Source: Candidatus Saccharimonadota bacterium
Lineage (GTDB): Bacteria > Patescibacteriota > Saccharimonadia > Saccharimonadales > UBA10212
Assembly (NCBI GenBank): GCA_019662065.1
Contig: JAIFWC010000009.1
Location: forward strand, 1 to 34,013
Direction: 5' to 3'
Length of the DNA stretch: 34,013 nucleotides
Part shown: piece after piece, positions 1-34,013 of the stretch
Numbering within the stretch: position 1 is the first letter of the stretch
Layout: every line of letters begins with the position of its first letter
Notes under the pieces: model-generated
What the model was told of the DNA's origin: nothing
Databases searched by the model: none
What the model saw: the letters and a program-made list of their open reading frames with translations, nothing else
Translations under genes and position numbers: made by a program

Positions 1-1
1 T

Positions 2-292
2 TGCGAGAGAATAAGGCCAAATAAGCCAAGAGAAGTAGTACAAGACGCTACCATCGAGCTTGAAAGTGGTACGGAAATGGACTTATCCGGAACGGGGCGT
101 GTTGAACTCGCTCACTTAAAATCAAGAGGCGAAATTCTGGGCTCAATAGCATTATTTGAAGGTTCTTTGGAGCTCCAACCAAGTGGTCTTAGTTTGTCTG
201 GTGGACTTGTTAAGACTAAAGGCAACTTTGTCACAGAACGTTTACTAGTTCCGGAAACTTGGGAGTTAATGGTAGTCCCAGACCAGCCTTAG
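2..292 (+). CDS. 3' end of an unidentified protein (partial)
   Basis: The frame is open from the first bases of the window to a TAG at 290-292, so this is the C-terminal part (about 96 residues) of a gene that begins outside. An internal Met at position 77 gives a 71-residue product, but the open frame upstream of it reads sensibly (charged and hydrophobic residues alternate), so a longer gene is more likely. The visible part is rich in short beta-like stretches (ILGSIALFEGSLELQ, TERLLVPETWELMVV). I recognise no family, catalytic motif or membrane segment. It runs toward the minus-strand tiny-ORF cluster and ends about 30 bases before that cluster's terminator. Function unknown. Confidence 0.45.
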   Translation, partial: CERIRPNKPREVVQDATIELESGTEMDLSGTGRVELAHLKSRGEILGSIALFEGSLELQPSGLSLSGGLVKTKGNFVTERLLVPETWELMVVPDQP

Positions 293-320
293 TACGATGC
301 CTGGCTTGTTAAGTATTTCT

Positions 321-344
321 AAATAAAAGAGCGCCGCGGGCGCT
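321..344 (-). terminator. Intrinsic terminator of tiny-ORF cluster 1
   Basis: Read on the minus strand, AGCGCC-CGC-GGCGCT forms a perfect 6-bp GC-rich stem with a 3-nt loop, followed at once by CTTTTATTT. It lies about 90 bases past the last small ORF of the cluster. The equivalent site at 9148-9170 has the same stem with a shorter T run. Confidence 0.6.
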
Positions 345-395
345 GCGGATGGTTACGCGCTTTGCCCGCCTAATTGGCGGGCGCCCCTTGGCGCT
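330..395. other. Conserved stem-loop element, copy A
   Basis: AGCGCC (330-335) can pair with GGCGCT (390-395), continued inward by GGGCGC/GCGCCC. It encloses GCCCGCC (364-370), loop TAATT, GGCGGGC (376-382), a perfect 7-bp hairpin. In copy B the outer arms are a continuous 14-bp stem although several bases differ, so the structure is kept better than the sequence. It is transcribed at the 3' end of the minus-strand cluster. It could be a 3'-UTR element or a small RNA; the strand of action is not known. Confidence 0.5.
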
Positions 396-436
396 GTGCC
401 CGGACCGGACTGCCCGGGGCTTTTTCTTGAGGAGAT

Positions 437-526
437 TCACCATCGTCCCGGATCGACCTCATCCGGCCAAAAGATGAAGAGCAGGACGGCGATGACGATG
501 ATGATTAACCATCCCCACCATGGCAT
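437..526 (-). CDS. 29-residue Trp-rich membrane peptide (copy A)
   Basis: This tiny ORF begins MPWWGWLI, continues as an Ile/Val/Leu-rich hydrophobic segment (about residues 7-20) and ends FWPDEVDPGRW, with five Trp in 29 residues. It would be a single-pass membrane peptide with a short acidic tail. An AAAGAAG site precedes the ATG. The same peptide, with only two neighbouring residues swapped (VI versus IV), is encoded at 9339-9428 behind a better AAAGGAG site. It is the last gene of the cluster, directly before the structured 3' element. No family is recognised. A holin-like, regulatory or toxin-type membrane peptide is possible, but that is speculation. Its existence as a gene rests on the duplicated frame, the ribosome-binding site and the operon position. 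Confidence 0.7.
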   Translation of the reverse strand: MPWWGWLIIIVIAVLLFIFWPDEVDPGRW

Positions 527-550
527 CTTGTGCTTCTTTCGGACGGTGGG

Positions 551-730
551 TTACTTGCGGCGGAAGCCGATGGAAGCCATCATCCTCTGCCTTCTGGTCT
601 GGCGCTTCCTGATGAGTACTTGCTTCTTGCGACGGCGTTCGCGTTTCTTTACTTCCACGATCTCGGCGCCAGCTAAAGCTGCTGCTAGTACCGCCAACAT
701 CAGAAAGATTTTTCTCTTTCGTCGTCTCAT
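551..730 (-). CDS. 59-residue basic peptide with one hydrophobic segment
   Basis: The ORF starts MRRRKRKIFLML, has a short hydrophobic Ala/Leu stretch (about residues 8-22), and then becomes strongly basic (KKRERRRKKQ and further Arg/Lys), ending FRRK. An AAGGAG site sits 6 bases before the ATG, and the gap to the previous ORF is only 15 bases. The pattern of a positive N-terminus, hydrophobic core and AGA at residues 20-22 could be a signal or membrane anchor with a cationic tail. No homologue is recognised. The 32-residue basic ORF at 9632-9730 is comparable in charge but not alignable by eye. Its coding status is inferred from the ribosome-binding site and from head-to-tail packing with neighbours. 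Confidence 0.6.
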   Translation of the reverse strand: MRRRKRKIFLMLAVLAAALAGAEIVEVKKRERRRKKQVLIRKRQTRRQRMMASIGFRRK

Positions 731-745
731 GGCGCTCCTTGTGGG

Positions 746-805
746 TCAGCGGATGATGCGGCCATCGAGTCGCACTATATCTAATTCTTTGCTCTCGATA
801 GCCAA
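746..805 (-). CDS. 19-residue peptide with TTG start
   Basis: A TTG codon lies 6 bases after a full AAAGGAG site that begins within the TGA stop of the preceding gene. The frame runs 19 codons (ending DGRIIR) to a TGA, and the next gene's AAGGAG follows at once. The peptide is charged, with no hydrophobic segment. It may be a real micro-protein or a translated spacer that couples its two neighbours. It is too short to judge by composition, so confidence rests only on the ribosome-binding site and spacing. Confidence 0.4.
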   Translation of the reverse strand: MAIESKELDIVRLDGRIIR

Positions 806-817
806 TTTCGGCTCCTT

Positions 818-1048
818 TCAGGTGCCCAAAGCGCCTTTTGGCGGCTTAGGCCTTCGTGTCAGTAGCCGGACGAGTAGGTGCCAGGTTGCCCAGCCGGCAA
901 TTGTGCCAGCGATCAGATAACCGGTCCAGCTCCATGACAGCTGCCAATCCCGCAACCAGGCTATGATTAGCGGAATAGCGATCAGCGGCCAGAACGAGGC
1001 TACGCCAATAACGATGTGAAAGCCGTAGTATACTGCCAGCTTTTTCAC
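818..1048 (-). CDS. 76-residue two-pass membrane protein
   Basis: The start is GTG at 1048, which overlaps the TGA of the upstream ORF (GTGA, 4 bases), with a G-rich site (AGGGGG) 5 bases before it. The product has two hydrophobic segments: about residues 7-29 (FHIVIGVASFWPLIAIPLII) and about 43-62 (GYLIAGTIAGWATWHLLVRL). It ends in a basic, Pro-rich tail (TRRPKPPKGALGT). No family is recognised. In the second cluster the 70-residue protein at 9746-9958 also has two hydrophobic segments and also occupies the second position, suggesting an equivalent role without visible sequence similarity. Confidence 0.65.
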   Translation of the reverse strand: MKKLAVYYGFHIVIGVASFWPLIAIPLIIAWLRDWQLSWSWTGYLIAGTIAGWATWHLLVRLLTRRPKPPKGALGT

Positions 1049-1206
1049 TTGGACCCCCTTCGGGACATGTCGCGGTCGTGATAGATATAGCCGCCTCTCC
1101 TAACCCTTGTCAGCCGATTGAGAATCCGGATTGGCCAAGGCAGGTAGGCAATGGATATGAAGGGCCAGGCGTAGTTTGGCCTAAGCTTCCTAAGTTCTTT
1201 TACCAA
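1045..1206 (-). CDS. 53-residue basic peptide, first gene of cluster 1
   Basis: The proposed start is TTG at 1206, preceded by AGGAGAG at a normal distance; no ATG fits. The frame gives 53 residues (VKELRKLRPNYAWPF at the start, then PWPIRILNRL, ending RRGSK) and its TGA overlaps the GTG of the next gene by 4 bases, the usual sign of translational coupling. The leader from the predicted promoter is about 60 bases. There is a moderately hydrophobic middle (residues 13-29) in a strongly basic protein. No family is recognised. Confidence 0.5.
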   Translation of the reverse strand: MVKELRKLRPNYAWPFISIAYLPWPIRILNRLTRVRRGGYIYHDRDMSRRGSK

Positions 1207-1275
1207 TGAACTCTCCTCGAGTTAGAAAGAGCTAAACTTCAGTTCTGCTTGACATTGCCGAAATTTCTAAACCAT

Positions 1276-1304
1276 ATTTTACCACAATACTAACTCTTTA
1301 GCAA
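1276..1304 (-). promoter_or_regulatory. Promoter of tiny-ORF cluster 1
   Basis: On the minus strand TTGCTA (1299-1304), a 17-base spacer and TAAAAT (1276-1281) form a good sigma-70-type promoter. The same hexamers, the same spacing and the downstream TATGGTTTAGAAATTTCGG are found in front of cluster 2 (10200-10228), while the spacers differ. This selective conservation supports its function. Confidence 0.7.
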
Positions 1305-1316
1305 CAGATGGATTAC

Positions 1317-1344
1317 TTGACATTAGATAGGAATGCCCGATAAT
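1317..1344 (+). promoter_or_regulatory. Promoter of the beta-helix surface protein
   Basis: TTGACA (1317-1322), 16 bases, GATAAT (1339-1344). The expected transcription start is near 1351, downstream of the ATG at 1346, so translation should begin at the ATG at 1367. It is divergent from the cluster 1 promoter. The same TTGACA-N16-NATAAT layout precedes two paralogues (4014 and 32919). Confidence 0.7.
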
Positions 1345-1366
1345 TATGCTTAAGTTAAACCAAAAA

Positions 1367-3913
1367 ATGGCCCTAACTAATATAAACAACCGAACACCGC
1401 TTATAGGTTCATTGCTGAGGCATAAGAACCAATTTTCTAAGCCGCAACTAGCGGTTTTTGTAATTGTTTTTGGCATAATCGGCTACATAATTTTTAAATC
1501 ATTTGCCATCGGGCCACTAGTGGCTAGCCTGGAGGCCGAACAAATGGTTTTGCCGAGCGGCGCTTCTATATTAAATGATTCAGCCGCTTCTTCTGGGCGC
1601 GACATAATTTTAGCCACTAACGGTACAGCCAATGGCACCGTAAATTTTCCTTCATCAGTTAATTCATTGACAATTGTGGCTAAGGGCGGCCAGTGTTCTG
1701 GCGCGCCGGCTATGACTGTTTCGCTAGATGGCTCTAATGTACTAGCTAGTACCGCAGTGTCTAGCACTTCTTGGACTAGCTATTCGGCCAACTTGGCCAA
1801 TACTATTGGGACTGGCAACCATAACTTAGCCATTAGTTTTAGCAATGATTACACAAAGACCCACGGTAATAAAATCCAGTGTTCGCGTGACTTATATGTA
1901 GATATCACTAATTTTTATGGGCCTAACCCACTGCCAACCCCAGCGCCAACCGTCAGCCTATCGGTCAGCCCGTCAAATGTGACGGCCGGCCAAGCCTCAA
2001 CCCTGACTTGGAACTCGGCCAATGCCGATAGTTGCACGGCTTCTGACGCCTGGTCTGGACCCCAATCGACTCAAGGCTCTACCTCTACCGGTGCCTTAAA
2101 CCAAACCAGCACCTATACCTTAAGTTGTAGCGGTCTTGGCGGCAGTACCACCGCCAAAGCTGTAGTCACTGTCAGCAGTGGCAGTTGTTTGAGCTCAACT
2201 ACCGCCTGGCAAAATAATCCATTATCTAGCCAAAGCGGCACCTTTACACAAGTATTTAGCCTAATACCTAATGCTGCTAATATTGATGCCGACATAGGCT
2301 TCTCGGCCAGTCCGGCCGGAGCCTACACTGATTTAGCAACAATAGTCGAGTTTAACACTAGCGGCAACATTGTGGCCCGTAATGGTGGCGGCTACAGCGC
2401 GGTTACACCACTGGCATATAGCGCTGGTGTATCCTATTCAGTCAGAATGGTGGTTAATGTGCCAGCTCACACTTATAGTGTATATGTAACTCCAACTGGT
2501 GGTTCCGAAGTAACTATCGCCTCTAATTACAGCTTTAGGACAGAACAGTCTGGCGTTAGCCAACTGGGCAACTGGGCAACTGTATCAAGTATTGGTAGCG
2601 AAAAAGTCTGCGGACTGCCGGTGAACACCACACCTCCACTTCCGACTGAGGGCTCCGGCCAAGTTGGCTGCGTCGGGCCAAGCTGCGCTGGTAAGTTACC
2701 GGCGCCAGATACCTCAAAAGGTACTAAGTACTATATATCCAACGGCGGTAGCCTGGGCAACAGCGGTACTTCGGCCAGCAGCCCATGGCCCTTCAGCCAA
2801 GCCAGTGCCTCGCTATATAAGCCGGGCGACAGTGTTAATTTTGCTTGTGGCCAAAGTTTTGGTTTCTTAAATGTTAATGTTTCGGGTACCAGCGGTTTAC
2901 CAGTTATCTTTCAGACCGATGGAACCTGCGGCCAGGCAACTTTTGCTGGCATTGACGTACCCGGCCGCAGCTGGGTGACACTTTATAACATCAAATCGTA
3001 TGTTACTGGCTACTTAAACAGTAGTTATCAGTCCTTTGGAACTACCATTGCGCTTGAAGTCGATGCTCCTAGCAGCCATGTAACTGTTCAGGGTAGCGAC
3101 TTATCAACCAGCAAAGGAGTCGGCAGTGATGCCATTGCAGCAGGTAACACTAGCAATAGTAATATTAGTTATTTAACAATCGATAGCACCAATATTCATG
3201 ATGCTGGCGATACGGCCGTATACCTCTACGGCACCAATAACTTGGTGCAATACAGCAAGTTCTATAATAATGGCGGCAAATGCCCGACTGGCTGCGGCAC
3301 TCACCACATCTACATGAAGGCCGAAAACTCCACCTTTGCCTTCAATGATTTTGGAACAGTTAGCAGTGGTCAGAGCCTTAGCTTGCGCCGCACCAGCTCT
3401 ACTATTTATGGTAATTTGTTCCACGATAATGATTATCCGTTATCATATTTTGCCGAGGTATCAGGCGGTGGTACCACCTTGATTTACAATAACCGCTTCC
3501 AAAACACTAATGGTTATATGATATGGATCGATGGCTCAGACAGCGATTATCTCGGGGCACCAAATATTAATTTAGTTTGGGCTAGTAATACGATTCAGGG
3601 CAACAGCTCCGACTACCTGTTTCCGATTTATAGGAATAAAGGCACTTTTAAGGCTTACAACAACATTGCTATGGGCAGCTGGGTCGGTGCCATCAATGGT
3701 GGTAGCGCTAGTGTGAGCCAATCTAATAATCTTTGGTTCACAGCTAGTGGTATTGGTGCCGGCCCAGACTATTTACTCCAAATCGGTAGCAACGCCATTA
3801 ATACCGGTACAGTTAATGTATCTGGCTTAAACTACACCAATGATTGTAACGGTAAGCCTCTAAGTTACTGTTTAGGCTCACCGGATATTGGCGCCCGTGA
3901 GTCTAATTTGTAA
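1367..3913 (+). CDS. Secreted CBM-Ig-beta-helix protein, putative polysaccharide lyase/hydrolase
   Basis: I take the start at ATG 1367 (848 residues) because the promoter's transcription start lies downstream of the ATG at 1346. Visible modules: N-terminal anchor (about residues 26-46, ending GYIIFKSFA); a CBM36/60-like carbohydrate-binding module (about 54-187) with ASLEAEQ, GAPAMTVSLDG, FSNDYTK and CSRDLYVD, the ND and RDLYVD parts resembling the calcium and ligand site of that family; an Ig-like module (about 193-272); a jelly-roll/LamG-like stretch (about 275-415, with YSVRMVVNVPAHTYSVYV); and a long right-handed beta-helix (about 451-848) with repeated short Asn/Gly/Ser strands. Beta-helices of this type occur in pectate-lyase-like enzymes, but I cannot point to catalytic residues, so adhesin is an alternative. 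The N-terminal half is shared with the proteins at 4098, 10588 and 32974. Confidence 0.8.
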   Translation: MALTNINNRTPLIGSLLRHKNQFSKPQLAVFVIVFGIIGYIIFKSFAIGPLVASLEAEQMVLPSGASILNDSAASSGRDIILATNGTANGTVNFPSSVNSLTIVAKGGQCSGAPAMTVSLDGSNVLASTAVSSTSWTSYSANLANTIGTGNHNLAISFSNDYTKTHGNKIQCSRDLYVDITNFYGPNPLPTPAPTVSLSVSPSNVTAGQASTLTWNSANADSCTASDAWSGPQSTQGSTSTGALNQTSTYTLSCSGLGGSTTAKAVVTVSSGSCLSSTTAWQNNPLSSQSGTFTQVFSLIPNAANIDADIGFSASPAGAYTDLATIVEFNTSGNIVARNGGGYSAVTPLAYSAGVSYSVRMVVNVPAHTYSVYVTPTGGSEVTIASNYSFRTEQSGVSQLGNWATVSSIGSEKVCGLPVNTTPPLPTEGSGQVGCVGPSCAGKLPAPDTSKGTKYYISNGGSLGNSGTSASSPWPFSQASASLYKPGDSVNFACGQSFGFLNVNVSGTSGLPVIFQTDGTCGQATFAGIDVPGRSWVTLYNIKSYVTGYLNSSYQSFGTTIALEVDAPSSHVTVQGSDLSTSKGVGSDAIAAGNTSNSNISYLTIDSTNIHDAGDTAVYLYGTNNLVQYSKFYNNGGKCPTGCGTHHIYMKAENSTFAFNDFGTVSSGQSLSLRRTSSTIYGNLFHDNDYPLSYFAEVSGGGTTLIYNNRFQNTNGYMIWIDGSDSDYLGAPNINLVWASNTIQGNSSDYLFPIYRNKGTFKAYNNIAMGSWVGAINGGSASVSQSNNLWFTASGIGAGPDYLLQIGSNAINTGTVNVSGLNYTNDCNGKPLSYCLGSPDIGARESNL

Positions 3914-4013
3914 AAATTATTACCGCTGTTCTAGCCCACGGGCATAGTATTAACACGCCTGCACCACTCTGGATTTGTTATAGGACGGTACAGAGCCTAA
4001 TAGGTGTTTTTGC

Positions 4014-4041
4014 TTGACAGCGGCCTGTAAAAATCCATAAT
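4014..4041 (+). promoter_or_regulatory. Promoter of the CBM-Ig-cohesin protein
   Basis: TTGACA (4014-4019), 16 bases, CATAAT (4036-4041). The leader to the ATG at 4098 is about 50 bases. It holds GGGAGAGGG (about 4063-4071), too far from the ATG to be an ordinary Shine-Dalgarno site. The rest of the 3914-4097 gap shows nothing recognisable. Confidence 0.65.
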
Positions 4042-4097
4042 TGAACTTAAGGTTAATTAATCGGGAGAGGGTCAAAAGTATCCATTAAATCTAAGCC

Positions 4098-5327
4098 ATG
4101 CAAGAACAAGAAAAAGCTAAGACCGCTCAAACCAACAATAAATCATCCTTACTCAGACACACTTCTAGATTCTCTCGGGCTCAGCTAGCCATCATAATTT
4201 TAGTATTTGCAGCCGTTGGCGGCTATATTTTGTGGCAGAGCTTTGCGGCCGGCACCCCAGTATCGAGCTTAGAGGCCGAGCAAATGATACTGCCAGCTGG
4301 CGGCAGTGTGATTACCGACGCTAATGCCTCTGGCGGCAAGGCTGTGGACTTATCGACTAATGGTTCGGCCACTGGCTCGGTTAACTTTGCCTCGGCCATT
4401 ACTTCGCTGACTATTACTGCTCGTGGTGGGCAGTGCCAGGGCGCACCCCAGATGGTCATAAGCCTTGATGGAGCCAGCCTGATTAATACTTCGGTTAGCA
4501 CTACTTCTTGGACGGCTTACAATGCTACGGCCAACTATGCGGCCGGCACTCATAGCCTATCGGTTAGCTTTCCTAACGACTTTACTAAATCCAAGGGTAA
4601 AAGATCCTGTTCCAGAGATTTATACTTAGACGTGACTAACTTTTACGGCAATGTCACACCGCCGCCGGCCGCACCAACCGTCAGCTTAAGCGCTTCGCCA
4701 ACTAGTGTCAGCGCCGGCCAAGCCGCCACCCTAACTTGGAATTCATCTAATGCCACCGCTTGCGCCGCCTCTGGCGCCTGGAGCGGCAGCCAGCCGACCA
4801 GCGGTAGCACCAGTACTGGTGCCCTAAACCAAACCTCTAGCTACACCCTAACTTGCACCGGCAGCGGTGGCAGTACTAGTGCTACTACCTCTGTTGCAGT
4901 CACTGCGCCAGTAATTCCGCCGGCCCCAACCATTTACTTCAATCCGCCCAGCCAAAACTTTAGCGTAGGCTCGACCTTTACGATTGATATCAGGGAAAAC
5001 AGCGGCTCGGCCACAGTTAACGCCGTGCAGGCCAACTTTTCCTATCCTAGCGATAAGCTGACATTTGTCAGCGCCGACGCCAGCGCCAGCCCATTTACTA
5101 CTGAGGCCCAAAATACTGGCAGCAATGGTCAAGTTAGCTTAGCCCGCGGTATAATTGGCAGCTTAAGCGGTGACCAGCTAATCTCTAAAATTACCTTCAA
5201 AGTTAATGTTGCTGGAGTGGCTAACCTATCGTTTGTAAATGGCACCGCCTTAATTAGCTCAACCTCTAACCAAAACATCATTGGCTCACTAGCGGCTGAC
5301 GGCATCGGCGTCTACACTCTACAGTAG
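4098..5327 (+). CDS. Anchored CBM-Ig-cohesin protein
   Basis: 409 residues. Modules in order: basic cytosolic tail, membrane anchor/signal (about residues 28-50, ending GGYILWQSFAA), CBM36/60-like module (about 55-187: SSLEAEQ, GAPQMVISLDG, FPNDFTK, CSRDLYLD), Ig-like module (about 190-272: SLSASPTSVSAGQ, GALNQTSSYTLTC), and a cohesin-like module to the end (about 275-409). The cohesin call rests on PTIYFNPPSQ, FTIDIRENSGSATVNAVQAN, FSYPSDKLTFVS and GDQLISKITFKV, which follow the usual cohesin order of beta strands; the same phrases recur in 5401-6972 and 7097-8716. Expected role: bind glycan through the CBM and offer a cohesin as docking site at the surface. The promoter at 4014 makes it a unit of its own; it converges on the dockerin gene. 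Confidence 0.8.
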   Translation: MQEQEKAKTAQTNNKSSLLRHTSRFSRAQLAIIILVFAAVGGYILWQSFAAGTPVSSLEAEQMILPAGGSVITDANASGGKAVDLSTNGSATGSVNFASAITSLTITARGGQCQGAPQMVISLDGASLINTSVSTTSWTAYNATANYAAGTHSLSVSFPNDFTKSKGKRSCSRDLYLDVTNFYGNVTPPPAAPTVSLSASPTSVSAGQAATLTWNSSNATACAASGAWSGSQPTSGSTSTGALNQTSSYTLTCTGSGGSTSATTSVAVTAPVIPPAPTIYFNPPSQNFSVGSTFTIDIRENSGSATVNAVQANFSYPSDKLTFVSADASASPFTTEAQNTGSNGQVSLARGIIGSLSGDQLISKITFKVNVAGVANLSFVNGTALISSTSNQNIIGSLAADGIGVYTLQ

Positions 5328-5400
5328 ACAGACAGTCCAAATAAGCACAAAAGCTTTAACTATTTTACCGTAACCCTGATAGCCTAGAACCCTTGTGTTT

Positions 5401-6972
5401 CTACTTGCCGTAGTTGGAAAGTAGAATCGATAAGTCAAAGATATTGACGATACCGTCTTTGTTGATGTCGGCTACGGCGTTAGTGGTGTTCCAGTTGCTG
5501 AGCAAGATCGATAAGTCAGTGATATTGACCGCGTTGTCGCCATTTAAATCACCGGGCTTAGCGGTTACTGTCGCCGCCGTCAGAGTTGCAGCCGCTGAGG
5601 AGTTGTTAGCCGCATCGGTCGCTACCAAGCTGTAATTGTAGCTGGTGGTGCTAGTTAAGCTACTATCGGTATAGGTTAGAGTGCTGCCGGTTAAGGTCGC
5701 GATCAGTGTGCCATTCCGGCTGAGTTTATAGTTAGCTACACCAACGTTGTCAGTTGAGGCATTCCAAGCCAAAGTAATGCTAGTTAGAGTGTTGGCAGTC
5801 ATGAGCAGGCTAGTTGGAGCAGTTGGCGGGCTATTATCAACAACTACACTAACTGCTGCACTAGTAGTTATATTAGCGGGGCTGGCGCTGTCGTAGCCTT
5901 TAACGGTTAAGTTATGTGAGGTATTGGTAGCTGTGGTGGTGTTCCAGCTAAAGCTGTATGGCGAAGTTGTATCGGTAGAGTTCAAAACTGCATCAACATA
6001 TAGCTCAACTTTACTAATACCGGTGCCGCCAACATTATCGGTGGCATTAGCACTGACCGTCGTAGTACCGCTAAGCGTTGCTCCACCGGCTGGCGCTGTA
6101 ATCGAAGTGGTTGGTGGGGTTTGGTCGGCCAAAGTTATGGTCGTCAGGGCTGTAGTACCAACATTATTAAACGAGTCATAAGCCTTGGCTTGGACGGTAT
6201 GCGAGCCCAAACTGACGCCCGTAGTACTCCAAGCATAAGTATAGGGACTGGTGGTCAGGGTGGTTTTTAGAGCGCCATCTATATATAGCTCAACCTTTGT
6301 TACTGAGCTGGCGGCATCGCTAGCGGTAGTGGTGATGGTAGTGGTGCCGGGAGCTGAGATTACAGCATTGTTGGCTGGAGCTGTTACCGAAACAGTCGGC
6401 GGCGCAGTATCAGTTGTGTAGCTGCCGCCGGCCGTAGCTGCCAGCGAACCTAATATATCTTGATTGGTGGTCGAGCTAACTAAAGCTGTGCCAGTAGTGA
6501 ACGGCACGCTGGCTGTGCCGCCAGTAGCTGTAGTTGTAAAGTTAATAGTTGCTACCAATTGGTCGCCGGTAACTGCTGAACAGCCACCGCAAGTACCAAG
6601 TGCAATATTTATAGAACCCGAACCGCCGGTAGTTTGGGCGGTAGTAGCGAAGGCAGTACCAGTGGTACTGATACTGACAAAAGTTAATAAGCTAGTGTTA
6701 TAGCTCAAATTAGCCTGAACAGCATTAACAGAAGTAGTGCCGCTATTTTCTCGGACCTGGACGCTAAAGCTGGTACTGGCGCCCAAAGTTTGGCTAGCCG
6801 GCGTCAAATAAATAGTCGGCGGCGGCGGTACCGCAAAAGTGCGCCACAAAATGTAGCCGCCGATTACTGCAAATATTAGGCCGAATAAGGCTAAGTCACG
6901 TAAACGGAGTGGACTTTTGGCTGTTAGTTTTGAGCTTGTATTTTTATTTGGCCGTAGCCTATTAAGAAGCAT
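5401..6972 (-). CDS. Anchored cohesin - Big - Big - FN3 - dockerin protein
   Basis: 523 residues. N-terminal anchor (about residues 26-48, ending GGYILWRTFAV); cohesin-like module (about 52-190: SFSVQVRENSGTTSVNAVQAN, then LSYNTSLLTFVS, with a CGGC pair in a loop); two bacterial Ig repeats (about 193-285 and 286-380: TKVELYIDGALKTT and SKVELYVDAVLNST); a fibronectin type III module (about 381-469); and a C-terminal type-I-like dockerin (about 470-523). The dockerin has two complete calcium loops, DLNGDNAVNITD and DINKDGIVNIFD (D1, N3, D5, D12), each followed by LSILLSN. Cohesin and dockerin on one chain would allow chain formation or docking onto the neighbouring cohesin proteins. It is transcribed divergently from the two-cohesin anchor gene. 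Module calls are by motif; binding specificity is unknown. Confidence 0.85.
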   Translation of the reverse strand: MLLNRLRPNKNTSSKLTAKSPLRLRDLALFGLIFAVIGGYILWRTFAVPPPPTIYLTPASQTLGASTSFSVQVRENSGTTSVNAVQANLSYNTSLLTFVSISTTGTAFATTAQTTGGSGSINIALGTCGGCSAVTGDQLVATINFTTTATGGTASVPFTTGTALVSSTTNQDILGSLAATAGGSYTTDTAPPTVSVTAPANNAVISAPGTTTITTTASDAASSVTKVELYIDGALKTTLTTSPYTYAWSTTGVSLGSHTVQAKAYDSFNNVGTTALTTITLADQTPPTTSITAPAGGATLSGTTTVSANATDNVGGTGISKVELYVDAVLNSTDTTSPYSFSWNTTTATNTSHNLTVKGYDSASPANITTSAAVSVVVDNSPPTAPTSLLMTANTLTSITLAWNASTDNVGVANYKLSRNGTLIATLTGSTLTYTDSSLTSTTSYNYSLVATDAANNSSAAATLTAATVTAKPGDLNGDNAVNITDLSILLSNWNTTNAVADINKDGIVNIFDLSILLSNYGK

Positions 6973-6992
6973 AAGCTTAATCCTTGAACCTA

Positions 6993-7021
6993 AGTATTAG
7001 TCGAGTTTTTAAAAATGTCAA
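6993..7021 (-). promoter_or_regulatory. Promoter of the cohesin-dockerin gene
   Basis: On the minus strand TTGACA (7016-7021), a 17-base spacer, AATACT (6993-6998), giving a leader of about 14 bases before the ATG at 6972. It is divergent from the promoter at 7051. Confidence 0.6.
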
Positions 7022-7040
7022 ACAGTTTAAATAAGATCAT

Positions 7041-7050
7041 CCCTGCAGGG
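7041..7050. promoter_or_regulatory. Palindrome between divergent promoters
   Basis: CCCTGCAGGG is a perfect 10-bp palindrome placed between the two divergent -35 elements (7016-7021 and 7051-7056) of the cohesin-dockerin and two-cohesin genes. A regulator bound here could affect both. No regulator is encoded nearby, so an operator role is only suggested. Confidence 0.3.
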
Positions 7051-7079
7051 TTGACTTAAGCGCTATCGCAAAGCATTAT
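7051..7079 (+). promoter_or_regulatory. Promoter of the two-cohesin anchor gene
   Basis: TTGACT (7051-7056), 17 bases, CATTAT (7074-7079), about 17 bases before the ATG at 7097. The leader is A/T-rich and has no Shine-Dalgarno site. Confidence 0.6.
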
Positions 7080-7096
7080 TTATATAAGTATATAAA

Positions 7097-8716
7097 ATGA
7101 AATATTTAACAAAAACTAACTTGTTAGCCAGCGTCGGCCTGATTTTAGTAGTACCAATAATAGTTGCCGTTCGCTTAGTGGGTGCTGCCGGTACGGCTAC
7201 GCTATATCTCTCACCAGCTAGTAACACCTATGCCCAGGGCGCGCGACTAAATATTGATATACACGAAGATAGCGGTAGTGATACTGTTAATGCCGTCCAA
7301 GCCAATCTGACTTACTCAAATAGCTTAACCTTTGACGGCATCGATACTTCGCCGGACTTCACCACGGTTGCTGAATCGACTGGTGGGGGAGGTAGCGTCA
7401 AAATTGGCCGCGGGACTTGTGGTCCTTGTGGACCGGTGACAGGCGATAAGGTGGTAGCCACTGTGCATTTTATTGCTAATGCTGCTGGTACAGCCAACGT
7501 TAACTTTGCCGCCGGCACAGCGGTAGTCCGCTCTAATGATAACCAATCCGAGGCTCTAACTCTCAATAATGGTACCTACACTATATCTTCGCCGGCTACC
7601 ATGACTTTATCACCGGCTAGCCAAAGCTTTATCAAAGGTACTAGCTTTAATGTGGCGGTCTATGAAAATAGTGGTAGCGACCAGGTGAATGCCGTTCAAG
7701 CCAACCTTAGCTATCCGGCTAACTTGCTAACATTTGTCAGCATTACCCCTAATACTTCGGCTTGGCCAGTGGAGGCCGAAAACACTGGCAGTGGCGGCTT
7801 AGTTAGAATCGGCCGAGGCACCTTTAGCCCTATCACGGGAAGTCAATTAATAGCTACAGTGAAATTTACTGCGGCTAGCGCCGGTACGGCCCAAGTGGCC
7901 TTTGCTAGCGGCAGTGGCATTATCCGCTCCTCTGACAATACCGCTGAGCCATCAATTAACACCGGTGGTAGCTATACTGTAACCACTACAACCTCCAATC
8001 CGCCAGCTGGCGGCTCTGGCTCCGTCACCAGTTCCACTTCGAAACCTAAATCTAGCTCGACCTCACCGCCTAAAACTACAACTGCCAGTCCAGCCACTCA
8101 AAGCTCACCGGTTACTACTCCGCTTGATACTGATGGACCAGTTATTTCTAATGTCAAAGTCATTAATTTATCGCTCAACACAGCTACCATCAATTGGCAA
8201 ACTTCTGAGCCTGCGACTTCCGAAGTCAGTTATGGATTGAGTACAAAACTTATTCTAAGTAAAGTTGATAAAAACCTAACTACTAAGCACTCTCTAGCTC
8301 TTGATTCTAAGGAGTTAATTGGTCATAAAACTTACCATTTTGTGGTCAAGAGTATCGATGCTGCCGGCAACGAAGCGGTTAGTAAGGATATGACATTCAA
8401 GACCAGCAACAGTACATTTAATGGCTCTAAGATTGTTCTGATATCACTCGGAGTGATTATGATTGGTGCGCTGGCATTAGCGGCAATTACCCGGTTTGGC
8501 GGCCGTGGTGGCGGATCGTCGTCAACTCATGGTACTTATACGGAACCCAAGCCAGTAATTGTTGGCGGCGGCGGTGGACAAGCGCAACCAATAGTGCCGC
8601 CCCAACCTAAAGCTCCTCCCAAAAAACCAGCCACTATTATCGCCGGCGAGGATCCTCAAACGCCCGGTGAAGTCATTGTACCCAAAAACTCCCCAGCTGA
8701 TAGTCCGGCCAAATAG
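7097..8716 (+). CDS. Membrane-anchored two-cohesin scaffold protein
   Basis: 539 residues. N-terminal signal segment (about residues 8-32, LLASVGLILVVPIIVAV); cohesin-like module 1 (about 34-160: IDIHEDSGSDTVNAVQAN, VTGDKVVATVHF, with a CGPC pair); cohesin-like module 2 (about 161-295: YENSGSDQVNAVQAN, LSYPANLLTFVS, GSQLIATVKF); a Ser/Thr/Pro linker (about 296-345); a fibronectin type III module (about 346-440: TATINWQTSEPATSEVSYG); a C-terminal membrane span (about 441-465: IVLISLGVIMIGALALA) followed by Arg; and a Pro/Gly-rich cytosolic tail. The layout is that of a cell-surface anchoring scaffoldin: two dockerin-binding modules held away from the membrane by a stalk. The likely partner is the dockerin protein transcribed divergently. 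Its anchor differs from the GGYxL-xSFA type of the CBM proteins. Confidence 0.82.
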   Translation: MKYLTKTNLLASVGLILVVPIIVAVRLVGAAGTATLYLSPASNTYAQGARLNIDIHEDSGSDTVNAVQANLTYSNSLTFDGIDTSPDFTTVAESTGGGGSVKIGRGTCGPCGPVTGDKVVATVHFIANAAGTANVNFAAGTAVVRSNDNQSEALTLNNGTYTISSPATMTLSPASQSFIKGTSFNVAVYENSGSDQVNAVQANLSYPANLLTFVSITPNTSAWPVEAENTGSGGLVRIGRGTFSPITGSQLIATVKFTAASAGTAQVAFASGSGIIRSSDNTAEPSINTGGSYTVTTTTSNPPAGGSGSVTSSTSKPKSSSTSPPKTTTASPATQSSPVTTPLDTDGPVISNVKVINLSLNTATINWQTSEPATSEVSYGLSTKLILSKVDKNLTTKHSLALDSKELIGHKTYHFVVKSIDAAGNEAVSKDMTFKTSNSTFNGSKIVLISLGVIMIGALALAAITRFGGRGGGSSSTHGTYTEPKPVIVGGGGGQAQPIVPPQPKAPPKKPATIIAGEDPQTPGEVIVPKNSPADSPAK

Positions 8717-8725
8717 GCTAGAGTT

Positions 8726-8791
8726 ACGAGGACGGCGATTTTATATCATCCCAACCAAGAATTTGACGGCGTGGCTTGGGCGTCAAAATAA
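8726..8791 (+). pseudogene. 5' relic of a paralogue of the thioredoxin-like gene at 10266
   Basis: The frame reads TRTAILYHPNQEFDGVA and then leaves homology (WASK, stop). The gene at 10266 begins MRTVILYHPNQEFAGVA. The nucleotide match is about 42 of 51, with many differences at third positions, so this is an old relic of a paralogue and not a fresh copy. The start codon is ACG instead of ATG, and no promoter is visible. It overlaps the 3' end of the minus-strand ORF 8746-9018. Confidence 0.65.
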
Positions 8792-9018
8792 TCAACTATC
8801 TGCCTGGCTATATCTATCTCTTTTTTATCGACTGACAGCATTGCGCCGTGGGCTAAACCGGCCAAACGCGCCTTACTGACACCAGTTTCATAGGGATAGG
8901 CATAAGTTATACCTTCTGGCGAAACACCGTTCAAGCGCCGCGAAATAATAGAGTCTTCCTCTGAGCTCTCGACTTTGATATTCACCCAGTTACCATTATC
9001 TCTTGGCTGAAATTCCAT
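8746..9018 (-). CDS. Unidentified 90-residue cytosolic protein
   Basis: It begins MEFQPRDNGNWVNIKVESS and contains a mixed alpha/beta-looking sequence (ITYAYPYETGVSKARLAGLA, VDKKEIDIARQIVDYF) with no membrane segment. A consensus TATAAT lies 7 bases before the ATG, matching the leaderless pattern of other genes here. The last nine or so residues (ATPSNSWLG) are read antisense through the thioredoxin-like relic, so the original C-terminus may have been lost at a recombination junction near 8778. No family is recognised. Confidence 0.5.
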   Translation of the reverse strand: MEFQPRDNGNWVNIKVESSEEDSIISRRLNGVSPEGITYAYPYETGVSKARLAGLAHGAMLSVDKKEIDIARQIVDYFDAQATPSNSWLG

Positions 9019-9025
9019 GTCTTCA

Positions 9026-9031
9026 ATTATA
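9026..9031 (-). promoter_or_regulatory. -10 element, leaderless start of ORF 9018
   Basis: TATAAT on the minus strand, separated from the ATG at 9018 by 7 bases (9019-9025), so the transcript should begin at or next to the start codon. No convincing -35 is seen. Confidence 0.5.
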
Positions 9032-9078
9032 CGCGCAAATGGCCGCCGCTTTTTATAAGGGAAAGGTAGTATCGCCGG

Positions 9079-9149
9079 TTCCGCTGATAGGCGGAATCTG
9101 GATTTATTCCAGAAGGCGCGTTGAAGGAAAACCGTAGGTTGTCCTTCAA
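9079..9149. other. Three consecutive perfect or near-perfect hairpins
   Basis: TTCCGC/GCGGAA (9079-9096), TCTGGA/TCCAGA (9097-9113), and TTGAAGGA-AACC/GGTT-TCCTTCAA (9121-9149, 12 pairs with one mismatch and loop GTA). They sit between a minus-strand ORF and the cluster 2 terminator and contain no gene. They could be the tail of the cluster 2 transcript or a separate structured RNA. Confidence 0.45.
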
Positions 9150-9170
9150 TTTAAAAGCGCCGAGGGCGCT
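9148..9170 (-). terminator. Intrinsic terminator of tiny-ORF cluster 2
   Basis: On the minus strand AGCGCC-CTC-GGCGCT is followed by TTTAAATT. It has the same stem as the cluster 1 terminator, with a shorter T run. Confidence 0.45.
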
Positions 9171-9219
9171 GCGGATAAACCGCGCTTTGCCCGCCTAATT
9201 GGCGGGCGCCCTTGGCGCT
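9156..9219. other. Conserved stem-loop element, copy B
   Basis: AGCGCCGAGGGCGC (9156-9169) pairs with GCGCCCTTGGCGCT (9206-9219) over 14 positions with one G-T pair. Inside are GCGG-ATAAA-CCGC (9171-9183) and the 7-bp hairpin GCCCGCC-TAATT-GGCGGGC (9189-9207). Compared with copy A the bases differ in the outer arms but the pairing is kept. The branched shape suggests a folded RNA at the 3' end of the cluster. Confidence 0.5.
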
Positions 9220-9222
9220 ATG

Positions 9223-9293
9223 CCCGGTAGTGAGCTTTCGCGTGGCTATGCTAGCGTCCGCGTACGCGGATATCGCGAAAGTTTACTACCGGG
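9223..9293. repeat. Palindromic insert with 20-bp arms
   Basis: The left arm (9223-9242, CCCGGTAGTGAGCTTTCGCG) pairs with the right arm (9274-9293) in all 20 positions, two of them G-T. The loop holds a second perfect hairpin, TCCGCG-TA-CGCGGA (9257-9270). Copy A lacks this block. TGCCCGG occurs on both sides of it (9221-9227 and 9299-9305), like a short target duplication. It resembles a small miniature mobile element or a cruciform-forming site; no transposase is near. Confidence 0.6.
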
Positions 9294-9338
9294 TGTGGTG
9301 CCCGGACCGGACTGCCCGGGGCTTTTTCTTGAGGAGAT

Positions 9339-9428
9339 TCACCATCGTCCCGGATCGACCTCATCCGGCCAAAAGATGAAGAGCAGGACGGCGACGATGA
9401 TGATGATTAACCATCCCCACCATGGCAT
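9339..9428 (-). CDS. 29-residue Trp-rich membrane peptide (copy B)
   Basis: Begins MPWWGWLI, followed by a run of Ile and Val, then LLFIFWPDEVDPGRW. It is the same peptide as at 437-526 apart from the order of two residues. A full GAAAGGAG site precedes the ATG by 6-7 bases. It is the last gene of cluster 2, and the structured element follows. A single membrane span with an acidic, Trp-containing end is predicted. Longer frames through this region (67 and 78 residues) ignore this ribosome-binding site and are not preferred. Confidence 0.72.
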   Translation of the reverse strand: MPWWGWLIIIIVAVLLFIFWPDEVDPGRW

Positions 9429-9445
9429 CTTGTGCTCCTTTCGGA

Positions 9446-9616
9446 TCAGGCGAGTTTTCCGCGCTTCCAGCGCCACCACGCCAAGAAGTACTGACGTCGC
9501 GTCTCGCCGAATTGCGGCTGCCAAATCGGACGAGCTCCGCAAACACGTTCAAGCCCTTCATCGTGATATGCCTGGTCTGGAATGATGCCAGACCCAACTC
9601 TTTGGACTGTTCTCAC
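9446..9616 (-). CDS. 56-residue Trp/Arg-rich small protein
   Basis: GTG start at 9616, 4 bases after AAAGGAG. It begins (V)RTVQRVGSGIIPDQAYH and ends FLAWWRWKRGKLA. There is no clear membrane span, but the C-terminus is aromatic and cationic, as in membrane-active peptides. Gap to the next gene is 17 bases, filled by another AAAGGAG linker. The N-terminal RTVQR resembles RTVRR of the 52-residue ORF at the head of this cluster, a weak hint of common origin. No family is recognised. Confidence 0.6.
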   Translation of the reverse strand: MRTVQRVGSGIIPDQAYHDEGLERVCGARPIWQPQFGETRRQYFLAWWRWKRGKLA

Positions 9617-9631
9617 GGTGCTCCTTTCGGG

Positions 9632-9730
9632 TCAGCGCTTTTTGCGGCGTTTTTTCTTCTGTTTCTTGAAGCCCTGTTGGACGATTGAGTCCTTCAGTGC
9701 TTTCTTGGACTCCCGCGGCGTTTTAGCCAT
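9632..9730 (-). CDS. 32-residue highly basic peptide
   Basis: It reads MAKTPRESKKALKDSIVQQG and then a Lys/Arg-only tail (FKKQKKKRRKKR), with a net charge of well over +10. AGAGGA precedes the ATG by 5 bases. A nucleic-acid- or ribosome-binding role is possible from charge alone, with no further support. It is the third gene of cluster 2, in the middle of the variable part. Confidence 0.55.
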   Translation of the reverse strand: MAKTPRESKKALKDSIVQQGFKKQKKKRRKKR

Positions 9731-9745
9731 TTTGATCCTCTCGGT

Positions 9746-9958
9746 TCAGCGTTGAAAGGCGGTGAACCGCCCGATTGAGACAATTAGGAACACCATCGTT
9801 CCTACACACAAGGAGATGACGATTGTCTGCGGCGCCGAGACTCCGAAAGCCAGAAACGTGGCCCAGAACATCAACCACGCCCCATTGAAGCAGAACTCTG
9901 CGACCTGGTCATCAAGCCGGTCGCTGAAGGGCAGAACCAACTTTTTCAAGAGATTCAT
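9746..9958 (-). CDS. 70-residue two-pass membrane protein
   Basis: It begins MNLLKKLVLPFSDRLDDQ. Two hydrophobic segments follow, about residues 25-40 (GAWLMFWATFLAFGVSA) and 43-62 (QTIVISLCVGTMVFLIVSIG). AAAAAGGAG lies 4 bases before the ATG. It is second in its cluster, like the two-pass protein at 818-1048, but no sequence match is apparent. The size and topology would fit a holin-like or small regulatory membrane protein; neither is demonstrated. Confidence 0.65.
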   Translation of the reverse strand: MNLLKKLVLPFSDRLDDQVAEFCFNGAWLMFWATFLAFGVSAPQTIVISLCVGTMVFLIVSIGRFTAFQR

Positions 9959-9973
9959 TTTGCTCCTTTTTGG

Positions 9974-10132
9974 TCAACGGTGTCTAAAGAGCCGGCCGAG
10001 ATTCCTGATAAACAAGTGGACACTGGAGCGCTTCGTGGCCTCTGGATCCTCAGTCCACTCATCAAGGACTTTACCACTCTCGTCCACCAGTTGTTTGTAC
10101 TCGACGCCGTGCCGTCTGACAGTTCTGATCAT
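9974..10132 (-). CDS. 52-residue charged protein, first gene of cluster 2
   Basis: It begins MIRTVRRHGVEYKQLVDESG, then KVLDEWTEDPEATKRSS, and ends RNLGRLFRHR. It is soluble-looking and rich in both acidic and basic residues. GAGGAG lies 5 bases before the ATG, and the leader from the cluster promoter is about 60 bases. No family is recognised. The gap of 15 bases to the next gene again contains an AAAAAGGAG linker. Confidence 0.6.
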   Translation of the reverse strand: MIRTVRRHGVEYKQLVDESGKVLDEWTEDPEATKRSSVHLFIRNLGRLFRHR

Positions 10133-10199
10133 GTTTTCTCCTCACAGGAAAGAGCTAAACCTCAGCTCCTTTGACGGCTAACCGAAATTTCTAAACCAT

Positions 10200-10228
10200 A
10201 TTTTACAATGTTCATAACTCCTTAGCAA
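10200..10228 (-). promoter_or_regulatory. Promoter of tiny-ORF cluster 2
   Basis: On the minus strand TTGCTA (10223-10228), 17 bases, TAAAAT (10200-10205), then TATGGTTTAGAAATTTCGG and a conserved TTTAGCTCTTTC in the leader. The same arrangement precedes cluster 1. It is divergent from the thioredoxin-like gene. Confidence 0.7.
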
Positions 10229-10252
10229 CAGAGGAAAGTCTCAGGATTTTGA

Positions 10253-10258
10253 TATCAT
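10253..10258 (+). promoter_or_regulatory. -10 element, leaderless start of gene 10266
   Basis: TATCAT followed by 7 bases and the ATG at 10266. The -35 is poor. Confidence 0.4.
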
Positions 10259-10265
10259 AAGCGGT

Positions 10266-10532
10266 ATGCGGACAGTGATTTTGTATCACCCCAACCAGGA
10301 ATTTGCCGGAGTGGCTGAGGATTTTAAGCGTGATTTTGAATCCCGCCACCAAGACAAAAAAATCGGGCTAGTCAGCCTGGAAACCGTTGAGGGCGCTGAG
10401 ATGGCCAAGCTTTATGACGTAGTGCGCTACCCAGCCATTTTGGTAGTCCGGGATGACGGGGCGTTACAAAAACTCTGGCAGGACAGACCTTTTCCATTAA
10501 TGGATGAAGTCGCAGCGTACTCCATTAATTGA
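10266..10532 (+). CDS. Small thioredoxin-fold-like protein without CxxC
   Basis: 88 residues. The N-terminal strand RTVILYHPNQEF, a helix, strand KIGLVSLETVE, then YDVVRYPAILVVRDDG follow the order of a short thioredoxin fold, and the RYPAILV part corresponds to the cis-Pro loop. No cysteine occurs where the redox motif is expected, so disulfide chemistry is unlikely; a binding or scaffold role is more plausible. The start has a -10 element 7 bases upstream and no Shine-Dalgarno site. A 5' relic of a paralogue lies at 8726-8791, on the other side of tiny-ORF cluster 2. The family call is by fold pattern only. Confidence 0.6.
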   Translation: MRTVILYHPNQEFAGVAEDFKRDFESRHQDKKIGLVSLETVEGAEMAKLYDVVRYPAILVVRDDGALQKLWQDRPFPLMDEVAAYSIN

Positions 10533-10587
10533 CTTTTGGTGATAGCCGTGCACAATTAAGCTCAAGAATTAGTAAAACAGGCTAATC

Positions 10588-12282
10588 ATGCCACCACTAG
10601 AAACCGAAGATATGTCTAAAACTAAAACCAAACTATCCAAAAAGGATTTACTCAAACACGCCAGCTCGCTATCCAGGGCTCATTTATTAGTAGTCGTGGC
10701 TGTTTTTGGCCTAGTTGGCGGTTATTTCCTTTACCGTAGTTTCGCCGCCTCCCCCCTGGTCGCTAGCCTGGAAGCCGAACAGATGATCCTACCGACTGGT
10801 GGCAGTGTCGTGACTGACACTGGTGCCTCGGCCGGCAAAGCCATCCTGCTATCTACCAACGGCACGGCGACTGGCTCAGTTAATTTCCCCAGCCAAGTCA
10901 CTAGCTTGACTGTCGTAGCCAAAGGCAGCCAGTGCCAGGGCGCCCCGACTATGAGCGTGTCCTTAGACGGCGCTAGCCTCCTGAGCGGTACAGCTGTTTC
11001 TACTACCACCTGGACCAGCTACTCGGCAACTCCGTCCAACCCGATTAATTCCGGCACCCATAACTTATCTATCTCCTTTGCCAATGACTACACTAAGAAT
11101 AAAGGCAACCCTAGAAACCAATGCTCTAGAGCCCTTTATCTGGATGTCACCAGCTTCTATGGCCCAACTCCAGCCCCGATTCCAGCCCCAACAGTCACCC
11201 TATCTGCTTCTCCCACATCCGTCACCGCCGGCCAAGCTTCTACTCTTACCTGGAATAGCACTAACGCGACAAGCTGCACAGCATCAGGTGCCTGGTCCGG
11301 CCCCCAACCAACTGCCGGCTCAACCAGCACCGGCGCCTTAAACCAAAACTCCAGCTATACCTTAACCTGCACCGGGGCAGGGGGAGCGGCTAGTGCCAGT
11401 GCGACAGTAACAGTGACAACTCCACCACCCCCACCACCACCCCCACCATCTTCATCTGGTATCTTAACTGGCGCCCATTGGCCCAGCACCACTGACTTTT
11501 CAACCATTAAGAATGTCGGTTATGGCTTTGCGGTTGAAACCTTTAACCCAGGTGATTCAGCTGGCTTAAAGGCCAAACTCGATGCTGCTGACGCTAACGG
11601 CTTAAAGCTCATTATTGGCATGTATCCAGAGCCTTATTCGATGGATTCATCTGGTAACTGGACAATTTCGGCAGCCGGGATTCAGTCCTTGAACCAATTA
11701 GCCGCCCGGTCGTCCTCTGTCTTAGCCCTGTTTGTATACAATGAGCCACTATATATTAGCCCGCTAACTGGAGCGTCGGATTCTTGTGGAGCTATGTCAG
11801 CCGCCCAGCTGCGTGGCCTACGGACCAAGATCCAGTCGGTCTGGGCCGGCGCTAAAATCTACCACGATCTGGGCCAACCAGCCCAGTGGGCGCCAGGCGG
11901 CACGCTTTATAACAGCTACCCTTGCATAGGCAGCAAATACGCCGACTTTAGCGGGGTTGCCGACTATGTTGGCGTTTGGGATTACCCGTTCAAATCAACC
12001 GGTTACCAAAAAACCCAGGCTCTGGCTAGCTTAAGTCGTGAATCTAGTTACGTGATTAACTCCATGCGGGCCATTCCGGTATGGCTCGATCAAGGCCACT
12101 CGGGAGTGGAAGGGCTAGTCTGGCCGACACAGGCCCAGATACTGGATTGGAATTGTTCTAGCCGAGCCGCCCTACCGGCCGGCAGCCTGATATCCTGGTA
12201 TGTCTGGGAGCAATCTATTTATCCGGACTACCTCAAGAAACATCCCGAAATGTGGTCGTCAACCACAGCCTCGGCCTGCTAG
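10588..12282 (+). CDS. Secreted CBM-Ig-TIM barrel protein, putative glycoside hydrolase
   Basis: 564 residues. Anchor (about residues 32-53, ending GGYFLYRSFAA); CBM36/60-like module (about 58-192: ASLEAEQ, GAPTMSVSLDG, FANDYTK, CSRALYLDVTSFYG); Ig-like module (about 195-280); a run of prolines; then a barrel-like domain (about 293-564). The barrel has strands such as GYGFAVETF, GLKLIIGMYPEP and VLALFVYNEPLY. NEP at about 385-387 is the usual acid/base motif at strand 4 of clan GH-A hydrolases; Glu near 541 (WYVWEQS) is a candidate for the second catalytic acid. The family is not assigned. ATG 10612 (MSKTKTK) is an alternative start; the leader has no Shine-Dalgarno site, and TAAAAC lies 9 bases before 10588. 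Confidence 0.75.
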   Translation: MPPLETEDMSKTKTKLSKKDLLKHASSLSRAHLLVVVAVFGLVGGYFLYRSFAASPLVASLEAEQMILPTGGSVVTDTGASAGKAILLSTNGTATGSVNFPSQVTSLTVVAKGSQCQGAPTMSVSLDGASLLSGTAVSTTTWTSYSATPSNPINSGTHNLSISFANDYTKNKGNPRNQCSRALYLDVTSFYGPTPAPIPAPTVTLSASPTSVTAGQASTLTWNSTNATSCTASGAWSGPQPTAGSTSTGALNQNSSYTLTCTGAGGAASASATVTVTTPPPPPPPPPSSSGILTGAHWPSTTDFSTIKNVGYGFAVETFNPGDSAGLKAKLDAADANGLKLIIGMYPEPYSMDSSGNWTISAAGIQSLNQLAARSSSVLALFVYNEPLYISPLTGASDSCGAMSAAQLRGLRTKIQSVWAGAKIYHDLGQPAQWAPGGTLYNSYPCIGSKYADFSGVADYVGVWDYPFKSTGYQKTQALASLSRESSYVINSMRAIPVWLDQGHSGVEGLVWPTQAQILDWNCSSRAALPAGSLISWYVWEQSIYPDYLKKHPEMWSSTTASAC

Positions 12283-12364
12283 ATAAATATTAGTCGTTAA
12301 TTTTCGAAACATCGTCCTTGAGGCCATAGTTCCAAAAAACTATGCCTTTCATGGCACGAAGCTA

Positions 12365-12370
12365 TATAAT
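12365..12370 (+). promoter_or_regulatory. ileS: -10 element that decides the ileS start
   Basis: TATAAT lies inside the longer ileS frame, 10 bases before the ATG at 12381. Transcripts from here would start about 3 bases before that ATG and lack the ATGs at 12342 and 12351. Confidence 0.5.
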
Positions 12371-12380
12371 TACTCCTGAT

Positions 12381-15284
12381 ATGGCGGAGAGTAAGAAGCA
12401 TTTCCTTGCTGAAATTGAAGAGCATCTGCTCAAGATTTGGCAAAAGGAAAAAACCTTTGAGAAAAGTCTAGATAATCGCAAGGGCGGGGAACTGTTCAGT
12501 TTCTATGATGGCCCGCCGTACGCTAACGGCACGCCGCACTACGGCCACTTGGAACAAACCACCATCAAGGACACGGTTACCCGATATAAAACCATGCGCG
12601 GCTTCTACGTGCCGCGGCGGGTCGGCTGGGATACCCACGGCTTGCCGATTGAGTATGCCCTGGAGAAAGAGCACGGCTTTAAGGGCAAGCAGGACATCGT
12701 GGCCTACGGCATCGCCAAGTTTAACCAAGAATGCCGCGACAGCGTCTTTAAATATAAGGATGTCTGGGAAAAGATGTTCCACCGCGTCGGGCGCTGGGCG
12801 GACTATGACAATGCCTATGCAACCCTCGATGAGAGCTACATAGAGAGCGTCTGGTGGGTTTTTAAGACTATCTACGATAAAGGCTATGTTTATAAGGATT
12901 TCCGGTCTTCTCCGTACTGTCCGCGCTGCGCCACGCCGCTAAGCAACTTTGAGCTCAACCAAGGCTACCAAGACAACATACCGGACCCCAGCTTATACGT
13001 TAAATTCAAGCTCAAGGGCCAGGACGCCTATCTGTTAGGCTGGACTACTACTCCTTGGAGCCTGCCTGGCAACGCCGCCATTGCCGTTAAGCCCGATGCC
13101 CAGTATGTTTACGTAAAGCTAAAAGATGATGATGGTAAGGAAGAGGTGTTGATCTTGTCCCGTGACCGGCTGGAGGCCTTAAATGTTGATGATTATCACA
13201 TCCAAAAAGAACTGGCCGGCCAGCAGCTGGTGGGCCTGGAATATGAGCCTTTATTTGAACTCAGGGACAAGGGTGACGAAACTAAAGATTTATACAAAGT
13301 GTGGGCGGCCGAATTTGTTAGTATCGAAGATGGCTCGGGTATTTTGCACGTGGCGCCAGCCTTTGGCGAAGACGATCTGTCGCTGGCCAAAGACCATAAC
13401 CTACCGGTGTTTTTGACGGTCGATGAAAATGGCCATGTGGTCACCAACCAGGGGCTGCCAGAAGAAATTGCCGGCAAGTTCTTTAAGGGTGCCGATGAGC
13501 CGATTATCGCCCACCTCACCCATAAAAACCTGGTTTATTCAGCCGAAACCTTCACCCACACCTATCCGTTCTGCTGGCGCTGCGACACCCCGCTGCTGTA
13601 CTACGCCACCGATAACTGGCTGGTTAGAGTTACAGATTTTAAAGATGCTTTAGTCGGCAACAATATGCAGGTCAATTGGACACCGGGGCATATCCAAACC
13701 GGACGGTTTGGCAAGTGGTTAGATAATGCCCGCGACTGGGGTATATCGCGCAACCGTTTCTGGGGTGCGCCGCTACCGATCTGGGTAACTGATGACGGCG
13801 AAGTGACGGTTATTGGCTCGGTCCAAGAGCTTAAAGAAAAAGCGGTCAACCCGGCTAAAGTCGGCGATTTACATCGGCCGTTTATTGATGAGGTCGAAAT
13901 CAAGACCGACAGCGGCAAAATCGCCAAGCGCATACCAGAGGTGTTTGATGTCTGGTTTGAAAGTGGCAGCATGCCTTACGGCCAAGATCATTACCCCTTC
14001 GAAAATGCCAAGGAGTGGGAAAAGGGTTTCCCAGCGACTTTCGTAGCCGAGGCGATTGACCAAACCCGCGGCTGGTTTTACACCTTACACGTGCTGGGGA
14101 CCGCCTTGTTTGATAAACCGGCCTTCCAAAACGTTATCTGTAGCGGCTGGATTGTGGCCGCCGACGGTGAAAAGCTATCTAAGCGCAAGAAGAACTACGC
14201 GCCGATGGACGAGGTGTTTGACCAATATGGCGTGGACACTATGCGCTATTTTATGGCCAGCTCACCGCTGATGAATGGTGAAGACACTCGCTTTTCGGTC
14301 GATTTTCTACGCGACACCCAGCGGCAGGTGTTCATGAGCTTTAATAATATCTACAGTTTCTACAAGCTCTACGCCGATGTCGATAAATGGCAGCCTAAGA
14401 ACCCCTTAAAAGAACCTAAAAGCCAGAGTTTGTTAGACCAGTGGGTACTGGCCCGGCTAAACCAAGCAGTGGCCGAAGTTACAGCTGGCATGGAAGAATA
14501 CCGCTTAGATAAGGGCGCCCGGCCAATCGCTGAGCTGTTAGATGACGTGTCCAACTGGTATGTCCGGCGTTCGCGACGCCGGTTTTGGAGGAGCGAAGAC
14601 GATGATGACAAGGTTACCGCATATGAGACATTGCACTATGTAATCCTGCGCACAGCTCAACTTTTAGCCCCGTTCGCACCATTCCTGAGCGACCATATTT
14701 GGCGCGATTTGGTGCAGGGGACTGATTTGCCCAAATCGGTCCATTTGAGCGACTGGCCATCTGTTAATGAGCCATTAGATACTAGCCGTATAATGCTAGA
14801 GAACATGGCTAACGCCCGAGTCTTAATCACCGAAGGTTTAGCCCAACGGGCGGCAGCTGGCATCAAAGTCCGCCAGCCTTTGGCCAAGGCTACAGTCAGG
14901 GGGCTGGAGCTATCGCCAGCCCTGCAGCAAATCATGGCCGAGGAGCTGAACGTCAAAGAAATTATCAACCAGGGGGGCGGTGAGGTCAGCGTAACTATGG
15001 ATACAGAAATGACTCCAGAATTGAAGGCCGAAGGCCTAGCGCGCGACCTGATACGCCAGGTTCAAAATGCCCGTAAAACTGCTGGCTTTAACGTCGACGA
15101 CCGTATCCACTTGAGCTTAAAAACCTCATCCAAAGAAGTAAACGACGCCATAAACCAGTTTAAAGACCTGATTTACACCGAAACCCTGACCACCAGCGAG
15201 CTAAGCGGTAAAGGCGAACACACCGAAACCTTCAAGCTAGACGGCCACTCAGTCGAATTACATATCTCGAGAGTCAGAGGATAA
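12381..15284 (+). CDS. ileS: Isoleucyl-tRNA synthetase (eukaryote-type)
   Basis: Charges tRNA-Ile with isoleucine in the cytosol. The frame opens at 12342 (980 residues), but I prefer ATG 12381 (967 residues, MAESKKHFLAEIEEHLLKIW) because of the TATAAT just upstream. Visible motifs: YDGPPYANGTPHYGH (class I HIGH motif, about residues 42-56), GWDTHGLPIE, the editing-domain TTPWSLPGN and HVAPAFGEDD, and KLSKRKKNY (about 597-605), the KMSKS loop. HYGH with KLSKRKKNY marks the IleS2/eukaryote-like clade, whose members are often insensitive to mupirocin. There is full class I architecture with an anticodon-binding region and a C-terminal extension. No T-box leader fits in the short upstream gap. 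Confidence 0.95.
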   Translation: MAESKKHFLAEIEEHLLKIWQKEKTFEKSLDNRKGGELFSFYDGPPYANGTPHYGHLEQTTIKDTVTRYKTMRGFYVPRRVGWDTHGLPIEYALEKEHGFKGKQDIVAYGIAKFNQECRDSVFKYKDVWEKMFHRVGRWADYDNAYATLDESYIESVWWVFKTIYDKGYVYKDFRSSPYCPRCATPLSNFELNQGYQDNIPDPSLYVKFKLKGQDAYLLGWTTTPWSLPGNAAIAVKPDAQYVYVKLKDDDGKEEVLILSRDRLEALNVDDYHIQKELAGQQLVGLEYEPLFELRDKGDETKDLYKVWAAEFVSIEDGSGILHVAPAFGEDDLSLAKDHNLPVFLTVDENGHVVTNQGLPEEIAGKFFKGADEPIIAHLTHKNLVYSAETFTHTYPFCWRCDTPLLYYATDNWLVRVTDFKDALVGNNMQVNWTPGHIQTGRFGKWLDNARDWGISRNRFWGAPLPIWVTDDGEVTVIGSVQELKEKAVNPAKVGDLHRPFIDEVEIKTDSGKIAKRIPEVFDVWFESGSMPYGQDHYPFENAKEWEKGFPATFVAEAIDQTRGWFYTLHVLGTALFDKPAFQNVICSGWIVAADGEKLSKRKKNYAPMDEVFDQYGVDTMRYFMASSPLMNGEDTRFSVDFLRDTQRQVFMSFNNIYSFYKLYADVDKWQPKNPLKEPKSQSLLDQWVLARLNQAVAEVTAGMEEYRLDKGARPIAELLDDVSNWYVRRSRRRFWRSEDDDDKVTAYETLHYVILRTAQLLAPFAPFLSDHIWRDLVQGTDLPKSVHLSDWPSVNEPLDTSRIMLENMANARVLITEGLAQRAAAGIKVRQPLAKATVRGLELSPALQQIMAEELNVKEIINQGGGEVSVTMDTEMTPELKAEGLARDLIRQVQNARKTAGFNVDDRIHLSLKTSSKEVNDAINQFKDLIYTETLTTSELSGKGEHTETFKLDGHSVELHISRVRG

Positions 15285-15347
15285 GCCGCTCACCACATTC
15301 CAAAAAAGCATGGTGCGAGCTTCTCTCCACTGGCTTTGAGGTACATT

Positions 15348-15376
15348 TTGACAGGGGCGGGCTAATCTGTTAAGCT
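15348..15376 (+). promoter_or_regulatory. rplU: Promoter of rplU
   Basis: TTGACA (15348-15353), 17 bases, TAAGCT (15371-15376), then 9 bases to the ATG: a near-leaderless transcript. Confidence 0.6.
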
Positions 15377-15385
15377 CTCTAAGTT

Positions 15386-15709
15386 ATGGCAGAAAAAGTG
15401 GCCAAAAAGGCGGTGATCTTGACAGGTGGGCACCAATACCTTGTATCTGAAGGCGACGAGCTGGAGATCGAGCTCTTAGAGCCGGCCCAACAAACTACAG
15501 CCTTTGAGGCACTGCTGGTGATTGACGGTGAGCGCGTATCAGTTGGCACACCGACTGTCACCGGCACTAAAGTGACTGCCGATATCCTCGAACAATCAGT
15601 TAAAGGCGACAAAGTGGTAGCCATCCGTTATAAGGCTAAAAAGCGGGTCCGCAAGGTCCGTGGCCACCGCCAAAAACACACTCGAATTAAAATCAAAACC
15701 ATCGCTTAA
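15386..15709 (+). CDS. rplU: Ribosomal protein L21
   Basis: 107 residues, normal for bL21. Structural protein of the large ribosomal subunit that binds 23S rRNA. GGHQYLVSEGD near the N-terminus, the central VIDGERVSVGTPTVTG and the basic C-terminus KKRVRKVRGHRQKHTRIKI are the family hallmarks. It has its own promoter 9 bases before the ATG and a terminator after it. The usual partner rpmA (L27) does not follow; the next gene is a surface protein. The 100 bases between ileS and rplU hold the promoter and nothing else clear. Confidence 0.95.
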   Translation: MAEKVAKKAVILTGGHQYLVSEGDELEIELLEPAQQTTAFEALLVIDGERVSVGTPTVTGTKVTADILEQSVKGDKVVAIRYKAKKRVRKVRGHRQKHTRIKIKTIA

Positions 15710-15728
15710 ATTATATCTGTTTTTAAGG

Positions 15729-15737
15729 TGTGGATAA
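15729..15737 (+). other. DnaA-box-like 9-mer
   Basis: TGTGGATAA, the exact complement of the consensus DnaA box TTATCCACA. Isolated, so its meaning is uncertain. Confidence 0.25.
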
Positions 15738-15741
15738 CTAT

Positions 15742-15761
15742 GGCCAGCTGGCCGCTTTTTT
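15742..15761 (+). terminator. Intrinsic terminator after rplU
   Basis: GGCC-AGCT-GGCC stem followed by GC and six T. The stem is short but GC-only, and the position fits the end of the rplU transcript. Confidence 0.55.
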
Positions 15762-15763
15762 GA

Positions 15764-15792
15764 TTGACTCTGCCAACAGGGGAGCGTAACCT
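15764..15792 (+). promoter_or_regulatory. Promoter of the giant Gly-rich protein
   Basis: TTGACT (15764-15769), 17 bases, TAACCT (15787-15792). The leader to 15859 is about 60 bases; from 15801 to 15844 it is nearly free of G (A and C runs), so it should be unstructured. Confidence 0.5.
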
Positions 15793-15858
15793 GTTAGTAG
15801 GCTTAAACAAAACCAAAAAGCCAAAACAAAACTAAAAACAAACAGGGTATCAGCACTA

Positions 15859-18800
15859 ATGAGGCAATTTGCCTCGCGCACGCGCGCGGTCAATATATAT
15901 CTTTTGACCCCCTTATTGGGGGTTGCTGTGTTTGTAGCAGTTTTGGTTTCGGCTCTGGCTCCAGTCGCCCACGCGGCCACAAGTAGCTCAAATTTAAATT
16001 TCCAGGCCCGGCTGTTAAGTAACACCGGCTCGGTAGTACCCGACGGCAACTACAACATCGACTTCAAAATTTACACAGCTGATTCGACGACCGGCAGCGT
16101 TGGCACTTGTTCGGGCGCCTGTGTGTGGGAAGAGACCCGCAAAAATTCCAACAGCCAGGGCGTCCAGGTTATCAACGGCTACTTTTCGGTCAACCTCGGC
16201 AGCGTGACGGCCTTTGGCGGCGGCATCAACTGGGATCAGCAGCTGTGGCTGACCATGAACATTGGCGGCACTAGCACTGGCGCCAGCCCGACATGGGACG
16301 GCGAAATGCAAAATAGCGGCCATAGTATTGCACTAACGGCACTGCCATACAGTTTTGTGGCCGGCCAGCTGGCGCTAACTAGTGGCGCTAACCGTGGCAC
16401 CCTAAGCTTTGGCAGCGTGACCAACAATCCTGGCATTACCTTGCCTAACGCCAGTGGCACGGTTTGCCTGCAAAGCAGCGCCTCGTGTGGCTTTATCCAA
16501 GGTTCCGGCACGGCTTTTGTGCAGAACGGCAACAGCGGGCTAGGGGCAACGGCTGTATTGGGTACGACTGACTCCCAGAGCTTGAACTTCATAACCAACA
16601 ACCATACCATCCAAAGCATTTCTACGACTGGCGCAGTGACGTTTGAGAACTTCAGCGATTCCAGCACCGCCTTCCAAGTTCAGAATGCCTCAGCCTCAAG
16701 CTACTTCAATATTAATACCTCTGATGGCTACGTGATCGACAACGGCACCGATAGCCTAGGTAATGCTATCCAGAACCCTAGTTTTGAATCGAGCGGCACC
16801 ACGGACGCTACCGGCTGGTATACGCCCAGCGCCTCTCAGGTGCTTACCAATAGCTCGGCTAATGCCCGTAGTGGTAATTATGAGCTACAAGTCAGTGGTA
16901 ACTCCAGCACCCACGCTGTGACTACAAAATGGTTTGCCGTGCATCCTAGCGACACGATTTACGCCGAGGCCTATGTCAAAAACTCGGCGGGGGCTAATGG
17001 CGACGGGGGAATTTACTTGGAATTTGCCGATAAGGACAAGGGTAATGCCACCTATAGTAATGCCGACACGGGGTTGCCGGGCACTAGCTACGCCCTAAAA
17101 TCCATTACTACCACCGTGCCAGCGAGTAAATATTTTGTTCGAATTGCCGCCAGTGTTAAGGCAACTTCTAGTACCGGCACTTTCTACTTTGATGACTTTT
17201 ACCTGAAGCTAGTCAACCAACAATCACCTCTGTTAATTACTAATAATAGTGCCACGGCCTTCCAAGTCCAAAACTCCTCGGGCCAGACGGTGCTGGGAGT
17301 GGATGCCAGCTCTTCTCCCACGGCTGGCGCCAAATTGTTAAGCTTGCAGAATAATAGCGCCGAAAAATTATCAGTCGATAAAGATGGTAATGTGACGATA
17401 ACGGGCAACCAAAGCATTGGCGCTGGCAAGCAATATCAAATCAACGGTACTCAAATTAGCTCGGCTAATTTGAGCAATGATTCGGATATCGCCAAACTGG
17501 CTGGTACTGGGCCGCAGATATTTACGGGCAATAACAAATTTACTGGCACAGTACTCAGCCAGACCACCTCGGCCACGGCCTTCCAGGTCCAAAACGCTAC
17601 TAATACTATTTTTGCGGTTGACGCTTCGGGTAATAAGGTCATTTTAGGTACGGCTTCTGCCTTGACCGGTAAAATCCAGTTTCAAGGCAGTGGTGGAGCC
17701 GGAACATTAACTTTGGTAGGGCCAACCACGCCCGATACCGGCAATTACACCCTGACGATTCCAGCCATTACGGCTAATGCCAATATCTGTACCGATAATT
17801 CGATTTGCTCGGGCTATGCCAGCTCATCAAGCCTCACTACTGGCTTAGCTGGTAAGCTCAATAAAAATGCCGTGGATACTTCGGCGGCGGCCGTGACGGC
17901 GGTGCAGGGCAACTTGTACGCCTTTACTAACAACAGCAGTGGTATTGCTTCGGGCGTGCTTAAGTTGGATAACGGCAATAACACCGATAACGCCCTTTAT
18001 ATAACTGGCACAACCGACTATGCTAGCGGCAAAGCCTACATTGTGGTCAACAACACCAACGGTACCCCAACCGGTAGTTTGATTGACTTGCAGTCTAATG
18101 CCACTAGCGAATTTAGCGTTGATGCCAGCGGCAATGTGACGGCCGCCGGCAATATCTCGATTGCCTCCGGCAAGGTATACCAAATTAACGGTGTCCAAAT
18201 CTCTACTTCGGCGCTGTCCGATGGGAATGTGGTCGCCAAAACTAATGCTACGCAGACATTTAGCGGCGATAATACCTTTTCCTCGGCCTCTAACTCGTTT
18301 ACCGGTAGTGGCTCGGGGTTAACCAGTCTTAATGCCTCTAATGTTAGCTCCGGAACCTTGAACGACGGCCGGCTGAGTTCGAATGTAGCGCTACTGAACC
18401 GCACCGCCCAATCGTTCACTGGTGACAATACCTTTGCGCCAACGTCGAACGGCGCTGGCACAACTATCAAGCAGACTTCTGGTACAGCGACTTCTGGCAG
18501 CGTGCTGGACGTGCAAACGGCCGATGGCTTGAGCCACTTCCTTCAGATAACTAATGCCGCGGCTAACGAGGGCAATGTGACTTTGCAAAGTGTCGGCGCG
18601 ACCCGTGACCTCACGCTTGGTTCGGGTTCGGGCACACTTAAGATTGCGGCAGCCACTGGCACTATCCAGCACAGCAATACCAGCCTGACGATTGACGTTA
18701 ATAGTGGTTCTAATTCAACTTTGACCATAACCAATGCCGGCGCCGGTATAGCTTCCTTAGACGTAGAAGGCAGTATAAACATTGGTGGCAGCCAGGTGTA

Positions 18801-21156
18801 TAAAGTTAATGGTACCAGTGGCGTAAGTAACACTTGTTCGAGTAATACATTCTCGCAGAACCAGGTAGTTAATGGGGGAATAACCACCAGTGTGAGTTGT
18901 GCCAGCGCCGTAACATCGATTAGCAGTGCCGGCGGTTCGATTGCCAATGGCGCCAGTATTTCGGGCAATGCCTTAACCCTGGGCTATGCTGACACCAGCA
19001 ACCCTGGTCTGGTCAGCAATACTACCCAAAGCTTCAATGGCAATAAGACCTTTACAGGTACCGTGACAGTTCAAAATAACGGCTCCGGAGCCTTTCAGGT
19101 TCAGAACACTAGTGCCCGCACTTTACTGGTTGTAGATGAAACTGCCAATGTCGTGACGATCGGCAATAGCACAGATGGTGCCCAAGTTACACTTGGGGCT
19201 ACTGGTAATGCCAGCGGGACTATCCGCAAAAGTATGATTGTAACTGGCACCGTAACGGCCAACGACCTGGTGGAAATTGATATTTCAAACGCTGGCCAAG
19301 TCCAGCAAGCTGCATCTAGCTCTACCAAAGTATTTGGCGTAGCTTCGTCAGCCGTGGGTAGCGGCTCGGCCCAAGATGTTGTGATCAGTGGTGTTTATCA
19401 GGTAAACGCCAACTCCAGTGGCGGCACTATTGCAATTGGTGATACCTTGGTAAGCTCATCCACGGCCGGGCAGGCGACTAAATCCGGCACTACCACGGCT
19501 TCTGGTTCAGTAGTTGGCCTAGCCCTTTCAACGCTATCGAGTGGTAAAGTTTGGGTGTATATCAACCTGGGGCTGGGCGGCTCAGATAACCTACAAACGG
19601 TTTATAACAAATCGACCGGCAGCACCACACCAGAAATCAAAGTTGATTCTACCAGGGGTGGGCTCGACATCCAGGACGCTGACAGTACCATCTCAGCCAG
19701 CTTGCTGACAGTTAGAGCGAGTAATGGCAGTGGCCTAGGCACAGCTATTTTGGATGTCCAGAGCACCGGCACTATCTCACTGGGTACTGCGTCACAAACA
19801 ACCACTATAACCGTTGGCCAGTCGACAGCCAGTAACACTATAAATGTTGGTGCGGCCACTGTAGCGACCGGTAATACCCAGAATATCCATATTGGCGATT
19901 CAGCTACAGGGACCGGTAAAGATGTAATTACTATTGGTAACACCAACGGGGCATCGTCTCTAACGCTTTCGGCTGGAACGGCTGGCATTTCTCTAGCAGC
20001 TGACACGACCTTGTCGGCTGGTAAGCTGCTAGTGATTGGCACTAATGGTAGTGACCTAACCTGTACCAGTGGTGGCATATACTATAACACCGGCTCAAAC
20101 CGGTTTAAGGGCTGCGAAAACGGCACTTGGGTTTTCTTGGATAATTATGCCGACGTGCAACACTTCACTAGCTCTGGGACATGGAGTAAACCGACTAATG
20201 CTACAGCTATCCAAGTAATTGTAATTGGCGCCGGTGGTGGCGGTGGCGGTGGCGGCGCCCGCAACGGTGGCCAGGAACGAAACGGTGGTGGCGGTGGCGG
20301 CGCCGGCGCTTATGCTTCGCAAGTCTTTTCGGCGTCAGATATACCGTCGGGCAGTGCAACCGTAGGTGCGGCTGGCTCATCAGGCGCCGGCGCGGCCAGC
20401 TCGGCCACTGCCGGCAGCAACGGCGGTGCCGGCGGCACCAGTTGTTTCTCAAGTGCCGCCAGTTGCGGTGGCACTATGTATACCCAAGCTTTTGGCGGTG
20501 GTGGCGGTGGCGGTGGAAACCAGGCTGGTACGGCCGGTGGCGGTGGTGGCGGCGGTGGTGGTACTGCGGCGGCTGGTTCGACCGGTTCGAATACCAGCAA
20601 TACTGCCGGGACCGGCGGCAACCCAGCCGGTGGCGCTGTTAATACAAATGTAGCCGGTGGTTCTGGCGCCGGCGGTGGTTCTGCCAACTCGGCTGCGGGA
20701 ATAGCCGGCAACGCCGGTGGTGCGGCTGAATATGGTGGCGGTGGCGGTGGCGGTGCAGCCGGCGGCAACGCTACCTCTGGTAACGGTGGTAGCTCTGTGC
20801 ATGGAGCTGGCGGTGGCGGAGCTGGCGGCAGTACCAACAGTGGTAACTCTACGGGCACTCCAGGCACTGGCGGTTCGAGCCAAACTAATACCAGTGGTGG
20901 CGGCGGTGCCGCCGGCACTTCCGGTTCAGCCTGTGGTAGTGGCGGCACCGGTAGTAATGGTAGTGCTGGTAGTTCAATCAAGGCCGGTACCGGTGGCGGT
21001 GGTGGAGGTGCTAACGGTGGCGGCGGGGCGGCTGGTTGTGCCGGTGGTAATGGCGGCCAAGCCGGCGGTGGCGGTGGTGGTGGCGGTTCAGGTTCGACCA
21101 GTGCCGGGGCTGGCGGCACAGGTGGCGCCGGCGAGGTCTGGATTATCAGCTGGTAG
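15859..21156 (+). CDS. Giant secreted fibre-like protein with Gly-rich C-terminus
   Basis: 1765 residues. A signal peptide (residues 1-39, cleavage after AHA) precedes a domain opening NLNFQARLLSNTGSVVPDG, a type common at the N-terminus of large CPR surface proteins. The middle holds tail-fibre-like repeats: AFQVQN appears four times (near 17250 and 19090, for example), commonly followed by a VDASGN-type turn, and KxYQINGxQIS units recur (IGAGKQYQINGTQIS, IASGKVYQINGVQIS). A jelly-roll-like insert (PSFESSGTTDATGWY) lies near residue 300. From about residue 1434 (HFTSSGTWSKPTNATAIQVI) to the end the chain is a Gly-rich domain with long Gly runs, closing GEVWIISW, as in phage tail-fibre tips. 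An attachment fibre is the likely role. It has its own promoter. The Gly-rich stretch produces long antisense Pro-rich frames that are not genes. Confidence 0.8.
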   Translation: MRQFASRTRAVNIYLLTPLLGVAVFVAVLVSALAPVAHAATSSSNLNFQARLLSNTGSVVPDGNYNIDFKIYTADSTTGSVGTCSGACVWEETRKNSNSQGVQVINGYFSVNLGSVTAFGGGINWDQQLWLTMNIGGTSTGASPTWDGEMQNSGHSIALTALPYSFVAGQLALTSGANRGTLSFGSVTNNPGITLPNASGTVCLQSSASCGFIQGSGTAFVQNGNSGLGATAVLGTTDSQSLNFITNNHTIQSISTTGAVTFENFSDSSTAFQVQNASASSYFNINTSDGYVIDNGTDSLGNAIQNPSFESSGTTDATGWYTPSASQVLTNSSANARSGNYELQVSGNSSTHAVTTKWFAVHPSDTIYAEAYVKNSAGANGDGGIYLEFADKDKGNATYSNADTGLPGTSYALKSITTTVPASKYFVRIAASVKATSSTGTFYFDDFYLKLVNQQSPLLITNNSATAFQVQNSSGQTVLGVDASSSPTAGAKLLSLQNNSAEKLSVDKDGNVTITGNQSIGAGKQYQINGTQISSANLSNDSDIAKLAGTGPQIFTGNNKFTGTVLSQTTSATAFQVQNATNTIFAVDASGNKVILGTASALTGKIQFQGSGGAGTLTLVGPTTPDTGNYTLTIPAITANANICTDNSICSGYASSSSLTTGLAGKLNKNAVDTSAAAVTAVQGNLYAFTNNSSGIASGVLKLDNGNNTDNALYITGTTDYASGKAYIVVNNTNGTPTGSLIDLQSNATSEFSVDASGNVTAAGNISIASGKVYQINGVQISTSALSDGNVVAKTNATQTFSGDNTFSSASNSFTGSGSGLTSLNASNVSSGTLNDGRLSSNVALLNRTAQSFTGDNTFAPTSNGAGTTIKQTSGTATSGSVLDVQTADGLSHFLQITNAAANEGNVTLQSVGATRDLTLGSGSGTLKIAAATGTIQHSNTSLTIDVNSGSNSTLTITNAGAGIASLDVEGSINIGGSQVYKVNGTSGVSNTCSSNTFSQNQVVNGGITTSVSCASAVTSISSAGGSIANGASISGNALTLGYADTSNPGLVSNTTQSFNGNKTFTGTVTVQNNGSGAFQVQNTSARTLLVVDETANVVTIGNSTDGAQVTLGATGNASGTIRKSMIVTGTVTANDLVEIDISNAGQVQQAASSSTKVFGVASSAVGSGSAQDVVISGVYQVNANSSGGTIAIGDTLVSSSTAGQATKSGTTTASGSVVGLALSTLSSGKVWVYINLGLGGSDNLQTVYNKSTGSTTPEIKVDSTRGGLDIQDADSTISASLLTVRASNGSGLGTAILDVQSTGTISLGTASQTTTITVGQSTASNTINVGAATVATGNTQNIHIGDSATGTGKDVITIGNTNGASSLTLSAGTAGISLAADTTLSAGKLLVIGTNGSDLTCTSGGIYYNTGSNRFKGCENGTWVFLDNYADVQHFTSSGTWSKPTNATAIQVIVIGAGGGGGGGGARNGGQERNGGGGGGAGAYASQVFSASDIPSGSATVGAAGSSGAGAASSATAGSNGGAGGTSCFSSAASCGGTMYTQAFGGGGGGGGNQAGTAGGGGGGGGGTAAAGSTGSNTSNTAGTGGNPAGGAVNTNVAGGSGAGGGSANSAAGIAGNAGGAAEYGGGGGGGAAGGNATSGNGGSSVHGAGGGGAGGSTNSGNSTGTPGTGGSSQTNTSGGGGAAGTSGSACGSGGTGSNGSAGSSIKAGTGGGGGGANGGGGAAGCAGGNGGQAGGGGGGGGSGSTSAGAGGTGGAGEVWIISW
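20200..21135 (+). repeat. Low-complexity Gly-codon repeat tract
   Basis: Imperfect runs of GGTGGC/GGCGGT-type codons within the giant gene encode the Gly-rich end. The units are too irregular for a tandem-repeat array, but slippage or recombination is likely to change its length between strains. Confidence 0.7.
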
Positions 21157-21165
21157 CCAAAAAGT

Positions 21166-21171
21166 TATAAT
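21166..21171 (+). promoter_or_regulatory. -10 element, leaderless start of gene 21179
   Basis: TATAAT, then 7 bases, then ATG. TTATCA at 21143-21148, 17 bases upstream, is a fair -35. Confidence 0.5.
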
Positions 21172-21178
21172 AATATAA

Positions 21179-21754
21179 ATGATGGACTTTGGCACAAAGC
21201 CCGAACCTATGAGACCAGAAATTAAAACCGGATCTAAAAAGCGGTTTAAAAAATTCAAGCTGGCTATTTTGCTGCCAATAATTGTCGTTTTAGGCGGTTT
21301 AGCATTTTATTGGCTATATATAAAAGACCAAAATGCCAATCCTTTGCCAGATTCACTGAAAAATCAGATAAGCTACAAAGTTGTTTATCCAACCTCAAAA
21401 ACTGGCACGGTTGATAAAGATAGCTACCAATACCAAGTTGATCAAAAGACCCTAACCTATTCTTTTAACTCAGCAGAAACTAAAATAGTTTTTATCGAGC
21501 AACCAGCGCCAGCTAGCCTAGGTACAGGCAATCAGGTTTACTTCCCAGCTATAGGCGTCCATCCTTATGCCCAGTTTCAGTCCAAATTGGGTCCGGTAGC
21601 CCTGACCAAGTTTTACCAATCTGGTAGCTTAAAATCAGCCGGGCAGTCAGCGATTTTAGTGGCAGAGGGGACTATGGTTATCGCCCATCCAAATCAAGAC
21701 TTAACTAATACCCAATGGAAGGTCCTATTTGACGGCCTAAAGATCGCCAAATGA
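21179..21754 (+). CDS. Single-pass membrane protein of a local paralogous family
   Basis: 191 residues. Basic N-terminal tail (KKRFKKFK), one span (about residues 28-48, LAILLPIIVVLGGLAFYWLY), then an extracytoplasmic domain with YKVVYPTSKTG, TKIVFIEQPAP and a closing VLFDGLKIAK. The two minus-strand proteins at 22559 and 23308 share the layout: one span, then YP at the domain start, a K/R-phi-VF/I-Q/E stretch and a final LK. The function is unknown; a lipid- or glycan-facing sensor domain is possible. A TATAAT 7 bases before the ATG indicates a leaderless transcript. The stop overlaps the next ATG by 4 bases, so the two genes form an operon. Confidence 0.65.
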   Translation: MMDFGTKPEPMRPEIKTGSKKRFKKFKLAILLPIIVVLGGLAFYWLYIKDQNANPLPDSLKNQISYKVVYPTSKTGTVDKDSYQYQVDQKTLTYSFNSAETKIVFIEQPAPASLGTGNQVYFPAIGVHPYAQFQSKLGPVALTKFYQSGSLKSAGQSAILVAEGTMVIAHPNQDLTNTQWKVLFDGLKIAK

Positions 21755-22572
21755 AACTATTTTTGAATATACTTTGCTGCTTTATGGGCATAGCAGTAGT
21801 ATTAAGTCTCTGCCAGCCAAAGACTGCGGCCCAGGCTTTGCCAACCACACCCTCCATAACTTTTAATAACTTTAGCGCTATCTATCATTTAAACCGTGAT
21901 GCCCAAAACCATAGCTTACTGACTACCGAAGAGGTTATTTTGGCCGATTTCCCCACCAATGGGAGTTTTTATGGGATTACACGGGCCATTCCCAAGCATT
22001 ACCAAGGCCGGAATGTGGAGGTTAAAGTGCTTAGCGTGACCGATGCCGCCGGTACGCCGCTGCCCTACAAAGCTGCGTCGGATAAGAATGATAACTTGGT
22101 GGTTACCACCGGCGATCCGTCGATAATGCTTTTTGGTAGCCAAACCATAAGGTTAAATTACCAAACCCGGGATGTAATCAATATTAATGCCAAAAATAAT
22201 GAATTCTTGCTGGATATAAACGGGCGGGGCTGGAGCCAGCCATTTAACCAGGTCAGTGCCACCATCTTTATACCTAAAAGCTTTAGTGCCAACCTAAACT
22301 CTAAGCCCAGCTGCTATATAGGTTACCTTAACTCAACTACCTATGACTGCACTATCAAAAGCCAGGAATCGCCGCAGCAAACTATTATTACCTCTAAGGC
22401 CAATAGCCAGCTGGCGGCTCATCACTCACTGGTCGTTAAGACAGACTTTGAGTTAGCTACCTTTTCGGCTAAAAGCAGCTCTAAAAACAAACTCTTATTT
22501 GGCGTAATGGGCGGCGTAGCTATTTTAGCGCTGGCGGTTTTTGGCTATCGCCGCTCAGTTAATATCGCTTAA
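21751..22572 (+). CDS. DUF2207-like membrane protein
   Basis: 273 residues. Signal peptide (about residues 1-29), a beta-rich ectodomain, a single span near the C-terminus (about 247-266, LLFGVMGGVAILALAVFGY) and a short basic tail. The ectodomain opens ITFNNFSAIYHLNRDAQNHS, then TTEEVILADF and FYGITRAIPKHYQG, the expected pattern of DUF2207 proteins (a dual-strand start, TEEI, then YGI-RAIP). DUF2207 proteins are membrane proteins of unknown role; here the usual long cytosolic part is missing. The ATGA overlap with the gene upstream indicates coupled translation. The 3' end overlaps that of the convergent gene at 22559 by 14 bases. Confidence 0.65.
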   Translation: MKLFLNILCCFMGIAVVLSLCQPKTAAQALPTTPSITFNNFSAIYHLNRDAQNHSLLTTEEVILADFPTNGSFYGITRAIPKHYQGRNVEVKVLSVTDAAGTPLPYKAASDKNDNLVVTTGDPSIMLFGSQTIRLNYQTRDVININAKNNEFLLDINGRGWSQPFNQVSATIFIPKSFSANLNSKPSCYIGYLNSTTYDCTIKSQESPQQTIITSKANSQLAAHHSLVVKTDFELATFSAKSSSKNKLLFGVMGGVAILALAVFGYRRSVNIA

Positions 22573-23257
22573 GGTTGTGCAACACGAGTGATAGGTTGTC
22601 GGAACTAATACTTGTACTGTTGGTACTCAGAATCAGCCATGTATTAGTCGAAACCAAGCTGCCTAAATAACGGTCTTGGTTCTTACCAACTACGACTGTG
22701 CCATAGGCTGTATCGAATTGCTGGCGGTTTTTGAACTGGTCTTTATAGAATGTCCCAAAATCAAGTGATGATGGGGTTTTTTGGATAGTAAAAACCAATC
22801 TCGGTTCACCGTTATTAGCTGCGAAAATTATCGCCCCGTTGTTTATGCGGAAGGTCGATTTATCAACTTTATAGCCAGCCGGCAATCTTTTAGGATAAAA
22901 CAGCGAAACACCGAGGTTGCTGGCATTAGTTTGGATATTGGCGGGGAAAGGGTTTTGGTTGAAGAATTTGGGATAATACCACCAGCTAGCACCAGCCAGG
23001 CCAACTAAAATTACTAATGATAAAAAGATTTTTGTCCAGCGCCGTTTTTTAGGCTGCGTGTGGTGCTGGGTTGGCGCCAGCTGGCGGTGATTTACAGCCG
23101 GCTGCTCGACTGGTGGTACGTGAGTGCTTGATTTTGGCTGGGCTGGCGGTGGCGGGCGGTAAGCGTGCCGCAAAGATTCATCGACATGAGGCCTAGAAGG
23201 CGGTGGCAAGTCGTAATCACGCCGCGGCACCCGATAGCGGCCCCTCATATCATCCAT
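22559..23257 (-). CDS. Single-pass membrane protein with cytosolic RRDY tail
   Basis: 232 residues. Cytosolic Pro/Arg-rich tail beginning MDDMRGRYRVPRRDYDLPPP, a span at about residues 74-94 (IFLSLVILVGLAGASWWYYP), then an ectodomain with VSLFYPKRLPAGYKVD, PRLVFTIQ, TAYGTVVVGK and a closing LVLHNLKRY. It is a paralogue of the next gene upstream: same start, same RRDY box, same domain. The promoter TTGCGT-N18-TAAATT ends 7 bases before the ATG, and the sequence GGTAAATTAAC before the start is conserved between the two. Function not known. Confidence 0.65.
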   Translation of the reverse strand: MDDMRGRYRVPRRDYDLPPPSRPHVDESLRHAYRPPPPAQPKSSTHVPPVEQPAVNHRQLAPTQHHTQPKKRRWTKIFLSLVILVGLAGASWWYYPKFFNQNPFPANIQTNASNLGVSLFYPKRLPAGYKVDKSTFRINNGAIIFAANNGEPRLVFTIQKTPSSLDFGTFYKDQFKNRQQFDTAYGTVVVGKNQDRYLGSLVSTNTWLILSTNSTSISSDNLSLVLHNLKRY

Positions 23258-23264
23258 AAGAGTT

Positions 23265-23294
23265 AATTTACCTTAAAAGCTTAAGCTTACGCAA
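23265..23294 (-). promoter_or_regulatory. Promoter, leaderless start of gene 23257
   Basis: On the minus strand TTGCGT (23289-23294), 18 bases, TAAATT (23265-23270), 7 bases, ATG. It is closely similar to the promoter at 24026. Confidence 0.6.
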
Positions 23295-23307
23295 TTCGAT
23301 TTTAGGT

Positions 23308-24018
23308 TTATTTAATAACTTTTAGGCTATTTATGACGCCCACTAACTCGGTTTTTGACACCGCGCCAGTAGTGTTAACTAAAATATAGGTCGAACCGGC
23401 TATAATTTGAGCTGAGGGTTCACCGGCAGTAGTGCCCAAGCTGACTTTACCGATGGACGAGTCGAGACTTTGCGGATTAGCCAACTCATTGGCCGAAGAG
23501 TTGGCCGAATTAGCGGCCTGCTCATGGATAATTATGTGTTTTTTGCCACTGGCCAGCATAAAATAAGCCTGCCCGCCCTCAAAGGCGTTAATATTATTAG
23601 TATAAGAATACCCGGCTGGTAGCGGCTGCGGGTAATAAAAGCTAAAGCTGGATTTTTTGGCCAGCTGGGCAGCCGTAGCGCCGACTTTTTTAGCCGGCCT
23701 GGATATATAAAGGACGCCGGCAACCAATAAGATAGCGGCGGCTACCATCGAACCTAAGAGTTTTGGTGAAACCAAGCTGCCCCGGCGGCTTTTAGAAGCC
23801 GCTGGCTGGGAAACAGGCTGGTCTGGAGCGCTATGACGATAATCGTAGTCACGCCGGTTATGAACCAATAGTGGCTCACCCTGGGCCTCCGGCTGCTGTG
23901 GCGGTTCACTAAACGGCTGTTGGCTAGTCGGCGTTGGCTGGGGCCGGACCGCTTGGTTGCCCGGTAAACTATAATCCCGCCGCGGCAAATGGCGCTGTGG
24001 TCGCCTAATGTCATCCAT
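23308..24018 (-). CDS. Single-pass membrane protein with two RRDY boxes
   Basis: 236 residues from ATG 24018. The frame is open to 24081, but the paralogue at 22559 starts at the matching MDD, and the promoter (TTGCTA-N17-TAAATT, 7 bases before the ATG) supports 24018. Cytosolic tail: MDDIRRPQRHLPRRDYSLPG, many Gln/Pro, a second box NRRDYDYR. The span lies at about residues 107-125 (LLGSMVAAAILLVAGVLYI). The ectodomain contains FSFYYPQPLPAGYSY, HIIIHEQA and a closing VINSLKVIK. It is divergent from parA. The tail boxes may bind a cytosolic partner; the function is unknown. Confidence 0.65.
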   Translation of the reverse strand: MDDIRRPQRHLPRRDYSLPGNQAVRPQPTPTSQQPFSEPPQQPEAQGEPLLVHNRRDYDYRHSAPDQPVSQPAASKSRRGSLVSPKLLGSMVAAAILLVAGVLYISRPAKKVGATAAQLAKKSSFSFYYPQPLPAGYSYTNNINAFEGGQAYFMLASGKKHIIIHEQAANSANSSANELANPQSLDSSIGKVSLGTTAGEPSAQIIAGSTYILVNTTGAVSKTELVGVINSLKVIK

Positions 24019-24025
24019 AGGTGTT

Positions 24026-24054
24026 AATTTACCTAAATACTCAAGCATTAGCAA
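24026..24054 (-). promoter_or_regulatory. Promoter, leaderless start of gene 24018
   Basis: On the minus strand TTGCTA (24049-24054), 17 bases, TAAATT (24026-24031), 7 bases, ATG at 24018. Confidence 0.65.
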
Positions 24055-24091
24055 GTTTGGTTTAAATATGTCAGGCGCCATGATAATCTGT

Positions 24092-24114
24092 TATAAGAAG
24101 TAGGGAAGATAAAA
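24092..24114 (+). promoter_or_regulatory. parA: -10 element and ribosome-binding site of parA
   Basis: TATAAG (24092-24097), then AGGGAAG (24102-24108) 6 bases before the ATG. This is one of the few genes outside the tiny-ORF clusters with a Shine-Dalgarno-like site. Confidence 0.45.
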
Positions 24115-24870
24115 ATGCCAAATACAGTAGCAGTATTAAATCAAAAGGGCGGCGTCGGCAAAACCACCACGACTATTAACCTGGCGGCCTATTTAGCCAA
24201 AGCCGGCCACTCGGTTTTGATTGCCGATTTGGATCCCCAGGGCAATTCAACTAGCGGGCTGGGCTTGGATAAGCAGGCGCTTAGGACAACATTGTACGAC
24301 GTGCTATTTTCGCGGGCTGAGGCTAACTCAGCCACCCAAAAAATTAGCAGCAAATTATTTATATTGCCATCCAATGCTAATTTAGCTGGTGCCGAGGTTG
24401 AGCTAGTTAGTGTGGCTGAGCGCGAAGTCCAATTGCGACGGGCGCTGGCTGGCTTAAACTACGACTACATTCTAATTGATTGTCCGCCCAGCTTGGGTCT
24501 TTTGACTATCAATGCCCTAAGTGCGGCTAATAGTGTACTGATTCCGGTGCAGGCTGAATACTACGCCCTAGAAGGCTTGAGTCAGCTGCTTAGCGTTATT
24601 CAACAAGTCCGCTCGGCCCTTAACCCCGGCCTAGACATCTTGGGTGTACTAATCACGCTTTACGATAGCCGCAACTCCTTATCTGAACAGGTTAAAAAAG
24701 AGCTAGAAAACTACTTTAACGCCAAGCTGTTTACCACTGTAGTGCCACGTAATGTCCGTCTGGCCGAAGCGCCCAGTTTTGGCCGTACCATCATTGAGCA
24801 TGACAAATGGAGTAAAGGTGCCCGAGCTTACAAGGCTCTTGCCCGCGAAGTCGAAAAACGTACGCTATAA
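24115..24870 (+). CDS. parA: Chromosome-partitioning ATPase ParA/Soj
   Basis: 251 residues, typical of short chromosomal ParA. A Walker-type ATPase that binds DNA when ATP-loaded and works with ParB to move origins apart. The deviant Walker A KGGVGKTT (about residues 10-17), ADLDPQGNST, the Walker B region YDYILIDCPPSLGLL and the C-terminal PRNVRLAEAPSFG are all present. It lacks an N-terminal HTH, as expected of the chromosomal (Soj) type. parB follows after 7 bases. I found no obvious parS 16-mer in the neighbourhood. Confidence 0.95.
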   Translation: MPNTVAVLNQKGGVGKTTTTINLAAYLAKAGHSVLIADLDPQGNSTSGLGLDKQALRTTLYDVLFSRAEANSATQKISSKLFILPSNANLAGAEVELVSVAEREVQLRRALAGLNYDYILIDCPPSLGLLTINALSAANSVLIPVQAEYYALEGLSQLLSVIQQVRSALNPGLDILGVLITLYDSRNSLSEQVKKELENYFNAKLFTTVVPRNVRLAEAPSFGRTIIEHDKWSKGARAYKALAREVEKRTL

Positions 24871-24871
24871 T
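24866..24871 (+). promoter_or_regulatory. parB: -10 element overlapping the parA stop
   Basis: TATAAT spans the parA TAA stop and lies 6 bases before the parB ATG, so parB may have its own leaderless transcript besides read-through from parA. Confidence 0.45.
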
Positions 24872-24877
24872 ATATTT

Positions 24878-25759
24878 ATGTCTGCACAAAAACCAAGTTT
24901 AGGGCGGGGTCTAGGGGCCTTAATTTCTGAGGATTTAGACCGCTCGATTCTAACTGAGGATAACGAGAGGGTACAGAAATTACTCATTAGCGATATTGTG
25001 CCAAATCCCGACCAACCACGCCGGGAGTTCGATGAAACCGCTTTAAATGAGCTAGCGGCCAGCCTTAAGCAGCACGGCGTCGTCCAGCCGATCATTGTGG
25101 TCCGGAATTCCGGCCAAAATAGCTATCAAATCATTGCCGGCGAGCGCCGCTGGCGGGCTGCCCAGCTAGCCAAGCTGGCGCATATACCGGCAATTGTCCG
25201 CTCCCTGAAGGAGCTAGAGCAAATTGAATTGTCTCTAATTGAAAACATCCAGCGGGTTGATTTATCCCCACTAGAGCAAGCACTGAGTGTATATAAATTA
25301 CAACAGCAGTTTAATTTAGGCTTGGATGAAATTGCTAAAAAATTAGGCAAAGCGCCGTCAACCATTAGCAACTTGAGCCGATTACTACAGTTACCGGACA
25401 ATGCCAGGGAAGCCTTAAGGACTGGCAAAATTAGCGAAGGACATGCCCGAGCCATATTGTCTCTTAAAGGGATGGAGGACAAACAAGCCGAGTTACTACG
25501 TAGTATTCAAAACAACAGCTGGACGGTACGTCAGGCCGAACAGTTTGCCACTGCCGCTAAAGCCGGCGCTAGCGCTACCTCGGCCAAGAGCCGCACAGCT
25601 ACTGAAACCGATCTAACCAAGCGGGTTGGTCAAAAACTCGGCACCAAAGTCCAAATTAAGCACACCGCCAAGGGCGGCCAATTACTTATTCGGTTCAATT
25701 CAGATGAACACTTGGCTGAAATCGCCAAAGCAATCGAAGCTCAAGCTCAAAACCAATAA
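24878..25759 (+). CDS. parB: Chromosome-partitioning protein ParB
   Basis: 293 residues from ATG 24878 (MSAQKPSLGRGLGALI, the classic ParB opening). The frame is open to 24752, but that part reads across the parA gene and is not used. ParB binds parS, loads as a CTP-dependent clamp and stimulates ParA. The CTP-binding domain shows VVQPIIVV and GERRWRAAQLA (GERR about residues 88-91), followed by IENIQRVDLSPLEQA, a helix-turn-helix (about 146-170, LDEIAKKLGKAPSTISNLSR), and a C-terminal dimerisation part. Full length for the family. Confidence 0.95.
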   Translation: MSAQKPSLGRGLGALISEDLDRSILTEDNERVQKLLISDIVPNPDQPRREFDETALNELAASLKQHGVVQPIIVVRNSGQNSYQIIAGERRWRAAQLAKLAHIPAIVRSLKELEQIELSLIENIQRVDLSPLEQALSVYKLQQQFNLGLDEIAKKLGKAPSTISNLSRLLQLPDNAREALRTGKISEGHARAILSLKGMEDKQAELLRSIQNNSWTVRQAEQFATAAKAGASATSAKSRTATETDLTKRVGQKLGTKVQIKHTAKGGQLLIRFNSDEHLAEIAKAIEAQAQNQ

Positions 25760-25791
25760 TTTAAGATAGTATAAAAAGTTTATTCACAGTT

Positions 25792-25810
25792 ATTAAGCTA
25801 AATGCTTAAT
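25792..25810. terminator. Hairpin between convergent parB and lepB
   Basis: ATTAAGC-TAAAT-GCTTAAT, a perfect 7-bp stem in the 66-base gap between two convergent genes. It is A/T-rich and has no strong T run, so it is only a possible bidirectional terminator. TTATTCACA (25780-25788), one base off a DnaA box, lies next to it. Confidence 0.35.
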
Positions 25811-25825
25811 TCCAAAGCTGAGTAA

Positions 25826-26548
25826 CTAAAATTTATGGACTTTATTAAGCGGCAGGATTCGGAGAGTTAGCTTGGCCACTACCTGATTAGTCTTAATCGG
25901 GCCAAAGTAGCGCGAATCTTCCGAATTAGGCCGGTTATCGCCGCAAACGAACAATTCGTCTTTTTGCAGCGTAACGTCCGTATCGCCGACAGTGGTTGGC
26001 GAAGCCGTCTGGTAGGTGCCGGCGTTATCGGGGTCAAAACCCTGAGGATGGGTGGAGTTGTAGACCGATAGCCGGCCATCAGCTACCACCACCCGCTCGC
26101 CAGGTAGGCCAATCACCCGCTTAATCAGTTGCTTCTGGCCAACAAACCCGGGTAAGCCGGATTGGTTGAAAATGATCACGTCGCCGCGCTTGGGCACGTA
26201 CTGGTGGCCGGTAAGGCGCGAAATCGTCCGTGGTATCTTATTAACAATTAGCCGGTCGTCATTTTGCAAGGTGTATTCCATACTTTGGCCATCGACCTGG
26301 TAGCTTTGGATTACAAAGGTATTGAGCAAAATCGCAATCGAGAAGGCACTGACTAGTAGGCCAATCGTCGATAAAATTGACTTAAAAGAGCCTTTATCCT
26401 CAGGAAAACGTGGCTGTGAAGGCGGTAGGGGCGATAATGGCTGCGACGGCGGTGGTGCGGCCGGTGGCGCAGTTGGTGGCGCAGTTGGTGGCGCAGCCTG
26501 CGGGACCGGCCGGATGGGACCGGCGCTTCTGGGCGGAATTATATCCAT
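25826..26548 (-). CDS. lepB: Signal peptidase I
   Basis: 240 residues. Membrane-bound serine protease that removes signal peptides from exported proteins. The cytosolic N-terminus is Pro-rich with repeated APPT units (about residues 15-48). One membrane span follows (about 58-80, ILSTIGLLVSAFSIAILLNTF). Catalytic Ser89 lies in DGQSMEYTL and Lys143 in LIKRVIGLPGERV; the C-terminal GDNRPNSEDSRYFG box is present. The long Pro-rich tail is unusual for the family and recalls the cytosolic tails of the membrane proteins at 22559 and 23308. TATAAT lies 11 bases before the ATG. Confidence 0.93.
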   Translation of the reverse strand: MDIIPPRSAGPIRPVPQAAPPTAPPTAPPAAPPPSQPLSPLPPSQPRFPEDKGSFKSILSTIGLLVSAFSIAILLNTFVIQSYQVDGQSMEYTLQNDDRLIVNKIPRTISRLTGHQYVPKRGDVIIFNQSGLPGFVGQKQLIKRVIGLPGERVVVADGRLSVYNSTHPQGFDPDNAGTYQTASPTTVGDTDVTLQKDELFVCGDNRPNSEDSRYFGPIKTNQVVAKLTLRILPLNKVHKF

Positions 26549-26559
26549 ATCAGGTTCCT

Positions 26560-26565
26560 ATTATA
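26560..26565 (-). promoter_or_regulatory. lepB: -10 element of lepB
   Basis: TATAAT on the minus strand, 11 bases before the ATG. The predicted leader is about 4 bases. Confidence 0.45.
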
Positions 26566-26613
26566 TAGGTACAACCTGAGAATCCGCATAAGTTTTAATT
26601 CAGTTTCAGATGG

Positions 26614-26619
26614 TATACT
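26614..26619 (+). promoter_or_regulatory. -10 element of the LCP gene
   Basis: TATACT, 13 bases before the ATG at 26633. The leader would be about 6 bases, without a Shine-Dalgarno site. Confidence 0.4.
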
Positions 26620-26632
26620 AGTCGTTAGCGTA

Positions 26633-28276
26633 ATGGACGACAAACAAAAGAGGCCCGTGTGGGGGCGCAAATCGCCGCCTAGTATAGATGGAATGGTGCG
26701 CAGTGGCCGGGACTTAGGTGTGCCGGTATCGCGCTCTTACCAGCCTAACCGCCAACAACCGACACCAACTCTCGGTAATCTTAGTGGCCAAACCGATGGT
26801 TTCCATCCCTCACGGCAGACTGCCCGCGGCGCCGATTCCGCCGAGGCCGCTGAAGCCCATCTGTTAGATGAGCCAATAGTGCTAGACCAGATAGAAACCA
26901 AAAAGCGCAAACTGCGTTTTTGGCAACGCCATGTCAAGCTCAAAAAACTTATTAAGCGTACGGCATTAGCCTTTGCGATTTTAGTTTTGGCTGGCGGTGG
27001 CTATTTTGCTTATAAGCTGTACCACACCCAGAAAAAGGTGCTGGCTGGAGGCGGTAAAGCGGCTACGGTATGCACGGATGATGCCGATGTCAGCTTGCTA
27101 CATAGTGAAGGCGACAGCCGCATCAATATCTTACTGCTCGGTATCGGTGGGCCAGGGCACGAGGGTGCTAACTTAACTGACACGATCTTGCTGGCCAGCG
27201 TTGATCCAATTAAAGATAAGGCTACTTTAATTTCGATCCCGCGCGATTTGTGGGTTAAGATTCCCAGAAATGGCTACCAAAAAATCAACGCGGCCTATGC
27301 CGATGCAGTTGATCAATCAACCTCTAAGACTCAAGCCGGCCAAGAAGGGGATGGCATTGAAGTCCTCGACAATACACTTAAGCCGGTGCTTGACGGCATC
27401 CATATCAACTACCATGTGCTACTCGACTTCTCGGCCTTTAGGCAGATGGTTGATGCGCTGGGCGGGGTAACTGTAAATGTGCCAGAAACGCTGTATGATC
27501 CGACCGTCGCCTGGGAAAACCACTACAACCCAGTTATTGCTAAAAAAGGACTGCAGACCTTTAATGGCAAGCAAGCCCTGCTGTACGTCCGCTCCCGCGA
27601 GACTAGTTCTGATTTTGCCCGCGGCGAACGCCAGCGGCTGGTAATTGCGGCAATTAAACAGAAGGCTCTATCGGCTGGCACCTTCGCTAATCCGCTCAAA
27701 ATTTCTAGCTTGTTAGATAGCTTGGGCCAAAATGTTTACACCGATTTTTCGGGCGGCGATATTAAATGTTTGTATCGCCAGATTTCCACCATCCCGAGCA
27801 CGTCTATCCAGTCGCTCGATATGGTTACGCCGCCTAATGCGCTACTGACCACCGGCAACATGAACGGGCTGTCAATTGTTGAACCTAGAGCCGGGTTATT
27901 TGACTACTCGGATATTCATAAGTTCCTGCACGGCGCCCTCAAAGATGGCTTAATTGTTAAAGAAAACGCCCACATTGCTGTTTATAACGCTACCGACACC
28001 AGCGGCCTAGCTAGCGCCGAAACCGCCAAACTTAAAGAATATGGTTACAAGATCACCAAAACTGATAGCACCGCCACTATTAGCAATCCGGCCACTACTA
28101 CGATTATTGATTTGAGCAAAGGCAAAAATAAATACACTCGCAATTATTTGCAAAATCGTTTTGGCGTCACCATCGTTAATAAATTACCAAGCGATCTTGG
28201 CATCACACCGTCAGCCGACACTAGTTTTGTTATAATTCTTGGTAATGATGTCTCTAGCGACGCCCTCCAAGAGTAG
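26633..28276 (+). CDS. LytR-CpsA-Psr family protein
   Basis: 547 residues. LCP proteins transfer undecaprenyl-linked glycopolymers to peptidoglycan or proteins outside the membrane. Long disordered cytosolic tail (residues 1-100), a span at about 109-130 (TALAFAILVLAGGGYFAYKLY), then the LCP domain (about 160-400) with INILLLGIGG, NLTDTILLASVDP, LISIPRDLWVKIP, FSAFRQMVDALGGVTVNVP and ALLYVRSRETSSDFARGERQR; the conserved Arg and Asp residues of the polyprenyl-phosphate pocket are present. The C-terminus carries a LytR_C-like domain (about 443-547, IAVYNATDTSGLA). A multi-pass membrane protein follows after 6 bases, so the two are probably one operon. Confidence 0.9.
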   Translation: MDDKQKRPVWGRKSPPSIDGMVRSGRDLGVPVSRSYQPNRQQPTPTLGNLSGQTDGFHPSRQTARGADSAEAAEAHLLDEPIVLDQIETKKRKLRFWQRHVKLKKLIKRTALAFAILVLAGGGYFAYKLYHTQKKVLAGGGKAATVCTDDADVSLLHSEGDSRINILLLGIGGPGHEGANLTDTILLASVDPIKDKATLISIPRDLWVKIPRNGYQKINAAYADAVDQSTSKTQAGQEGDGIEVLDNTLKPVLDGIHINYHVLLDFSAFRQMVDALGGVTVNVPETLYDPTVAWENHYNPVIAKKGLQTFNGKQALLYVRSRETSSDFARGERQRLVIAAIKQKALSAGTFANPLKISSLLDSLGQNVYTDFSGGDIKCLYRQISTIPSTSIQSLDMVTPPNALLTTGNMNGLSIVEPRAGLFDYSDIHKFLHGALKDGLIVKENAHIAVYNATDTSGLASAETAKLKEYGYKITKTDSTATISNPATTTIIDLSKGKNKYTRNYLQNRFGVTIVNKLPSDLGITPSADTSFVIILGNDVSSDALQE

Positions 28277-28282
28277 TCCGAA

Positions 28283-29065
28283 ATGAGAGAGCTAATTAAA
28301 AAGCGCTCTTTAATTCCAATTAAGTTACCGGCTAGCATTAAGCCGGCCAAAGGCTTTTCGCACGTTTTTTATGTCGGCTTGAATATACTGCTGCCACTGC
28401 TGGCTTATATATTAGTCCGGATTGATTTTGTGAGCGTGGCAATTGTGCTGGTGTTGCTTAGCAAGTGGCGAATGTTTGCTGTCCGACCGCGCTATTGGGT
28501 GGTTAATCTTATCCAAAACGGCGTAGACATCATGGTGGCGGTGTCGCTAATTATCTTTATGGCCAGTACTACAGTGGTCTGGTGGCAGCTGCTTTGGGCC
28601 GTAGCTTACGGTGGCTGGCTAGTTTGGCTGAAGCCACGCTACGATGTATTGAGTGTTTCGGGGCAGGCCATGATCGGCCAGTTGCTGGGCTTGTCGGTAC
28701 TTTATTTAAAATTTGGTGATGGCAGTATTGTTGGCCTAGTGGCCGGCACCTGGTTAGTAACTTACTTGGCAGCCCGGCATTACCTAACCAGCTTCGAAGA
28801 AAGCCATTCGGCCATGCTGGCTCATATTTGGGGTTATTTTGCGGCCAGCTTGGCTTTTATACTGGGGCATTGGCTGCTATTTTATGGCACTATCGCCCAA
28901 ATTATCGTCATCTTAACCACCATCGGCTACGGTTTGGCGGCGCTTTATTATCTGGATGCTACGGACCGCTTAAGCCAAAGCCTTAATAAGCAGCTGCTGG
29001 GCATTATGCTAGCAATTTTACTAATCATAGTTTTATTTTCCAACTGGACAGGGTCAACCCTTTAA
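28283..29065 (+). CDS. Multi-pass membrane protein, unknown
   Basis: 260 residues with about eight or nine hydrophobic segments from residue 25 to the C-terminus (GLNILLPLLAYILV, DIMVAVSLIIFMAST, IVVILFSNW-type ends). Charged residues are few and sit in short loops (KPRYDVLS, RHYLTSFEESHSA). It starts 6 bases after the LCP gene, with no promoter of its own visible, which suggests a joint role in envelope glycopolymer handling; that is guilt by association only. No family motif is recognised. Confidence 0.7.
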   Translation: MRELIKKRSLIPIKLPASIKPAKGFSHVFYVGLNILLPLLAYILVRIDFVSVAIVLVLLSKWRMFAVRPRYWVVNLIQNGVDIMVAVSLIIFMASTTVVWWQLLWAVAYGGWLVWLKPRYDVLSVSGQAMIGQLLGLSVLYLKFGDGSIVGLVAGTWLVTYLAARHYLTSFEESHSAMLAHIWGYFAASLAFILGHWLLFYGTIAQIIVILTTIGYGLAALYYLDATDRLSQSLNKQLLGIMLAILLIIVLFSNWTGSTL

Positions 29066-29095
29066 ATAATCAGCTAATATTCAGCTTGCACAGAT

Positions 29096-29101
29096 TACAA
29101 T
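29096..29101 (+). promoter_or_regulatory. -10 element, leaderless start of the HtrA-like gene
   Basis: TACAAT followed by 6 bases and the ATG at 29108. Confidence 0.45.
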
Positions 29102-29107
29102 AAAGAT

Positions 29108-30370
29108 ATGGATCAGACCGAAAAATCGCGCCTAAGCAAAAGCGGTCCTTCAACTTTTTCGACCAAAACCCAGCCATTTATGGACCTTGAACGCTTTAAG
29201 CAGCGGTCACCAGTTTGGCCGTCGGGACGTTGGCTCTGGTTGGTGCTGGCGGTAGTTATTTGCTTGGCCGCCGGTTTTGGTGGTGGTTGGCTGGGCGCCC
29301 GCACCTATACTCACGGTAATGCTTTTGTTGGTACCAGCACAGCTGCCAAGCAACAGTATGTATCTAACGAAAGCGAACTAATTGAATCGATTGCTAAGAA
29401 CGTCGGCCAGAGTGTGGTGTCGGTTGATGTTAAGGGCCAGGATGCTACCGCCGACTTTTTTGGGTTTGTGCAACCGCAAACTACCGAGAGTGCCGGTACC
29501 GGTTTTATAATTTCGCCAAGTGGCATCATTGTCACTAACCGGCACGTGGTACCGGCCGGCACCACTTCAGTTAGCGTTACGCTGGCCGACGGTACCAGGT
29601 ACGATAATGTCCAGGTAATCGGCCGGACCAATAACTCCAGCTCACAAGACATCGCTTTCCTTAAAATCGGCGACTTAAAAGGTAAAACCTTAGTGCCGGT
29701 CACTTTGGGCGATTCGTCAAAGGTCCAAATTGGCGACAAGGTCATCGCTATCGGTAATGCCTTAGGCCAATTCCAAAACACTGTCACTAGCGGCATTATT
29801 TCAGGCTACGGCCGCGATGTCACAGCTGGTGACCAAAGCGGTCTGCAATCCGGCGAAACCCTGACTGACTTATTCCAGACCGATGCCGCCATTAATGAGG
29901 GCAATTCTGGCGGCCCTTTAGTTAATATCAACGGCGAGGTGATTGGCATTAACACAGCAGTGGCCTCGGGTGCCCAAAACATTGGCTTTGCCCAGCCAGT
30001 TAACGATTTACGCGGCTTAATTTCCAGCGTATTAGATAGCGGTCAACTGCAGCAGCCTTACCTTGGGGTGCGCTACGTATCGCTAACCAATGATTTAGCT
30101 AAAGAGTTTAACCTAAAAGTTACGCGCGGCGCTTATATCCTGTCTGGTAATAACCAGCCGGCAGTGGTCGATGGCTCGCCAGCCGCCAGGGCAGGGCTTA
30201 AAGACAAGGATGTAATTATAAAGGTTAATAACATTAATATTGATGATAAAACTAGCCTAACCAGCGCGCTATCCAAATTCAAAGTTGGTGACGAAGTCAA
30301 GCTAACGGTTGTACGAAACGGCAAAACCATCACTGTAAAAGTTGTACTGGGCAACGCTCCTTCGTCGTAG
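29108..30370 (+). CDS. HtrA/DegP-like serine protease with PDZ domain
   Basis: 420 residues. Extracytoplasmic quality-control protease. Cytosolic N-terminus, a span at about residues 38-58 (WLWLVLAVVICLAAGFGGGWL), a trypsin-like domain with the full triad: His in IVTNRHVV (about 146), Asp in SSQDIAFLKI (about 181) and Ser in EGNSGGPLVN (about 267). A single PDZ domain follows (about 310-420: PYLGVRYVSL, GSPAARAGLKDKDVIIKVN, VKLTVVRNGKTITVKV). The length and order are those of membrane-anchored HtrA proteins of Gram-positive type. It could degrade or refold the many secreted proteins encoded here. Confidence 0.93.
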   Translation: MDQTEKSRLSKSGPSTFSTKTQPFMDLERFKQRSPVWPSGRWLWLVLAVVICLAAGFGGGWLGARTYTHGNAFVGTSTAAKQQYVSNESELIESIAKNVGQSVVSVDVKGQDATADFFGFVQPQTTESAGTGFIISPSGIIVTNRHVVPAGTTSVSVTLADGTRYDNVQVIGRTNNSSSQDIAFLKIGDLKGKTLVPVTLGDSSKVQIGDKVIAIGNALGQFQNTVTSGIISGYGRDVTAGDQSGLQSGETLTDLFQTDAAINEGNSGGPLVNINGEVIGINTAVASGAQNIGFAQPVNDLRGLISSVLDSGQLQQPYLGVRYVSLTNDLAKEFNLKVTRGAYILSGNNQPAVVDGSPAARAGLKDKDVIIKVNNINIDDKTSLTSALSKFKVGDEVKLTVVRNGKTITVKVVLGNAPSS

Positions 30371-30436
30371 CCTGCGCCCCAGCCTCGTTTTGCCAAGTCT
30401 GACAAAAGCTCCGGCCTAGAGCTTGGCCACTCCTCT

Positions 30437-30508
30437 CAAATTTGCAAGAATCTGCTAAAGCACGATCTTACAAATTTGGAAAAACTAGATACTTAACTAG
30501 TTAAGTAA
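30437..30508. terminator. Inverted repeats between convergent HtrA-like gene and prmC
   Basis: CAAATTTGCAAGA (from 30437) pairs with TCTTACAAATTTG (to 30478) with one mismatch and a bulge. About 12 bases on, TACTTAACTAGTTAAGTA (about 30490-30508) is an 18-bp perfect palindrome that covers the prmC stop codon and runs into ATTTT. Either could act as a terminator for the convergent genes. Positions may be off by one base. Confidence 0.4.
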
Positions 30509-31316
30509 TTTTGACTGGGGTGAAAACTTGAATAAAATCGCCGGTTTTTAATAGTCGAAAACCGTGCTCGACGGCTATGTTTGTTAGTTTTGGGTGTTGT
30601 GGCGGCAAGGCTTCGGTCAAAACGTACTCAGGTTTCCAGGTAAAACGCTGCAGTTGGTGAAAAAACTTGCGATAAACATCTAGGCCATCCGGTCCGCCAA
30701 AGATGGCGATTTTTGGCTCGGCCATCGCTGCCTCATTAATTTGCCATTTATCGGGTACATATGGCAGGTTGGCCAAGATGGCATCGTATGGTCGCAGTGG
30801 CCGGCTGAGTAGGTTCATTTTGCGCACGTGCAGCCTAAGCTCGTGCAAATGAATATTGTGTTTAGCCACAGCTATCGCGCCGGACGAAATATCGTATAAA
30901 TCAACTATTGAGCTAGGAATTTCCAGGGCGGCTGTAATACCAATAGCGCCATTTCCGGTACCCACATCAGCTATTGCCGGGTTTAATGGCAGGCGCAGCT
31001 TTTTGAGCAGCTCGATCATAGTCTCGGACTCCGGGCGTGGCTCCAGCACGTGGCGGTTAACCTTAAAACTGCGGCCATAAAATTCGGTATGGCCACGAAT
31101 GTAGGCCAACGGTACGTGCCGCGCCCGGCGTTCCAGCTTGCGCTCCAGGCGCCTGGTCTGCGAATCACTGACCTCTATCTCCGGATGGGTTAACAGCCAG
31201 GCCCGGTCTTTATGCAGAGCGTCTTCTAGCAAAATTAAAATATCCAGCCGCGCCGAACTAATCCCAGCGGCTTTTAATTTGGCCTCGCTGGCAACTAAAA
31301 CCTGGCTAAGCTTCAT
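30501..31316 (-). CDS. prmC: Release-factor glutamine methyltransferase
   Basis: 271 residues. Methylates the Gln of the GGQ motif of peptide release factors using S-adenosylmethionine. The helical N-terminal domain (LKAAGISSARLDILILLE) and the Rossmann domain with IADVGTGNGAIGI (SAM loop) are typical, as is YIRGHTEFYGRSF. The catalytic NPPY motif reads NLPY here (ANLPYVPDKW), so the second residue is Leu instead of Pro. It is the last gene of the operon prfA - NTPase - prmC, whose first product is its substrate; it overlaps the NTPase gene by 11 bases. Confidence 0.9.
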   Translation of the reverse strand: MKLSQVLVASEAKLKAAGISSARLDILILLEDALHKDRAWLLTHPEIEVSDSQTRRLERKLERRARHVPLAYIRGHTEFYGRSFKVNRHVLEPRPESETMIELLKKLRLPLNPAIADVGTGNGAIGITAALEIPSSIVDLYDISSGAIAVAKHNIHLHELRLHVRKMNLLSRPLRPYDAILANLPYVPDKWQINEAAMAEPKIAIFGGPDGLDVYRKFFHQLQRFTWKPEYVLTEALPPQHPKLTNIAVEHGFRLLKTGDFIQVFTPVKIT

Positions 31317-31821
31317 TTATATAAGACAAGATTTTATTGGTCATCTGCTCAATCGGCAACGAAGCGTCAATCGGAATGGCGTCCAGCGCCAAAAGCTCGT
31401 CGTCAAATTGCTGGTGCCGGCCAATCACGCGCTGCAAATCCAGCGGATGCTTCCCAAAGTAATTATTGGTCCGGGTGCCCAGGCGATGGGTGATGATGTC
31501 ATCGGAAGCAGTTAATAAGAATAATTTGTCGAATTGCGGGTAAAACTTGGCCTGGTTGGCAGTAATTGAACAGATAAAAAGAGGCTCGTGGGCATGCTTT
31601 TTGAGCAGACCCAGCAAAACTTTTTCATCGAAAACCCGCTCGTGCTGGTCGTACCATTCCTGAGAAGGCTGCTTGGGGTATGCGCAGCGTTCACCGGTTT
31701 GCTTATCAACATAATAACTGAAGCCTTCTTCTACATCGTAAGCCGCGTAGCCGCGCCGCCGTAGTTCTTTGGCCAACGTGCTTTTGCCTGTACCAGCCAC
31801 TCCGGTGATTAAGTATTTCAT
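31306..31821 (-). CDS. P-loop nucleotide kinase-like protein
   Basis: 171 residues. GVAGTGKST at residues 7-15 is a clear P-loop at the N-terminus; the following [18 protein letters not shown] fits the kinase fold of nucleoside or shikimate kinases. [26 protein letters not shown] corresponds to the strand and lid region, and [11 protein letters not shown] may be the Arg-containing lid. The substrate is not evident. It lies between prfA and prmC, with its ATG overlapping the prfA stop by 4 bases and an 11-base overlap with prmC, so translation is coupled. A link to translation is suggested by context only. Confidence 0.75.
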
Positions 31822-32876
31822 TGGCCTGACTTTAGCAGCTCCATCTCTTTGGATTGTAGCTGCTCAATCAAATCATCGATGTCTCCATTTAGGGCGCCTG
31901 GCAGGTTGGAGCGGCTATAGCTAATCCGGTGGTCGGTAATGCGGTCTTGCGGAAGGTTATAAGTCCGGATCTTTTCAGCCCGGTCACCAGATCCAATTAA
32001 GGAGCGGCGGGCATCGCCTAACTGTTTTTGTTCGTCTTCGATTTTTTGGGCTAATAGGCGCGAACGCAGGACCTTCATGGCTTTGTCACGGTTTTTGATC
32101 TGACTTTTTTCGTCTTGCTGGCTCACTACAATGCCAGAGGGCAGGTGGGTAATCCGTACCGCCGAATCGGTGGTATTTACGCTCTGGCCGCCATGGCCAC
32201 TGGCCCTAAAGACATCAACCCGGATGTCTTCTGGCTTTATCTCAATATCGGTTTCTTCGGCTTCTGGCAAAACGGCAACAGTGACGGTGCTGGTATGGAT
32301 TCGGCCTTGGCTTTCAGTGACCGGGATCCGCTGCACACGGTGCACGCCGGCTTCGAACTTAAGCATTCGGTAAGCGTTTTCGCCGCGCACCATAAAAATG
32401 ATTTCTTTAAAGCCGCCGGCCTCGGACGGGCTCTCGCTAATCAACTCGGTCTTATAACTATGCGTTTCGCACCAACGGCTATACATACGGTACAAATCAC
32501 CAGCAAACAAACTGGCTTCATCACCGCCAGCCGCCGCCCGGATTTCAATAATACAGTCACGTTCGTCATTAGGATCCTTGGGCAGCAAAGCTTCCATTAA
32601 GGCTGTTTCATTGGCCTCCAGTTGTGCTTGCAGGTCCTCAACTTCGCTTTGAGCCAGCTCAGCCAGTTCTGGCTCGCTGCTAGCAGCCATAGACTTAGCA
32701 TCAGCCCGCTCAGCCACTAAAGTCTTTTTTTGGTCAAACAAACTAAGTATTTTATCTAACTCACCTTGACGGCGAGCCAGTTTAGGATAATCTTTGGACG
32801 AATAAATAGCCGGGTCCTCAAGCTGTCGCTCGAGGCCGGCATACTCTTGGCGCAATTTCTGCTCCTGGTTATCCAT
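31818..32876 (-). CDS. prfA: Peptide chain release factor 1
   Basis: 352 residues, normal for RF1. Recognises UAA and UAG and triggers peptidyl-tRNA hydrolysis. PVT (residues 185-187, in [14 protein letters not shown]) is the PxT codon-reading motif of RF1 and distinguishes it from the SPF of RF2. GGQ is at 229-231 ([16 protein letters not shown]). [21 protein letters not shown] and [13 protein letters not shown] are further family marks. Its own stop is UGA, so RF2 must act in this organism and UGA is not recoded. TATAAA lies 11 bases before the ATG. Confidence 0.96.
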
Positions 32877-32900
32877 AACTATCTAAGTTTATAGAAAAAC

Positions 32901-32909
32901 TGTGGATAA
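32901..32909 (+). other. DnaA-box-like 9-mer
   Basis: TGTGGATAA, the exact complement of TTATCCACA, in the gap between prfA and the CBM-Ig gene. Second exact copy in the window. Confidence 0.25.
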
Positions 32910-32918
32910 GGGGAGGGT

Positions 32919-32946
32919 TTGACATAAACCACCTCTAGCCTATAAT
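32919..32946 (+). promoter_or_regulatory. Consensus promoter of the right-edge CBM-Ig gene
   Basis: TTGACA (32919-32924), 16 bases, TATAAT (32941-32946): both hexamers are perfect. The leader to the ATG at 32974 is about 20 bases and has no Shine-Dalgarno site. Confidence 0.75.
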
Positions 32947-32973
32947 TAGGCATAAGAATAATAAGCCTAGAAT

Positions 32974-34013
32974 ATGGCAAAAAACCCAAAACCTAAGAAA
33001 GAGAAAAAAATGGATCCAAGTAACAGCTCTAAATCCGTGGCGGCTTGGTCGCCTTTTAAACGGACTAGTTTTTCACGCAATCAACTCATAGCTTTTGCAC
33101 TAGTGTTTGCCGTGATTGGCGGCTATATTTTATATCGCACCTTTGCCTCTGCTCCCTTAGTAGCTACACTCGAAGCCGAACAAATGATCTTACCGGTCAG
33201 CGGCTCAGTAGTTACTGATACCAGCGCCAGCAGTGGCAAAGCCGTATTTATATCTACAAACGGCACTGCTACCGGCAGCCTTAACCTGCCATCCAACGTC
33301 ACTTCGCTGACAGTTGTCGCCAAGGGCGTGCAGTGCTCTGGGGCACCAACTATGACTATGGCTATCGATGGCTCTAATACTATGACCAATATGGCGGTAT
33401 CCTCCACAGCTTGGGCCTCATATTCAGCCTCGGTTAACCTTAATGCCGGAACCCATAGCGTAGCCTTGAGCTTTACTAATGACTACAATAAAACTCGCGG
33501 CAACAGCCGTAATAGCTGCACGCGCGACCTTTATATAGATGTCTCTAACTTCTTTGGTCCTAGCGCTGTTACCCCAGCCCCCACTGTGTCTCTTAGCGCT
33601 TCACCTACCAATGTTAGTGCCGGCGGCTCCTCGACCCTCACGTGGGCTTCAACCGACGCTAATACTTGTATGGCTAGTGGTGCCTGGTCTGGCTCCCAGC
33701 CAACCACTGGTTCAACTAGCACTGGAGCCATTAACCAAAATTCCGTCTATACCTTAACTTGCACAGGTCCTGGGGGTTCTGGCAGTGCTTCGGCTACCGT
33801 CACAGTCAATGGCACTTTAGCTATCATACCGGCTAGCTTAGCGACGGCGACTGTTGGCCCGGCCTACACTCAATCCTTTAGTACAACCGGTGGTTCTAAC
33901 CCGCCATATAGCCTTAGGGTCACCCAAGGCACGCTGCCTAACGGCTTGTCTTTTACTGGCTCGACCCTAGCTGGTACACCGACCACCGCTGGAACCTATG
34001 CCTTCACTTTCCC
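32974..34013 (+). CDS. Secreted CBM-Ig-putative Ig protein (partial, cut by window end)
   Basis: At least 346 residues; the frame is open to the window end. It begins MAKNPKPKKEKKMDPS; Met13 (33010) is an alternative start. Anchor (about residues 37-58, ending GGYILYRTFAS), CBM36/60-like module (about 61-190: ATLEAEQ, GAPTMTMAIDG, FTNDYNK, CTRDLYIDVSNFFG), Ig-like module (about 195-275, SLSASPTNVSAGG), and then a He_PIG-type putative Ig module (PASLATATVGPAYTQSFSTT, GTLPNGLSF, STLAGTPTTAGTYAF) that is cut by the window edge. It is the fourth member of the family at 1367, 4098 and 10588, placed about 20 kb away from the others. It has the strongest promoter in the window. Confidence 0.8.
   Translation, partial: MAKNPKPKKEKKMDPSNSSKSVAAWSPFKRTSFSRNQLIAFALVFAVIGGYILYRTFASAPLVATLEAEQMILPVSGSVVTDTSASSGKAVFISTNGTATGSLNLPSNVTSLTVVAKGVQCSGAPTMTMAIDGSNTMTNMAVSSTAWASYSASVNLNAGTHSVALSFTNDYNKTRGNSRNSCTRDLYIDVSNFFGPSAVTPAPTVSLSASPTNVSAGGSSTLTWASTDANTCMASGAWSGSQPTTGSTSTGAINQNSVYTLTCTGPGGSGSASATVTVNGTLAIIPASLATATVGPAYTQSFSTTGGSNPPYSLRVTQGTLPNGLSFTGSTLAGTPTTAGTYAFTF

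Follow-up and report, generated by a model that had tools for sequence, protein, structure and literature searches.

Organization of the locus

The window analyzed here is the entire 34,013-bp contig C10 of a bacterial genome assembled to 679 kb in 71 contigs (87% complete), and its positions 4098-8716 hold three genes, here called A (+), B (-), and C (+), which together encode four cohesins and one dockerin (Table 1). The initial annotation had read the host as a member of the CPR, and our data agree with this: three of its order-mates are, over the stretches compared, letter-for-letter identical to CP025011.1, QWHN01000001.1, and JANWHZ010000030.1, all titled Candidatus Saccharibacteria/Saccharimonadales, and on this sequence identity the window is assigned to the order Saccharimonadales. 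Its bacterium is tiny and probably host-dependent. Neither tRNA nor Rfam RNA was found across the window.

Table 1. Features of the window and of contig C42 discussed in the text
Feature	Position	Strand	Description
E1, CBM60-linked, 855 aa	1346..3913	+	CBM60 36.9 bits; no dockerin
Protein A, 409 aa	4098..5327	+	N-terminal export segment ending SFA|AG, CBM60 (48.1 bits), Ig-like region, C-terminal cohesin
Cohesin of A	4926..5291	+	1.1e-41 with alignment A4; PF00963 24.3 bits; order-level profile 123.4 bits for A
Protein B, 523 aa	5401..6972	-	N-terminal cohesin, two Big_7, weak fn3, C-terminal dockerin (Pfam)
Dockerin of B	5404..5568	-	PF00404 37.2 bits; lineage profile 79.8 bits; two intact calcium loops
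Cohesin of B	6439..6819	-	2.2e-42 with A4; PF00963 27.8 bits
B-C intergenic region, divergent, 124 bp	6973..7096		Promoter-like sites on both strands
Protein C, 539 aa	7097..8716	+	Signal sequence, two cohesins, Ser/Thr/Pro stalk, fn3-like, transmembrane helix, 72-aa tail
First cohesin of C	7187..7564	+	1.4e-39 with A4
Second cohesin of C	7592..7966	+	8.1e-42 with A4; fold model pLDDT 96.7
Transmembrane helix of C, residues 446-467	8432..8497	+	IVLISLGVIMIGALALAAITRF
E2, CBM60-linked, 564 aa	10588..12282	+	CBM60 37.9 bits; no dockerin
Third CBM-linked enzyme candidate	32974-end		No dockerin
CE4 deacetylase with C-terminal dockerin, ORF	C42: 1-1314	Same as cohesin ORF	Cut by contig start
Fifth cohesin, ORF	C42: 1327-1989		12 bp downstream of the CE4-dockerin ORF

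Protein C is built as a membrane anchor, in which the two cohesins are separated from the transmembrane helix by a linker that is 68% Ser/Thr/Pro and by an fn3 region scoring below the cut-off. The membrane anchor with two cohesins on a Ser/Thr/Pro stalk that had been proposed was thus recovered, as were the other two arrangements described with it, a cohesin joined to a carbohydrate-binding module (A) and a cohesin at one end of a chain with a dockerin at the other (B). The AlphaFold model of the whole of B has a mean pLDDT of 86.6, and the architecture of this protein recurs at six further loci (L086, L087, L090, L112, L113, and L132). In A, in B, and in the CBM60 neighbours the export segment closes with (S/T)-F-A; the adaptor homologues have other small-residue sites at this point, and these ends are probably signal-peptidase sites. 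If the segments of A and B are read as cleavable, both proteins would be released and would therefore need docking; alternatively, they could remain in place as uncleaved anchors, and B would then be less likely to act as an adaptor. The region between B and C carries promoter-like sites on the minus (TTGACA-17-AATACT) and plus (TTGACT-17-CATTAT) strands, which are consensus matches only and whose number is close to that in shuffles.

Identity of the cohesin modules

In the genome search, PF00963 gave 30.5, 27.8, 24.3, and 20.7 bits for the window copies, three of them above the cut-off of 24.1, while single-protein hmmscan with Pfam listed a cohesin in C only (34.6 bits over two stretches). 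Because the Pfam model scores these copies weakly, we built an independent lineage profile from 59 cohesins that other members of the order encode, with the genome of the window excluded. With this profile the four window copies scored 112-126 bits and a fifth cohesin, on contig C42, scored 100, against 6.6 bits for the best of 1,000 shuffled proteins, so that the profile check suggested initially came out in favour of the assignment. Furthermore, the motif VNAVQAN(L/F)(S/T)Y was contained in 0 of 20,000 shuffles. The NSG-type pattern by which the four modules had been recognized is indeed present four times, although the first copy of C reads DSG. In the tree the four cohesins group closely as paralogues, and their clade includes a single outside sequence.

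A fold unlike the cohesin jelly roll had been named beforehand as a possible refutation. The second cohesin of C, modelled alone with AlphaFold2, reached a pLDDT of 96.7, and Foldseek placed cohesin entries at all PDB ranks from 1 to 29 and in 41 of the best 42, rank 30 being the CLIPPER domain of a fibrillar adhesin. The best matches were 6kgf, 4ums, 2xdh, and 1g1k, with a TM of about 0.78 (about 0.6-0.8 among the best 42). The cohesin fold is thus confirmed in the predicted model of this module. For the whole of B, Ig/fn3 chains dominate the Foldseek matches, which carry little information on its cohesin.

Dockerins of the genome and the cellulosome question

The complete dockerin claimed for B, with two intact calcium loops, was borne out: DLNGDNAVNITD lies at residue 475 and DINKDGIVNIFD at residue 502, both with D1, N3, D5, N9, and D12, and the AlphaFold model puts helices at 484-492 and 511-519, which makes a duplicated calcium loop-helix. 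Its PF00404 score compares with a cut-off of 22.9, and the lineage dockerin profile, which also excludes the genome of the window, gave 8.3 bits for the best shuffled sequence. Moreover, a profile that combines B with its homologues finds the solved cellulosomal dockerins 2y3n_B, 2mte_A, and 1ohz_B. The genome-wide count proposed with that claim yielded five cohesins and two true dockerins with the lineage profiles in this 87%-complete genome, the second dockerin being that of the CE4-type polysaccharide deacetylase on C42. This is the only dockerin-bearing enzyme visible in the genome, and its ORF is cut by the contig end. The cohesin ORF that follows it lacks a transmembrane helix because the helix and a basic tail, located directly downstream, are in another reading frame, a break that is either genuine or due to an error in the assembly. 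Two more PF00404 matches, on contigs C46 and C52, are distant EF-hand pairs and were rejected as dockerins of the set: the lineage profile gave them 14.9-20 bits, and the A3 search did not find them.

The initial annotation had called the locus a cellulosome-like assembly. A strict cellulosome is taken to comprise a multi-cohesin protein and a dockerin-bearing glycoside hydrolase (PMC11557425). The cohesins, the dockerin, and the layout of anchor, adaptor, and CBM protein stood, C carrying two cohesins and A providing the CBM on a cohesin-bearing protein that is also counted among the cellulosome criteria; a dockerin-bearing glycoside hydrolase was not found, since the two true dockerins of the 87%-complete genome are those of B and of the deacetylase, and the GH10 also encoded on C42 has none. 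As the dockerin cargo is a CE4-type deacetylase on another contig, a strict cellulosome is not demonstrated. For the CBM-linked enzyme candidates that had been pointed out next to the three genes, a place in the scaffold was not supported: none of the three bears a dockerin and they therefore have no visible way onto it. For E2 and for the C-terminal part of E1, no match was found in PDB sequences or NCBIfam and Pfam gave no catalytic family.

It is against this background that we consider it unlikely that the three genes form a true minimal cellulosome, that is, a scaffold that loads several glycoside hydrolases and degrades plant or microbial polysaccharide for sugar. The multi-cohesin anchor, the CBM-bearing cohesin protein, the CBM60 neighbours, and the GH10 on C42 would fit such a complex, and a relative, T. 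rhizospherense (CP025011.1), was mentioned in passing as having a 'simple, two-subunit cellulosome' (Starr et al. 2018, PMC6031116). However, GH10, E1, E2, and all glycoside hydrolases found lack a dockerin and only two true dockerins exist in the genome, whereas in T. rhizospherense the dockerin protein beside the sole cohesin found is no cellulase but a CE4 deacetylase with CBM4_9. Further support for a cellulosome comes from two genomes of Patescibacteria outside the order (L225 and L226) with tandem secreted glycosidase-like genes whose dockerins are nearly identical; one of the two genomes also has, beside these genes, a protein with two cohesins and a dockerin. Judged by their gene content, loci of this type would be better candidates than the window for a true multi-enzyme complex.

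Cohesin-dockerin pairs across the order

In a sample of 295 genomes of Saccharimonadales, PF00963 cohesins were present in 57 and PF00404 dockerins in 84, and 49 had both, so that a dockerin accompanies the cohesin in 49 of the 57 cohesin genomes (odds ratio 35.5, p 1e-24, a p-value that treats as independent genomes that are not). Adjacency is a stronger argument than this p-value, because coincidence within 6 kb is rare in a genome of ∼1 Mb: the two modules lie within that distance in 44 of the 49 genomes, and in 22 genomes the dockerin ORF is directly upstream of the cohesin ORF on the same strand. The lineage profile extended the cohesins to 80 of the 295 genomes and to 60 of the 143 genera of the order, and seven genomes that were 'dockerin only' by Pfam showed an adjacent cohesin on inspection. 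With cohesins in 57-80 of 295 genomes of the order and in 112 of 380 of the phylum (dockerins in 149, both in 76), and with the pair of a relative published in 2018 (PMC6031116), the earlier remark that a full set would be notable in a small CPR genome has to be amended.

What recurs is a pair of neighbouring genes: the product of one is secreted and has a dockerin at its C terminus, and that of the other carries one or more cohesins at its N terminus, followed by a linker and usually by a C-terminal transmembrane helix and tail. Three-gene relays of cargo, adaptor with cohesin and dockerin, and anchor occur at two loci (L086 and L087), and at three others (L109, L110, and L111) proteins with three or four cohesins and a dockerin are found near a two-cohesin anchor. 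By sequence, B shows the adaptor and C the anchor architecture of this order-wide pattern. The adjacency of cargo and anchor holds both in the window, where B stands divergently beside the membrane-anchored C, and on C42, where the pair is on one strand with the transmembrane helix out of frame. Among the cargo encoded beside cohesins we found CE4 deacetylases (five loci, in addition to C42), an S8 subtilase (L082), an N-acetylmuramoyl-L-alanine amidase with peptidoglycan-binding repeats (L079), Asp-box/Vps10-type proteins (L078 and L084), CBM6/CBM35 (L091), and many Ig/CARDB chains. By domain content, most of the cargo consists of Ig-like/CBM proteins, deacetylases, a subtilase, and a peptidoglycan amidase, and no dockerin-bearing cellulase was seen among the genomes of the order inspected.

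In a mirror-tree analysis of 44 adjacent pairs, r was 0.50, a value reached by 0 of 2,000 permutations but confounded with species history, and in both the cohesin and the dockerin trees CE4 pairs lie close together, the nearest neighbours of the C42 pair including some of them. Cohesins were absent from the two congeneric genomes searched and present in 6 of 16 genomes of the family; the set is therefore patchy and may have been recently acquired or expanded. Outside cellulosomes, a partner is often not known for cohesin-like modules, and this, together with the disturbed anchor frame of the C42 pair and the congeners lacking cohesins, could suggest that the modules are vestigial, or plain Ig-like/EF-hand adhesin repeats that bind no cognate module. 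The co-occurrence and adjacency across the order, the intact calcium loops, and the correlated trees of adjacent pairs argue against this, and we regard it as very improbable.

Which module would bind which is another matter. A DLSILLS(N/H)(W/Y) stretch is present in each half of the dockerins of both B and C42 and, as the cohesins are close paralogues, the sequence does not tell the cognate pairs. B, with a cohesin and a dockerin on one chain, could even associate with itself head to tail, the dockerin of each copy in the cohesin of the next, as a fibre rooted in C: the two dockerins have a DLSILLSN(W/Y)-like recognition stretch in common and the cohesin of B is close to those of A and C, so that the specificities show no visible separation, and in one genome (G065) the dockerins of adaptor and cargo are nearly identical. 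Known adaptor scaffoldins, however, keep their cohesin and dockerin specificities apart, and we find such a fibre quite unlikely, even a little more so than the cellulosome.

Discussion

Our data make it fairly probable that A, B, and C together form a small cohesin-dockerin scaffold, built in layers, for surface display. In this scaffold C would be held in the cell membrane and would display its two cohesins outward on the Ser/Thr/Pro stalk, and B would be an exported adaptor that inserts its dockerin into a cohesin of C or A, its own cohesin accepting a further dockerin protein, in this genome the deacetylase. The cohesin of A, borne on CBM60, would tie dockerin proteins to polysaccharide. 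The likely cargo would be the CE4-type polysaccharide deacetylase of C42. As the modules recur throughout the order as a dedicated gene pair, their general job is most likely to dock, with calcium, secreted adhesins and enzymes that modify polymers on the surface of a host-dependent cell, where they may have a part in host contact, and apparently not the digestion of cellulose. Judged from its domains, the scaffold of the window would work as an anchoring and adaptor scaffold, and the wider pairing rule is more interesting than the cellulosome reading. The pairing suggests that 'cellulosome' annotations in this group are better understood as deacetylases, proteases, and binding proteins being displayed on the cell surface.

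More tentatively, and with slightly more doubt than confidence, we propose that in Saccharibacteria and part of the Patescibacteria cohesin and dockerin serve as a general surface assembly for host-directed adhesins and wall-active enzymes, with cargo encoded beside its receptor, and that one genus has swapped the cohesin for an Ig-like receptor. In this genus (g61, family f36), dockerin proteins adjoin proteins that stand in the places of adaptor and anchor but bear a different Ig-like module, X, which cannot be recognized as a cohesin. We also considered module X as a diverged cohesin, a candidate that received no support in a profile comparison (probability 8.9%). If true, the swap would give a partner to a dockerin protein like the one that is essential in a cultured epibiont. 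How the host-contacting surface of Patescibacteria is built is a central question, for which the gene pairs of dockerin cargo and membrane-anchored cohesin are concrete, expressible receptor/cargo candidates.

Judged against the open-licence literature, the novelty here lies in the scale, in the pairing rule, and in the architecture of the adaptor, as the pair of one relative (2018) and an essential dockerin protein (2023) were already known. The latter, SEML1_0315 of the cultured Southlakia epibionticum, has been speculated to target host glycans (Wang et al. 2023, Cell, PMC10633639). By its description, it is like the system of the window in being a saccharibacterial envelope dockerin protein, although a cohesin partner is unmentioned in that paper, and the pairing offers a candidate explanation for its essential role in a genetically tractable Saccharibacterium. 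Ca. Teamsevenus rhizospherense, of the same order, likewise encodes a dockerin protein next to a cohesin protein with a membrane anchor, but with one cohesin, in contrast to the four of the window with their adaptor and CBM60-cohesin protein. The clostridial cellulosomes of C. thermocellum, A. cellulolyticus, and R. flavefaciens share with the window the cohesin fold, the dockerin loops, the layers of anchor, adaptor, and cargo, and a CBM on a cohesin protein, whereas the window has few cohesins, Ig-rich chains, and no dockerin-bearing glycoside hydrolase found, and its anchor is a transmembrane helix in place of SLH or sortase. Finally, cohesins and dockerins outside cellulose degradation are also known from the hydrolases of C. 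perfringens and from ANME archaea, the latter also having proteins with several cohesins and a dockerin (PMC9012536); the dockerins of ANME are commonly on solute-binding proteins, whereas here there is a conserved cargo/anchor pair that carries deacetylases, protease, amidase, and Ig/CBM proteins.

Other genes of the genome

All four CBM60 genes found genome-wide lie inside the window. No Pfam or NCBIfam family was matched over cut-off by the large exported protein of the window. On C42, another contig of the same genome, the dockerin-bearing CE4 gene has as its partner a cohesin ORF without a membrane segment, and a transmembrane segment with a basic tail is encoded downstream of it in a different reading frame. 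A dockerin is absent from the neighbouring second CE4, GH10 and sortase genes, and the class D-like sortase scores under NCBIfam cut-offs.

Two intergenic stretches of the window have repeats in common (148 nt, 98%; 31 nt, 100%; 51 nt, 86%), and short stretches resembling them were seen in other genomes of the family. Their minus strands are strings of tiny ORFs, one of which encodes a membrane-like peptide of 29 aa starting with MPWWGWLIIIVIAVLLFIFWP.

Location of the features described
Feature	Sequence	Positions	Strand
Intergenic, common repeats	window	340-1345
Intergenic, common repeats	window	9170-10265
Exported protein, 1765 aa, C-terminal part Gly/Ala-rich	window	15859-21156
Fourth CBM60 + Ig protein, runs off contig end	window	32974-34013
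Cohesin ORF and downstream TM + basic tail	C42, L010	1327-2200	+
Second CE4 gene with CBM4_9, GH10 gene, class D-like sortase	C42, L010	2787-7531
Tandem dockerin-protein genes, G360/G386	L225	3870-17359	+
Tandem dockerin-protein genes, G360/G386	L226	958-10499	-
f36 dockerin/X neighbourhood	L116	5979-7849	-
f36 dockerin/X neighbourhood	L118	4549-6437	+
f36 dockerin/X neighbourhood	L120	4816-5418	-
f36 dockerin/X neighbourhood	L205	4613-5236	+
f36 dockerin/X neighbourhood	L208	5926-6903	+

Dockerin proteins in other genomes

Two Patescibacteria genomes of other orders (G360 and G386) encode in tandem secreted proteins of ~620-710 aa with near-identical C-terminal dockerins, some of them apiosidase-like or GH5-like with CBM6. 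In G360 these genes adjoin one for a 939-aa protein with two cohesins and a dockerin.

In family f36, for the most part in genus g61, dockerin proteins (papain-like in L116, S8 subtilase with LRR domains in L120) adjoin proteins bearing an Ig-like module, X, together with either a transmembrane anchor or a dockerin. X is a candidate for a so far unrecognised dockerin receptor: it is no recognisable cohesin, and the layout of these proteins is the same as that of the anchors and adaptors of cohesin systems.

Follow-up and report, generated by a model that had tools for sequence, protein, structure and literature searches.

Two small operons on one contig of a Saccharibacteria genome open with a similar promoter and close with almost the same gene, and they differ in everything between. 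Does this layout record the ordinary divergence of duplicated genes, or does it mark places where whole gene sets are exchanged? The window analysed here is the complete 34,013-nucleotide contig C10 of the source genome (G000), a 0.68 Mb assembly in 71 contigs with 87% completeness. Our preferred reading, to which we give a probability of roughly 60%, is that the two clusters belong to a class of cargo operons at fixed sites, which keep their ends while their gene sets are replaced whole between species.

Architecture of the two clusters

Cluster 2 spans positions 9153-10232 and cluster 1 about 322-1308, both on the minus strand (Table 1). They follow the same plan of five small genes between a promoter and tandem 3' hairpins, and the source genome holds only these two copies. 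The cluster 2 promoter is of the sigma-70 type by its sequence. Its reading frames form a chain of six members led by Shine-Dalgarno (SD) sites, namely the five genes and a spurious 17-codon leader ORF, and none of 3,000 first-order Markov random sequences reaches such a chain. The cluster 1 chain is weaker and is matched by 2-5% of random sequences. At the 3' side, the palindromic insert of cluster 2 sits between the two hairpins that both clusters have. Rfam returned no match in the window.

Table 1. Positions of the cluster features, the blocks common to both clusters, and copies of a genus-wide repeat (window coordinates unless a locus is given)
Feature	Position	Strand	Remarks
Common block, promoter/leader (cluster 2 vs cluster 1)	10232-10148 vs 1308-1225	-	86 bp, 80% identity (blastn)
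Common block, last gene and first hairpin	9445-9298 vs 543-396	-	148 bp, 98% identity (blastn)
Common block, terminator hairpin	9227-9153 vs 403-327	-	77 bp, 88% identity (blastn)
Cluster 2 promoter, -35 TTGCTA	10223-10228	-	read directly; inside the 80%-identical block common to cluster 1
Cluster 2 promoter, -10 TAAAAT	10200-10205	-	17-bp spacer
Cluster 2 leader	10133-10199	-	9-bp stem-loop ahead of the ribosome site (predicted fold)
Cluster 2 ORF 1	9974-10132	-	52 aa, charged, without membrane helix, no known family
Cluster 2 ORF 2	9746-9958	-	70 aa, hydrophobic (membrane), SD AAAGGAG, no relatives found
Cluster 2 ORF 3	9632-9730	-	32 aa, very basic
Cluster 2 ORF 4	9446-9616	-	56 aa, basic, GTG start
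Cluster 2 last gene	9339-9428	-	29-aa single-membrane-helix peptide MPWWGWLIIIIVAVLLFIFWPDEVDPGRW; in the 98%-identical DNA block
Cluster 2 3' hairpin 1	9298-9323	-	noncoding, identical in cluster 1
Cluster 2 palindromic insert	9222-9297	-	~80 nt, 26-bp stem, absent from cluster 1
Cluster 2 3' hairpin 2 and U-run	9153-9219	-	intrinsic terminator, 88% identical in cluster 1
Cluster 1 promoter and leader	1225-1308	-	TTGCTA 1304-1299, 17 bp, TAAAAT 1281-1276
Cluster 1 ORF 1	1045-1206	-	53 aa, TTG start
Cluster 1 ORF 2	818-1048	-	76 aa, hydrophobic (membrane), GTG start
Cluster 1 ORF 3	746-805	-	19 aa, TTG start, MAIESKELDIVRLDGRIIR
Cluster 1 ORF 4	551-730	-	59 aa, basic, one hydrophobic segment
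Cluster 1 last gene	437-526	-	29-aa peptide, two residues differ from the cluster 2 copy
Cluster 1 3' hairpins	322-420	-	tandem hairpins and terminator U-run
~200-nt repeat	L012:7926-8140	-
~200-nt repeat	L147:3510-3725
~200-nt repeat	L211:1470-1672
~200-nt repeat	L180:4240-4440	-
~200-nt repeat	L107:9300-9480	-
~200-nt repeat	L108:4025-4240

Constant ends and unrelated interiors

A blastn comparison of the two clusters finds exactly three common blocks, and the interior is without a match. This agrees with the preliminary description, which held that the promoter hexamers, parts of the leader, the 29-residue peptide and a 3' element recur in cluster 1, and that the four inner ORFs (52, 70, 32 and 56 codons) do not align with those of the other cluster. 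Local alignments of all inner-ORF cross pairs, scored against shuffled sequences, give z values of 1.5 or less, against 25 for the 29-residue peptide. In an ungapped power simulation, homologues at 25% identity are recovered in 92-98% of cases for proteins of 52, 70 and 56 residues, and in only 52% for the 32-residue protein. At the 3' end, 43 noncoding bases are identical in the two clusters. The preliminary description had named plain drift from a common ancestor as the result that would overturn it; because no similarity appears despite this power, and because those 43 noncoding bases are identical, drift of the inner genes now seems unlikely from the sequences.

The two ends also differ from each other. 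The block at the 3' end is 98% identical and the block at the 5' end 80%, so the ends do not have one common history. The simplest reading of these two values is that the last gene and its terminator may have been copied recently between the two loci. The idea that the clusters travel as one mobile unit was considered and rejected, since the ends differ in age and nothing is common beyond the stretch from promoter to terminator.

The last gene has one relative outside the source genome. In congener G002, a peptide of 27 residues with 65% identity is encoded at a different locus, by the second gene of a two-gene mini-operon that lies between proS and a gene that, from reading its sequence, we take to encode a CPBP-type membrane protein. 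The same site is empty in the source genome and in congener G001, where only about 100 bp separate the two genes. When 392 genomes of the order were searched with a degenerate pattern of the gene, matches appeared in the source genome and G002 only. Phage and plasmid records gave no match to the cluster DNA or to the peptide. Weaker protein matches (L005-L010) were set aside, as all have E values above 0.006 and two of them (L007, L009) look like parts of unrelated genes.

Phage peptides that start with MPWWGW and continue into a membrane helix recur in many viral contigs (L021-L077). The 58 viral MPWWGW matches were also rejected as relatives of the 29-residue peptide, though many of them are short single-helix peptides. 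In phages, this start followed by a helix is apparently a convergent route to a tiny membrane protein.

Occupied and empty sites across the family

Genome scans for chains of short, SD-led ORFs that encode membrane segments covered most of the source genome and G002 and part of G001. The first genome-wide scan overlooked both clusters and the second overlooked cluster 1, in each case through long spurious antisense ORFs. The mini-operons have a recurrent plan: each lies on the strand opposite to its neighbour gene, with its promoter back-to-back with that of the neighbour (frr, trx, gyrB and others), and each carries strong ribosome sites, two to five small genes mostly for membrane proteins, and tandem 3' hairpins.

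The gap between tsf and frr gives the widest view. It contains an antisense mini-operon in 8 of 16 genomes of the Saccharibacteria family (G000, G001, G002, G005, G007, G009, G014, G015), is empty in five with gaps of about 5-150 bp (G003, G008, G011, G012, G013), and has other content in the remaining three (G004, G006, G010). Within each of the genera g3 and g10, occupied and empty sites both occur. All eight units point the same way, and their gene content is different in every species: the products have 33, 104, 38, 40 and 36 residues in the source genome, 146, 45 and 44 in G001, and 57, 33, 41 and 39 in G002. These eight species conserve the block in which a putative frr -10 element and, on the opposite strand, the mini-operon promoter lie. 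One genome per species was compared, and the differences in gene set are seen between species only. The preliminary description's view of constant ends around an exchanged interior thus holds, and it reaches further than the two clusters from which it was drawn.

Other sites show the same variation. Upstream of gyrB, the source genome and G002 hold different mini-operons, and gene number varies at orthologous sites among the relatives. At the trx site, where cluster 2 lies in the source genome, G002 has another unit, oriented divergently to the trx-like gene. Its promoter reads TTGCTA-17-TAGAAT; it encodes a membrane protein of 40 residues and, from a CTG start, a basic protein of 78, ends in a double hairpin and is without the 29-residue gene. 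No mini-operon is seen at the trx site of G001 or at the other 22 trx loci, where some contigs stop close to the gene.

Predicted folds place a stem-loop ahead of the ribosome site in the leaders examined, other mini-operons included, and make the 3' ends hairpin-rich in all 13 units examined. The tails contain two or three strong predicted hairpins, the last usually followed by a U-run, which G005 lacks. Tandem hairpins are a tendency, typical of the units but not exclusive to them, because about 10% of ordinary gene ends also have two strong hairpins and because several tails form a single fold when domains are counted strictly. The stop codon of tsf directly adjoins the terminator's A/T tract in the source genome and G002, so this terminator probably works in both directions.

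An assembly break offers a further observation. The ends of contigs C1 and C58 of the source genome (L116 and L126) terminate in the same ~98 bases, which hold a ribosome site and the start of a 119-residue membrane protein. Because the assembly breaks inside this mini-operon-like unit, the unit may be repeated or strain-variable.

Cargo, composition and mobility

Scans of the cluster 1 and 2 proteins with Pfam, NCBIfam, PHROGs and PADLOC yield no credible family, and no viral relatives of the 70- and 76-residue proteins were found. The toxin or immunity cassettes proposed in the preliminary description thus find no counterpart, as none of these scans gave a toxin, immunity or defence match. 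Short membrane proteins or basic peptides that have no relatives make up most of the products across the wider class. Two cargo genes belong to known families: a CDP-alcohol phosphatidyltransferase in the tsf–frr unit of G005 (PF01066, 4e-17), and, in G002, a prophage-type DUF1660 protein of 42 residues from the gyrB unit (PF07874 at Pfam's cut-off; phrog_2670, 2.6e-5).

The composition of the cluster genes is distinctive. TGA is the stop codon of nine of the ten, whereas in the genome as a whole it closes 40 of 360 genes and, among conserved short genes, 19 of 121. Their GC3 is 0.63, compared with 0.50. This combination suggests an outside source or a different selection regime. By trinucleotide composition only cluster 2 is clearly unusual (98.6th percentile), with cluster 1 at the 66th and the tsf–frr unit at the 46th. 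An intercistronic motif, TGACCCGAAAGGAGCA, occurs in 23 viral contigs and its scrambled control in 9.

Integrase, packaging and capsid genes are absent from the ORFs around the two clusters, and family scans of the cargo show no mobility genes in clusters or units. Each genome has one tyrosine recombinase, on another contig, away from all units and probably a Xer protein. A satellite element, also suggested at the outset, is accordingly unlikely, and the units do not resemble prophages either. The competence gene comEC is present in the source genome and G002; it was not found in the incomplete G001.

Other features of the contig and genus

Several further features lie on the contig or recur in the genus. 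On the far side of cluster 2, positions 8728-8775 (+) partly repeat, in diverged form, the opening ~45 bases of the trx-like gene (10266); a 90-residue minus-strand ORF (8746-9018) ends inside this partial copy, which may be the scar of a locus rearrangement. An intergenic repeat of ~200 nt, with the conserved core TTGTAAAACAGTCTGxCCTTGGGTGCGAGGAGCTGTTTGACGA ... GAGGAGTTCT, has several copies in the genus (Table 1). It has no Rfam match at loci L012, L107 and L180, and may be an undescribed structured RNA or repeat element. A second repeat, ATTGAAGGACAACCTACGGTTTTCCTTCAACGC, with further hairpins, is found at window positions 9026-9156 (-), at L195:9674-9772 and at L180:10868-10962 (-). One copy comes after the cluster 2 terminator and another after that of a mini-operon located where contig C30 ends; a third, on contig C45, adjoins a tRNA-like stretch.

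The window also encodes four paralogous surface-type proteins (1346-3913, 4098-5327, 10588-12282 and 32974-34011). A membrane anchor and an N-terminal part of ~200 residues are common to all four, whose C-terminal parts differ; this is another constant-plus-variable arrangement on the same contig. The ileS product (12342-15284) is 83% identical to that of G002 and only 43% identical to that of G001 within the same genus; for the other genes compared, identity between G002 and G001 is 58-83%. To judge from these identities, ileS has probably been replaced in one lineage.

Possible origin and proposed renewal of the units

Duplication within the genome is one rival explanation for the pairing of the clusters: the two would be paralogues whose inner genes diverged fast while gene conversion kept the 3' ends alike. 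Gene number is equal, the second gene is hydrophobic in both, and the lengths run in parallel (cluster 2/cluster 1: 52/53, 70/76, 32/19, 56/59, 29/29), a caution that the interiors could be old, extremely diverged paralogues. Positional pairs nevertheless have no residual similarity, though 25% identity would nearly always be detectable in three of the four; a hydrophobic segment occurs in gene 4 of cluster 1 only, and relatives do not keep gene number at orthologous sites. We therefore regard such a duplication as rather unlikely. It is improbable that the units matter as antisense noncoding transcripts, or as regulators of the housekeeping genes beside them, with incidental or newly born ORFs. 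Their constant antisense, back-to-back placement and the lack of known protein families in the two clusters fit that idea, but the compact ORF tiling of cluster 2 is not reached by random sequences, the 29-residue peptide is conserved as a protein between species, and some of the cargo genes in other units fall into real families.

The interiors might instead be phage-derived morons, brought in or left behind by phages that infect Saccharibacteria or their actinobacterial hosts. The DUF1660 match, the recurrence of MPWWGW-plus-helix starts in phage contigs, and the TGA stops, high GC3 and viral occurrences of TGACCCGAAAGGAGCA all point in that direction. Set against them are the absence of phage structural or integration genes nearby, the lack of viral relatives for the 70- and 76-residue proteins and of any phage or plasmid record match, and the phosphatidyltransferase carried by one tsf–frr unit; a phage origin is thus possible but doubtful. 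Least credible is an integron-like or other site-specific cassette system with the 3' hairpins as recombination sites, which we hold to be very improbable. Long imperfect inverted repeats do end each unit, but the only tyrosine recombinase per genome is encoded elsewhere, the repeats mostly finish in U-runs like terminators and differ in sequence between units, and inspection by eye of the cluster 1 and 2 tails reveals no GTTRRRY-type attC core.

Replacement of whole gene sets at fixed sites could work as follows. A unit would retain its ends because they act as expression signals, in part those of the flanking genes, while the inner set would be replaced whole between species: DNA would enter through the competence system and recombine either in the flanks or within the conserved ends. 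The likeliest route is transformation: the genus has comEC, and experiments with the laboratory Saccharibacterium S. epibionticum show natural transformation by way of this gene, the DNA recombining through flanks about 1 kb long (PMC10633639). The units are probably strongly expressed. Judged by its hydrophobicity and turnover, the cargo would most likely work at the cell envelope and serve in conflicts that change fast, such as phage exclusion, bacteriocin immunity or host contact. A bolder and tentative proposal, which we advance with considerable reserve, is that the family keeps always-antisense expression sites beside housekeeping genes and swaps sets of tiny membrane proteins between lineages, as a distributed, fast-changing means of coping with phages, rival bacteria or the bacterial host.

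These sites matter for several reasons. The genomes are reduced and ultrasmall, yet the family devotes space to short operons that are repeatedly replaced at the same places. If this is adaptive, the sites would show where in a presumed episymbiont selection runs fastest, and would point directly to small membrane proteins. They also illustrate a way in which gene content could be renewed in competent bacteria that have few mobile elements, and such exchange could be read across lineages at one simple locus, the tsf–frr gap.

Comparison with known systems

The open-access papers searched on small-protein or hypervariable operons in Saccharibacteria give no account of these operons. The closest known concept is the minimal mobile element (MME) of Neisseria, in which variable cassettes lie between conserved genes, without mobility genes, and are missing in some lineages. 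MMEs are described as aiding the horizontal exchange of gene cassettes (PMC2649163). Like them, the tsf–frr insert varies between conserved flanking genes in three congeners and five further genomes, and one site may hold unrelated inserts or none across lineages, again without mobility genes. Unlike MMEs, the units described here are always antisense and bring their own conserved promoter block and tandem terminator hairpins. Their cargo is very small, consists mostly of membrane-protein genes, and varies between species only as far as seen, and two loci of one genome have a last gene in common.

Other systems match in part. Phage morons are self-contained promoter-gene-terminator units of foreign composition, with small membrane proteins among their products. 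The present units are likewise self-contained from promoter to terminator; unlike morons, they lie outside any prophage at repeated, fixed housekeeping sites, and most of their cargo is without viral relatives in the collections searched. Integron cassettes are interchangeable small gene units, each ending in an imperfect inverted repeat. Here, by contrast, no integrase is nearby and no attC core was seen, and each unit has several genes and its own promoter and forms no array. The VARTIG modules of Thermococcales combine a constant gene with unique sets of other genes, recombine between lineages and are suspected to serve in conflict (PMC8416519). The two clusters resemble them in joining a constant gene to variable sets; VARTIG modules centre on a large Ig-domain protein, whereas the constant gene here encodes a 29-residue peptide at the 3' end and is missing at most sites.
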